Source of the DNA: Heterostelium album PN500
Taxonomy: Eukaryota > Evosea > Eumycetozoa > Acytosteliales > Acytosteliaceae
Assembly: GCF_000004825.1 (NCBI RefSeq)
Contig: NW_008805076.1
Span: forward strand, 186,001 to 250,000
Direction of reading: 5' to 3'
DNA length: 64,000 nt
Shown here: one piece after another, positions 1 through 64,000 of the stretch
Position numbering within the stretch: position 1 is the stretch's first letter
Layout: each line of letters begins with the position of its first letter
Position numbers and translations under genes: made by a program
The notes under the pieces: generated by a model
Databases searched by the model: none
Told to the model about the DNA's origin: nothing
The model's input: the letters and a program-made list of their open reading frames with translations, nothing else

Positions 1-6
1 AAAAAG

Positions 7-155
7 AAAATCTGGAAAACCTTAATTTTAGTGGTGTATCATCTTTAACCAAAGAAACTATCAATGTCAATAATTCACAAAGTGCAGCTGCTCAACAAAG
101 TACTAACAGAACGGCTGGATTTCATTCAGAAGAGTGGACATGTGTAATAATGTAA
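7..155 (+). CDS. CaaX-box microprotein, copy 1 (5' end outside window)
   Basis: Second exon of a tiny secretion-signal-free protein. The six bases before it end in AG and match the intron end of the copy at 980. Reading from there gives about 49 residues beginning KNLENLN, with a Ser/Thr/Asn/Gln-rich middle (SLTKETINV, SAAAQQST) and ending EEWTCVIM then TAA. CVIM is a canonical CaaX prenylation box. The first exon, expected to encode Met-Leu-X, lies left of the window. Family membership is seen directly by alignment with the copies at 980, 1731, 5548 and 6509. Function is unknown. Prenylation and membrane attachment are inferred from the C-terminus only. Confidence 0.6.
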
Positions 156-360
156 TAAAAAAATAGCAATTTAATTAAAATTAAAATGTTAGAATAAAAA
201 CCAAAGTTAAACCGAACATATTAATTAAAAATAAAGAAGAGTTGTAAATTTAAGAATAATAATCAATTTTCTCTTATTATTAAGAACTTTTTTATTATGA
301 TGATTTTAACTTTTAAGAATCAAATCAAATCAAATCAAATAAAAAGGAATAATAAAAAAA

Positions 361-490
361 TGTGTTTTTTCATTTTATAGGTTGTGTTTTTATTTCCTTT
401 TTTGAATTTTATCACTATTTTGCCAACACACACACTAAAGATGTTCAAAATTTTTTGATTTTTTGGGGAGGGATAAAATGAAAATACACA
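361..490. repeat. MITE-like element A with terminal inverted repeats
   Basis: The 18-bp ends (361-378 and 473-490) are inverted copies with one mismatch, built around TTTCATTTTAT / ATAAAATGAAA. The interior is 90-odd bp, with a CACACAC tract and a TTTTGGGGAGG block just inside the right end. A second element of the same design lies at 48022-48162 and shares the ends, the TAGGTTG block and the TTTTGGGGAGG block. No ORF is carried. It could be a non-autonomous DNA transposon relic or a structured RNA gene. No clear target-site duplication is seen here. Confidence 0.6.
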
Positions 491-857
491 AATCAAATAA
501 TTGATTATATAGTATTTTTCTATACTTTTAACTTTAATTTGTTTAACCCTCAAAAAAAAAACATAAATTTAGTTCCCCCAAAAAATTGATTCACAGGTTT
601 TTGTTCATGTGTTCAAATAAAACTTACCCCAAAAATTAGAAAAAAATAACACTCTATATATTTTTCTTAATTTATTACCTGATTTGAATAATTGTGTTCC
701 TAATTTATTTGAATCATGATTGAATCTTGAATATTAAAAAAGTTAAATTGTAAAAATAGTATTCTACTATAATCATTGAGATCTCAATCACCAATTTTGC
801 CCAAAAACCTGATAATTTCAATTAAATTTTATATATAACTTTTTATTGAAACTAATT

Positions 858-882
858 TATCCTGTTTTATTTATTATAAATA
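858..882 (+). promoter_or_regulatory. Shared TATA-like promoter block of microprotein genes
   Basis: A TATCCT block followed by ATTATAAATA lies about 100 bp before the copy 2 start. The same arrangement occurs at 1623-1648, about 83 bp before copy 3, and both are followed by a TTTTGAAC motif. Conservation in otherwise drifting AT-rich DNA suggests the TATA box and start region. The assignment is inference. Confidence 0.4.
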
Positions 883-979
883 GGATGAATTTTGAACATT
901 TATTAGAATCAGATCAAATAAAAAAAGAAAATAAAGAATATAAATTCAACTAAAAGATATTATTTTAAAAACTTTTGAA

Positions 980-1229
980 ATGTTGCACAGTAAGTAGTGG
1001 AATCACTTTTACTAAAATAACTTTATTAATTAAATTTTTTTCAAAATTTAAAGAAAATCTAGAAAATCTTAATATGAACAGTGTTTCATCTTTAACCAAA
1101 GAAACAATCAAAGTTAACAGTTCACAAAGTGCTGCTACTCAACAAAGTACCAATGGTTTAACTTATAGTATGGCTGATGATTGGTGGGCATATTTGAATA
1201 AACCTCAAGGAGACTGCACAATATTGTAA
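980..1229 (+). CDS. CaaX-box microprotein, copy 2
   Basis: Spliced model join(980..989,1054..1229), 61 residues. Exon 1 is ATG-TTG-CAC-A followed by a GTAAGT donor, and the intron ends TTTAAAG. The protein starts MLHKNLENLN, continues with SVSSLTKETIKV and a Gln/Ser/Thr stretch, then a tryptophan pair and the end QGDCTIL. CTIL fits a CaaX box of the geranylgeranyl type (terminal Leu). An unspliced reading from a TTG just upstream gives 84 codons, but it translates the intron and lacks the ATG shared by the family. There is no signal peptide or transmembrane segment. The size and tiny first exon recall the hssA/2C/7E small-protein genes of D. discoideum, but the sequence differs. Function is not recognised. 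Confidence 0.65.
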
Positions 1230-1730
1230 TAATTTTAAATTACAATTTATTAAATAAAAATTTTTATTTAATCAACAAACAATAAATAAATATTTATGTT
1301 TAAATTTTAAAAATCGTAGTCTATTGACAAAATTCAATATAATTTATGATTTTTTTTTTTACAATTTCTTAAATAATCTTTTATAGGAAACATTCATTCA
1401 ACTTCTAGAGTGAAAAACCCTTCTAATTATATAAAAAACAAATTATTTTAAAGATTCTATCTTTAAATTATAAACAGATCAGAATGTTAAAATGACCTCC
1501 CTTAAAAAACTAAAAATAATTTTAAAAGAGAAGTTTATTGGATGATGAAAATAGAATCTTGAAAATAGCAAGTTTAATTTAGAATTTAATCTAGATTTAA
1601 TTTAAATTTATTGAAATCAATGTATCCTATTTTTTATGATTATAAATACATACATTTTGAACTTTTTAAAAATCATATAAAAACAATTAAAAAGAAATAT
1701 TCAAATTGATAGATATTTAAACTTTTGAAA
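1230..1730. other. Intergenic between microprotein copies 2 and 3
   Basis: AT-rich and non-coding. The right half carries the TATCCT plus TATAAATA promoter block (1623-1648) like that before copy 2. Confidence 0.5.
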
Positions 1731-1983
1731 ATGTTGCTTGGTAAGTATAACAGATTTTCTTTAAATTTTAAAAAAAATCTAATTAAAAAATTTAAAGAAA
1801 ATCTTGAAAATCTTAATTTAAATAGTTCAAAAGAAACTATCAATTTAAATAGTTCATAAGGGTCAAAGTACTAACGGAACAACTGTACTCCCAATCCAGT
1901 ATTGGACTAAAGATCAATGGGAAAAATACGGAACATTTGGTAACCAATACCTATATAGTAAAAGTTCCTGTGTAATATTATAA
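1731..1983 (+). pseudogene. CaaX-box microprotein, copy 3, disrupted
   Basis: The start (MLLENLENLNLNSSKETINLNSS), the GTAAGT donor after 1740 and the acceptor at 1797 match the other copies. An in-frame TAA then falls at 1857-1859. About seven bases further on, in another frame, the family's QSTNG motif resumes at 1864 and runs to a clean end KSSCVIL, TAA at 1981-1983. Compared with copy 2, roughly fifteen bases of the QSAATQ region are altered or missing. The retained CVIL box suggests recent decay, or a different splice I could not find. Either the truncated 23-residue peptide or nothing is made. Confidence 0.6.
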
Positions 1984-2135
1984 TATTTCATTTTAATTAA
2001 AAATTATGAAAGAATTAACTTTATTAGTATTTTTTTTGTTCAAATTAATAACAAGAATTCTAATTTTTTACAGTGGTTGGGAAACGTCTATAAAATATAT
2101 CAAAATCATTAAAGATATTATTTATTTAATTTCAT

Positions 2136-4383
2136 TTAATTGATTATTAGTTCGAATATATCATAGAGTACTGCAGATGAGAAGTAAACTAGCACAATAT
2201 AACGTAGTTTGAATATATAGTTGTGAAGAGGAAGAGGAATCGGGAAGTGAGAGTATGCCTTTCGTGAGAAATTCAGCATGAGCACTGCAAAGAGTCCAGC
2301 CTGTAGGTTGAGACCCAGAGATGCACCAGATTCAAGCATCATAAGGAATCCCTTTGGATTACAGAGTGCAACCGTTAAGATGAACCCAAATGCAAATATA
2401 TAGAATACGAATTCACGAATTGGATATTTAACATTGGTCGAACCGACATTGTCCACCGACTGTACCTCCTTTGCATCGATTTGATTGTTTACCCAGTCAA
2501 TCTTTCTCTGTATGGCATTACCAATAGTACAAAGAAATCCTGGTAATCTATTTGGTTTCGATCCATTATATCCTTGTTGTTGGTGTTGTTGGTGTTGTAT
2601 TTCTTGTTGTTGATCATCATCGACTTCAATACGATTGTTAAATGATTGTTCATCTTCCTGTTGTTGTTTCTGTTTATTTTGCAATGATTTAGATCGCCAG
2701 GAAACAGAGAATCCGTCGAGTGTCTGTTTGTAACCAGTTCCCACTGTGATGTAGCTAATGGTGATAGAGATGACAATAAAGATATCGACAGCCCACGCAA
2801 TCCAGAGATACTGCGGGTAGTAATCGTGAATCACCTTCATCAATGGGATCGTTGCAATCTGTGAATTCTTACCGGCATCGTAGAGATTCGGTGCTTTCGG
2901 ATTAGTGGCGTCAGGCATCTGTGGAATGATACGCAACAAGAACCAACACCAACAAATATTCAACAGGAACACAGTGGTCAGTGCAGAGAAAACCGTTGCA
3001 TAGCACTTGTACATCTCACGGCGTGAGAATATTATCTTTGGGAATACAACGGGAATCACACCGGACGCTCCACCAAGGGCAACCGTAGAGATCAAAAAAG
3101 ATCGACCAACATACGCCCAATCATTGGATATTTCGAGTCGAACGTGATTAGCTACGACACCAGTAATCAACACAATGGCAATTAGCAAAGTACCCTTTCC
3201 AAACGTAAAGAATGTAATGATATGCTGTAGAGAAGACGATCCAAAGATAACAATCAAAGTGAACACAACAATCGTAGGTAATATAAAATAGTTTTGTTGT
3301 TCTTCACTAACTATTAATTTACTATATGCCATGGCTGCTGCCAAACCATAACTAATCAAAATAGCAGTACTAGTAAAGAGTTGAGTTGATGTTAGTTTTT
3401 AATCGAATCTATCAAACATATCGATATTCAAATTCAAATCCAACTACTTACAAATGTAATACTACAGAAAATATAAATACTCTATGTGCTGCGGTACCAA
3501 GGAATTTCAAACCAAGATAATGAAGATTCGGAGTGACTTGAGCTACGGAACCATTGGCGGCTTGAACAGATTGTGATTGATTTAAATCTATCTTTTCGAA
3601 ATCTTGACTTTCACCAAGATGATTATCATGATGATGCATTCCCGTTAGAATTATACCTTGAGCATGCTGCTCTTCGTATTCTTCTTCCTCTGTATTGGGT
3701 TGCTCACCTAATCCACCGATATACATAGATTCTTCAGTGGATTGTGCTGCATCCTCACCAGTGTTGTTCATTGCCGATGAAGAGGATGTCGAAGATGGCG
3801 ATCGTTTACGTCTGATACTACCGCTGCTTCCGCTACTTCCAGGACTGGCAAGTGGAGAATGATCACTACCGTTACTGTTGCTGATACCGTTGCTAATACT
3901 GATACCACGAGATGTGTTCAATCCGATAATCGATGGATTTTCACCTCTGATAATGGCATAGCATCGTTGGAGTATCTCAATGACAAAGAACAGCGACAAC
4001 ACCTGCATAACATAGCACAGCGTATAAGACCCCAGAAACGGAGTGAATCCCGACTGTGACAGCTTAACGGGTAGTCCGAGAATACCCATTCCTAGGACAC
4101 TGGCAATCACAATGAAAAAGAGATAGGCAAGCACTAAGATTGGTGTTTTCTCAGAGTCATCGTCGAATAGCTCATCTCCATGTTGTGGTTGTTGTTGCTG
4201 CTGCTGTTGCTCTTGTTGTTGTTGTTTCTTTTGATGTTGATGCAGCTGCTCTTCGATATCAACACTCAGTCGCACTTGATCGTAGGTGTTGGCACCACCA
4301 GCACCACTTATATATTTATCATAATTAGTCTTTAGCCATTTAAGCATTGTTGATTTAAACTGATCTGGTTTATTGATTATCAC
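2136..4383 (-). CDS. Amino-acid transporter, AAAP/SLC32-36-38-like
   Basis: Two exons, complement(join(2136..3369,3452..4383)), 721 residues. The junction keeps frame and restores a continuous helix reading VVLHFTAILISYGLAAAMA. The first membrane segment has the GMGILGLPV-type motif typical of the amino acid/auxin permease (AAAP) superfamily. About eleven hydrophobic segments follow in two blocks. A long hydrophilic loop between the first helices (about residues 140-290) is rich in Ser, Glu and His, and a second Gln-rich loop lies near residues 530-600. An N-terminal Gln run (about 50-70) is typical dictyostelid low complexity. The likely role is proton- or sodium-coupled amino-acid movement across the plasma membrane or an endolysosomal membrane. 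Substrate cannot be read from sequence. Confidence 0.8.
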
Positions 4384-5547
4384 AATCTTTCTTTCTTTTT
4401 CTCTATCTCTATCTCTCTATTCTTTCTCTTTTACTTTTTCTTTTCGTAAGTATTTATTAAGATGAATTATAAAACTTAACATAAAATATATATAGTAATA
4501 TTATATTTAATTAAACACAATCCTTTACTTTAATAACTAATCTTCAAGAGTTGAAACAAAACTAAACTAAACTAAACTTTATCAATCCTTCGAATATTTA
4601 ATTTATTTAATAAATATAAAATAAATAAATTAAAATTATTATAATTAATAATAAAAATAAATATAATATTAATCTATATCTTTTTTTAGAGTACGTAATA
4701 TAACAGAAGCAAATTATTATTAATAATTAAATAAAAAAAGTGATATTAATTTAAAGATTGCAATTGCAGTTAAAAAATAAATTAAGATTTTTTAATTTTT
4801 TAAAAATTTATTTTAAATTTTAGTTTTTCCCAGCCCAATTATAGTAAAACGGGTGTTGTTTTTATTTTTTGTAAAAAAAAATTATTATTAATTTTAAACA
4901 TAAGTATCTTATTTATTTTCTTATCAATACTCGATTATTCTTTACAAAAGTCTTCACAATCTAAACAATAAAGTGATAAGCTTGTTCAAAAATACAAAAG
5001 GAAAAGAAAGAAAGAAAAAGAATTCTAACCAAATTATTATATAAAAACATAAAATCAAAAAAGTCGTTGATCTACACAATTTATTTTTGAAAAAAAAAAA
5101 AACAAAATCTAATTTTGGAAATCATGAATTGCATTAAATTGGTGGAATAAGTATCAAAAAAAAACAACTAAAATCACTTTAGTAAGAAATATCATCATCT
5201 CTATTTCCGTGCTGTTTAATAAATCAAAACAATCTACTATTTTAAGATGAACAATTTTTTATTAATCCCACAAAATTCTTAAAAAGGAAATAAATTTTGT
5301 AAAAATCGATGAAATTCAAATTATTCAATGGAGAGGGTTAGAATTTGGAAACTTAATACATAAAACATTGAAGAATTCTCCTTTTTGATAAAAATTAACA
5401 AATTTTAATTTGTTTGATCATGTTTACAAGTAAACAATAATAATTTCCTTCGATTGGAATTTTATTTATAGTTAAAAAAAATAGAAACTTCGGAATATAT
5501 TAATTTAATAGATTAGAGTGGAATTTAGATATATTTTGAAAAAAAAA
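4384..5547. other. Intergenic upstream of transporter and microprotein copy 4
   Basis: Very AT-rich. No exon seen. Carries a motif (5228-5247) shared with the region upstream of copy 5, and a pyrimidine tract (about 4384-4440) just upstream of the transporter start. Confidence 0.5.
5228..5247 (+). promoter_or_regulatory. Upstream motif shared by microprotein copies 4 and 5
   Basis: A 20-base block (AACAATCTACTATTTTAAGA) is repeated exactly at 6211-6230. The two lie 301 and 279 bp before the ATGs of copies 4 and 5. It may be a regulatory site or simply residual similarity from the duplication. Similarity continues patchily downstream (GAATTCTCC, TTGATAAAA). Confidence 0.35.
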
Positions 5548-5798
5548 ATGTTATATAGTATGTTATAAAAAAACAAATATAAAATAGATTTTAATTAAAT
5601 TTTAATTTTTTTTACAAATACTTTAAAGAAAATTTGGGTTTCATTAATTTTAGTTGTCAATCATCATCATCATCAATAGAATATGATTCTTCTTTCAAAT
5701 TGAATTCCAAAATCAATGGCACTCAAGGTTTTTCTAGTGAACAAGGAACCAATGGAGTAACAGCTCCTATTTCACACGGTGTCTTCAAATGGTGGTGA
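5548..5798 (+). CDS. Microprotein family, copy 4 (CaaX lost)
   Basis: join(5548..5557,5629..5798), 59 residues, with the family architecture: ATG-TTA-TAT-A, GTATGT donor, intron ending TTTAAAG. The protein starts MLYKNLGFINFSCQ, has a Ser run, then KINGTQGFSSEQGTNGVTAP, and ends FKWW. There is no CaaX box. About 20 bp past the stop, the DNA still resembles the CaaX-encoding end of copy 2 (ACAATATT), in another frame. This suggests the box was lost by frameshift. Copies 4 and 5 form a subfamily (GTQGFS.EQG.NGV.AP). Confidence 0.5.
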
Positions 5799-6025
5799 CA
5801 GCCAACCAAAATACAATATTTGAAAAGTAAAAAATACAATCAACAAGTGGAATGAATATTTAAAAAATAAATTTATGAATGAGAATAAACAGTACAAAAT
5901 TTATTATTAACATTATTGAAAAAAAGGAAAAATATAAAAAAAGATTTATATATTATGGAATGTTAAAAAGAAAAACTTTTATTTTATTGTATTGAAAAAA
6001 AAAAAATTTGTTTGTTGGGAGTAAT

Positions 6026-6181
6026 TTAATATTGACCACCGTTGTTGAAATAGTTGAGATTCATTGAGTACTCATCATTATTACCACCACCACCACCTTT
6101 ACGTTCAATATGATTGTATAAGTCGTTGTTGTTATTGTTGTAGTTTTTTTGTATATTTGTAATAAATAGAGAAATTTCAAC
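6026..6181 (-). pseudogene. Orphan 3'-terminal exon
   Basis: On the minus strand an acceptor (AAATTTAG) is followed by exactly 52 codons ending TAA. They read VEISLFITNIQ, a short Asn run, DLYNHIERK, five Gly, then NNDEYSMNLNYFNNGGQY. Composition and codon use are those of a real dictyostelid C-terminal exon. I find no upstream exon on the minus strand before the promoter of copy 5 (6200-6508). It is probably the broken-off end of a gene left by rearrangement. Product not recognised. Confidence 0.45.
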
Positions 6182-6508
6182 CTAAATTTTTTTGTGTCTT
6201 CAAAACAATAAACAATCTACTATTTTAAGAAATCAAAAATTTCTTTAAGTTGAAAAGATGAAATTCAATTTGTTCATTTGATATGAAATAGATTGAATTT
6301 GGAAACTTTATTTAGTATAACTCCAATGAATTCTCCATATTGATAAAATATATAGAAAGTTTTAAAACTTTATGTAACCTTATTTTCGAATTTGTATTAA
6401 ATTGTTTATTGGTTAAAAAAATTACTCCTGAGATATAAATATTGAGAATTCTGATCAGTTAATATATAAAAAGATAAAAGTTCAGATAGAGATTTCAAAA
6501 AGAAAAAA

Positions 6509-6753
6509 ATGTTATTTAGTATGTAGAAAAATATATTTGTATAGAGATTCTAATTAAAAATTAATATTTTTTTAAAAACTATAATTTTAAAGAACATCTT
6601 GGAAATATTAATTTTAATTGTCAATCATCTTCATCTTCATCTTCATCTTCATCCAAAATCAATGGTACACAAGGTTTTTCGGGTGAACAAGGATCCAATG
6701 GAGTAGCAGCTCCAATTAGACGTGTTATCTACAAATCGTTGTGGTGGTTCTAA
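6509..6753 (+). CDS. Microprotein family, copy 5
   Basis: join(6509..6518,6593..6753), 56 residues. Exon 1 is ATG-TTA-TTT-A with a GTATGT donor, and the acceptor is at 6592. The protein starts MLFKHLGNINFNCQ, then nine Ser, KINGTQGFSGEQGSNGVAAP, and ends KSLWWF. It is closest to copy 4. No CaaX box. Function unknown. Confidence 0.5.
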
Positions 6754-7115
6754 AAGCAACAACTTTGATGAAGTATAAAGAATTATTAAAAATATATATT
6801 TTTAATCAAGAATAAAAAAACTCTTTTGTTTTAACAGGAGAAGAAAAGGAAAAAAAAAACATAGGATTTGTATTAGAAATATTTTTGTTAGATAGTAGAA
6901 GAATTATAATCTTTTTTAAAAAAATTCTATATTTATTTTTTTATTTATTATTATTAATTTGATAAATAGGATATTTAAATTTAAAACATGAAATAAATCA
7001 CAATTTAGTTTGTAAAATCAATCTGTCTTTGTCATAAATCGAAATTTTTTTTAGATTAAATTCTGATTTTTTTTCATTTTTTTTGTTTAGTTTTAAATTT
7101 TAGTAGTACTAGAGA
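6754..7115. other. Intergenic before methyltransferase
   Basis: AT-rich with T-runs just before the next ATG. Nothing else seen. Confidence 0.5.
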
Positions 7116-7937
7116 ATGAGTGGAAATAGTAATGATCTTCCAAATGAACCGAATATGAGTCATCTGGGTTCAAAAGACTATCAGAATGTCTATGAACCAG
7201 CACAAGATTCATTTCTGTTTATTGATGCTCTAAAGAAGGATGTCGAGTATCTGAAGGGATTGCGACCACTCGTTGCCGTGGAGATTGGATCGGGCAGTGG
7301 TTTCGTCATCAGCTATCTATCGATGCTACTCAATAACGATGGTTATTTCTTGTCGACCGATATCAACCCGATCGCTGCAATGACCAGCACCCGAACAGCT
7401 ACACACAACAACGTGCGTCTCGATGTAGTGAACACCTCGTTTCTCAGTGGCATAGACCGACTGCTTGGCAATGTAGATGTACTGCTCTTCAATCCTCCCT
7501 ACGTTCCGACGCCATCCGAAGAGATCGAGCAAGGTGGTATCGCCGCATCTTGGGCAGGTGGAATAGACGGTCGTGAAGTAATAGATAAACTACTTCCACA
7601 AATAAGTGTATGTATAAACAACACTAAATTACATTACATATAACTAAACAACAATACAATACAATACATTACATACACATATATAAAAACAGAATATACT
7701 ATCAGAGAAAGGATGTTTCTATATTGTTTTGGTTGAAGAAAATAAACCAGCTGAAGTGGTGGCAATCATGAAGAAATATAATTTTAAACACAAAGTAATT
7801 AATATATATATATATTTAGAGAGAATGATGATGACGTGATATGTTATATTAATCAAATCACTACTATATTTCAGGTGGTTGGATACAGACAAGCATTTAA
7901 TGAAAAACTTTATATCGTAAAATTCTACAGAAGTTAA
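7116..7937 (+). CDS. N6AMT1/Mtq2-like HemK-family methyltransferase
   Basis: join(7116..7607,7693..7794,7875..7937), 218 residues, close to the usual length (about 214 in human N6AMT1). A class I SAM-binding motif EIGSGSG lies near residue 56. The catalytic NPPY, which binds the side chain to be methylated, is at 126-129. The YEPAQDSF N-terminus is characteristic of this family. The last two exons (ILSEKGCFYIVLVEENKP, then VGYRQAFNEKLYIVKF) match the family's C-terminal strands. By family knowledge, the enzyme with its Trm112 partner methylates the glutamine of the GGQ motif in eRF1. The first intron's GTATGT follows AGT at 7607; reading through it only gives an unrelated tail. Confidence 0.88.
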
Positions 7938-9083
7938 TTTTGGTTCGTACTTTATTTTTTTGGATCTTCACTAAGAAGTTAGTGATGATTATAATCATAA
8001 GTAAACAAAAACAACAAACAAACAATCAACACAACAACAACAACAACAAAACAACCACTCCCTTTACCTCCAATGAATGATAACACACCTAATCAGAATG
8101 CGAGTGGGTAAGTGAAAACCAACATAAATGTTATGTTATCCGATTTTTATTGGTTGCGATCGTTGTAAGACAATACAAAAATGCAAACAAGAGTGTGATT
8201 GTTGTTTACCAAAATGACTTGTTTGTGGTTCGCAACAACACACAAACAACACAAACAACACATACAAACACGATTCTCAAATGATGATTTCAGTAACAAA
8301 ACAATAAACAAACAAAGGAGAAAGAACTAAACATAAACTAAAAAAAAGAATCCCCCCCAAAAAAAAAAAAAAAATCAATTTTGGTTGTTTAATTTGGTTT
8401 TTTTTTAATTTTTTTTAAACCATTTCATTTTCTTTGTCAGTGTGTCAGACATTTAATATCATAATTATTTATTTATTTTTATGCATTCACACACCCTTTA
8501 ACTTATTTTATTATTATTCACCAAGTTTGGTGAAACATTTTCTTAATATTACTAATCATTCAATACAATACAATACACAATACAACATACTCAAAGTATT
8601 GAAAACTATTTTTTAATTATAGTTTATTCAAATTGAATCGAATTAAAGTTTATTTTAGTTTAGTTAACCTAGTAGTAGCATTAGTAGTTTCAGAATAGAG
8701 AGAGAATAGAGAAGAATAGAGAAGAATAGAGAAGATAGAAATAGTCATCATATTATATTACGTACAAATAGATCATTAATTTAATAATATAGTAGATTTA
8801 GATGTTTGATTTCAATGTAAAACAACAATAAATATTCTTGTCAAGAAAGAATTTGGTATTGGGATTGTAGATAGAAGTGGAGCGAATAAGGACGATCGAT
8901 CCAATCGAGTGTTGACTTGGAAAATTAACCTTTGTTTGGATTATAATTTTACATTTACTTTTTTTTTTAATTAAAAGGAAAATAAAAGTTTAAAAATATA
9001 ACTATACAACGATAAGATCGATCCAATCTACACAACCAGCTTACTTCATTTGCTGGACTCGCAAAAATATTTGAAAAAAAAAA
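7938..9083. other. Long leader/promoter of the histidine-kinase gene
   Basis: Non-coding, with CA- and T-rich tracts and a repeated AGAGAATAGAGAAG block (about 8695-8735). An ATG at 8073 opens 11 codons (MNDNTPNQNAS) followed by a strong GTAAGT donor at 8108. The next good acceptor (TTTGTCAG, 8440) would give a 16-codon reading frame. This may be a spliced leader exon with a small upstream ORF. No link to the kinase frame was found. Confidence 0.35.
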
Positions 9084-12000
9084 ATGGAACATCATCACCA
9101 AATTTATCAAAATAATAACATTAATAATAATAATAATAATACATATATTGAAGAGATTGATAATTTACATAATATTGTATGTACTTTTGTTTGTTTGTTT
9201 GTTTTTCAAAACAAAATTTTGATTTGCAATTAAAATATTTAAAGCAATATTGATTAATGAAAAAAACAAAAAAAAATATATATATATTTTATAACAAATA
9301 CAAAAACATAAAAACATATATATATTTATTATAAAACAAAAAGATTTCTTTGCTCTCAGAGAGAATTCAACAGTTGGAAGCAACAGCAGCAGCACATGAA
9401 AATTCAAATTTCACAGAGACACGTCCGGTTACGCCAACTACGATGGAACACGAACCAATTAGAATAGGAGGAGGATATCAACAACAACAACATCATCATC
9501 AACTACAACAACATCAACAACAGAGAGATCCATCTGCTGTGATATTCCCTTGTCCTGATGAGAATGCTCCAGACGCTGCTGAAGAACAGCAGGAGCGTAT
9601 CATTCGAGTGTTGGCAGATACAGCTCCCTTCATGATGTGGATGTCTGACGCGCGCGGAAACTTTGTCTATTTGAATTCAAAGTATTTCGAATTCACCGGA
9701 GTATCGCTGGAGGATTCGAATAATGAGGTTGGCGATGGTTGGAGTAACACTATTCACCCGGACGACAAGGAGCGTATATTCTCAGTGTGGCACAGCTACT
9801 TGCTCGAGCGGAAAGCATTCAAGCTGGAATACAGGAAACGGCGACACGATGGAGTCTATCGTTGGATTATCGATACGGGATCGCCGCGCTACTCTGGCGT
9901 CTCTGGCAACTTTATTGGCTATGCAGGCTCGTGTATCGACGTCACAGAGATGTGGCATGCCAAGCATGAGATCAAGACATTCACCAAGCAGCAGGAAGCT
10001 CTGATGCGTTGTTCCAGTGTCCTGCTGACTCACACACCGCAGCGCATCATCGATAGCCAGTCGGCGGCAATCGACCACCAAACAAAGTCACTCGACTACT
10101 ACAAGCTCGTCTTGAAATCACTGGCGTTCACACTGCTCTCTGACTGCGCAGTGTTGTTCCTCGTCGATCCCGACGATGCCAACCTGCTGCATATCGTTCA
10201 GAAGTACAATGTTATCATCGAGACGAACAACACTTCGATTCGCTTGCCAGTTGGCTACTGGCAAGAGTGTATCAATCTCTGTGGTGGACACAGCAGCGGC
10301 GGCGCAACCACCGACACCTATGAAGATGTACATTCGGCAGACCAACACAGCTTTGAAGATCCACCATCGTCGCCTTTTGGCGAGGACGACACCACCGCGC
10401 GCATGATGGAGCTAATCCACCAGAGTTCGATGCGGCTGGTTTGTCGTCCATCGATCTACTCTAGTTTCTATCAACACTACTTGACGCCGATCTTCCAGCG
10501 ACTTGGAATGCTGTCGATGACCGCCGAGTACATTCGCGGTACCACAGACCATCCGTTTGGATTCGTTTGTGTCGCAGCGAAAACAGAGAAGGACTACAAC
10601 TCGGGCGAGCAAAACACACTGCGAGTCATGGCGAACATTCTGTCTGCCTACATTCGCCAGGAAGAAGACACCAAAAGTTTGGAATCACAACAGAATCTGA
10701 CGTCGACGCTGTCGAGATCGTCACGCGAGGGAATCATCAAGGTCAATGCCACCGGACTAATCACCGAGATGAATCCGTCGGCACTGGAACTCTTCTCGAT
10801 GAACTCGCGACAAGTGAAACAAAAATACCCAATCTCTGTTCTCTTTCCTTTCATCACCGATACAATGCGCGAAGGCGATACTTTCGAACACTACATGAGT
10901 GAACACATCGTGAAATACCGCCAGAACATCACATTCAAAGAGAGTTCGGCGACACTGCTCAATGGACATCAGTCGTTCCACGTTGATCTCATGATAAAAG
11001 AGATCTTCATTCAAGACACGAAAGTATTCATCTTTTTGATTCGCAACAAGTCGAATCGCCCGGAAATACCGGCACCCGTCAAAAACTCGATCGACAGCAT
11101 CGTCAACATGTCGAAAGCGTTGGTCGATTCCGATGTCAAGAGTAAAGGCGTAGCTGAATCGATACTCAGAGTCAGTAGCAATCTTCAGACGCTTGTCGAT
11201 GGACTGATAGATCTTCCCAACCTCAAACTACCTACACTCAAACTAAAGTACGACCTGATGAAAGTGACCGATTGCGTTGAACAATCGTTACTCTTAACAT
11301 CGCCAATCGCACAGAAACACGGCATTGAAATACTGCCGATCTACGACAACCAACTTCCAACCTTTATCAATGGTGATATGTCTCTACTTCGTCAGATTCT
11401 CATCAATCTACTTGAAAACAGTATAAATTCAACCAAAGATATTAAAGCATTAGTATTACAAGTTAATCTTTTACAAAATAATAATCAAAATCGTCAAACA
11501 ACATCAACAACAACAACAACTACTACTTCAACATCAAATAATAACAATAACAATAACAACAACAGCAATAATAATGTATTCACAACTATTCAATTTGAAA
11601 TTAAATTATCATTATCATCTGAAAGAGTACAAAAAGTGGAACAGCCATTCGTAGAGATTGATAGTGGAATTCAGCAATGTCAGGACATTATTCAAATGAT
11701 GGGAGGTTCTATTCAAATTGGACAGAGCGGATCAACCTATAAATTTACCATTAGTTCCTCCTATGTATCGAATCTACCGCCAAACTACAATTACAACCGA
11801 AGAATCCTTACCATCTCTCCGAATTACTACCGACGACAAATGCTTTCCAAAGTTTGGCATCGATTCCAATGTCACGGTGATTTCGTACCAAAGTTTTTAT
11901 TGGTAAATATCAACAATATAATATATCATCATTATCAATTCCAAATACTAATAATAGTTCCATTCTTTCCAGAAAGAAGATATTTTAAATATTGTAGAAT

Positions 12001-12221
12001 CAAACTATGAATTTGTTTTTATAGATTTCTCATATGATCAAGCGATCAATGAATTCATTGGCAATCTCTCTTCTCTGCGATCAGAGATGAAGTCAAAGAA
12101 AATAATTGTTGTCATCATCGACAGTACATTCCCATATATACATAGAATCACACCATTCATTGATCATATATTGATCAAGCCAACCAGTTTAGATACTATA
12201 GAAAGCTTAATTAAAATCTAA
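9084..12221 (+). CDS. Hybrid histidine kinase-like protein, degenerate kinase core
   Basis: join(9084..9176,9362..11902,11973..12221), 960 residues. Order: Asn-rich start; His/Gln run (about 75-90); PAS fold with PAC (about 109-227: YLNSKYFEFTG, WIIDTGSPR); GAF-like region (about 265-465); second PAS (about 487-597); DHp-like helices (about 598-690); HATPase_c-like region with an N-box (RQILINLLENSIN, about 707); Asn/Thr run (about 740-770); receiver-like domain (about 845-960). The H-box histidine is missing: the equivalent segment reads PEIPAPVKNS. The ATP-lid glycine box is replaced by DSGIQQ. In the receiver, the phospho-Asp (D896, FIDFS) and Lys (K947, IKPTS) remain but the N-terminal acidic pair does not. 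The protein is probably a sensory scaffold or pseudokinase in phosphorelay signalling. Confidence 0.8.
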
Positions 12222-12647
12222 AATCAAAATCAGATATCAAAAAAAAAAAAAAAAAAAGTTTCACAAAGCAACTAACTTTATAGACTTGCATAGATAGCTT
12301 CTGTTTAAAATATATATAATTTTATTAATAATACAACACACAATCCAACCAAAATTTCAAGTGTTCAACGTTCAACAAGTTCAACATCCAACCTTTATAA
12401 ATATTTCAAGAGTATTGAAATTTTCATATCCATATCCATAACCACCTAACCAACAAACCAACCATATGATAATGTACATTTATAATATATTTATTAAAGT
12501 TATTTATATTATTTCCAAAGATATTGTTTTTTTTAATGATAATCACAATCAAGTTAAATATATTAAACCCCTTATTTTTTTGTTCTATAATTATTATTAT
12601 TCTTTGATTATTTTTATGTTATCCATGGATTATATTTGTTTATTTAT
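12222..12647. other. Convergent 3' intergenic
   Basis: Between convergent genes. A poly-A tract and TATATA stretches suited to 3' ends. An apparent ORF on the plus strand here is low-complexity and overlaps the antisense of TMEM256. Confidence 0.5.
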
Positions 12648-13187
12648 TTACAAAACTAGAGCTAACCATCCTGCAATTAGACCTACACCGCCGATTGGTG
12701 GTACAAATCCCTTTTATTTTTAAATTAATTAATTAATTAATACTTTTAAAATGAGTTAATAAAATAAATATAACACAACACAACATACCATTTTCTTTTG
12801 ACCAACAGTCATATAATATAAGGATCCAGAGAACAATACAACACCAGAAGTAAACATAACACCAGCAAAATTTGGGTTTTTGGAAAATGGTGCCATCATA
12901 ATTGCAACTATAATATCAGTAACATTCGTTCATTTATCACGTGAGTGTTAATAATTAATATAATCTAACTAAAATCTATACAAATATAATGTTAAAATGG
13001 TATGCTACCGACTTGAATGTAGTAAATGATAGTGAGAAGCTGTTTTCCAATAATCCAATTTAACAGGATCACTAACTTTCTTTTTCAGACCATGACTACC
13101 GAATGCACCAAGACCAACAGCGGAGGCAGCTGACAAACCACCGATTTTCCACCAAATCGATTGTGATGCTGATGCTAATATATTCAT
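12648..13187 (-). CDS. TMEM256/DUF423 family small membrane protein
   Basis: complement(join(12648..12710,12789..12907,13013..13187)), 118 residues (human TMEM256 is 113). The pieces read GGLSAASAVGLGAFGSHGLK, KTASHYHLLHS, then IAIMMAPFSKNPNFAGVMF, SGSLYYMT and PPIGGVGLIAGWLALVL. This is the family pattern of an AHG-type motif, an HxxxHS helix and a terminal GGxxxxxGW helix. Four hydrophobic segments are visible. The first donor must be GTCGGT to keep frame with the second exon, which is unusual; the other sites are standard. Family function is unknown, with a mitochondrial or ER membrane location likely. It diverges from the SETD3-like gene with 400 bp between starts. Confidence 0.82.
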
Positions 13188-13587
13188 CTTTTTTTTTTGT
13201 AACTAATAATTATCATAAATAAAGATGAAATGAATGAATAATTATGTTTGTCATTTTTTGATGATCATAGTGCCAAAGCCTTTTTTTTTTTTTTTATTCT
13301 TTGATTTTTTTTTTTTTTTTTTTTTTAAGTTTAGCTTTGTGTAAAAAAAAACTCTTTTAATAACCATTCAACACACACCTAATTAGTGTATCATCTTTGT
13401 ATTGACACAACCAAGTTTTTATACCATCGATTCGAATTGTTGTTGCATTCAGAAGATCAAAACAACACATCAATACATCACATACTATATATAATATAAT
13501 ATATATTCTAAAAATAGTTTTTAATAATTTATTTAAATTAAAATCATATATATCCGATAAATAAATAAATAAATAATATATAAAAGC
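13188..13587. promoter_or_regulatory. Shared divergent promoter, TMEM256 / SETD3-like
   Basis: 400 bp between two divergent ATGs. Contains long T-runs (about 13280-13325) and TATATA stretches on the right-hand side. No specific factor site recognised. Confidence 0.4.
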
Positions 13588-15544
13588 ATGATCAAAGCAC
13601 TATCAGCAATTAAAGATCATGTTAAATCTATAGATGAAGGTATATATTATTATTACTATTACACATTTACAATAAGTCATTTGAATTATTAATCATTAAT
13701 TGTCTGCATCAAAACAAATCAACTAAAATTTAGAGGAAAGAAAGACAGGTCCAAATGTAAGTGACATTAAGAAATTCGAAAGAACATATAAAAATGTACA
13801 AAAGTTGATTGAATTACAAACCAATCTCAAAAAATTACGTAAGTTCAGACAGGTTATTTAGAGGTGTCATGTTTGGTGATAAAACAAAGAACTAAACAAT
13901 AACAATATATATTTTATATATATTAAATTTATAGAAAAAGAACAACCAGAACCAACATTATCAGATCAACAGATTGTAGATCAATTCAAGAATTGGTTGG
14001 CATCTAATGGTTGTCAAGAATCATTGGATAAAGTAAAAATTGTAAGAACTCTGGCAGAGGGTACCGGTTTGATTGCCAACACAGAGATTAAGGAGGGCGA
14101 TGAATTCATCAAGGTACCACTGAAACTGTTCATGTCGCAAGAGACTGCTTTCAAATCGATCGGAGACAAGGTGTCACGTGAGCCACTCTTTAAGATGTTG
14201 CCAAACATGCTGTTGGTGATCCACCTCATTCAAGAGACACAGAAGCAACAGCAGTCGTTCTGGGCACCGTACATCCGTATGCTCCCGAAATCCTACAAGA
14301 CAGCGCTCTATTTCACACTGGCCGAATTCCAGCTGCTCATCGGATCACCCGTCCTCGAGGAATCGATCAACACCTACCGTAACACTCTGAGACAATACTG
14401 CTTCCTCTACGATTTCTTTGGAAAGAATCCGGGTATTCTCTCGACCTCGAATTTCACATGGGAGTTGTTTGTGTGGGCGGTCTCCACGATGATGTCGCGT
14501 CAGAATCAGATCCCGTTCACCAACACCGTTCCGGCTGCCGCTCCGTACATCCAACACAACGTGCAACATTGTTTGATTCCATTCTGGGATCTCTGTAATC
14601 ACGTTGCCACCGGAAAGATCTCGACCTACTATGAGTCGGATTCTCACGCTCTGACTTGCTCTGCGGTCAAGACTTTCAAGAGTGGCGACCAAGTTTTCAT
14701 AAACTATGGTGACCGTCCAAACTTCCAGCTACTGCTATACAGTGGATTCTGTTTGAAGACCAATCCAAACGATACACTGAAATTCAAGTTGCAACTGGAG
14801 GACGACGAGTTGCACCACGACAAGATGCACATTCTCGAGGAGCGTGGAATCTCTCAGAGTCCACAGATTACACTCGATTCGAACGCCGCCAACACCTCGC
14901 TACCAGCGATCGTGTTGCCATTCATGAGAGTCTATGCGATGAACGAACAGGAAACCGCCAAGGTTGCACCGAAACTCGAAGCGGGACACAGTCACCACGA
15001 CCACTCCAATTGCAATCATCAACCAACCCGAGAAGCATACACACTGGTGAGCGAACAAAACGAGTTGGCAGCATACAAATCGATTGTCTCTTTACTGAAA
15101 AAGCGATTGGCAAGCTACCCAACCACTCTACAGGAAGACGAACAGATGCTCTCAAAGAATCCAGCCAATTTCATTCGTTTTACATTATACATTAAGATTG
15201 CAGAGAAAAAGATTTTGGATAGATATATCAAGCATGTCGAATCGATGATTGAAAAAGGTGTAATGACATACTATGTCGAACCGGAACCAGAGGAAGAGTG
15301 TCATGATGATCATGACGATGACGGTCATGGACACAGCCATGGTGGTGGACACGGTCATAGTCATGGTGGTGGACATGGTCATAGCCATGGTGGTAGTCAT
15401 GGTGGACATGGACACAGCCATGCTGGTGGACACGGACATAGTCATGGTGGAGGTGAAGGTGGACATGGACATAGTCATGGTGGAAGTGGAGGTGGTCATG
15501 GACATAGTCACGGTGGAAGTGGTGGACATGGTCATTCCCACTAA
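13588..15544 (+). CDS. SETD3-like actin-histidine methyltransferase with His-rich tail
   Basis: join(13588..13639,13734..13838,13935..15544), 588 residues. After a helical N-terminus come the split SET domain (about 70-330) with ANTEIKEGDEFIKVPLKL, then LIPFWDLCNH and GDQVFINYGD, which are the SAM/target-binding motifs of the SETD3/RLSMT class, and a Rubisco-LSMT-type substrate-binding helical domain. In animals SETD3 methylates actin His73 in the cytoplasm; the same role is inferred here. Unusually, the last 80 residues (about 508-588) are a repeat of HGHSHGG-type units, as in metal-binding loops of ZIP/CDF transporters, ending GHGHSH. A shorter HSHHDHSNCNH patch lies near residue 405. The tail might bind zinc, nickel or copper. 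Confidence 0.82.
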
Positions 15545-16082
15545 AAAAAAAAAAGAGAAATAATAATAAAAAAAAAAAATTAAAAAAAAATTCAAAAAAA
15601 AATTTATACAATGAGAATGATTATAATCAGATTTGATTAAATCTCTTTCTCTCTTTCTCCCAACATCTCAAAAAACAAAAGATTTTTGATTCAAGTAAAG
15701 AAAAATTAAGAAAAATCAAAAAATTAAACAACAATCGGGGGTTTAGGATTGAGACAACAAAGAATTGTGTTTGGTCAAGCGAAAGACCATGAAAGTCGGA
15801 GTTTGAACACAATACCTCAAAAAAAAAAATACATGAATATTTTTTTTTAATTTTTTTTTGAATTATTTTCAATTTTTGTTTCATTTTCAAATTTTTTGGA
15901 ATATCTTTTGCTCAAAAAGTCAGACTTAACATTTCATTCAGTTCAGTAACATCTAAATTTTTAATATATATTTTATTTTTATTAGTCAGCATCAGTGCAG
16001 TTGTTGTTAGACTTTTAATAAATTCTTTGAATTAAATATTTAAGTTTTTTAGTTAGTTATTACAGATCAGATTGCCTATTCA
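15545..16082. other. Intergenic before tryptophan dioxygenase
   Basis: A- and T-tracts, a GC-richer patch at about 15735-15800, and TATATA at about 15963. No coding exon seen. Confidence 0.5.
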
Positions 16083-17716
16083 ATGTCTGAAAACGACAAC
16101 AATCAAACACCACCACCACCACAGTCACATGGTTGTATCTTTGCTTCGGCAGCAGCTGACATCAAAGAATCCATCAAGAATGCTTCTCTAATGGAACCGT
16201 ATGTGTTTTTTATTTCAAACATGGGGCAGACAAAAAAAACAAAAACAACACGTGAATGCATGAAATAAAGTTTATTGTCTTTGCATCATTTCTCAAATAA
16301 TTATTATTATTTTTATACCGAAATGAAATATGCAACAATAACAACATGCATACATTAATCTAATGTTTAATTAATTAGTTTGTCCGAAAAACATTAATCA
16401 TTAATATTAATTAAATAATATTAATTATAATATCTTTTTTTTTTAATATATATAGAGCAATGGAAGTAAGCACAGTTCATACAGGTGTCTATTATGGATC
16501 TTACTTGCAATTGGACGGTCTTTTAAATTGTCAAAAACCAGAGAGTGAGAAAGCAGGTAATCCAGCTCATGAAGAGATGCTTTTCATCATTATTCATCAA
16601 GTAAGTTTAAGATTGTTATTGACAAATGTGTTATAAATAGGGGGAAACTAATTCTAATTCTTGTTACATATTATAGACATATGAATTGTGGTTTAAACAA
16701 ATCATTCACGAAGTTGATTCAATCGTAAAGATAATGTCTACTCCACCAACTCCGGAGCGTCAGAACGGTATCATTGTCAATCGTTTAGGTCGTATTATAC
16801 AGATTCAAAAGTTGTTGGTAGAGCAAATCAGTATTCTAGAGACTATGACCGGTATGGATTTCTTGGAGTTCCGTAATCTCTTGGTTCCGGCATCGGGATT
16901 CCAGAGTGTACAGTTCCGTGTCATCGAGAACAAACTTGGTATTTTACCGACCAACCGTTTGCAATACCAGCAACACCATTACCACACTTTCTTCTCGGAG
17001 AAGGATCGTGACATGCTCCACAAATCCGAGAATGAAACATCGCTACTCGCACTGGTCATCAAATGGCTAGAGAGAAATCCATTCTTAAACTACAAAGACT
17101 ACGACTTTTGGTCATCCTACAAGAATGCTGTCGACAAAATTCTTGAGAGAGACTTGGAGAGAATCAGAAACAACTCGAATTTGACCGACGATATTAAAGA
17201 ACAAAACTACAAAGAGGTTCACAAGAATATGGAATCATTCAAAACACTATTCAACGAAACCGAATATAATAACAAATTGGAGAAGGGTGAAGTTAGACTT
17301 ACATACAAGTATGTTTTTTAATAGGTGTTGCTAGCAACAAACATAATAATATTAATTTTCGGAATTCTTATTATTAATATTATAGGGCTATTCAATCTGC
17401 TTTGTTAATCTATTTGTATAAAGATGAACCAATCTTCCATACACCATTCATCATTTTGAATCAATTGACAGAGATTGACGAGTTATTGGGAATGTGGAGA
17501 TTCCGTCACATGATGATGGTACAGAGAATCATTGGAGCCAAGATTGGTACTGGTGGATCATCAGGATATCACTATCTTAGAACCACTGTTGGTGATCGTT
17601 ACAAAATTTTCTTGGACCTCTTCAACTTGTCCTCATACCTCATCCCAAGAAACACTCTACCACAGCTTCCAAAATCAGTCAGTGAGCAAATGGAGTTTGC
17701 TTGGTCACCATTATAA
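16083..17716 (+). CDS. tdo: Tryptophan 2,3-dioxygenase
   Basis: join(16083..16198,16456..16600,16677..17308,17386..17716), 407 residues, normal family length. It opens tryptophan to N-formylkynurenine in the cytosol, the first step of the kynurenine/NAD pathway. Signature parts: YGSYLQLDGLL; HQTYELWFKQI (substrate His); VQFRVIENK (carboxylate-binding Arg); FRHMMMVQR with the proximal haem His; GTGGSSGYHYLR (Thr contacting the substrate); FNLSSYLIPR. All key residues are present, so the enzyme should be active. All three introns use GTATGT/GTAAGT-AG. The residues before the catalytic core (QTPPPPQ) are dictyostelid-specific. Confidence 0.95.
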
Positions 17717-17821
17717 TCGTTTAAATATGTAAATTATTATATTCATTGCAAACAACTTAGCAACAACAATAGAATAGCTCATATCACAACAAAACTTATA
17801 AAAAAAACAATTATTATTTTA

Positions 17822-18917
17822 TTAATTATTTTTTATTAGTTTTATTATGTTTTCGCTTATCCATTCTTTTGTCAAGTTTGAATTTGAAATAAATCCACCT
17901 TTTAAATTGTTTGAAAGAAGGAATGAGTAATCTTTATCTATTATGCGAATCTTGACTTTGTTTACATTGGATATTTGGAAAGTAATGGTTTTTAATCTTG
18001 GTAGATTGTCAATGGAATGGTGGTGTAAAAATAGGAACCTGCTACACTCTTCCACGCTGATTGTCAGAATTAAATGTTCTATGGTCATCAGTGATCCCAT
18101 GAAAATACAATGACTATAGTCAGAGGAGATTCGGAAAGTATCCATTTGGGTTGGTACGTCACACATCTGATTGAAGCGATATCCAAATTCAAGATGAGAA
18201 ATTGATTTCGGTATCGATCTAGGTTTAATCGGTCGGTTAAATCGATATCCAAATTCCAGATACTCCAAAGTCTGAGGTAAATAACTAAATTTAATAGGTT
18301 GATTGAATGAATCCCCAAACACCAATGTCTTTAGTCTCTTTGGGAGCAGATTGGGTCTGAGTTCACAGTTGAAATTATATCCGAATATTAAACATTCTAT
18401 ACTATCTGGTAATGAATTTGGAGCTATTTTTTGATCAAAGTTATCTCCAAATATCAATGTTGTAATATGATTTGGAATTAAATCCTTTTCAATTGGTTCA
18501 TTATAATTTTTCGCTAATTGCAAAGTTGTAACTGTAGGTGGAATGATATCTTTATCATAAAAACTATCATTAAATCTTAAAAACCTATTATTATCCAGAA
18601 ATTCTAAATATTACTAAAGTTAGATTTTAATGAATTTAAACTATTTAATAAATAATATTACCAAAAAATATATTCTTTTTATCATTTTCTTCTAAATTTA
18701 CTTTTCCAATATTATCACTTAAAAATTCTATTTTTATGTTATTATTATTTACCAAAGGAACCATCCCAAAATGTAGTTTTTCATGATTAGAAAATCTAAT
18801 GAATTTATCTTTTTCTTGAAATAATTTCCTACATGTCAAAATAAATGATACTCTATCTATATTATCTGGTATACTATTTACAATTTTATTTAGTAAAATA
18901 TGAGGTAATGATAACAT
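17822..18917 (-). CDS. FNIP-repeat protein with F-box-like N-terminus
   Basis: complement(join(17822..18603,18662..18917)), 345 residues. The N-terminus (LPHILLNKIVNSIPDNIDRVSFILTCRKLF) is the F-box-like start common to dictyostelid FNIP proteins. Next come at least five FNIP/IP22 repeats of the form FGxxFNxPI...LPxxLxxLxFG. The acceptor at 18604-18605 is the second of two close AGs; the first would bring in a stop. By family knowledge these are leucine-rich-repeat-like, possibly ubiquitin-ligase substrate adaptors. No specific partner can be inferred. Confidence 0.78.
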
Positions 18918-19376
18918 TGTTTTTTTAAAATAAAAAAATGATTAAAGATGAAATCTTTCTATTATTATTACTATTAAAAACAATCATATAAATAAATATC
19001 TAAGTTATTATTCTTTATAAATAAATTTAAAATAAATAAATAAACTAAACCATGTATTTGTTTTAACAATATTACAAACCAAGAGTGTTTAAAACATTTT
19101 TTACAATTTTTTTACTATCTCTTCAAAACAACCACACTCTAAATCTCACACTCTTCCAAAACAAACTAAATGGTTTATGTTTTTCGCACTAAAGCAAATA
19201 CATATAAATTCTATCTTTTCACTTTATTGATGTTGAACAATAGAAAAAAAAAAATGTAATTTAAAATAAATTAATTTTTTATTTTTGCTTGTTTTGCAAA
19301 ATACATTAATTTTTATTATTATTTAAATTATTACAAACTAATGTAAATCAAGGTTATTATTATTATCAAGTTGGTT
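18918..19376. other. Intergenic, FNIP promoter and RasGEF 3' end
   Basis: AT-rich; runs of A and T only. Nothing else recognised. Confidence 0.5.
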
Positions 19377-21568
19377 CTAACCATCTATTGTGCCTTTTCT
19401 TTTTTTGTTTCGAAGTTTTGAAGTTTCGGCGCTGAGATCTCTTGAGGAATCAAGTTTTGAAACGGACTCGTATAGTTGTGCTTCGGTGAGTTGTGGTAGT
19501 TCGTTGAGGAACTTCTGGATGACACCGACACTCGCCAAATTGTAGGTCTTTGATTGAATGAGGTGAACACGTTGGAGAATCTTACTCAACATCTCGTATT
19601 TGAGAAGATTGATTTGGTCGGATGACTTGGTCGATTTGTTACCTTCGGTAATACCAACCAAATGGTTAAAGTAACTACCAAGATATGGAACGGCAGGTGG
19701 TTCAACGGAATCCATGATCTTTCTGAGTTTCGAGAGAGAAGTCGGTGAGATCATCTCCTCAAATTCCTGAAAGATTGCATTTGCCTTGGAATTGTTGATG
19801 TAGAACCATGTAGATTTCAATCTCAACACAGCACCATGTTTCATACCAGCAATAATAGCAATTGCACTATTGAAATTCTTTAATACCCAACAATTCTATA
19901 AATAAAAATAATAATAATTGGTTAATAGATAAATATTAAAATTTGTTTTAACTATAGTATAATTACCAATGCAATATTAATAAATTTAAATATCAACATA
20001 ATTCTCTTGTCCAAATTGTAACATGTGGTAATTTCACTTGCAACCCAACGAGAGATGTAGTTGAATCGATTGGTTACATTGACGATGGATTGGGGTGGAT
20101 TCGACTGGCTTTGTACATAGTCAAGCAGTTCATGTTTGGTAATTTTAATTATGAGTGATTGGTCTATGATTGATAGTTGTCTGGCAATCTCGTGTGATTT
20201 CAAGTCCAGGAGAGTGAAATTCTCCTGATAAATGAAATCGGGAATCGGTGGTTGTTCCCAACTCTCTTGGTCTTCATCGGGCACATAGGTTCCATCTCTA
20301 CGCATCTTGATAATGTTGGTCAGCGAAGTGATTTGATTCTTGATCGAGTAGGTCGAGGTTGGCATTCCTTGCTCGACTGTCTCCTGACAAGTCTTACAAA
20401 ACTCGAGAAGATTAGCCGATTGCTTCTCATTGAAATCCTCCCAGTTTCGGTCAACCCAACGCTGAACGAATCTCAACACCTTTTGTTTGATAATCGGTGA
20501 GTTATTCTTTCCAGTATGATAGAATCGCTCACTCAGCAACTGAATTAGCGTATCTACATTGGTAAATAACATATAGGTATCAAAAAACATATTTTCCAAT
20601 TCTTTACCTATAATAATAAAAATAAAATGAGCAAGTTAGTTATAATGTTTTCCAAGTGTGATAAAGATAATTTCACAAAACTTACTATGTCCTTTCTCAT
20701 GAGATAATGCATTTACCAACATTTTAAGAGTGGCAGCTTTAATCTTTGGTACACCATCTTCAGAGGTAAATTCAATGTCAACATTGATGACTGGACTTGC
20801 CATAAGATCACGAATAAAGTCATCACCCTCAAGGTAGATGCTGGAGGTAAGGTTACCAGTGCTGGTCGATTCACGAAGTACTCCACCGGATTCTTCACGC
20901 TTCTTGAGTTTACGCTTGCTCGGATCACTGGAGCCACCGAGTGACTTGCGCGTTTGAAGTGCAGCAGCTGCTGCCGGAACAAGCAGTGTACTGATACTAC
21001 CGGAGTGTCCGTGGTTCGGTTTCGTTGGTAACACCAGTGCGGTCAGCCTCTTCTTTGAGTTGGATGGTGGAATTACCAGCGATTTATCGTCGACGTTGAT
21101 CTCCTCAACGAATTCCAACTTCGATTGTTTCAATAGTTCGAGTTTCTGTGCGACCGGAGTCGGTTGTTGGTCGGAAATTGGAGGTGACTTGCGGTACGAC
21201 GAAGAAACAGCGGATGAACTTGAACTACTGCGATTGATAACCGTTGATTCTGTCAAGCCGACATCGTCGCGATTCGAAGTATCCAACAGGATAGACGAGG
21301 TCATAGGCATCGAATGACTAACCATTTCGAAATGAGCACCCATTCCACCACTTGAATAACTCATATTCTTCAGAGTATCTTCATAGGTAACCTCCATAGG
21401 ATCAACAAATAATATTGGATTGGCAGATACTGGATTTACAGAGTGCGATAGATGTTGATTGGAATTGGAATGAGAATGTGTGATTGAATTATTGTTATTG
21501 TTATTGTTGTTGTTGTTACTGCTATTTGAATAATGATTGATATTATTGTTGACATAACTATTGCTATA

Positions 21569-21601
<33 letters not shown>

Positions 21602-24568
21602 TATAATGGTGGAACTGTTTATATTACTATGGCTACTATGACGAATTAAACTACTGATTACAGATCCATGAGTATTATTATTGTTGCTGTGGTTCGTTGG
21701 TTGATCTTTAGTGTGTATAAATGAAGCATTTATGTTATTGTTACTAAAGCTATTGGAAAGCTTACGGTCACGCTTTCTCGGTGTTGGAGAGTTGTCCGAT
21801 GGAGTCACACTGCAACTACTTGTCGTAGTAGTAGTATTGGCGATATTGGCCAATGAAGAGTTACTACCATTTCTCTCTGGGAACGATGGACGTGGTGTAG
21901 ATGGTGAGCTGGTACATTGATTGATAAGAGATCCATTGGAATTTCTTGGTGTCAGAGAATCTGTTGCTATTTTACTGTTATTCTGTTGTTGTTGTTGTGA
22001 TTGTTGCTGTTGTACCTGTTGTTGTTGCTGTTGTGGATTCTTTAATTTTGCTGTCAAGGTTCCTTTGGCTAATGCAAAAAAATCAAATATTTTGGAACTT
22101 TTCTTCTCCTTGTGATGTCCTCTTGGTGATGTAAATGCAGAGGTAGATTTACTCAATCCATTCGATGGTTTCGTGTAGTTATTGTTGTTATTATTATTGT
22201 TATCAATAGAGTTTGGTGATACTAAATCTTGGTGATTTCCTCCAATGTCATCATCTTGCCAACTATCACCAGACGAAGAGGATGTAGTATGCATCAACTG
22301 CTTCTCTTGTTCCATGCTGTATTCGTAGGAGGTAAACGAGCGGACACGTGCACCCAATCCAAGATTACTACTGCTACTATTGTTTCCAGCGGTTGCCAAC
22401 TTTGAGAGGTGGTCGTTCGAGATGGAACTACTCATCATGGAAGTCGAACTATTGTTATCGTCGCTAGCTAAACTATTGATATTGTTTGGAATACTTGTAG
22501 TAACAGACAAACTATTCTTTGATAACTTCAAAGGTGGTACTTTTGGTCGAGTTTCAGAGTTTATAATTGGTGATGAACTTGTTGAGGTGATTGGTTGTTG
22601 TTGAATATTGGTGGATGTTGGTCTTGTCGGACTAATAATTGCTGAAGTGGACAGTCTCGATTTGTTATTATTACTACTATTATTGTTGTTATTAGAGAGT
22701 GATGGCATTGAAGGTGGTAAAGGTAGAGGTTTAGGTGGTTTTCTCGAAGGTGAGAGTGGTGTTTGGCTGGGTGATAATGGTTCATTTCCTCCACTGGCGG
22801 AATGAGGTGACAACGACATTTGTTCCATCATATTACTGACTTGAGAGGCATCGGATTGATTGTTGGCAATCGATATCGATTGAAGTCTAGGAATCTCAAC
22901 ATGTAACTTTTCATACTTTAGTTGTTGTTGTGGTTGTGGTTGTTGTTGTACTATTTGTAATTGTGCAGTTTGTTGAATTGGAAGTTGTTGTTGTTGATTC
23001 ACTCTCTTTACAATATTATTATTAATTGAGAAATCTCTAAGTGTCTTCCATTGTTTTACTTCGGGTGGTACCTCGGGTATTTCGTTGTGGTCTAGATAGA
23101 GTGTATGCAGTGGAAGTGCAAGAAAACAAGATGGAAACTCTGTCAATTGATTATGATTGAGACTGATCTTCTCTAGAGTAGCGATAAACGAGAGAGGTGT
23201 CACAGACTGACCAGTCTTGAACCTATTACTATTGATATTGATCGATTTCAACAACGCTAATTCCGCTACTTCATTCGGTATCGAATCCACTTGATTATGT
23301 GATAGATCGATTCTCTTTAATTTTGTTAATTTCTTTATTTCACCTGGAATTGTTTGTATTTGATTCTTTTTTAAATTCAATCTAAAAAAAAATTAATTGA
23401 AAAATGAAAAATGATTGATCAGTAATTTTTCTAAAAACGGAATAGCAATTATTTGATGTTACCTTCTTAATGATGGTATATTACAAACACCAGTTGGGAA
23501 TCTATTTAATTGACAATGATCAAGTGATAATACTTTTAGACTTCGAAAAGCAGCCCAGTTTATGTAGCAACGGTCAAAGTCGATTTTGTAGTTCTTTCCT
23601 AAGAGAAGACGCGGTAGTTTCACCAGTTTCGTTTGATCCACTTTAAATGGGAAGTAGGTAAAGTGAGTACCCTCTAGATCGAGTCGATTCATTTTCGAGT
23701 TGCTATTGTTGTTTGGAGTGACATCACCCTCGGAATGGGGAGATTGCAGCGGTGATACATTGATAGATATAAATTGTGTCGGTAGTTTAGAGGTCGGCAA
23801 TCTAGACACCGGAGACAACGCACTGTTTCCTGGATATCCACCGTTTATATTATTACCGCTACTACCATTACTATTGTTATCATCGTTACTGTTGTTTCCC
23901 ATTATCAACGGTAATTGTATTTGAATTTGTTGTTGTGAAAGTTGATAACCTTCAGTTTGTGACAATTGATGTTGTAGTTTTTGTTGTTGTTGTTGTAGTT
24001 GAAGTTGTTTGTTGTTGGACAACGACGATGACGATGATAATGATTGTATAGGCGGATACATGTAAGCATAGGTTTTCGTTAGGAATGCGGGCAGTGTTGG
24101 ATTGTGTGAGAGCGACAGTTGTTTGAGCATCGGGAGTTCGGTGAGATTGGGCAGTTCCTCAAGGAGATTCGATGTGAGAGAGAGGTGTTCCAGTTCGAGC
24201 AGTTCGGTGATCGTCGGCGGCAGCACTACCAGGTTGTTCCGGTCCAACTTTAGAGTATTCATTTGGCGCCATTTGTTGATTTCATTCGGTAGTTTGGTGA
24301 GCCGATTGAAACTAAAATCTGCAACCATCAATACCGGTGTTGCCTCTATCAGTTCTATAGAGATTTCAGTCAAGAGATTCTCACTGACATTTAACGACCT
24401 CAATTTATTTGTAATTATATATGCCAAAGAGATCTCTTTTAGTTTCATCCTAGATAATCCTAAATTATCTGTTGACATTCCAGCATTTCCATTTTGAAAA
24501 TTATTATTTTGTTGTTGTTGTTGTTGCTGTTGCTGATTTTGCTGAGTATTTTGAATTTGTAACAACAT
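19377..24568 (-). CDS. Leucine-rich-repeat Ras guanine-nucleotide exchange factor
   Basis: complement(join(19377..19895,19967..20607,20686..23381,23463..24568)), 1653 residues. Two blocks of leucine-rich repeats (about 35-160 and 310-510; LNLKKNQIQTIP, IDLSHNQVDSIP) are followed by a roughly 700-residue Ser/Asn/Gln/Pro-rich linker. A RasGEF_N domain follows (about 1230-1340) and then a CDC25-type catalytic domain (about 1370-1610: FTLLDLKSHEIARQL, RFNYISRWVASEI, FKFINIALNCWVLKNFNSAIAIIAGM, PAVPYLGSYFNHL). It should load Ras-family GTPases with GTP at the membrane, with the LRRs as a targeting or partner surface. LRR-RasGEF fusions occur in dictyostelids; I cannot say which paralogue this is. 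The short basic tail (LRNKKRKG) may bind membrane. Confidence 0.9.
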
Positions 24569-27178
24569 TTTTTAAATTCTTAACTAACAAATTATATATA
24601 AGTCAAACAAAATTAATTTATTAATAATTTTTATTTATATTTATGATTAAACTTATTGTTATGTTAAAATGAAATAATTTTAATAGAATTATAAGAATAA
24701 TAATAATATATTGAATGATTTTAAATATAATTTAAAATCTGATGCTGACTGGTGTGTTGATTGATTATATATGTTTTTGAAAGAAAAATAAAATAAAATT
24801 TAGAAATAATAAATATTCAAAATGTATATGATTGATTATATATATGTTTAAAATTAAATCTAAATGTTTATAAATATATCTATATTCTTTATCTTTTTTA
24901 TATTTATTGAAAAGAATATTTTAATTTTAATTAAATTATTATTTGTTTAAAAAATTAAATTACTAAGTGATGAAGTGTATTTCTAATTTACAGGTCGAAA
25001 ATATAAAAGCAAATAATAAATTAAGGATTATTATTATATTATATAAAAATATATTTTGATATATTCTCTTGTTTATTATGATTTTGGTTATTTATGAGTG
25101 GTAAATGAATTCAACCCTGCATAGCTCTTAAATGTTCCAGCACTGGTGCTTGTTTTGATTATCATATAAAAATAATATATATATTCAAATTATTTATATA
25201 TTTAATTAAACAAATTTTTTTTGATATTATTATATTATTGATTATAATATATGTGTGTGATCAATAATAATATTTTTGTTTGTTTGTTTGTATGTATGTT
25301 TATTGTTATGCTGCTCTTCTTTTTGATTAGCATTTCTTCTTTGTTCTATTTCTATAAACAACATCAACATCAATAATAACAACAATAACAATAACCAAAT
25401 TAAAAACAACACCCACCTATGCAAATACTATACAATATATTATTGTTTTATTTTTTTGTTTTTGCTGGAGTACTACTAGCAAGTTCAGTGTTCAATTTAA
25501 CGATTTGGTCAAATTAGTATATAATATATATATGTATATGGTATATATAATTATATTTTGATGGATGTTTTCTTGAATGTGTGTTGGTGGGTGGGGCGTG
25601 ATTGGTAAGAGGAGATCAATTATTTTCTTCTCTCAATAGAACAATAGCTTTTTGAATTTAATATTAATATTGAATAATATTGTATTGATAGATTGTATGA
25701 TGATGTTGCAGGATGATGATGATAATTGGTATTTTTTATTAAATGATGATGATTATGTTGTTGTTGATGATAATTGAAATGAAAATTATTTATTGTAGAG
25801 TGTGTGTTTGATTTTGATAACAATAAGTATAGTCTATAAATTTAATTTTGAAAATTGGCAATCACAAACATTAACAATAATAAATATTCTATATGTGTTT
25901 ATATATTTATTTTAAAATAATAATACCTAATTTTTGTTAGATAAACACACATTCACACACACAATCACAAACAAACACACATACACACATATAAATCATA
26001 AATATATATTTGATATATTGTTTTTCAATACCACACTCAACACACACCATCACAATTTATAATATTAAAAAAATAAAAACTTACTTAATTTAAATTTGGA
26101 TAGTAATAATATTAGAATAGAAATTTATATTATATTAAATTATTTGTAGACAGTGTTTAATCATATGATATGATTTTTTTTTCTTATAGGATTATATTTA
26201 AACAAAAATATATAAAGTGATGAAATAATTTTTAATGAACAATGGTGTTTATAGCAATTGCTTCTTGTAGTACTTTGAATAAGGAAATAAAACCAAAGAA
26301 AAGTAAACAAAGAAATATAACTTTAAATTCGTGTGGATCAAAAACAAATAATAAAATAGAAAATTAAATGAAAGTGGTGTTAACACTACAAGTGACTTGT
26401 TTTGATTTTTTGTTTAACAGAAACTATAGTTATGTGCTACTGATTATATTTAGTTGTTGGTTTTTTTTTTTTCATATTGTTGTTATTGTTACTGTTGCTA
26501 TGTAGAGTATACTAGCCATATCATATTCGTCGTTGTCTAATATAGATTTTAAAACAAATTACCATACTTAGACAAAATAATCTCACACACTCACACAGAT
26601 ACACAAACACAAATACTACATACTTTTAATTTTAAATTCAATTTTTTCCTTTTAAATATCATTTTTATTATTAATATTGTTACTGCTATTGTTATCTAGA
26701 GGTTCGATTCCATTCAATTCAATCCCACTATTTCTATAAACAAATAATTTTCACAGTAATAATAAAAAATACATTCTCCAAAAAAATTATAATTGTTTAT
26801 TTTGTAAGTGTGTATTATAATGATTGTTTTTTATTTATCTCCTTTTATGGTGAGGTGTATGGGAATAGTTGTTGACTAATTAAATCAGATTGATATGATT
26901 GTTGTGTTTTAGTTTTTTTTAAAAATAAATATTGTAAATCTTTCTCCTTACGTCTCTGTGCTATGTGATTGCATCTAAATTCATCCATTTATTGTTAAAA
27001 CAATTACAGCAACAATATAAATGTGCCTTATTATAAGTTTAGTAAAAATAATATAAAATAATTGTTGTTTTTATAGTATGGTACAATGAAAGATATAGAT
27101 AAAGATGAGAATAGAATAGTAAGTTGGTTTTAATATTGTGGAATTATTTACCTTAATTATAATTATGTGAATTTATTT
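24569..27178. other. 2.6-kb intergenic, promoter of RasGEF
   Basis: AT-rich throughout, with CA/GT tracts (about 25930-25990, 26580-26615) and homopolymers. A slightly GC-richer patch at about 25115-25150 includes a near-palindrome AGCACTGGTGCT. No exon, tRNA or repeat family recognised. ORFs here are low-complexity. Confidence 0.5.
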
Positions 27179-28325
27179 TTATGATAATTTTGTTTTATTA
27201 TTGTTGGTATTGTTGATATTGTTGTTGTTATTGTTGTTATTGGTAATAGTAGTAGCATTATTATTACGATTGATAATTTGATCCAGTCGTCGACGAACAG
27301 GCTCAAGAGTTGGCAATATAGAGAGTATTGCCAGCAATCCCATGGATGCAATGGATTTAGCATCGAAAATATCACCGGGTTTGCTTATCTCTTGAATTGC
27401 CAAGCCAGCCTTGACGGCAAGGAATGTCGCTGGCATGATGCCAATGAAAGTACCGAAAGCAAACGTTGAAACGGGTACCTCTAGGAGAGGCGACGCTAAA
27501 TTGATGAACCAATTCGGTAGGAACGGTGTGATTCGCAAGAATATCAAGTAGTTCAGTAGGGCGCTACGACGCTTGCCTACCTCCTGTGCAAACAACGATA
27601 GTTTATCGGGGAAGAAGCGTAACACCAGATTCCTACAGATGTGAAACGAAATGAGATAGCTACAGACTGCGCCAATCGTAGCGACCAAACAAACCAAAGG
27701 GAATCCAACCCACAATCCAAACAGACCGCCCGACAAAAAACTTAAGAAAATCGATCCCGGTATTGAAAATGCTTGTAAACTAGATATAACATTAACATTT
27801 ATATATATTAATATTGATAATATATTGATTGATTGAATGAATGATTTGATAGTTACAATATATAGATAAAACCAAAAGTACTCATTACGATGAAATAGTT
27901 ATCATCGGTGTATTGTGAAAGGATTTCGCTTAGAGTTTGTACATCTTGAAAATTGGTAGGTAAATGAAGTTTTGATCTATGTTCACTGTATTTATTGTTG
28001 TGGTAGATAATATTGATTAGTTAACAACATATTTAGTATGTGCATGTACAAAGTAGCATATGTGTTGTATGTACATACGGTTTAAGACTTGGGAAATTAA
28101 GAAATAAGAATATGATAAATGATATTGCAATACTAAATAAAATAAATAAAACAGATAGAGGTAAAGGTTCTTTTTTATATATAAACTATTATTTAATATA
28201 TTATTATTATTATTACTTTTACTATTACTATTGTTATTGCTATCGTTATTATTTATATTGTTATTGTTAATATCTTTATTGCTAGTTTCATTTTGTTTCA
28301 AAAGTGATAGTTTAGATTGACTCAT
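27179..28325 (-). CDS. TMEM41/VTT-domain (DedA superfamily) membrane protein
   Basis: Four exons, complement(join(27179..27779,27857..27985,28079..28169,~28229..28325)). The last three are firm. An Asn-rich N-terminus leads into LPLSVLFILFSIAISF, then HLPTNFQDVQTLSEILSQY, and the VTT core IFLQAFSIPGSIFLSFLSGGLFG, ending FLRITPFLPNWFINLASP and FGTFIGIMPATF. These are diagnostic of TMEM41A/B. Family members are ER phospholipid scramblases acting in autophagosome and lipid-droplet formation. Read without the first intron, the N-terminal frame misses the conserved first helix. The intron must be very short (47-59 nt; donors near 28217, 28223 or 28229). C-terminal Asn runs follow. Confidence 0.85.
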
Positions 28326-28984
28326 CTACTGTAATTATATTATTATATTACTTATATATTAAAACTATTTATTTTTTACAACTATAGTATTTGTTACTAT
28401 TCTATTTATATATTGCTTGTATGAATGTAAGTAGTTTTTTGAAAAATGATATAAATAAATTGAATAGTGTTGTTGTTGATTACAACAAAAAAAAAAAAAA
28501 AATCAAAATTTTCATTTTCCAATATATTTGAGAATTCAAGTTGCTCAGTTTAGGTGTTTATGTTGGTGTTGCAAGTGTGAATCATTAACATTCTATTAAA
28601 AATAAAAAGTTTAGGATCTGGAAATTAATTATCAAAATCTTATTATTAATTTCTAAAAGAAAAATAAATAATTAAAAATAATAAAAAAAAATAATAAAAA
28701 TACAAAATAAATAAATAATGTGTTAGATATATATTATTTTGATTGTTTTATCTTTTATTCTTCTAATAATAAAATCAAAGATAATAAAAAAATAAAAAAA
28801 GTATTTTGAATTGAATAAATAATTGATTATAATTACATTGTTTTAATAAAAAAAAAAAAAAAAAATATTTTTATTAAAATTATATTAAGAAGTTATTATT
28901 ATTATTATTATGATTTATTATGATTTATTATTATTATTATTATTATTATTTTAAAATTACCAATAATTATTTTTGATTATGAAA
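28326..28984. other. Intergenic with poly-A and ATT tracts
   Basis: A-runs, (TTA)n-type repeats at about 28890-28950 and low-complexity DNA between two minus-strand genes. Nothing else recognised. Confidence 0.5.
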
Positions 28985-30521
28985 TTAAATTGATTTTGGT
29001 TTTGTTTTTCTTGTTTTTTTTTTCTTTTCAAAAATAGCAATAAAATTAGAATCGGGTTCACAGATGATGGCACCATCTCTGCATGTTGCGCAGTGGTATT
29101 GATTTGGACAAACGACATCGCTGCAGTGATTGTTATTGTCTGGTACACATGCACCCTTGTCTCCACGTTGTTCACAATGGTATCCTGGTGGGCATTGTAA
29201 GATGCTACAGATGTGGACACCACCGGTGGTTGGGTTGTGTGGTTTGCAGCTTCCGTCGGATGGGTCACAATAGTATCCCCAACCACAGTTCTTACCCCAA
29301 CATTTGTCATGGCCAGACGATGAACCGGATGACGAGGTTTGGCCGGAAGTTGACCATGGCTTGCATTGACCACTGTAGAGATCACACCATTTACCCCAAC
29401 CACATTGAGCGTCGTTTTGACAACCACCAGATGAGGAGGATGAGGATGAGCTACCTGACGATGAAGTTTGACCGGAGGTGGAAGAGGCATGGACACAGGT
29501 TGGGACACCGTTTTGGACAACACAAATCAATCCGTCGAAACATTTGAAGTTGGCACATGAACTACCACCAGAGGATGATGATGATGATGAGGATGAGGAG
29601 CTACCAGAAGATGAAGTTTGACCTGAGGTTGATCCAGAGGTTGACCATGGCTTGCATTGACCAGTGGCGGTATCACACCATTTACCCCAACCACAGTCTA
29701 CGTCCTTTTGACACTGTACACCGGAAGTACCAGACGATGAAGTTTGACCGGATGAGGAGCTGGTTGGTGACCATGGCTTACATTTTCCATCGATGTGATC
29801 ACACCATTTACCCCAACCACATTGTTCGTCGTTTTGACAACCACCGGATGAGCTACCTGACGATGAAGTCTGACCGGAGGTGGAACCAGAGGTTGACCAT
29901 GGCTTGCATTGACCATCGGAGGTGTCACACCATTTGCCCCAACCGCATTGAGCATCGTTTTGACAACCACCAGAGGTACCGGATGATCCTGACGACGAGG
30001 ATTGACCGGAGGACGACGATGAGGAAGACCATGGTTTGCACTGGTGGTCGTTGGTATCACACCAGTATCCGTAACCACAGTCTCCTTCCTTCTGACAACC
30101 ACCACCAGAGGTTCCAGAAGATGAAGTCTGACCGGATGCCTTGCAGACTGGCTTTCCATTTTCCATTTGACAGGTTTCATAGGCTTTACAACGTAAATTT
30201 AAACATGTTATTTCTACACCAGCATCGGTAGCAGGCTGACCGGCACTACTAGAACTTGGCTTACAGGTTGCAGTACCACCCACATCCTCACAATAAAATC
30301 CAACGGGACATTTTGAATTCAAACATGCGCCTATATAATATTAAAAACAAAAAAAGAAAAAAAAGAAAAAGAAAATTATTAATAACTATTTCAATAATAT
30401 TATTAAAAATCCAATCTTTCTGGATTTTATTTTTAAATTTAGTAATTATAATCTTACCTTGACCAGATACATTTATAGCAGCTACGAGTAATACTAATAG
30501 CAAACTCGCAAATAATCTCAT
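28985..30521 (-). CDS. Secreted cysteine-rich protein, spore-coat-like
   Basis: complement(join(28985..30330,30458..30521)), 469 residues. Exon 1 encodes a clear signal peptide (MRLFASLLLVLLVAAINVSG). The mature protein has follistatin-like Cys modules (CLNSKCPVGFYCE, CLNLRCKAYETCQMENGKPVC, FKCFDGLICVVQNGVPTC). Six or more CxxDxxCGWGKWCD....GQCKPW units alternate with Ser/Gly linkers (SGQTSSSGSS). This resembles spore-coat/extracellular-matrix proteins of Dictyostelium (SP60/70/96 type), so a prespore, coat-assembly role is inferred. The end loses the Cys pattern and is strongly basic. GT-rich boxes about 650-700 bp upstream may be G-box-like prespore elements. Repeat number may vary between strains. 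Confidence 0.8.
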
Positions 30522-32040
30522 TTTTTATGTTTTATTATTGATAAATTTATAAAACTTAATAAATAGAGAAAGGGTGTTGTGATTGTTGTTATATAATAGA
30601 TATAAAAATAATTCTACACTAAAATAGTTTTTAGATATATAAATATATTGATGCAAATGTAAATAGTCAACAAACCTATTGTATAATAATTTAATGATTA
30701 TGATCAAATAAATTTGATTTGGTTTTTGTTGTTTTGAAACAAATCAATATAAATTAAAAAAAAAAACAAATATATATAAACAAATATATATTAATACTGA
30801 TTATTTATATTGATATATTATTGTATGTTTATTTTTGAACATTTACTTTTTGAATTTTGTTGTGCTGATCAAGTGATGATAATATGGTGTTATGGTAGTA
30901 AGATGAAATGGAAATGTTAATAGCATGCTTATAGATAGTGTATTGCTATTTACGTTATCTATTCTATTTAGTGTTTGTTTGTTATTGTTTGTTATGAATA
31001 AATCAAGTTCTCATAGAACATGAATCAACTTCACTTCACTTTATCAAAAACACTCATTCTTTGCTCACTGCTCTTCATCTCTTCATATATTTATGCATAT
31101 GAAGTGTGATTGTAAAATAGATTTGAGTTGTTAGAACCTAAACACTTTAACACGTGATTATTTATATTGATTGATTTGATTTTATGAGTGTTTTATATGT
31201 GTGTTTTATTTGTGTGTATGAGAAATATAAATGTTGTTTGTTTTTTTTTTTTTTGATGGGGTATAAAATTTTCATATTTTGTTTTGGTGAGTGTGTTGTT
31301 CAAAAGTAAATTCAGAAATCAAAATCATTATCGATGGAGGTGTGTATTTGGATGTATGAAAGAAACCCCAACAACCAAAATTACTAATGGGTTAGTGTTG
31401 TCATTGAAAATTAATTCAATTCTTTTCTTTATTAATTCAGTTGAAAACTAGAATCATTAATTTTTGTTTTTATCATATTGTTAGTATGTGTATTTGTATA
31501 CATACATATTGTATATTAATGTATTTTTGGTCACTTACCTAACATTGTCATTCACATTACAATCTATCTTAATGTATAGTACATAATCATAAATGATGTA
31601 GTAACTTTATTCCTTTAATACTTCCACATAGCTTTTTATGCTTTGTAAATGTACAACTTCAAGCTACATCTTCAATCACCGCCTTTTTCAAGGATATATA
31701 TGGAAATTTACTCAAAAATCTCATGATTATTTAACCTCTTTGTTCCAATTTAAGAATAACAATTTATAATAACAAAGTATATATTAATCTTCAATATAAA
31801 AATGAGTAAATTTTATGTCAATTCTTTTCTCTCAAAAGATAGTTTGCAATATGAGTTCTTATATTTTCATAAACTATATACAAGCCAAAGAACAAGAGAC
31901 CCAGTTTCTAATTAAGTATATTGCAATATCAAATCATATTGTTGCATCTTCACATACTATGGCTATTTATTTATTTATTTATTCTACAGTATTAAAATTA
32001 TTACTATTTAATTTTATTTCTTTTTTTAATTATTAAAGAT
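30522..32040. promoter_or_regulatory. 1.5-kb intergenic with GT-rich boxes (spore-coat-like promoter)
   Basis: Read toward the minus-strand gene, it contains GTGTG/CACAC clusters (31190-31220, 31270-31300, 31340-31360) and CACGTG at about 31151. G-rich boxes bind GBF in D. discoideum prespore promoters; the assignment here is inference. No exon seen. Confidence 0.35.
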
Positions 32041-33732
32041 CTATTGTTGAAAAAATAAGGTTGCACAATCTGTTCTGACACATTGATCATCTTGGAGAAT
32101 AGATTCCCATTTTTTGTTTTCCAACGAAAACATTAAATTTCCTCTCTTTCCTTGGATTGAATAAATAAAACTTTGACCATCATTTGATTGATGATAAACC
32201 AAATCGTGGTACGAATGGCTTCCGATTATACTGTTATCAAACAATTTGATTTCATGTGTTTCAATGTTGATTCGTTGTAATCCTAATTCTGATACCATAA
32301 ATATATTGCCACCGCCATCTGTACATGCTGCCAATACATTGTTACCAGGGATTCTTAATTGTAATTCAACTGCTGTTTTCTTTCTTATATCAAACATTAA
32401 AATCTTTTTAGTACCTCCAGATACAGTATAGATATAATCTTTGAAGATGAATGTTAGTATTTGGTGACTTGTAGCTACCATCGTTGAGTATTTTTCGAAT
32501 GCTGAATTGTTGATCTCGTATCTGTAGATTTCAGTTATAAATTTATTAACTCCATCTAATAAATAGATATGATCTTGTCCATCATAACAAGCAGATAAAA
32601 ATTGGCAATGATCAACTCCTTTCATTTCATTGATAACTAAAGTTTTGGTGTTAATTGAATACTTGATAAACTTGCTGTAGCCAAAATTAGCACCACCAAA
32701 TATATAGATAAAGTCTTTAACTTTTACAATGGAGTTGAATACTGCAAATGAACTCTTCATTTCCATCTTGATTTGTTGTTCAAAATGAATGTTGTTTCGA
32801 TCTGTAATATTGATGATAGATATTTTATTATTTTTATCAGTTGAAAATATATATGATTGTTTGGGTTGAATGATGTGTGATTGATTTGATTTCAATTTGA
32901 ATGAAGATTGAAATTGATTCTTGATTTTATTGATTTGGTCATTATCGACTATCAATTGATATTGTTGTGATTTTGATGGTTGATTGTCATCACAATTATT
33001 CATTTTAATTGTTTTGTTGTGTTCCAGTAATACATTTAAAAGTGAAAGATCATCATTGTTTACTTTTTTAGATGAATCAGTATCGAAATGGAATAATGTA
33101 TTGCTGTTGTTTGAGATGAATTCATTGTGATTCGATGATTGTGAAATCGATTCTATAATTGTTGATATTTGATATCTCTCTACTGTATCTGCTGATGCTG
33201 CTATTGGTTGTGAAGAGGAAGATGATGACGATTGTGAATCTGATTGGTGGTTGGTGAAGTGATTATTGATTGAATTCAATGATTTCATGATTTTAACTTG
33301 TTTCTCTATTTGTTGTTCTGTTTGTTCTTTACTATCGATGATCGGCTTCTTGAGTTTATGTTCTTCCACCACAAGGAATTCATGTAGCTCTTTGAATTCA
33401 CTCGATATTTCATGCTCTGTTTTCTTTAATTTTTCATATTCTTTTACTTTTAATTTCAAAGAATCGAAAGTCGATTGAATACCTGTTTGAACATCTTTTA
33501 AGATTTCTCTCACACTATTATTATTATTATTATGATTATTATTTACTTCGCTTTCATCTGTGATTGGATCAGTCTTATTGTTGTTGTTTATCTTTGATTT
33601 AATGTTGAAAATATGTTCACATGAATGACCAAAGTGTTTTGTTGAACAGATAGAACATGTTAAAACATTACAATCAAAACATATGAACTTAAGACTTTTG
33701 TTATGTATTTCACAAATACTGTTACTATTCAT
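32041..33732 (-). CDS. B-box zinc-finger protein with kelch-like C-terminus
   Basis: Single exon, 563 residues. The N-terminal B-box has Cys/His zinc ligands (CEIHNKSLKFICFDC, CSICSTKHFGHSCEH). A coiled-coil follows (about 75-160; KLKVKEYEKLKKTEHEISSEF). The C-terminal half (about 300-560) has repeated IYIFGG / IYLLDG / IYTVSGG strands of a kelch-type beta-propeller, ending LFFQQ. This B-box/coil/propeller arrangement is a large expanded family in dictyostelids, TRIM-like but without a RING finger. Function of individual members is unknown; a protein-binding or cytoskeletal role is inferred. Confidence 0.8.
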   Translation of the reverse strand: MNSNSICEIHNKSLKFICFDCNVLTCSICSTKHFGHSCEHIFNIKSKINNNNKTDPITDESEVNNNHNNNNNSVREILKDVQTGIQSTFDSLKLKVKEYEKLKKTEHEISSEFKELHEFLVVEEHKLKKPIIDSKEQTEQQIEKQVKIMKSLNSINNHFTNHQSDSQSSSSSSSQPIAASADTVERYQISTIIESISQSSNHNEFISNNSNTLFHFDTDSSKKVNNDDLSLLNVLLEHNKTIKMNNCDDNQPSKSQQYQLIVDNDQINKIKNQFQSSFKLKSNQSHIIQPKQSYIFSTDKNNKISIINITDRNNIHFEQQIKMEMKSSFAVFNSIVKVKDFIYIFGGANFGYSKFIKYSINTKTLVINEMKGVDHCQFLSACYDGQDHIYLLDGVNKFITEIYRYEINNSAFEKYSTMVATSHQILTFIFKDYIYTVSGGTKKILMFDIRKKTAVELQLRIPGNNVLAACTDGGGNIFMVSELGLQRINIETHEIKLFDNSIIGSHSYHDLVYHQSNDGQSFIYSIQGKRGNLMFSLENKKWESILQDDQCVRTDCATLFFQQ

Positions 33733-34015
33733 TTTAAAGTTTATTTTTGATTTAAATCAAACTTTATTTTATAAATCGTCTGATTTGAATTTTGATCAAC
33801 TTGTTCATTTAAGTTCATTTAAAAAAAAAAATTAAAAAAATAAAAATTTTTAGACTGTAACTAAAATATCTATTTGATTACAAATTTTTTTTTTTTTACA
33901 ATTCAGAATGTTTTTTTATGTTTCTATTATTAATAAAGAAATTGATTATAACTTATTATGAGAAAAAAACATTTTTGTTTTATATGAATTACCTATACTA
34001 CCACAATCATCAACA
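33733..34015. promoter_or_regulatory. Short divergent promoter region
   Basis: AT-rich spacer between the minus-strand B-box gene and a small plus-strand ORF. T-runs only. Confidence 0.3.
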
Positions 34016-34117
34016 ATGAATCACCGCCACTGCGACATGAATAATCCTATTGTCGAAGCGATTGGATCTGGTGTATCTACTTTAAACACAATTAATCGTT
34101 CATGGGAAAAAATGTAG
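34016..34117 (+). CDS. Small ORF, 33 codons, unrecognised
   Basis: ATG to TAG, coding MNHRHCDMNNPIVEAIG and then SGVSTLNTINRSWEKM. It stands out from the surrounding AT-rich DNA by GC content and coding-like composition. A second ATG at 34037 starts MNNPIVEAIG. It is either a microprotein or a first exon: the stop overlaps a possible GTAGGT donor, but only 80 bp remain before the convergent neighbour. No family recognised. Confidence 0.35.
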   Translation: MNHRHCDMNNPIVEAIGSGVSTLNTINRSWEKM

Positions 34118-34195
34118 GTTCCATTCACTAATAAAAATATTTAAAAAATATAATGAATCATATTTTTTTCTTTGAAATATTTAATTTTTATTTAT

Positions 34196-34621
34196 TTATT
34201 TTTGTTGGAAACCAAAACCATATTGTTCGATTTGATAATTATCTAGATATTCACGAATTGATAAGATCTTGTTATTCTCGATTCTAAATATTAAAACATA
34301 AACGTTTGTGTATAATCTATTTCCATAACCAAGACCTCTTGACTTGGCCTCGACAACCACCTTATCATCATTCTCACCAACGATATAATCGGTTGCAATG
34401 AATGAAAACTCATCGAATCCTGCAATTTGATCCATTGTATTGATACGATCCTGTGCTATTCTTGTTCCGGCATGACTGTATTTGCTTTCATTTCCTAACA
34501 TCCACCAAGTCGATGTTTTAGGATCACTGAACAGTGTTGATATCTTATCAAATTCTCTTGCATCCAAGTATTTAATAAATAATTCAGCTACTTGTTTTTT
34601 ATTATTAATTGTTGATTGCAT
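34196..34621 (-). CDS. SnoaL-like / NTF2-like domain protein
   Basis: Single exon, 141 residues. N-terminal helices (VAELFIKYLDAREFDKISTLF) and TWWMLG, followed by strands VVVEAKSRGL, NVYVLIFRIENNKILSIREYLD. This is the cone-shaped NTF2/SnoaL pattern of ketosteroid-isomerase-like proteins. Substrate and enzymatic activity cannot be inferred. Starts at the only reasonable ATG. Confidence 0.72.
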   Translation of the reverse strand: MQSTINNKKQVAELFIKYLDAREFDKISTLFSDPKTSTWWMLGNESKYSHAGTRIAQDRINTMDQIAGFDEFSFIATDYIVGENDDKVVVEAKSRGLGYGNRLYTNVYVLIFRIENNKILSIREYLDNYQIEQYGFGFQQK

Positions 34622-35337
34622 TTTATTGATTGCCTTTTAATTTTATTTATAGTTATATAAATATATTTATATTTTATTTTATTTTATATAATACTACTTG
34701 TTTATTTTAATATATTGTAATTTATTATTAATTTTTATTTGTTGATTTAATTCATCATCAAACATTTGATATTTATAAAATAAAAACATTATTCTTGATC
34801 TTCAACCAAAACCAATTTTGTTTCTTTTCTAATAACAGAATGATGCACTGGAATACCAGAAGACACCCCCATTATTAAAAATAATATCAATTAATAAACC
34901 ACACACATCCAAGTTTTCATTCCAGAACCAATAAAAAAAATTTCATTTTACTTTTTTTTTTAATAATGCATAAGTTGATTACCTTTGCAGAATTAATAAT
35001 ATCATTATTAAACACAATCAAGTACAGCAGTATACCCATTAAATGATTCGTTTGGTTGTTACACTCTTGAAGTTTGATCAGTCAATGCATTGAAGAGACT
35101 TTTTACAAAGAAAAAGTAAATTAAAATAAAAAAAAGAATAATTAAAGATAGTTTTTATTTTTGATGTAGCTCTTATTTCTTTTAGGTTGTGTTTTTTATT
35201 ATTTTCTATTATATATATAAATAATAAGTTTGTATTGTTTGTTAATTTGTTAGTTATTATGTTTTTATTGATTTCTATGTTGTTGTTATTGCTGGCTGTA
35301 GTTATTATTATTATTATTATTATGATTGTTATGATCG
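34622..35337. other. Intergenic, SnoaL promoter and STAT 3' end
   Basis: AT-rich. (TTA)n-like tract at about 35300-35340. No exon recognised; a TTATTA-encoded ORF on the plus strand is low-complexity. Confidence 0.5.
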
Positions 35338-35660
35338 TTATGATTGTGTATTCTTTACTAAAGTCAATATTTCATCTTTGTTTACGAAAGAAATAGTGTT
35401 GTTTCTATAATCGAATTGACAAATCTCGGTGAAATCCTGTAGGTTTGAATCGATGTAGTTGATGATTGATTTGGTTTGACGATCACCGGTCAGATCTGTT
35501 TTCATATCGACAATGATCTCTTTGATTTCACCACCACTGAAATACTTTATCATCCAGCAATAAGCATGATCAAGACTGAACTGTAATAAAAATCGTTTCT
35601 CTTTGTTCAACAGCAGACTAACTTCTTCTTTTTCTATATAATAAAATATCAATCTAAAAA

Positions 35661-35734
<74 letters not shown>

Positions 35735-35908
35735 CATAATCATAATTAATTAACAAACACATTTATCATATCTTTATAAAATACTCAAACTTAATTAATT
35801 ACATACCCTTGATTCCATAGATCTTTAGCATGTCTTTGATATTTAATAACTTTTAATGACGGTGATAATACCGACATGAACTTATCGAATTGTTCAATTG
35901 TTAGTTTA

Positions 35909-35950
<42 letters not shown>

Positions 35951-37289
35951 AATTGTTTGTTAGTACTTATATAAACATACTATTGATCTATCTATCAATT
36001 ATACTAACCCGATATCTTGTTTAACATTGATTTTAATGGTTCAATAGGTAGTGGACGATGATGCGATGTCATTCTCTTGTATATCTTTAAACAAAGATGA
36101 AAGTATTTCTGTAGTATATTTATAATTCTAGAGTGTGATACTTTTTCATAAACATATTGTTCTTTATCCAACTATTATTGTTATTAATATTATGATTATT
36201 AAGATTAAATTAATATATATAAGTTGTAATTGGTTTGTTTAATAAATTTTAACATACCAAGTAAATCTCTTCTTTTAAAAGTAAACTGAAATATTGTACC
36301 CATTGTGAATCGTTTACGAAAGCAATGAATTTATCGGATGGCTCTGTCTCTATGAGTACTTGGTGTTTGGTTGATTTATGAATGAGATTCAATGAGAATC
36401 CCAGTGAACTGAATTGTGTGGTTCCATGCATTAATTTTATTGGAACTTTTGCAAGATAACGACTTCCTTCCAATTGAATATCGAATGTTTGTTGTTCAAA
36501 TAAATTATTCTTATTATTATTATTATTGTTATGTTTTATACTATTACTACAACTGCTACTATTAATACTACTACTACTATTACTACTATTAATGTTATTA
36601 CTACTACTGCTACTACTATTAATGTTGCTATTGCTGTTGTTGTTTGGTATTAAAGAATGATTATGATGATATTGTGTAGATTGATTGTTGAGATGATGTA
36701 TTTTGAGTTTGCCGTAGGTGTATGGGAATTGCGAGGTTGTGAGCATCTCGACGATCATTTCATCGGCTGGAATCTGTTTGTAACGTTTTAGGATGCCTGG
36801 GAATGGCTGACGCGAGTAGACCAGTACGGCAGCGGGACAACCGACTCCACTCTGCTGGAATGACTCTATCTCCTTGAGAAGGATGGCAAGATGACGCGAG
36901 AGATTCTCTAGGTCGACACACTTGTGCAACAGGTTGTAGGACACCACGAATTCAGCGTGGAACACCAACTGTCGAATACAATCAACAAAGGTTCGAATGA
37001 TGGTGATTCCCTGGCTGATCTCCTGTGCCAGCGCCATTGCGTATTGTGTATCGAATTCCGGGTTGAAGTCGATGGCACCCACGAACGTACGTTGGTGCTG
37101 AACGAACGATGCACACATCACTCGCAACTCTTTGGCTTTCTTGACATAGTATTCCTCTTCCTCTGCCAGGTAGCAATCGAATTCAGTGGTGCCACCACCG
37201 ACCAATGATTTCTGTCGTTCTACACTCGCCAACTGATGTTGTCGCAACTCATCCAACAAAAGTAAAGGTTGTAATTGTTGTAATTCCAT
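35338..37289 (-). CDS. STAT-family transcription factor with substituted SH2 arginine
   Basis: complement(join(35338..35653,35807..35909,36009..36171,36258..37289)), 537 residues. Coiled-coil region (about 35-165), STAT-type DNA-binding domain (SRQPFPGILKRYKQIPADE, about 185-345) interrupted by an Asn/Ser run, EF-hand-like linker (HHRPLPIEPLKSMLNKISG, KLTIEQFDKF), and an SH2 domain (about 428-530) opening LWNQGLI and EEVSLLLNKEKRFLLQFS. The strand normally FLLRFS reads FLLQFS: the phosphotyrosine-binding Arg is Gln (Q457). D. discoideum STATb also lacks this Arg (Leu there), so this is a plausible STATb relative. It should act in the nucleus in developmental gene control, perhaps independently of tyrosine phosphorylation. 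Confidence 0.8.
35662..35733. repeat. (TAA)n microsatellite in STAT intron 3
   Basis: About 24 uninterrupted TAA units, starting eight bases from the exon 4 acceptor. Likely length-polymorphic. Confidence 0.9.
35911..35948. repeat. (TA)n microsatellite in STAT intron 2
   Basis: About 18-19 TA units running directly into the acceptor of exon 3, so expansion would lengthen the region just before the splice site. Confidence 0.85.
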
Positions 37290-37316
37290 TTATCTTAATC
37301 TAATAATTGATTATTG

Positions 37317-37349
<33 letters not shown>

Positions 37350-38857
37350 GTTGTTTAACTGTTTTGTTTTCTTTATGACATATAATAATAAATATTTGGA
37401 TAAATAACAATAAACGATTATCTGAAAATAAATATTTAAATGTGTGTGTGTGTTGGTGATTGCTTTTTTTTTTTTTTTTTGGAAACGCGAAAAAAACAGA
37501 GTAATCGGTTTTTAAACTAAATACGAATATATATTTTGTTTAATGTAATAAAACTAAAAATATAATAATGAATAATAAAATAAAGATTAAGAATTATTGT
37601 GTAATGTTTGAGTTTCGGTTGTTTGAGAATTAATGTTTGAATGGTTGACTTTGGGCTAATGTTTTATAGATAATAATAATCGAAAAAAAAAAAAAACAAT
37701 TTTGTAATTGTGTGGAGAATGAAAAAATAAAGAAAAATGATATTAATGGGGCTATTTATATCCTTATGATTATGATCATTAATAGTTTAAAGAAAAGGGA
37801 AGAATTTAAGGAGGGGGCTATGATTCCGAAGGTTTAGATTGTTTATTAAAAAAAAAAAAATGTGTGATGATATTTTTTTTAAGTTAAATTTGTTTTGATG
37901 TTCTTTTTTTTACAATTCTAAAATTACTTATTTAATGATATATCTATTAATTCTTTATGACAAAATAAAAAGTATTTTTTATCTATCTATGTATGATCAT
38001 TAATATTATTATTATTCTTTAAATTTTAATTTAATTTAATTTAATTTTTTATGTTTTTTTGTAATTATTACTCGTTTTCACAAAATACAAAAACGAAAAA
38101 AAAAAGTGGTATCTTTGGTTGTTTTGGGTCTAATTTTTTTGTTTTTTTAATTAATAAAAACCATGATCATTTTTTTCAGAGACAAATTTTGCAAAGTGAA
38201 AGTGTATCTATCTAATAGTTGGCACCAAGATTTTCTGACTAAAAAAGGATCATTAAGATCGCAGTTACTCTGAGTTTCGCTGAGATTTTCGAATTTTTAC
38301 ACCTAATCCTACTCATTGAACCACCAATTCTCTTGGCTAAATAAATTTAATCATGAAAGCAACTTCTCGGATTTTGAATTATTATATTTCTGATTGGCAC
38401 CAAACACTAATTTGAAATAGAATATTTTGCAAATATACAAAGACTGTAGACCAGGAGGTTTTAGAATAGATTTGATCAAACGCAACACCACATTCAAATA
38501 ATCCAATATTTGACAGGCTAAGCTCAATTTTCTCAAAATAATAATAAACAGATTTTTTAAGTGAATCTCTCACCATACCTTCGAAATCATAATAAAAAAA
38601 AAAAAAAAAAAATCCATACAATAAATTATAAGCAATAAGTACTAAAAAAAAAGCAAATTATTTAAAATAATAAATAATAAAATAATGTGAATCGATTTAT
38701 TTAAATAAAATATAATTTAACTGTAAAAAATGGCGATTAAAAAAATAACAACAAAAAGGTGAAGAGATGATTTGACTTTTGTGGCGTGAAAAACTAATTA
38801 GTTTGTTTAAGCTTTGCTTTGCTTGCTACGTGTACATTACTACTTTTTTTTTTTTCT

Positions 38858-38885
<28 letters not shown>
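37290..38885. other. 1.6-kb intergenic, STAT promoter region
   Basis: Contains (TTA)n at 37318-37349, a GTGTGTGTG tract at 37441 and long A/T runs. The stretch 38160-38600 is less AT-rich. It carries a 79-codon minus-strand ORF (38382-38621: GMVRDSLKKSVYYYFEKIE, LFECGVAFDQIYSK) of unknown origin, possibly a decayed gene. Confidence 0.4.
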
Positions 38886-38888
<3 letters not shown>

Positions 38889-40158
38889 ATGTACTATACG
38901 TAGATGTCGAGGTGAATCTGGTTGAATTATTGATCTTCTTGGAGAGTCTGGCGCACTGCCACTGCTGTTACTACTGCGTCTTGGAGAGTCTGGTTGTGAG
39001 AGTAGTTGTCTTGGCGACTCTGGTGCAACGCCTCTGAATCTTGGTGATTCACCCATCTGGTCGGCAACAGCTTGGCAGAAGTTCTTAATGACTTTTTCAT
39101 CGTTCATGAAATAGAGTGTTGGTTCGAACAACTCACATTCACTTAGACATAATTTACCTTTATATCTTAACTATATATAAATATTAAAGTTAGATTATTT
39201 GCTTTTGTTTTTTTCTTTTGTTATAAAAACCATCAACTTACCATATCAATTCTTGAATATAATACTCTTCCTTTACCAGAAATATATTTAATAACTTTGG
39301 TGGCTGCTTCAATGTCGGATGGAGCAGGACATGTGTTTCTTTCAACATTACCACCGAACCGTTCTTGGACACGGAAGTCCTCGGGCGACGGATGCTTGAT
39401 GATGGAATGAGAGAAACGTTTGTTGAAAAATATAAAGGAGACTTCACCTTCGGAGTGGATTGAATCTACGAATGGCTGGATAATCATGTCAGAGTGTTTG
39501 AGTAGTTTTCTAAATTGCGATTCGAGTAGGCAGGCGCTCTCGAGTGTAAATCTATGGGTACCGTAACTATCGGCTCCAATGGTTGGCTTCATGACAAACT
39601 CTTTTTGGCCAGTCTCGAATTTTCCATTATCGAATCCCTGTTGAATGTAATCGGACAAGGAGATTGGATTTTCACAGCTCTTAACGAAAATACTTGGTAC
39701 AATGGTAATACCTTGATTTTCGAGCTCCAACAGATACAATTTATTCCAATTCCAATAAATAACGTTACTGTCATTTAATAATGGAATCTTCATTGAATCA
39801 ATTTTAGTTAACCATTCTCTAAATTGTTCAATCTTTTCAACATAGTCCTAAAAATATATATATATTTTTTTGGAAATATTAGAAATTATAACTTTTTTTT
39901 ATATTTTTATTTTTTATAACTATTTTTTCTTACCCATGCAGATCTAATTATTAATAGGTCAAATTGATCCCATTGAACGGAATAATCATCCCAAATTACA
40001 CTCTTACACTCATAGAGTTTAGAGAGTTGCTGGATCATGCCATGATCATCAGGAGCTACATTAGGATGGTCCTTAGAAGTTACCATACCAATTCTCAGAG
40101 TCTTTAGAGATAAGAGATGGATGGACTTGGCAAATGTATTAAATGATTTAATTGTCAT
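38886..40158 (-). CDS. ATP-grasp domain protein (DcsG/RimK/glutathione-synthetase-like)
   Basis: complement(join(38886..39170,39242..39847,39934..40158)), 371 residues, all junctions in phase 0. An N-terminal pre-ATP-grasp fold (LRIGMVTSKDHPNVAPDD, FDLLIIRSAWDYVEK) precedes the ATP-grasp core. FVMKPTIGADSYGTHRF holds the ATP-binding lysine, followed by MIIQPFVDSIHSEGEVSFIFF and YSRIDMLRYKGKLCLSECELFEPTLYF, whose acidic residues bind magnesium. The family makes amide bonds by acyl-phosphate chemistry (D-cycloserine DcsG, RimK, glutathione synthetase); the substrate here is unknown. The C-terminal 60 residues carry five SPR motifs (SPRRSSN, SPRRSII), a likely target of proline-directed kinases. 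Confidence 0.8.
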
Positions 40159-42986
40159 TATTTTTATGTTTTTTTTTTTTAGATATATATAGATAGATAT
40201 TAGTTATGATAACAACTGCTTTTATTGGCCAGCAAGTTGAAAATGAAACTACTAATCGAACACCTACTTTAATTAATTAATTAAATAGGATGTTTGACTG
40301 ATTGGAGGAAAAGAAAGAAGAGTTTTTGATTTGCAACTAGATATGTGGAAGATTAGCGAAATCAAACCCAAATCACTCTTTTTGGAAATAATTGTAATTT
40401 GTTTGATAAAATTAAAATAAAAAAAGGATTTGTTTGTTGAGCGTGTGAGTGTGTTTAGTGTGGAATGGAATTAATGATCCTTATGGTTTAAAATGAAAAA
40501 CTGATGGATGATGAGATGTGTAGTGCGTACGTAAGAGTAGTGAGAACAGGAATGTATAGATAGATTCTATATTCTTTTAAAAGAAAGCAACAACAACAAA
40601 AAGATTGTCTCTTTTCGAATTGTTATTTTATTGATATTGAAATCTAATCTTGAATTTCGATATCTCCTTTTTGTTTTCGGCACTTTTCTATAGCCACACA
40701 AAACTAAAACAAACTAAAACAACTAAAAGTTGAGAAAAAAACACCACACAATGAGACAGGTGGATTCTTTATTTTATTTTAAAACCAAAGAAAAACCGTT
40801 TGATCAAATAAAACAAACAACCACACAATAAATATAGAAAGCACTATACACACAATGTTTTGAATCGAATGGTGTGTGTTTAATGATTTAATAGTTTGTG
40901 ATTTTGATGTGATCACAAGTATATAAATAAATTTTTGTAAAATCTAATAATGAATAAAGATGTGTGAATAGAATAATGTGTAGTATATAAGTAAAGTGAG
41001 TGTGAGTGTGTTAATAGTGATTGATTGATTAATTAAAAGAAAGATGAACTAACAAAGTTGAATTCCTTTTCTTTACTTTAATTATTATTATTATTCGTTA
41101 ATACTATTATTATTGTTGTTTGTTGTTGTTGTGGAATTGTTTGTTTGTTTGTTTAGTTGTTTGTGGATTGAAAACAATGTTTTATAGTTTGTGGATTTGC
41201 TGCTTTTTGATGTTGATCCCTGAGGTGTGTAGCTTTCTTTTCGTATCAAAGCAAAGCAAAATATATCTATTTGGATCGCTTCTGTCTTTTGTCAATGGTT
41301 TATGATATTTTTTTCTCTGCTCTTTCCAAGGTATTTTGCTACTTTCGAAAATCTGATGTTCCCAAGCACCTTTGCAAGCTTGTATCCCTTACAACAACCG
41401 GTAGATTCGTGAAGAAATCTACTACTACAAAAGCCAAACTAATAACAATCTATAACTATCTACTATAATTGTATGCAAACAACGACGATGACGATATTTC
41501 GATTTCGATATGCTACCAACGTTCACCAACGTTCACCAGCACCACCACCATCAACAATTCCTTAAAAGTAAAATATGATCTCTAAAATATAATTATAGTG
41601 TAACTGACCAGTTGTTGGTCTATTGTTGATTTTTTTGATTTGGATGATCAACCAAAACCAAATGACTCGTTTCTTTCGGCTTGATAATATTAAAATGAAG
41701 TGTATGTATGATGTCTTTTTTTGTTTTTGTTTTTTTTTGATGTGTAGACTATATCGCTATGTAACTTTGAATAAAACCTCAAGCCAAAAGAAGAAGAAAT
41801 TTTGTTTTTGTTTGGTATTTTTTTGTTTTTTTTAAACCATTTCAACTCAACTCATGTTTGTTAAAGTCGTTAGCATTTGATTGATTAATTGCTTTCTTAA
41901 ATGGTAAAAGTAAGAAGAAACCAACTAAACAACCATTTTTCACAACTTGATAGACTAGTTTGTTTTTTTTTATAAATAAAAATTGTGCTGATATTGTTGT
42001 TAATACCATTCATTTCTATGTTATTTTTTATTATTTTTTGATTAAAAAGAGAGGGGAATCTTGTGTAAAATGGGTGTGGAAAATGATTCATTTCCAAGGT
42101 TTATCAGCAAGAGTCATTAATCTTTTTCATTCACTCACCATACTATATTTAAAACTGATCTAAAAATCACAAATTCAATCACCTACTAGTTTTTTTTAAG
42201 AGAATTTGATTGAATTTACCCAATCAATTAAAATAATCAAGAGTGAAGATCAGTGAGCCATCCCTCATTTATAAAAGTGTCATATATACCACACACTGCT
42301 ATTTTCAGCCTGAAAAAAATTCACCCAACAATCCAATCAAAATCACAATAATCTTTTTGCAAAGATTGATATTTTTGGGTTCACACTCAAAAAATTTGGT
42401 AAAAATAAAAAAATGTTTTTCATTTTTTTGATCAGAGTGTGGGTGCTTTGTTTGATGACATGAATTACAACGATTAAAATCTATTTAAAAAATGATCAAA
42501 AATTTTATGCATATTTTAATTCAAAAATATTTGTATTATGATGCAAATATTTGTTTTTTTTCTATTTTATAATTGAAATTTTAAAAAAATGTGAGAGAAC
42601 CCTTATTTGCATTGACATTAATCGTTCGATTTCGTTTATAAACGAAATGATTATTTATTTATTTCTTTCAAAAAAAAAAAAATAATATTATACCAAAATT
42701 GTTTTCATGAATAAAAAAAAAAAAAACCACGAATACACATTCCGGATGTGGATTTCTTCTTGAAAAATTTGCTGGAGACCATTCCTTTTGTTAAAAGCCA
42801 AAACTAAGAGATATAAAAACACTCGTTACTAAAATATACAATGTTATTTCCTAAAAGGGAATTTGTATTGTTGTTGTTATTTTTAAATTTTTTTGGTTAA
42901 AATAGAATAACCGCATAATAAATATTAATAGTCTTGCCGTATAAAAATAATAATAGGGCTTGTATCTCTTTTCGGTTATTTTAATT
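40159..42986. other. 2.8-kb intergenic
   Basis: Mostly AT-rich promoter and 3' flanking DNA. Two patches are GC-richer: 41205-41560, open on both strands, ending in ACCACCACC, and 42730-42790. A 20-bp palindrome lies at 42629. No gene can be supported. Confidence 0.5.
42629..42648. repeat. 20-bp perfect palindrome
   Basis: ATTTCGTTTA followed by its exact reverse complement, with no spacer. Lies 340 bp past the 3' end of the minus-strand FNIP gene. Candidate dimer-binding site; function unknown. Confidence 0.5.
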
Positions 42987-44633
42987 TTATTTCAAAAAAT
43001 ATTCGTAAATATTAAAATTACTTTTTAACATTTGCGTTGTTACAATTGCTCCGGTGAGGTTGGATTCTGAAAACATTAATAAATTATTATTACCAAGGTT
43101 ACGTATATGTATTTGTTCTGTAGGTGATTGAAAAAGAATAATCTTGAGTGAATTGATGGTTGACATTTTCTTTATGATTCCCATCAGGTTGATATAGGCG
43201 GAGAGCGTTAGCTGGATTTGCTTTAGGTTTTGTGGAATTGCGTATTTGAAATCACTTGGAATCGAAAGCGAGGTGAGAGAAGGTGGTAGGTTGGGAGGAA
43301 AGTCGAATTGGTACATGCTGCCAACACTCAGGTGCTCCAGAGTATTGGGAAGTTGTGGAAGTTCGAATTTGAAAAAGCTAGACAAATCCAGTGAAATTAG
43401 TTTCGGAGGAAGTTGTTTCGAGTGTAGCTTCTGGTTGATACTCTTAAACGTTAGATGTGTTACCGATTTCGGAAACACTGTATCTTTGTGGACGGAATTC
43501 ACTGTGAGATGTGTCAGGTTCGGTAAGTGGTGCGCCTTCCATTGTACGATGACCTTTGTGTTGATTTCCAGTTCGACAATAGTCTTTGGCAGTGAATCGA
43601 TATTCAGCAAGCCAGCCATTAGCGTGAGACAAAGGTATGTTAGATTCGGTGGAAATACATTGATCTGATAGCAATCTAGAGTAAGATGGTTGACACTTGT
43701 TGGAATAAGATTGTCTAGCGCTATATCAATGAATCGATTGGACATTTTCAGGCGAGTTACACCAGCTGGAATAATAGTTCCTGGATGATATGGAGCTTCC
43801 AATGATTGCAATGATTTCGGCAAGACATCACATCCCAAATCCCTCTTGTAGGTATTGTGCAGCTTCAACTCTAGTAAATTCTCTGGAAGATCGCCTGGAT
43901 ATATCGATGATCTGAATAAATAGGAGAAATTGATACTCTCAACCGTTTGTGGTAGTATATTGGGATTCAAACGAGTCCTTACCAACCCACCAAAGTGAAT
44001 TGATTTCAGACCGCTTGGCAGTACTTCGTTATCCATCATTTTGAAACTTCTAGGTAAATGGATCTCCTCTAGCCCCAACGGAAGAATACCTTCCAACAGC
44101 GGATGTGAATAGTAATCGCCTAGATTCAGATATTTAAGGGATGCCGGTAGAATTCCAGGCGCTAGAGGTTGGTTGTAGTTTCCACCCAACCAGATATGCG
44201 TAGTCGATGGTGGAAATGTGTTTTCCATAATTGGCTGATTGAAAGAATCATTCATAAAGATATGTGTCACCGATGGTGGTATCCAGTTGCTTGGGATGAT
44301 CTCATTGAAGCCAGTGGGAAAGGTGATGTGTGTCACGTAGCTGGGCAGCGTTACACCCAGATCCGCAAGCGAAGTAAGAAACGAATACTTTAGATCACCA
44401 TTTAAACCACCGTTCTCTATAGTATTGACAATTGCTTTGCGATAGGAATTCAAATAGAACTTACGATCCGACCGGTAGAATCCGATAGACTTCATCATCG
44501 AGCAATTGGAAACATTGAAATCAAAAGATAGTTCGAACCATCTCTTACATACTAAAGTCATACATATTCTATCTATATTATCATCTAAATATTGAATTAT
44601 ATGTTTAAGTATTATATGTGAAAAAAAAGACAT
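42987..44633 (-). CDS. FNIP-repeat protein with F-box-like N-terminus
   Basis: Single exon, 548 residues. The start SHIILKHIIQYLDDNIDRICMTLVCKRWFEL is the F-box-like motif. It is followed by a long array of FNIP-type repeats (FNQPIMENTFPPSTTHIWLG, YNQPLAPGILPASLKYLNLG, and so on). The array becomes less regular after about residue 330 but keeps the LPxxLxxL spacing to about residue 450. It ends with the non-repeat domain typical of the family (LTLSAYINLMGIIKKM, LMFSESNLTGAIVTTQM). Presumed protein-binding solenoid, possible SCF adaptor. It differs from the paralogues at 17822 and 55443. Confidence 0.82.
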   Translation of the reverse strand: MSFFSHIILKHIIQYLDDNIDRICMTLVCKRWFELSFDFNVSNCSMMKSIGFYRSDRKFYLNSYRKAIVNTIENGGLNGDLKYSFLTSLADLGVTLPSYVTHITFPTGFNEIIPSNWIPPSVTHIFMNDSFNQPIMENTFPPSTTHIWLGGNYNQPLAPGILPASLKYLNLGDYYSHPLLEGILPLGLEEIHLPRSFKMMDNEVLPSGLKSIHFGGLVRTRLNPNILPQTVESINFSYLFRSSIYPGDLPENLLELKLHNTYKRDLGCDVLPKSLQSLEAPYHPGTIIPAGVTRLKMSNRFIDIALDNLIPTSVNHLTLDCYQINVFPPNLTYLCLTLMAGLLNIDSLPKTIVELEINTKVIVQWKAHHLPNLTHLTVNSVHKDTVFPKSVTHLTFKSINQKLHSKQLPPKLISLDLSSFFKFELPQLPNTLEHLSVGSMYQFDFPPNLPPSLTSLSIPSDFKYAIPQNLKQIQLTLSAYINLMGIIKKMSTINSLKIILFQSPTEQIHIRNLGNNNLLMFSESNLTGAIVTTQMLKSNFNIYEYFLK

Positions 44634-45918
44634 TTATAAATTTCTTTTTTTAATTAAATAATTAATAAATAAAAAAATTTGACAAAAAAAAAAAAGTAAA
44701 TCAGCATGCTTTGATCAAATAAATGATCGTGTGACTCATCAATGTGAAAAAAGATATATTAATTGAATCAATTATAATTGATAAACACTTCAAAGTTATT
44801 ATATTTTTAAATATTTTTTAAACAAACAAATAAATAAATAATCATAAATCAATTAAAATAAGAATAATCAAAAAATGCTCTAATAGTAATGATTAAAAAT
44901 GATCTAAAAGATTAAATCGTAAAGAGTAGATAAAAACATCTATCTCCATGTGATAGTTTTTTAATGATATTGTAAGTCTACTTCTATCATAAATCAATCT
45001 ATTAATTGTGTGATTAAAAGTAGTTATTTTATTTTCATTGCACAATTGTGTTTTGTTTCTTAAGCAAACAAATAAGCAAGCCTTAATTTCTTCCATACCT
45101 TTGCAAACCAACACACTTCACTTTTAATCACCAATTGATCAATAAAATAAAATGTTTCAAAACGACGTGCACTAACTCACCTCCTTCAAATTCAAATAAT
45201 TGTTTAAACACTAACACACCAACCCTAATGTTGTATATACCATCAAAAAAAAAAAAAAATTTTGATTTAAAATTTTAGATGTATTTTTTGTTTTAGTAGT
45301 GTATCGATCATCATGATTCTCGTAATTACTGTTGTTGTAAAATGTGTGTTTATTCCAAGTAAGGTTTCAATAGTGGTTTTATTGATCTTATCTATGATGA
45401 TGATGATGATGTAGATTAATTTGACACTTGTTTGTTAATTAAATTAATAATCGCGATTATAATAGTAAATTTGTATGGTCAACGTCAAATCAATACAGCA
45501 CTTCAAAGAGAGTTGTTGTTTTGTGTAGTGCCTCATCAAAAAAAAAAGATTGGATTGTGGGTGGATGGATGATTGAAATCCTACAGCCATAGATATCGGA
45601 ATCCACCTACCTAATTTAAGCAATAGGGTTTACCTCCCATACTTTTCTTTTCTAAACTGTTGTGATTAGAAGTAATTACTAACAAGAATGCATTGTTGTT
45701 GTAAACTGCAAGAAAAGAATAGCAATAATAATAATATGTATGCATTGTGTGAAAGGCTTAATTGTATGAGGAACCAAGACTATATATAAAATGTTCAATT
45801 CCATTATTTACCAAATCAAATCAAAACAAATAAAATATACATACTCTTATTTGTTTCACCAAACAAAACCAACCAATCTAAAGAGTTTAAAGTCTTAAGC
45901 AGAAACAACATCATCAAA
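44634..45918. promoter_or_regulatory. Intergenic / divergent promoter of FNIP and P450
   Basis: AT-rich. Its middle (44907-45142) is the left arm of an inverted repeat. The 750 bp before the P450 ATG contain GT-rich stretches, a poly-A tract and a TATATATAAAATG-like element at about 45780. No exon seen. Confidence 0.4.
44907..45142 (-). repeat. Left arm of inverted repeat flanking the P450
   Basis: Its reverse complement aligns with 47848-48010 over nearly its whole length. Blocks include TTGGTGATTAA, GTGTTGGTTTGCAA, AACTACTTTTAATCACA, ACTTACAATATCATTAAAAAA and CTCTTTACGATTTAATC. The left arm has about 40 and 24 extra bases. It holds a 73-codon minus-strand ORF of unrecognised type (44893-45114). 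Confidence 0.65.
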
Positions 45919-47680
45919 ATGTTTGTCATTATTCTTTGTATTATAGTCTCTTATATCTTTTATTCATTTGTATGTAGTTGTAATATAATATAATATAATA
46001 TGTTGTGTTGTGTTTTTATTGTACTAATACTAATTTATTACCATCATTATAATTATTATTATTATTAACATTATTTAGGTATCAAAAAATACAAAGTTTA
46101 GTTCAGCAGATCCAAAACCACCAGGTATTAATTACCCAATTTTAGGATCACTTCCCTACTTGACAAAAGATCCTCACAAGGCAATCACCAAATACACTGG
46201 CGATGAGGCTATGCTTAGTCTTTGGATGGGTGATTACTACACCATCGTAGTCAGCGATCCAGCATTGGTAAAGGAAATTTGGAACAAGAATTTCGATATC
46301 TTTTCAGGTCGTGTTCTTACACCACTCGGTAAGATTCTAAGTGGCAGCGGTAAGAATATTCTTACTTCTGACTATGAAAATTGGAAACCAATTCGCTCTC
46401 ACGTCTCCACCAGTTTCACCAAAACCAAATTGAAGCAATTGAACAACATTGTCGAGGATCATACCAGACAATTTGTTAATTGTTTGAAATCATTTGAAAA
46501 GTCTGGTTTACCTGTAAGTTTTAATAGTTATTTTCATTATTATTTATTATTTAGAAATATTTAATTAACATCTTTTATTTAATGTTTAATTTTATTTTAG
46601 TTGGAACCAAATCCATATTTAAAGAAATTCTCAATGAATATTATTTTAATGATTGTATTTTCTAAACAAATTCCATATGAAGAATCTGTATCTGAAGGTG
46701 TCGCTGCCGAGTTGATTTCATCGATCGAAGACATCTTTAAGCAAACCTCACAGGGTACCGTATTGAATTTCCTACACATCTTTGCTCCAGTTTTCTATCT
46801 CATGAGAAATAAAGTTGCTGCCAATTTCAATAGATGTAAGAATTTCATTGAAGAACAAATCTACAAAGAGAAATTAAAAGATTTCGATCCAAAAAAGTAA
46901 GTTATTAAATTATTATTTAAAATAATAATAAGATATTAATATGTTTTTTTTAATTTTATTATTATCTTTAGTCCAAAGGATTTATTTGAAGAATTAATGA
47001 TTGAATTCAATGATACTGATACTGTGTTGAGAATCGCCACTGACTTGTTGTTGGGTGGAACTGATACTACTTCTACCACTATGCACTGGTTCCTCTGGCA
47101 CATGGCAAACTATCCAGAGATTCAAGAGAAGATGTACCAAGAGATTGTCGAAGCCTCTGGAAAGTCAACATTCGTCACCAACGAGTACCGTCCAAAGACT
47201 CCATACTTCTTGGCGGTGCTCAAGGAGATCATGAGAATCAAACCGACTGCACCACTAGGTCTCAATCGTAGATGTGATCAAGACATTGTTATCGGTGGCT
47301 ATTTCATCCCCAAGGGAACTCAGATGCTCACCAACCAGTACGGTATCATGAGAAACGAAAAGTACTTCCCCAAAGCCGACCAATTCCTCCCAGAGAGATT
47401 CATGAATGACCAAACCAACGATGCATGGATACCATTTGGTATTGGACAAAGAAACTGTATTGGATTAAAGTATGTATTTATTATTTGATTAATTATAACA
47501 ACATTTAATAATTAATTATTACAATATAGTTTGGCAATGGATGAATTATATATTGGATGTACCAATATCTTAATGAACTTTAAGATTAGTTCATATAATG
47601 GCAAGCCGATTCCAGATGAAGAAGTATTCGGAGTATGTCTCTATCCAAAGGAATATCAACTCAGACTTGAATCACGATAA
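45919..47680 (+). CDS. Cytochrome P450 (CYP508-like)
   Basis: join(45919..45969,46079..46513,46601..46896,46972..47469,47530..47680), 476 residues. The 17-residue first exon is a hydrophobic ER anchor (MFVIILCIIVSYIFYSF), followed by the proline-rich hinge DPKPPGINYPILGSLPYL. The I-helix reads GGTDTTSTT (about 289), the ExxR pair is E346/R349, the PERF region is LPERFM, and the haem loop FGIGQRNCIG gives C423. All key residues are intact. A membrane-bound monooxygenase using CPR electrons; substrate unknown, though CYP508 members are numerous in dictyostelids and linked to secondary metabolism. The gene sits between inverted repeats, suggesting a mobile or duplicated past. Confidence 0.93.
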
Positions 47681-47847
47681 AATTTATTTCTTTTTTTTCG
47701 CTAGTCAATTTATGTTTTTTTTAATCAACAATAACAACAATATAATATATTTAAATATCATTTCATTTCATTCAAACATTAATACTTTTGAAGAAATAAT
47801 AAACAATTAATTTATTTTTTAAACTCATAATCATTTCTTTTAGTTTG

Positions 47848-48010
47848 TTGATCAATTAATTGGTGATTAAGTGAAATGTGTTGGTTTGCAAGAAACAAAA
47901 TAACTACTTTTAATCACAAAATTAAAATAGAAATAAACTTACAATATCATTAAAAAAATATCAAATGGAGATCAATGTTTAAACTTCTACTCTTTACGAT
48001 TTAATCTTTA
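47848..48010 (+). repeat. Right arm of inverted repeat flanking the P450
   Basis: Shorter partner of 44907-45142. The main missing piece of about 41 bases in the left arm begins GTATGG and ends TTAAG, much like an intron. The MITE-like element B starts 12 bp further right. Confidence 0.65.
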
Positions 48011-48021
48011 TCAATTAGTAT

Positions 48022-48162
48022 TATGTGTTATTTCATTTTATAGGTTGGGTTTGTTTTAGGACAGTTTTTTTTTGTAATCTCGCATTATTTTTGCAAAATG
48101 CACACAAAAGTTGTGCAAATTGTTTTCATTTTTTGGGGAGGCATAAAATGAAATTACACATA
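48022..48162. repeat. MITE-like element B with terminal inverted repeats
   Basis: 20-bp ends (48022-48041, 48143-48162) are inverted with one mismatch, and the ends match those of element A. The inner half contains a second small hairpin (TGCACA...TGTGCA, about 48099-48117) and the shared TTTTGGGGAGG block. A TA doublet on both edges would fit Tc1/mariner-type insertion, but AT-rich flanks make this weak. Confidence 0.6.
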
Positions 48163-49583
48163 TAGTTTATATAAAGAATTGTTGTAGCTATTTCGATTGT
48201 ATCTTTATTATTTTTAAAAAAATATTAATATCGAATGAGAGGAAGTTCTAATGTATCCAAAATATTGATACAAATTAAAAAGAAAAGATAGACTACTATG
48301 AAACATTTATCATATGTTTCTTGTATGTTGTTGGTTTTAAAAAAATTTTTTGATTAAATCTTGAAAGGGTGGGTGGAAAAAAAGCTGTGTATTTTTTATA
48401 TGGTGCCCAGAAAATCTTAAAACCCTGACCTTGAAAAATTTTGAGTGAAAATCATGATAACTCCAGGTTTTAAATGAATAATAAGAACTCCTAATTACTC
48501 CGATACTTTTTTTATTTATTACTTGATATAAAACAGTTTAATTTCTTATTTAAACGTTATCTTCTTTAAAAAAGGCCTGATTAATCAGTTTCATTTTCGT
48601 TCATTTCCAAATAGTTGGAAACAATTACGGAATAGAACTAAAATATCTGTTTCGGAGGAGTTAACTATCTGTGAATACAAAGGGGTTGATGTTTGATCTA
48701 GAGGCAGAAAGATTCAACAATGTAGCTATGCACACCCACTTTCAAGGAATATGTTTTGTTAAAATATCATATTTCTAACATCAATACCAATACCTACAAC
48801 AACAATACCAATACCTACAACAGCAACAACAGCAGCATCTGACTTCACCAGTATACCATCTCAACAGCAACAGCAATAGCAATATCAATTGGTCCTAGTT
48901 TGTGATAGAAATGGGAATCTAAACGCTACCAACTCACGCTGACCGATCATTAACGACAAAAACAACAAATTGATCAAATGGAAAGGTACATGATACATGC
49001 CAGTGGTTGTACCTCCCTGAGTTTAAAAATATATGTTCACCGTGATATACAGTACCGACAGGAGCAATGTTCTTTTGGCATTAACCAAAGATCGAACATT
49101 AAAAAAAGATTTTCAGAGAACCAAGAGGAAACACCGCACAGGCCAAATAATCATTTCGACCACATGTCATAGAAACCCGCTGTACATCATTGCAAAGAAA
49201 CCATTAAACAGTTGATATTGACAATCGATTCAAGTAGTGATGGCATTTCTGGGTTGCAACCAAGTTCCTCAGACTGCAGTCTGTTCTAATTAATATAACA
49301 TAATAATAAATAGTAACTTACTCTCAAATGGATTATATCAATAAAGATTCAAATATTATTGTTTTATTTATTATCAAAGTTTCACTATAACCATATAAAT
49401 CTATTAATATATATTTATATCTAGATAGATCAATAAATTTAAATGAAAAAACAAAATTAATTGATGATCGTAGCGATCAAAGTGCTAAGATCAAACAAAA
49501 ACAAAAAAAAAAAAAAAAATAATCTTTTTATTTTAACTTGTATATAATATATGAAATAAGAAAAGATAAGATAAGATCGATAA
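48163..49583. other. Intergenic with decayed coding-like DNA
   Basis: The stretch 48780-49290 is GC-richer and looks like broken coding sequence. It opens with a repeat encoding Gln/Asn/Thr-rich peptide (ACCAATACCTACAACA-type units, CAACAGCAACAG). Overlapping frames follow, with fragments such as RTKRKHRTGQIIISTTCHRN at about 49100. Stops interrupt every frame. Parent gene not recognised. The rest is AT-rich, with poly-A before the next gene. Confidence 0.4.
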
Positions 49584-51772
49584 ATGGGTATTAAAGTAGT
49601 ACCTTTAGGTGCAGGTCAAGATGTAGGAAGAAGTTGTGTCATCGTCAGTATTGGCAACAAGAATATCATGTTTGACTGTGGAATGCATATGGGTTATCAT
49701 GATGAACGTCGATTCCCTGATTTCTCTTTCATTTCTAAAACAAAACAATTCACAAAAGTATTGGATTGTGTAATCATAACTCATTTGTATTCTATCAAAT
49801 CATATCATTACAAATATATATATATTACTTCTTTTAGTTACTAACATTAATGTTTTAATTATAGTCATTTAGATCACTGTGGTGCATTACCTTATTTTAC
49901 AGAGATATGTGGATATGATGGACCAATTTATATGACTGTATGTTACAAGTGTTTAATATCAATATCAATATATAAATATAACTATAATTCACTTACATTT
50001 ATGTTACAACTAATACAGTTACCAACAAAAGCAATTGTACCGATTTTATTAGAAGATTATAGAAAGATTGTTGTGGATCGTAAGGGTGAAACGAATTTCT
50101 TTACACCTCAGATGATTAAAGATTGTATGAAGAAAGTGATTCCGGTTGCTTTGCATCAGACGATCGATGTAGATGATGAGTTGTCGATAAAACCTTATTA
50201 TGCAGGTCATGTGCTAGGAGCTGCGATGTTCTATTGTAAGGTTGGCGAGGAATCCGTTGTTTACACTGGCGATTACAATATGACACCGGACCGACATCTT
50301 GGAAGTGCGTGGATCGACGCTGTCAACCCGACACTGCTCATCACCGAGACTACCTACGCGACGACCATCCGTGACTCTAAGCGTGGTCGTGAACGTGATT
50401 TCCTGAAGCGTGTGCACGAGTGCGTAGAGAAAGGTGGCAAAGTACTGATTCCGGTGTTTGCACTGGGTCGCGTGCAAGAGTTGTGCATTCTCATCGATAC
50501 CTACTGGGAGCAGATGGGTCTGAGTGTACCGATCTACTTCTCAGAGGGCTTGGCGGAGAAGGCAAACTTCTACTACAAACTGTTCATTGGATGGACCAAC
50601 CAGAAGATCAAACAAACGTTTGTCAAGCGTAACATGTTTGATTTCAAGCATATAAAGCCGTTCGATAGGATGCTGGTCGATGCACCCGGTCCGATGGTGT
50701 TGTTTGCAACGCCCGGAATGTTGCATGCTGGTGCGTCGCTGGAGGTATTCAAAAAGTGGGCGCCATCCGAGTTGAATATGACTATCATTCCTGGCTATTG
50801 CGTGGTGGGAACCGTTGGAAACAAGCTACTCTCCAATGCAAGCGGTCCACAGATGGTCGAGATCGACAAGAAAACAACACTCGAAGTCAAGTGTAAGATT
50901 CACAATCTCTCGTTCTCTGCGCATGCCGACGCCAAAGGTATCATGCAACTCATAAAGATGTCACAACCAAAGAATGTATTATTAGTGCATGGTGAAAAAG
51001 AGAAAATGTAAATATTAAACTCTTAATTACTTTGTTCTAGATTATTTAACTTAATACGAATAATTATATATGTATGTATTATTATTATTATTATAGGAGA
51101 TTCTTAAGTGATAAGATATCAAAAGATTTTAATATACCATGTTATTTCCCTGCGAATGGTGTCACTGTAAATATTGAATCTTCAAAGAGTATACCGATTG
51201 ATATTTCATTGAAGTTACTGAAACGACAGATCTCCGAGTACTCCAGAGAGAGTGCAACAGCATTCGAGTACAATTCTAATCTTAAAGATGAAGATACCGA
51301 TAGTTTGGAACAAGAAACAAAGAAATCAAGATCACCCATTGTATCGGTACCAATTCAAGGTATAATGGTATCAAAAGGTTATCAAGTAAGTGTACACATT
51401 TTATTTTGTTTTATTACAATTAATTTAACTAATTGATCTTTTCCAAAACATAATGAACAGAATATTAAATTATTAGATCCAAGTGAAGCATCAAAAGAAC
51501 TATCGATAAATAATGTACAGTTGAATTTTATTTTGTATTGGAAGTTGGTACAAGAGGTTAAAGATTGTATCGATGTGCTGTATTTGGAGTTGTGTAGATG
51601 GTTGGTTGGTGCCACCATTGAGAGAATCGATCAGAACAAGATTCTCGTAAAGTCGAGTATATCGATCGAGTATGAGAAACCACAACAACAATTCACAATC
51701 AAATGGACCAACAAAGAAGAATATTTATCTGAACACATTCTTTCAATCATTCAAAATCTATTCCCAAAATAA
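49584..51772 (+). CDS. ints11: Integrator complex subunit 11 (CPSF3L), RNA endonuclease
   Basis: join(49584..49786,49865..49937,50019..51007,51097..51385,51461..51772), 621 residues. A metallo-beta-lactamase/beta-CASP nuclease that cleaves snRNA precursors and nascent transcripts as the catalytic subunit of Integrator. [12 protein letters not shown] and DCGMHMG mark INTS11 rather than CPSF73. The zinc site HFHLDH is at H67/H69/D71/H72 and spans the first splice junction; further ligands lie in GHVLGAAMF and [12 protein letters not shown]. Beta-CASP motifs FSAHADAKG and [11 protein letters not shown] are intact. The C-terminal region is conserved in position with a variable acidic insert ([10 protein letters not shown]). 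Introns 1 and 2 are close together, the rest typical. Predicted nuclear and active. Confidence 0.94.
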
Positions 51773-52091
51773 AATAAAGTTAGTTATTTATTTATTTATT
51801 TTTTTGGTGATAATAATTAAAATGGATTCGTCTGAATTTCAGATATTTTTTTATTAAGAACTGTTTTCCCTGGGGATGGTGTTAATGGGAACCCATGCCC
51901 CACCCCCACATCAAAATAAAATGTTTTCTTTTAATTTTTGTTTTTTTTTGGTGTTCCCAATTCAGTTTTTTTTTTTTGATCAGATTTATGTCTTCTAAAC
52001 TAAAGATCTTGAATTATTTTTTGTTATTTATTTTTTTATCACTCTAACAGTTATTTAATTATCTCTTTTCATTTACTCATTAGAAATAATT
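51773..52091. other. Intergenic between INTS11 and GNAT gene
   Basis: T-rich spacer with a GC-richer patch of C-runs (51865-51910, CCCACCCCCACA). Nothing else recognised. Confidence 0.5.
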
Positions 52092-53239
52092 ATGATATCA
52101 GTTGAAGAGACATTGAAAATAGTTAAATCACCAAAAGATCTCTTGGATAAGATCGGTGGATTAAGATTTAAAGATAGATTGCGAGCACAGATTATCGTTC
52201 AAGGCGGAAAGAACTATTATTTCTTTGCTGACAATCTAGATACACCCACCATTGTTATAGGTTTAGATAGAGTTAGAGGTCAATTTTGTGTTTTCAATAG
52301 CGACGTTGAGAGATTCACCGAATATGCAATCAATCATAATTGGAAGAGAGGTTTTCTTCTACCCTACAAAGATCAAATCGTGTTGGATGACACACAATAC
52401 CCTTTCACCATCAATGGATTATTGATGCATTTAAATGAAATTACAACGTATGAAAATATCGGTTTAATAATTCCATTTTAATATTTATGATTAATTTTAA
52501 CTTTTTAATATTATCGCGAAAGTGTACCATTAGTATTCTCTTGTCTTGGAACAAAAGAGAATGATATTTTAGAACAAATACTCAAAGATCAAGGTATATC
52601 TATTTTGGATAATCCAGAAGTTTATGATTTTTGTTTATTGGATTTCCCAAATAAAGAACAAAAGATTAAAGAATTACAATCGATTGTCGATGGTGAAGGA
52701 TATACTTTTTCATCAATCTCACAAGAAGGAGCAATAGTTGTGGGTATGTAATTATGAAATTGGCAAACATAGTCTATCTTTAACATATCATTCAAATTAA
52801 TTATAAATTTCTTTATTAGATAATTATTGGACTTACAAAAATGCAACAAGTTTACATTTTATGCAATGGACCGCTGCAAATTCAGAGACATGCTGTCTTA
52901 AGGTGGGAGATGAATTGGCATCTTGGATTATTCAATATACCGATGGAAATATTGGTGCTCTTTTTACCCCTGGTAAATATTGTGACACTTTGTTTTTATT
53001 AACATAATTCAAACATCCATCTAACATCAAAATAAAAATATTTTATAGATAAGTTCAGAAATAAAGGATATGCTAAAAAAGTAGTTGCAAAAATATTAAT
53101 ACAACTATTGAAAAAGAATCAATACACACCATATATTTATATTAAAGATGACAACGTTCCATCACACTCTCTCTTCAAGTCATTTGGATATACAGTTTTA
53201 TCGGATCAATGTCGTTGGCTAATTGCCAAGATTGAATAA
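52092..53239 (+). CDS. GNAT-superfamily acyltransferase (FR47/glycine N-acyltransferase-like)
   Basis: join(52092..52447,52523..52743,52820..52972,53049..53239), 306 residues. The N-terminal half is the divergent first domain (FKDRLRAQIIVQGGKNYYFFAD, FCVFNSDVERF) seen in two-lobed GLYAT-like enzymes. The C-terminal GNAT fold contains LKVGDELASWIIQYTDGNIGALFT, then motif A DKFRNKGYAKKVVAKIL (residues 244 on) with the acetyl-CoA pyrophosphate loop, and NVPSHSLFKSFGYTVL. Exon 2's acceptor (AAAG, 52522) has no polypyrimidine tract but is the only one giving a continuous frame. Substrate is likely a small amine or amino acid; unproven. Confidence 0.78.
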
Positions 53240-53408
53240 ATAGATCATAAATATATATAATTATTAAACCTTTTCTATTTAAAATAAAACAAATTAATAT
53301 GACGTCGTCCATTCATGAAACAGTATTCGTGCAAGTGGGTGAAAGTTTTTAAGAGAAAAATACTTGCTGGACGAAGATAAATCTTTTTTAATGAAAATCT
53401 ATTTGGTT

Positions 53409-53790
53409 CACTTTTGAGTTATTAAACAAGTATATCACATATTTATGGTTGTTCCTTCATTCCAAAGGATGGATTTTCCTTTACGTTTTTTGATTTCAAA
53501 GGGCCATTGAAACGATGTAGCTTCAGTGAAGGTGTAAAGAAGATAAAGTTTTTTTGGAAATATGGTTGTTTAATTTCGAAATTTAATAAACCAAAATTTC
53601 CTGGTATCTTTCCAGCGACAAACTCGATCAGCCTTTAACACCAGGAATACTTCCACCCAATTTGAAATCATTGATATCGAAGTTAAAGAACTTCCAAACC
53701 CATTGAAACATCTTCAAATCTCTTGATCACCAAACTTGTGAAGATCATAGCCTTCTTCACCAACTTGTATCATTGTATATAAATGAAATA
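53409..53790 (+). pseudogene. Decayed FNIP-repeat gene copy
   Basis: Aligns with the intact FNIP gene at 55443-57178 (positions about 55950-56396). Shared blocks are CATGTTTATGG-like, CCAAAGGATGGATT, AGCTTCAGTGAAGGTGTA, TCGATCAGCCT, AATACTTCCACCCAATTTG, AACATCTTCAAATCTCT and CACCAACTTGT. It has several frameshifts, stops and a deletion of about 60 bp, and no start or F-box region. It sits immediately upstream of CTDC copy 1. Confidence 0.85.
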
Positions 53791-54287
53791 ATTACAATTT
53801 TTTCCAAAAATTTCTTTTTATTAGTGAAAAAAAAACACAATTCAATATATAGCTTAAAAAACATTCGAAATTTAATTCAAGTGAAAGAATGACAAGATAC
53901 TAAAATTACCCTTTCACTTCTAAATTCAACATTTCCTGATTAATAAATACGATCTCGATTAACTGTAAAAATAAATATATCAGGTGTTTGACAAAAATAA
54001 TCATTTTCTTTTTTTACTTTTTTGGGAATTTTTTTTGCAGATTTCATAAATATTTTGATATATGTTTATTCTTCATTCCATCTTTTAAAATCTTAAGGAG
54101 GATTTATTATTGTAAAAATAGAATTTTAAATATTTCTATATATGTAATATGATATTCTTTAACTCTAAACAATGTATGAAAACAACTATAAATAATAATT
54201 TTTTGATACTGAATTAAACAAATCATTCTGATTAACAATAAAATAATTTATTATACTATTATTTTTCTATTAATAAAAAATAAAACA
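53791..54287. promoter_or_regulatory. Promoter of CTDC gene 1 (duplicated)
   Basis: From about 53970 on it is partly homologous to 60030-60395 before the second CTDC gene: AAAAATATATCAGG-like, TTTGATATATGTTTAT, TTCATTCCATCTTTTAAAATCTTA then GGAGGATTTATTAT, and GTAAAAATAGAATTTTAA. The flanks have diverged far more than the coding sequences. Confidence 0.55.
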
Positions 54288-55298
54288 ATGACTTTTTCAA
54301 GAAATATTTTAATTACCATTTCTTTAGTTATTTCCTTAAATTTTACTTGTGGTCAGTTGACTGGTGGATTGAATCCATGTGCTTCATGTAACTCAAACGA
54401 TAAATGTTATATTGATACTTGTAATTGGTCAACTGGTTGTTTCCATAATCCTGTGACTTGTAACTCCAATAACAAATGTGTGGTCGACCGATGCCACCCA
54501 ACTCTTGGATGTACTACTTCCGCAAAGAACTGTGATGACAACAATCCAAATACCTACGATTTCTGTGATGTCAATTTAGGCTGCCAAAACCTTCCATTCA
54601 CTTGTAGTGCCACCTCAACTTGTACCAATACCAGTCCGTGCCAAGTCCAATTCATATTGAACGACAAGTGTTGTACTTACGCCAAGACTTGCAATGATAA
54701 CAATCCATGTACCACCGACCAATGTAACACCACCACCGGACAATGTCAAAACACTGCTGTCACTTGCAACGATAACAATCCATGTACCATCGACCAATGT
54801 TCATCGACCACCGGTCTCTGTCAATTCGCCGCCAAGTCATGTGACGACAACAACGCATGCACTCTCGACAGTTGCAACACCGCCAATGGAAATTGTCAAT
54901 ACACTGCTGTTGTTTGTAATGACAACAATCCAAACACCGTTGACGAATGTTTCCCAGCTGTTGGTTGTGTATATCACTCTGCCAGCTCATGTGACGACAA
55001 CAACGCATGCACTGTAGACTCTGTCAACTCCACCACAGGACAATGTCAATACACAAGACGTGTCTGCGCACAAGATACCTTCTGTACTAGATGGTCATGT
55101 GATCCGGTAAATGGATGCACTGCATCCTCACCAAATTGTGACGATGGTAATCCCTGTACCGTAGACTTCTGTGACTCTGTCAGTCAATCTTGTGCTCACA
55201 AAACCAAGAGTTGTTTCGATAACAACCGTTGTACCTTTGATCAATGTAACCCAGCCAACGGACAATGTGTAAGCACTCCAATCTCCAACTGTTACTAA
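54288..55298 (+). CDS. Dicty_CTDC-repeat secreted matrix protein, copy 1
   Basis: Single exon, 336 residues. N-terminal signal peptide (ILITISLVISLNFTCG). The rest is about a dozen 24-residue Cys-rich units of the form CNDNNPCTTDQCNTTTGQCQ, the Dictyostelium CTDC repeat found in EcmA/EcmB-type prestalk and slime-sheath proteins. It is likely secreted and disulphide-bonded, in the stalk tube or slime sheath. Nearly identical to copy 2 at 60396: I see about five residue differences, such as VVDR versus VVDG and DDGNPC versus DDNYPC, and an extra C-terminal Tyr here. Confidence 0.88.
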   Translation: MTFSRNILITISLVISLNFTCGQLTGGLNPCASCNSNDKCYIDTCNWSTGCFHNPVTCNSNNKCVVDRCHPTLGCTTSAKNCDDNNPNTYDFCDVNLGCQNLPFTCSATSTCTNTSPCQVQFILNDKCCTYAKTCNDNNPCTTDQCNTTTGQCQNTAVTCNDNNPCTIDQCSSTTGLCQFAAKSCDDNNACTLDSCNTANGNCQYTAVVCNDNNPNTVDECFPAVGCVYHSASSCDDNNACTVDSVNSTTGQCQYTRRVCAQDTFCTRWSCDPVNGCTASSPNCDDGNPCTVDFCDSVSQSCAHKTKSCFDNNRCTFDQCNPANGQCVSTPISNCY

Positions 55299-55442
55299 AA
55301 ACAGTCCAACAATTACCAGATATTATTACTATTTTTCAATCTTTTTTTATAAATAAAGTTAATAAAAAAAAGATATTTTTGATTTTTTTGTTTTTGAAGA
55401 ATAAATTAAAAATGCCCACTGACATTTGTATTTTTATTTAAA

Positions 55443-57178
55443 ATGAGCAACAATAATAATAATAGTAATACAGATAATGTATTTGTCAATCTATCACATA
55501 TACTTTTAATTAAAATATTTGATCATCTTAGAGATAATATCGATCGTATATGTTTCACATTTGTTTGTAATAGATGGTTTAACGATAGACATAAATACTT
55601 TAGATTCAACCCGACACCTTTTATTGGTCAACCAAAAGATGTATATCATAATTTCTTTTTAAAATCATTCAAAGATATTTTTATCGATTCCGAAAAGCAA
55701 AGAGAATGTAGTTTATATTTATCATCGAATCCTTGGGCGCCTTTTACATATCATCGAATACACAAATTAAAGATAGATTATACAATTGCAAAATGTATAT
55801 ATTTCATTTAAAGCTTTCGATTATACTTTAATAGATTTACTAATGTGCAAATAATCAAGATCAAATAGAAAAAATGAGAACAATCTCTTCAAATATTAAA
55901 ACACTTATTATAGACCAGGAATTAGAGCTAGATGAAAATCAACTTGCTAAACTGTTGAGTTTCACAAGTATAACACATGTTTATGGTTGCTCTGTTATTC
56001 CAAAGAATGGATTCCCTTCCAATATCAAATTCATTCGATTCCTCGGTTTCAATGGGTCGTTGCAACCAGGTAGCTTCGGTGAAGGTGTAGAGAAGATACA
56101 GTTTAGATCGAAACTAGGTTGTTCGTGGTCTACTTCGAAATTTAATGAGCCACTAGTACCCGGTGTCTTTCCAGACTCCGTAACCTTTCTCAGTTTCGAA
56201 TATCAATTCGATCAGCCTATAATACCAAGAATACTTCCACCCAATTTGAAATCATTGAAATTTAAATACTACACATTTGATATCGATGATCAAGCACTTC
56301 CAAACACATTGAAACATCTTCAAATCTCTGGATCACCAAACTTGAAGATAGCGATTCCTCACCAACTTGTTTCTTTGGATATAAATGAAATATATTTTAC
56401 AGATACAATTCGATCACAGATTAGAAAGCTACAAAACCTCGAAAGTCTTTCAATATCTGGTGGTTTCGACTTTGATAACAACCTCATCAAAGAAGGAGAT
56501 ATTCCAAAGAGCGTAACCAACCTAACACTAAATTGCTGTTTGGAAAACAGCAGATCAATCCCATTAACTGTTAAATACTTGGACATTCCACAAATCGTAT
56601 ATTTCGATGAACCATTTCCAAGAGAATCACAACATCAATTCGAGAGACTTACTACTTCGGTTGTCAGTATGTTCCTATCCAATTTTAAAGTGAAAAAGTT
56701 AATATTAGAGAATATCATGGTAGAGAGATTTACTATTCCAGAGTCATCTGGTATCGAGTCAATTCAATTGGAATCTTTAATAGAAAATATAGATTGTAGC
56801 AAAATTGTATTACCAAACACCATTAAGGAACTCATATTACCTAAATATAATCCTTGTCGGTTGACTGAAGGTTTCATTCCAAATTCTGTTGAAACAATTA
56901 ATTTTGGGGGCTACATCAATAGTCCAGCCTCAGCTCTTCCAAAATCAATTAACACAATAACTATTCAATCCTCGGCAATCAGTCATTATCAACAATCTAA
57001 ATCGATAACCAATATAAATGTGATTCACAATCAAAATTACCTCCATCTCCTTCAAACCAGAAAAATATTTAAACAACACTATCTAATATTTGGACAAACT
57101 TTGAAACATGGTTTTATTTCAGCAATAATTCATGAATCTTACTTCCTTCAAAGATTTCTAGATATATTAAATGAATAA
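55443..57178 (+). CDS. FNIP-repeat protein with F-box-like N-terminus
   Basis: join(55443..55794,55860..57178), 556 residues. The Asn-rich start is followed by the F-box-like LSHILLIKIFDHLRDNIDRICFTFVCNRWF, then FNIP repeats (FNEPLVPGVFPDSVTFLSF, FDQPIIPRILPPNLKSLKF) that weaken to a generic LPxxL solenoid. The acceptor after AATCAAG (55859) is chosen because the next AG would create a stop at the junction; the result reads IAKYQIEKMRTISSNIKTLII. It lies between the two CTDC genes and is the intact partner of the pseudogene at 53409. Confidence 0.8.
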
Positions 57179-57399
57179 TTATAGAAAGAAAATATAGTAA
57201 ACTTTATATCTAATCAATGATTACAACAAATTAATATCTTAATATTTTATCATCATTTAGTTCACAAAGAGAGGAAGTGTAAGAAATATCAAGGTTTCCA
57301 TGGGTAAACCCAGAGTAAAATAATGAGTTATCTTTCAATCCAGTGGAGCCGGTGTTGTTGGAACTATATTTGAAGTATCGACTGGGGAGTTATCGATAA

Positions 57400-57640
57400 C
57401 TTGGGCTAGGTATTATAATACGTGTAGTTGGTTGTGGGGCAGTAATGATTGGAGACTGTGCAATCGGTGCGATGGGGGGGGGGGGGGTAGAACATCCTGA
57501 ACTGGTGCTACAGGTGGAACAACTGAAGATAATACTTGTTTTGACTTGGATCTTCTTTTAGTCACTCTGGTTCTATTAGTTTCATAGCAATTCAGTCTTT
57601 CAGGAAAGTGAATTTTCTTTTCTGAATTCTTCTTTCATTT
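57400..57640 (-). pseudogene. Proline-rich gene relic, frameshifted at a C14 tract
   Basis: The minus strand is open from about 57640 (EKKIHFPERLNCYETNRTR, then VTKRRSKSKQVLSSVVPPVA, PVQDVL) into a run of 14 C. The natural continuation (IAPIAQSPIITAPQPTTRII, IPSPSYR, stop) is in the next frame, so the C tract has the wrong length by one or two bases. A basic cluster (KRRSKSK) could be nuclear localising. No ATG or full domain; origin unknown. Confidence 0.4.
57474..57487. repeat. G14 homopolymer
   Basis: Fourteen consecutive G on the plus strand, very unusual in this AT-rich DNA. It is the slip point of the Pro-rich relic. Its length is also a place for sequencing error. Confidence 0.9.
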
Positions 57641-57958
57641 TACCAAATTAGTGCAAAATTAATTTTGTGAAATAGAAGAAAATAATCAAAAATTGATAAT
57701 TTTTTTTTATTAAAATCAAAATGAAAAAATAATAAATAAAAAAAAAAAAAAATGAATAAAAAAAAATAGTTATAAAGCAAATAGCAATACAAAAAATAAT
57801 AATAATAAATAAAAAATAATAAAGAAAAAACAATTTCAAAAAAATTTTTTATGACTCATTATTCACTTACCATTTTTTTTTGTGCAGGTCTCTCATCAAA
57901 ATTTAAATTGCAAAGTCTCAATTTAATATATTAAAATACACTTTCGGTTCAAAATCCA

Positions 57959-58015
57959 ACCTTTAGGTCTGATACCACGCATTTCAAGAAAAATATTAGT
58001 GTCAGACCTAAAGGT
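57959..58015. ncRNA. Long-stem hairpin, candidate structured RNA or IR relic
   Basis: ACCTTTAGGTCTGATAC (57959-57975) pairs with 57999-58015 over 17 bp with one G-U pair, loop of 23 nt, followed by TTTTTT runs. It lies about 270 bp upstream of the DUF4419 gene. No match to a known small-RNA class recognised. It could equally be the remains of an inverted-repeat element. Confidence 0.35.
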
Positions 58016-58284
58016 CGTTTTTTATGATTTTTTATTTTTTTTTGACCTTTTCGAAAATATCATGATTAAAAGATTAATCTTTGGTTACCAAAATTTCACT
58101 AAAAACTTTTCAAAGCAGATTCATGAAATTTTGGTATTTACTCCTTCAATCTCAAAGATCGTAGGTGGGAAATAATTGATTGAACCGAATCTATAAAAGG
58201 AGTGAATTCAACCTTTGTTTTTTTCATCAATATCATTTTAAACTAATTAACAACAAATAAAAACAATATTTATATAAATCAATC

Positions 58285-59471
58285 ATGTCACAATATCACT
58301 ACAACATTTCAAAGGATGTTAAATCAACCAACATTCAAATCACAGGAAGTTCAAATGCGACACCAGCAGATACCAGCTCAAGATATTATTCTGAATTCAA
58401 CCATTCCACCAACTTGAGACAATCCGCTGATAAATACACCCAAAAGAATGAATATGAAGAGCCAAAACTTGATACTTCAAAGCCAGCTATGGTTCCAGTT
58501 GGTACCAGTTTGAATGATTTGGGTAACTACTATCTCGGAAACAATTCATTCCTCCAAGCTTGTTACCTCGCCTACTCTCAACACCACAACCTCGTCATCA
58601 GACCAGACGATATTTGGATTGCCATTATGACCCAATTTTCATTCTACCTCAATGCCAATGCAGAGCAACTCAGATCCAAGATTGTCAGCCACGATGATAA
58701 GAAGGAGCTTGAAGTTGTTGCCAACGCTACTCTCTTCTCCGCTCCATACGATGAAATGACTTTAACAATGACCGAACTCATTGCCAAGAATATCAACGAT
58801 CCAACTCTTAAGGATTGGGCAATGCCATCATTCACAACCACCACCTACACCGATAGAATCGTTGGAGCTGTCTGCTTAATGGCAACAATGAAAAAGTATT
58901 TCAATTTCAAATACTCCTTGCGTTGTGGTTTGCCATCAGTTACTTTGCTCGGTTCAGTTGAAGACTGGAAGTCAATTAAAAAGACAAAGTACAACGTTTG
59001 AACGAATTTGACCTGCCAGAGAAATTGATGAGCAAATGGACAACTATGCTCAACCCAATCATCGATCAATTCATTGCCTCCGTAGAAGGAAAGGCTGATA
59101 CCGAGTGGTGGAATCGTATTGCCAATCATGTTGGTGGTGGATCCGGTCCAACCTGGTTGAGCGGTTGGATCACTGTTTTCTCATGTTTCGCTGAAGATGG
59201 TCAATGGCGTGGTGACGATAAGGAGAAACAAGGATTCAGAACCAAGGGTGAATTGGTTTCAGAATGGCCACTCATTGACACTGAAGAAATTGCCCACGGA
59301 TATGTAGTATTGGACGTTAAGATTGATGACAATGGTACCATGTACGATGCTCAGCTCTTTGGTGGACACTACACTGTTAAGCTTGCCGATCAAAAGTCAA
59401 CCATCGTCCCACAACTCAACTGGTGTATGATGGTAAAAGAATCTGATCTCCCAGCTTTAAAGAAAAACTAA
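58285..59471 (+). pseudogene. DUF4419-domain gene with a single frameshift
   Basis: Two abutting frames make one protein of about 395 residues. The first (58285-59001) covers the N-terminus and PDDIWIAIMTQFSFYLN, NATLFSAPYDEM and LRCGLPSVTLLGSVEDWKSI. The second (58998-59471; homology begins a few codons earlier, near 58986) runs KVQRLNEFDLPEKLM, GSGPTWLSGWITVFSCF, LFGGHYTV. The match to the DUF4419 family is continuous, with no GT-AG intron possible at the joint; one base seems lost near 58984-58988 (AAGACAAAG). Sequence and codon use are otherwise pristine, so the break is very recent, a sequencing error, or a real frameshift event. DUF4419 has no assigned biochemical role. Confidence 0.75.
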
Positions 59472-60395
59472 ATAAATAAAAAACCATTTTTAATTCAAAT
59501 AAAGTTGAAACAAGATTTGCTTTTCCAAAACCATAATTTTATTTTCTACTTTTAGGAAATTTTGTTGGCACCATCATTTTTGGTATACAGTTATTTGATT
59601 TATCTTGTTCTTTGGAATTGTGTAATGATTGATGATAGAACAAAATAAGAATCTAAATATCCCTACTGTTAAGATAGATATTTTTGCGGGGTGAGAGAAA
59701 GTGTGTAGGATAAAATGAAGAAAGATCCTAGTCCTGATTGGTGGCAAATGAAGAAGAGAAATCCTATAATTAATTATAGATATATTAAATCCAAAAATAT
59801 TCAAGATGTTTTCCTAAAAATACAAACTGTAAAGAGTCTAGAATAACTGCCGATCGAAACCATCTATCTTTGATTCTAAACAACATTTAATCTCAATTCC
59901 ATGGTATTGGATGTGGTGAATATATCACTAAGTAAATCAATTAGATCCACCAATTCACATAGAAAATCATTCATTTTCTGAAAGTTTTCAATCAGTCATA
60001 TCAGAATCACCTGGTTTCTTTTTGAAATAAAAATATATCAGGACAGGTGTGAGTACTATTGGATTCTGCGCCTATATGCTTGGTTTTTTATTTTTTACTC
60101 TTTTTGGTAATTTTTTTGTGCTGATGAAACAACTACTTTGATATATGTTTATACTTTAAAAAAATTCATTCCATCTTTTAAAATCTTACGGAGGATTTAT
60201 TATGGTAAAAATAGAATTTTAATTATTTCTATAAATGTAATATGACATTCTTTAAACTCCCCATAACAATATACTGTTTTACCAAAAAATAATAACTATA
60301 AATAATAAGTTTTTTGATACTGAATCAAAACATTCCATTCTAATTAAAAACATAAATATAAATATAAATATAATAGTATATTATCTATAAATAAA
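59472..60395. promoter_or_regulatory. Intergenic and promoter of CTDC gene 2
   Basis: From about 60030 it resembles the promoter of CTDC copy 1. On the minus strand at about 59830-59960, fragments such as LIDLLSDIFTTSNTMELRLNVV and, in another frame, KDRWFRSA recall an F-box start. This may be a second relic of an F-box/FNIP gene, but is weak. Confidence 0.4.
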
Positions 60396-61403
60396 ATGAA
60401 ACTTTCAAGAAATATTTTAATTACCATTTCTTTGGTTATTTCCTTAAATTTTACTTGTGGTCAGTTGACTGGTGGATTGAATCCATGTGCTTCATGTAAC
60501 TCAAACGATAAATGTTATATTGATACTTGTAATTGGTCAACTGGTTGTTTCCATAATCCTGTGACTTGTAACTCCAATAACAAATGTGTGGTCGATGGAT
60601 GCCACCCAACTCTTGGATGTACTACTTCCGCAAAGAACTGTGATGACAACAATCCAAATACCTACGATTTCTGTGATGTCAATTTAGGCTGCCAAAACCT
60701 TCCATTCACTTGCAGTGCCACCTCAACTTGTACCAATACCAGTCCATGTCAAGTCCAGTTCATATTGAATGACAAGTGCTGTACTTACGCCAAGACTTGC
60801 AATGACAACAATCCATGTACCACCGACCAATGTAACACCGCCACCGGACAATGTCAAAACACTGCTGTCACTTGCAACGATAACAATCCATGTACCATCG
60901 ACCAATGTTCATCGACCACCGGTCTCTGTCAATTCGCCGCCAAGTCATGTGACGACAACAACGCATGCACTCTCGACAGTTGCAACACCGCCAATGGAAA
61001 TTGTCAATACACTGCTGTTGTTTGTAATGACAACAATCCAAACACCGTTGACGAATGTTTCCCAGCTGTTGGTTGTGTATATCACTCTGCCAGCTCATGT
61101 GACGACAACAACGCATGCACTGTAGACTCTGTCAACTCCACCACAGGACAATGTCAATACACAAGACGTGTCTGCGCACAAGATACCTTCTGTACTAGAT
61201 GGTCATGTGATCCGGTAAATGGATGCACTGCATCCTCACCAAACTGTGATGACAATTACCCATGTACCGTAGACTTCTGTGACTCTGTCAGTCAATCTTG
61301 TGCTCACAAAACCAAGAGTTGTTTCGACAACAACCGTTGTACCTTTGATCAATGTAACCCAGCCAACGGACAATGTGTAAGCACTCCAATCTCCAACTGT
61401 TAA
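60396..61403 (+). CDS. Dicty_CTDC-repeat secreted matrix protein, copy 2
   Basis: Single exon, 335 residues. Signal peptide and CTDC repeats as in copy 1, from which it differs at a handful of residues (MKL versus MTF at the start; TATGQC versus TTTGQC; DDNYPC versus DDGNPC; no final Tyr). Nucleotide identity is very high, including most silent positions across the 1-kb coding region, while upstream DNA aligns only patchily. Expected to be co-expressed in prestalk/stalk or slime sheath. Confidence 0.88.
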   Translation: MKLSRNILITISLVISLNFTCGQLTGGLNPCASCNSNDKCYIDTCNWSTGCFHNPVTCNSNNKCVVDGCHPTLGCTTSAKNCDDNNPNTYDFCDVNLGCQNLPFTCSATSTCTNTSPCQVQFILNDKCCTYAKTCNDNNPCTTDQCNTATGQCQNTAVTCNDNNPCTIDQCSSTTGLCQFAAKSCDDNNACTLDSCNTANGNCQYTAVVCNDNNPNTVDECFPAVGCVYHSASSCDDNNACTVDSVNSTTGQCQYTRRVCAQDTFCTRWSCDPVNGCTASSPNCDDNYPCTVDFCDSVSQSCAHKTKSCFDNNRCTFDQCNPANGQCVSTPISNC

Positions 61404-61805
61404 TAAAAACACAACCAACCAACAACAATTACCAGATATTACTATTTTTCATTCATTCTTTTTTTTTATAAATAAAGTTAACAACTAGTTAGTATTACAA
61501 TAAAAATTAAAACAATATTTGTTTTCTCTATTCTTTCTTTTTGTTTCATATTCTGTGAATTGAATTCTCCTTTTTTCTCAAATAATAATATAATAATAAT
61601 AAGCAATTAACATTACTATTAGTTATAGTTATTGTTGTTATATTTGTTGATATTATTATATATTACATTCATTCGAATGAATGATTGTTTATTTAATAAA
61701 CATAATTATGTAAAATCATGATTCTAAACTATTCAATTCTCTATTTTTGTTTTGTTGTTGTTGCTTTAATTAATTGTTATTGTTATTATTTATAAATATC
61801 TAAAT
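61404..61805. other. Convergent 3' intergenic
   Basis: AT-rich 3' flanks of CTDC2 and NDUFB9. A CATTCATTCGAATGAATG near-palindrome at about 61668-61685. No exon. Confidence 0.5.
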
Positions 61806-62318
61806 TTAATCTTCGTTTAATAAATGTGACTTTGGATTAACAGCCTAAAAAGTATTTGAAATAAGTAAACAAATATGTAAGTATATGAATGAATGTTCAA
61901 CTATATGATACTAAATAAATATATATAGATAAAAGTTGATGGTAATTACCCATTTTGGAGGTGGGATGTTTCTTTGCCATTTTGATCCACCTGGTGCATC
62001 ACATGCTATTATATTTGTACAAAGTTTTGAGTTAGTTTCGATGAATGATCAAAGAGTTGGTTTGTGATTTGATATGATATGATTTGATTACATACGAATA
62101 TAAGGATCTGGGTGCTCCCAGTAGTTTACAAACTTCTCAAAGTCCTTCATGTGCTGTTGAATCAAGAATGGGTTGGTTTCATTCTTTCTGGCCTTCAAGG
62201 TGTTACGCAACTGAAGAGCGTTGGTCAAGAACCAATCGTAATCCTCAGAGTAATCTCTAATCGATTTCAAACCCTTACGGTACAATCTAATCACTTTTTG
62301 TGCATGTGAAAGTGACAT
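61806..62318 (-). CDS. ndufb9: NADH dehydrogenase subunit NDUFB9 (B22), LYR protein
   Basis: complement(join(61806..61844,61950..62005,62096..62318)), 105 residues. SHAQKVIRLYRKGLKSIRDY has the LYR motif that binds mitochondrial acyl-carrier protein. Then YDWFLTNALQLRNTLKARKN, YWEHPDPYI and the C-terminal APGGSKWQRNIPPPKW, matching NDUFB9 of respiratory complex I (inner membrane, matrix side). The third exon has just 12 codons (AVNPKSHLLNED). Divergent from CWC15 with 297 bp between starts. Confidence 0.87.
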
Positions 62319-62615
62319 TATATATCTATCTAGCTAAACAATATTAAAAAAGAAATGCAACCATCAATCAGTGTGATCACTTAAACTATTCACACACACA
62401 GAAAAAATCGAAAAATTTAGAAAAAAAAAAAAAAAAAAAGCAAAAATCAAAAACATAAAAATATTTTAATTTAAAAAATTTCATTAAAAGAAAGTGATAA
62501 TTAGATACAAACATACTTATTTAGATATATATTGCAATATATATTAATTAACTATTCATTCATTTTTATTAATAACATTTGTTTGTATATATATAAATAT
62601 AAATAAGTAAAGAAT
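62319..62615. promoter_or_regulatory. Shared divergent promoter, NDUFB9 / CWC15
   Basis: 297 bp with a CACACACA tract, an A20-class run (about 62420-62440) and TATATA near the CWC15 start. No specific site recognised. Confidence 0.4.
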
Positions 62616-63534
62616 ATGTCTGATAAATATAAATCGGTTGGATATTCCTCCAAAGATTTGGCTGGTCATACAAAGATGAAGACAAGGTATGTTTGTTTAA
62701 TTGGTTGTTTATTGCTTGATTATATCTAACTAAACCGATACAAATGTATTTAGAGATGATGTTGGTCAAAAAGCAATGGAGGAACGTGAGAGACAACAAA
62801 GAGAAAAAGAACGTTTAGAACAGATAGAATTGAAACAAAAACAAATGTTAGATTCAAGAAAAGAATCAAGAAATAATAGAAATACCGATAGAGATAATGA
62901 TAGAGATAGAAATAGAGATTATGGTGATGATAAAGAAGAGGAAGAAGAAGAAGAGGGAGAAGAAAGATTAGAACAAAGATCAACAACAACAACAACTTCA
63001 ACAACAACAAAGAATAAGAATATAGATGCGGATGATACAGATAGTAGTGATGATGATGATGATAGTGGAGATGACAATAAGAAAGATAATGATAACGACG
63101 ATAGCGACGCAAGTGATAGTGACGACGATGATGAAGACGACGAAGAAGAACTCATGAGAGAACTCGAGAAACTAAAGAGAGAAAAGGCAGAAGCTCAAAA
63201 GAGAAAACAAATGGAAGATGCAGACTCTGAGAAACTCGCAAGACAAGAGAAATTGATTTCAAGCAATCCACTTTTAAATAAGAATAATAATAATAATAAT
63301 GATTATTCAATGAAGAAAAAGTATGTAAACAAAAAGAAATCTATTTATATATATTAAAAAATAACTTTAATATTAACTCTTCTCTCTCTCTCTAATTAAA
63401 ATCAACTTAGGTGGTATGATGACTCTATATTTAAGAATCAAGCAAGAGATGAACCTGTTACAAAGAAAAGATTTATAAACGATACAACTAGAAATGATTT
63501 TGCAAGGAAATTCTTATCAAAATATATAAAATAA
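62616..63534 (+). CDS. cwc15: Spliceosome factor CWC15 homologue
   Basis: join(62616..62686,62754..63320,63411..63534), 253 residues. The N-terminus SVGYSSKDLAGHTKMKTR matches the conserved Cwc15 YSSRDLPSHTKIKYR region. The middle is Arg/Asp/Glu-rich and strongly acidic, followed by the helix ELMRELEKLKREKAEAQKRK and SSNPLLN. The end WYDDSIFKNQARDEP, KKRFINDTTRNDFARKFLSKYIK is the signature C-terminus. A component of the Prp19-associated (NTC) catalytic spliceosome. The usual 20-odd residues before the YSS motif are shortened here; an in-frame TAA just upstream rules out simple extension. Confidence 0.92.
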
Positions 63535-63898
63535 TATATTAAAAATTAATAGAATAACAACAACAACAACAACCAACAATTATTTAATTTAGAACTATGT
63601 TCATTTTTCATTTATTTTACAAAGATTGTTATTGATATTAATTATATTGGTTTGACTTGTCTTGTTTGATTATATTTCTATTACAATGTTTAACATTACA
63701 TTACATATTATTATTATTTTGGTAATTAGCTTTGGATTGTGTGTGTGTGTGTGTTTGTATATCGATATTATTATTATTACTATTATTATTATCTTTAAAT
63801 ATTTGTGGTATTTCAAGTAAAAGTCGAATAATAGCGCTATTACTCGACTTTACTCTTTACTTTTTTTTTTTGTTAAGCTATGTGCTGTTTTCTTTGCT
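63535..63898. other. Convergent 3' intergenic
   Basis: AT-rich with a GTGTGTGTG tract (63738-63754) and a 32-bp palindrome near its right end. Confidence 0.5.
63820..63851. repeat. 32-bp near-perfect palindrome
   Basis: AAAGTCGA...TCGACTTT around a central TAGCGCTA, one mismatch, no spacer, followed by a T10 run. It lies just past the 3' end of a minus-strand gene, between convergent genes. It may be a transcript-end hairpin or protein-binding site. Confidence 0.55.
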
Positions 63899-64000
63899 TT
63901 AACGTGGTAAATCATTAAGGGCAACAGCGTTGACAGCTTTACTGTGTCCTGAATAAGTCTTTACTGATTCACCTTGATGTAAATCCCAGAGTTTTGCCAT
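63899..64000 (-). CDS. WD40-repeat protein, C-terminal end (gene continues past window)
   Basis: The last 33 codons on the minus strand read AKLWDLHQGESVKTYSGHSKAV then NAVALNDLPR and TAA. This is the end of one WD40 blade (LWDLHQG) and the beginning of the next (GHSKAVNAVALND), closing a beta-propeller. Which WD40 protein cannot be told from so short a piece. The Met at the edge is internal. Confidence 0.7.
   Translation of the reverse strand: MAKLWDLHQGESVKTYSGHSKAVNAVALNDLPR

Follow-up and report, generated by a model that had tools for sequence, protein, structure and literature searches.

Precursors of fungal lipopeptide pheromones of the a-factor type are short, end in a CaaX box and lack a hydrophobic signal peptide, and the lipopeptide is exported without such a signal through a Ste6-like route. 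The gamma subunits of G proteins are also small CaaX proteins. Boxes in which X is Met are mainly farnesylated, and those in which X is Leu mainly geranylgeranylated. In yeast, GGTase-I targets are reported to follow Cxa[L/F/I/M/V], with a mainly branched-chain residue at a, and Ile or Val at a2 is described as compatible with cleavage by Rce1 (PMC11304957).

Among dictyostelids, the hssA/2C/7E/sigN family is reported to comprise about 100 genes in D. discoideum, members being expressed in cells of the prestalk and the cup (PMC6198379, PMC2257962). The hssA genes, described as a family of nearly 100, have a 13-bp first exon (PMC6198379), and a 13-nt first exon is reported for 89 of 96 sigN-like genes (PMC2257962). 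According to the first of these reports, the statA defect was suppressed by a frame-shifted hssA as well, which would allow transcripts to be active in this family (PMC6198379). Deletion of 13 sigN genes is reported to have given no phenotype, and antibodies against one sigN-like group made mounds fall apart, from which the authors, with caveats, suggested secretion or adhesion (PMC2257962). Small proteins of the DDB_G0283503 type in the same species are described as not significantly similar to hssA, and their neighbouring gene numbers suggest clustering (PMC3640940).

Here we analyse a group of small genes in Heterostelium album PN500 that combines a tiny first exon with a CaaX ending. Coordinates refer to the window, the whole stretch of DNA that was analysed (64,000 nucleotides, C15:186001-250000); genome-wide results refer to the 32.9-Mb genome in 39 contigs.

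Five small genes in the window

A sequence-only reading of the window had placed five related genes between positions 7 and 6753, and all five are present (copies A to E):

C15:185928-185937, copy A exon 1, ATGTTGCACA, predicted from sequence, with its start 73 bases left of the window
7..155, plus strand, copy A exon 2; the full protein has 52 aa and ends in CVIM
980..989, plus strand, copy B exon 1, ATGTTGCACA
990..1053, plus strand, copy B predicted intron, 64 nt, phase 1, GT-AG
1054..1229, plus strand, copy B exon 2; 61-aa protein ending in CTIL
1731..1740, plus strand, copy C exon 1, ATGTTGCTTG
1741..1797, plus strand, copy C predicted intron; its length is 57 nt if the conventional acceptor is used, or 112 nt (ending at 1852) if a later AG is
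1798..1983, plus strand, copy C exon 2, disrupted; CVIL closes the last frame
5548..5557, plus strand, copy D exon 1, ATGTTATATA
5558..5628, plus strand, copy D predicted intron, 71 nt
5629..5798, plus strand, copy D exon 2; 59-aa protein ending in KWW, without CaaX
6509..6518, plus strand, copy E exon 1, ATGTTATTTA
6519..6592, plus strand, copy E predicted intron, 74 nt
6593..6753, plus strand, copy E exon 2; 56-aa protein ending in LWWF, without CaaX

The proposed first exon of ATG-TTR-NNN plus one base (10 nt) was borne out in the copies with a visible start, as were predicted introns of 57-74 nt (B 64, C 57, D 71 and E 74 nt). Of the three CaaX ends that had been named, CVIM and CTIL close the intact copies A and B, whereas copy C reaches CVIL only past an in-frame TAA (1857-1859) and a frameshift upstream of the box, as read from its sequence. 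The CVIL frame is continuous with exon 1 only through the later AG, with its 112-nt intron; copy C is thus probably a pseudogene, or else a short variant spliced at 1853. With C disrupted and no CaaX box in D and E, a single CaaX set of five copies is not supported.

The CaaX clade on contig C15

A six-frame search of the genome with two clade proteins, combined with a pattern for the first exon and its donor, retrieved at least six intact genes of what we call the MLHKNLENL clade (all counts from this search are lower bounds). They were found on C15 only, in two clusters, accompanied by damaged copies:

C15, plus strand: intact genes at 184.7, 185.9 and 187.0 kb, plus the disrupted copy C
C15, minus strand: intact genes at 151.7, 152.8 and 153.7 kb, with a truncated relic beside them at 150.8 kb (C15:150765)
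C15:96665 (96.7 kb): a second truncated relic of the clade

The two clusters are mutually inverted, and over the longer matches their promoter, intron and leader DNA is about 65-78% identical. The products have 52-61 residues and are of low complexity. The nearest relatives are a pair of genes on C10 together with copies D and E; the leaders of these four, taken as a group, match the clade at E 6e-7 in a profile comparison that omits residues 1-4, and none of the four carries a CaaX box.

Within the clade, the ending proposed from the window is a consistent trait: all six intact genes found end in C-[VTSQ]-I-[ML]. The box lies at the exact C-terminus in each, with V, T, S or Q at a1, always the aliphatic Ile at a2, and Met or Leu as X, and its codons vary synonymously (TGT/TGC, ATA/ATT, TTG/TTA). 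The leader, defined as the first 37 codons, has a pooled pN/pS of 0.23. Three disjoint pairs differ in it by 21.5 synonymous and 19.5 non-synonymous changes (P=8.5e-6, simple binomial on site numbers). Judging by these counts, the leader is constrained at the protein level, and, as far as sequence can tell, these are genuine coding genes of a small tandem clade, with predicted splicing.

The tails, which comprise the 11-20 residues after the leader, behave differently from both leader and box. Their proteins align poorly in 14 of 15 pairs (z -0.4 to 2.8), the exception being the twin pair of copy A and C15:153703, whose tails can be aligned. At the DNA level, 2 of 15 pairs in a set that includes copy C retain some tail similarity (z 3.3 for C15:152847/151743, z 5.0 for copy C/151743). 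Shuffle-corrected scores per base over the 14 non-twin pairs fall from 0.61 in the leader (33 codons) through 0.33 in the promoter, 0.24 in the intron and 0.10 in the 3'UTR to 0.07 in the tail; in the twin pair the tail scores 0.82 as against -0.04 for the 3'UTR. Each of the six tails contains a Trp, and the box is kept at the exact C-terminus despite the divergence that precedes it. Since tails diverge between paralogues at about the rate of the 3'UTR, we do not claim positive selection on them. Diversifying selection was considered and set aside on these figures, some pairs being still weakly similar as proteins (z up to 2.8).

Upstream of the clade genes, about 90-130 bases before the ATG, lies a promoter-like motif, TATAAA-N4-8-ATTTTGAACWTT. 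It occurs seven times in the genome and not once in the reversed control: at five of the six intact clade genes, at copy C and at the 150.8-kb relic. The motif was derived from clade genes and matches there by construction, so that the informative part of this count is its absence elsewhere in the genome. In the window the sites are:

875..900 (C15:186875-186900), plus strand, TATAAA-N4-8-ATTTTGAACWTT motif of copy B
1641..1665 (C15:187641-187665), plus strand, clade motif of copy C

By eye, diverged versions of the motif can be seen at the 184.7-kb intact gene and at the 96.7-kb relic.

The tiny first exon and the hssA/sigN family

The exon-1/donor pattern ATGTTRNNNRGTAWGT matched the genome 72 times, as against 35 for its reversed control. 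Among the 71 distinct matches kept by the script, 49 could be spliced in silico into proteins of 48-88 residues with a family-like start, as against 1 among 125 window sites that have ATGTTR but not that donor. The architecture therefore lies above chance. One of the 49 models, L051, looks by eye like a piece of an unrelated gene. A Cys at position -4 from the C-terminus was found in six of the 49 proteins, all six belonging to the present clade, and is missing from the other 43.

The view that the three-codon exon marks a new class is not supported: the layout is the one published for hssA/2C/7E/sigN genes (PMC2257962, PMC6198379), and a PF05710 search, independent of the exon-1 pattern, found 12 loci in this genome, none of them on C15, at all of which the predicted first coding exon has 10 nt (4 loci) or 13 nt (8 loci), the size at C7:1400534 being judged solely from the position of the pattern. 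In view of the D. discoideum reports and these 12 loci, the tiny-exon architecture is an old, known family trait, and what appears novel is confined to the CaaX ending.

The clade shares with this family more than the size of its first exon (10 nt, as at four of the 12 PF05710 loci), having also a short intron and a single second exon. The sequence relation is less direct. At an E limit of 10, PF05710 gave no match in any of the six CaaX proteins, whereas it does recognise a 13-nt-exon gene of the same genome (E 2.9e-6); full membership in PF05710 was rejected on this ground. The Gly/Cys-rich C-terminal half is absent from the clade sequences. A profile of the clade leader scored 71% probability (E 3.7e-5) against 10-nt PF05710-type members when the start, which is fixed by the pattern, was included. 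Because the non-clade proteins had mostly been picked by the exon-1 pattern, which sets residues 1-2 and restricts residue 4, the comparison was repeated without residues 1-4. The score then fell to 12.8% (E 0.0022), with none of 40 shuffles as high. Under the same treatment the link to the LLDA group vanished (1.6%, 4 of 40 shuffles as high), PF05710-type members compared with the C10/D/E group were equalled by 2 of 40 shuffles, and PF05710-type members compared with the PFW group gave 0.4% probability. Shared architecture and weak leader similarity thus point, weakly, to homology with hssA/sigN.

Probable prenylation, rival explanations and known systems

By their endings, the clade products are likely to be prenylated, and prenylation would in turn imply tethering to a membrane. 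All six boxes take the form described for yeast GGTase-I targets, and their Ile at a2 fits what is described there as compatible with Rce1 (PMC11304957). Sequence matches show enzyme families of the CaaX pathway to be present in the genome: PF00432 prenyltransferase stretches occur at three loci (C9, C14 and C15; assigned at the family level), and ICMT at one locus, a family that also matches in 5 of 14 control genomes. In line with what had been read from the window about missing domains and signal peptides, none of the six CaaX proteins, nor D or E, reached the cut-off of a Pfam model, and in the six a simple scan of hydropathy revealed no signal-peptide-like or membrane-spanning stretch. 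Copy B gave weak Pfam matches that stayed under the cut-off (best E 0.009) and were put down to chance. In none of the six is the Cys preceded by a polybasic second signal, which counts against a tether. In the literature searched, titles and abstract beginnings report no CaaX or prenylated small-protein family for dictyostelids, nor does a search via hssA in P. pallidum, and a CaaX end on this type of gene appears to be new.

We consider it reasonably probable that the clade encodes prenylated, membrane-tethered microproteins built on a dictyostelid chassis of the hssA/sigN type. As read from sequence, a TATA promoter is followed by a first coding exon of 10 nt, a single short predicted intron in phase 1 and a short second exon; the product starts with a conserved leader (about 37 residues), continues with a tail that varies by paralogue, and closes with the CaaX box. 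The protein would be made in the cytosol and prenylated by a CaaX prenyltransferase; trimming by Rce1 and methylation by Icmt would then complete the membrane tether. At the membrane the leader may serve as the interaction part, with the tail giving each paralogue its specificity. Expression might, at a guess and by analogy with hssA/sigN, be induced in development.

The CaaX box could also be an inherited coincidence, with transcripts or the leader doing the work of these genes and no function for the C-terminus. The reported suppression of the statA defect even by frame-shifted hssA (PMC6198379) would fit this, as would the lack of CaaX in the four relatives (D, E and the C10 pair) and of a Cys at -4 in 43 of the 49 family-like proteins; the weak DNA similarity in some tail pairs indicates that descent is not fully erased. 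However, similarity in the tails is largely lost, and yet C, I and M/L persist at the exact C-terminus through synonymous changes, next to a leader constrained at the protein level. We therefore regard this explanation as unlikely. Still less credible, and in our view very improbable, is a decaying cluster made mostly of pseudogenes with no present role: the stop and frameshift of copy C and the truncation of the relics at C15:150765 and C15:96665 are what it would predict, but it has to contend with six intact members, the leader pN/pS of 0.23 and the conserved upstream motif.

Export of the clade products as lipopeptides is possible but unsupported. Here the proteins would be precursors from which the leader is removed, the variable tail being exported with its prenyl-cysteine methyl ester in the manner of fungal a-factor, as a ligand that differs by paralogue. 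A conserved leader, a variable tail and a fixed box in several tandem copies are compatible with such a pheromone, the missing hydrophobic signal stretch would suit Ste6-like export, every tail has its Trp, and in the twin pair A/C15:153703 the tail is conserved (0.82) while the 3'UTR is not (-0.04). Neutral drift of the tails would look alike, however, and explains equally well a divergence between paralogues (0.07) close to that of the 3'UTR (0.10); moreover, the leader is conserved beyond what a discarded leader would need. Precursors of this kind are rather improbable. An extended version, in which dictyostelid prenylated peptide signals would combine a conserved hssA/sigN-like leader with prenylated, Trp-containing tails specific to each paralogue, the tails acting as separate lipopeptide ligands that are displayed or released during development or mating, and a single promoter element serving this set alone, we hold to be quite improbable.

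The molecular role of the hssA/2C/7E/sigN proteins is unsettled, and a membrane-attachment signal on the same chassis would offer a handle on where such proteins act. The endings found on it (CaaX, PFWxVW and Gly/Cys-rich) suggest a chassis that serves as a vehicle for differing C-termini.

Compared with known systems, the clade has in common with the hssA/2C/7E/sigN family (PF05710, 'Coiled') a tiny first coding exon, one short intron and a single second exon, together with a short product, clustered paralogues, a Ser-rich leader and a divergent C-terminal region. It differs from that family in bearing a CaaX box in place of the Gly/Cys-rich C-terminal half, and the sequence link past the first four residues is weak. 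By description, it can be likened in size and class to the 57-59-residue prestalk small proteins of D. discoideum (DDB_G0283503 and neighbours; PMC3640940). G-gamma offers no closer parallel: its model does not appear in the list of Pfam matches (E up to 10) of the six CaaX proteins. The likeness to fungal a-factor-type precursors, again by description, lies in short length, a CaaX end and no hydrophobic signal peptide; unlike them, the clade has a long conserved leader and a tiny-exon chassis.

Relics of the CaaX clade and a larger tiny-exon gene set

Two truncated relics of the CaaX clade, the C15 microprotein genes ending in C-a-a-X, retain exon 1, the intron and the start of the leader, and have lost the C-terminal half:

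C15:150765, minus strand, truncated CaaX-clade relic
C15:96665, minus strand, truncated CaaX-clade relic

A larger gene set, located at C30:261-284 kb and elsewhere (L072-L084, L091), is of the same tiny-exon type as the CaaX genes, and its C-termini read P-F-[WY]-x-V-W or a near variant. Genome-wide, PF[WY] plus three residues forms the C-terminus in 18 of the 49 family-like proteins predicted from the exon-1/donor pattern.

A possible bridge between exon-1 types

The 13-nt-exon gene L096 (C16:108031) may represent a bridge between the 10-nt and 13-nt exon-1 types. In the Pfam scan it scored above the cut-off for the HssA-like family PF05710 (28.5 bits), and its C-terminal region, of the ALLDA type and ending in VHL, resembles by eye that of a 10-nt-exon group (L037, L047 and L068; ALLD/ALLH..HL or DL), within which PF05710 matches were absent for L037 and L068.

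Other genes in the window

Window 2136-4416, minus strand, apparent two-exon membrane-protein gene
Window 7113-7940, plus strand, small methyltransferase-like gene

Both gave Pfam matches slightly below cut-off. The former, flanked by the CaaX copies on one side and copies D and E on the other, had a borderline match to the Trp/Tyr permease family PF03222 (E = 1.1e-4). The latter matched PF05175 (E = 2e-4), and its product contains NPPY and resembles N6AMT1/HemK.
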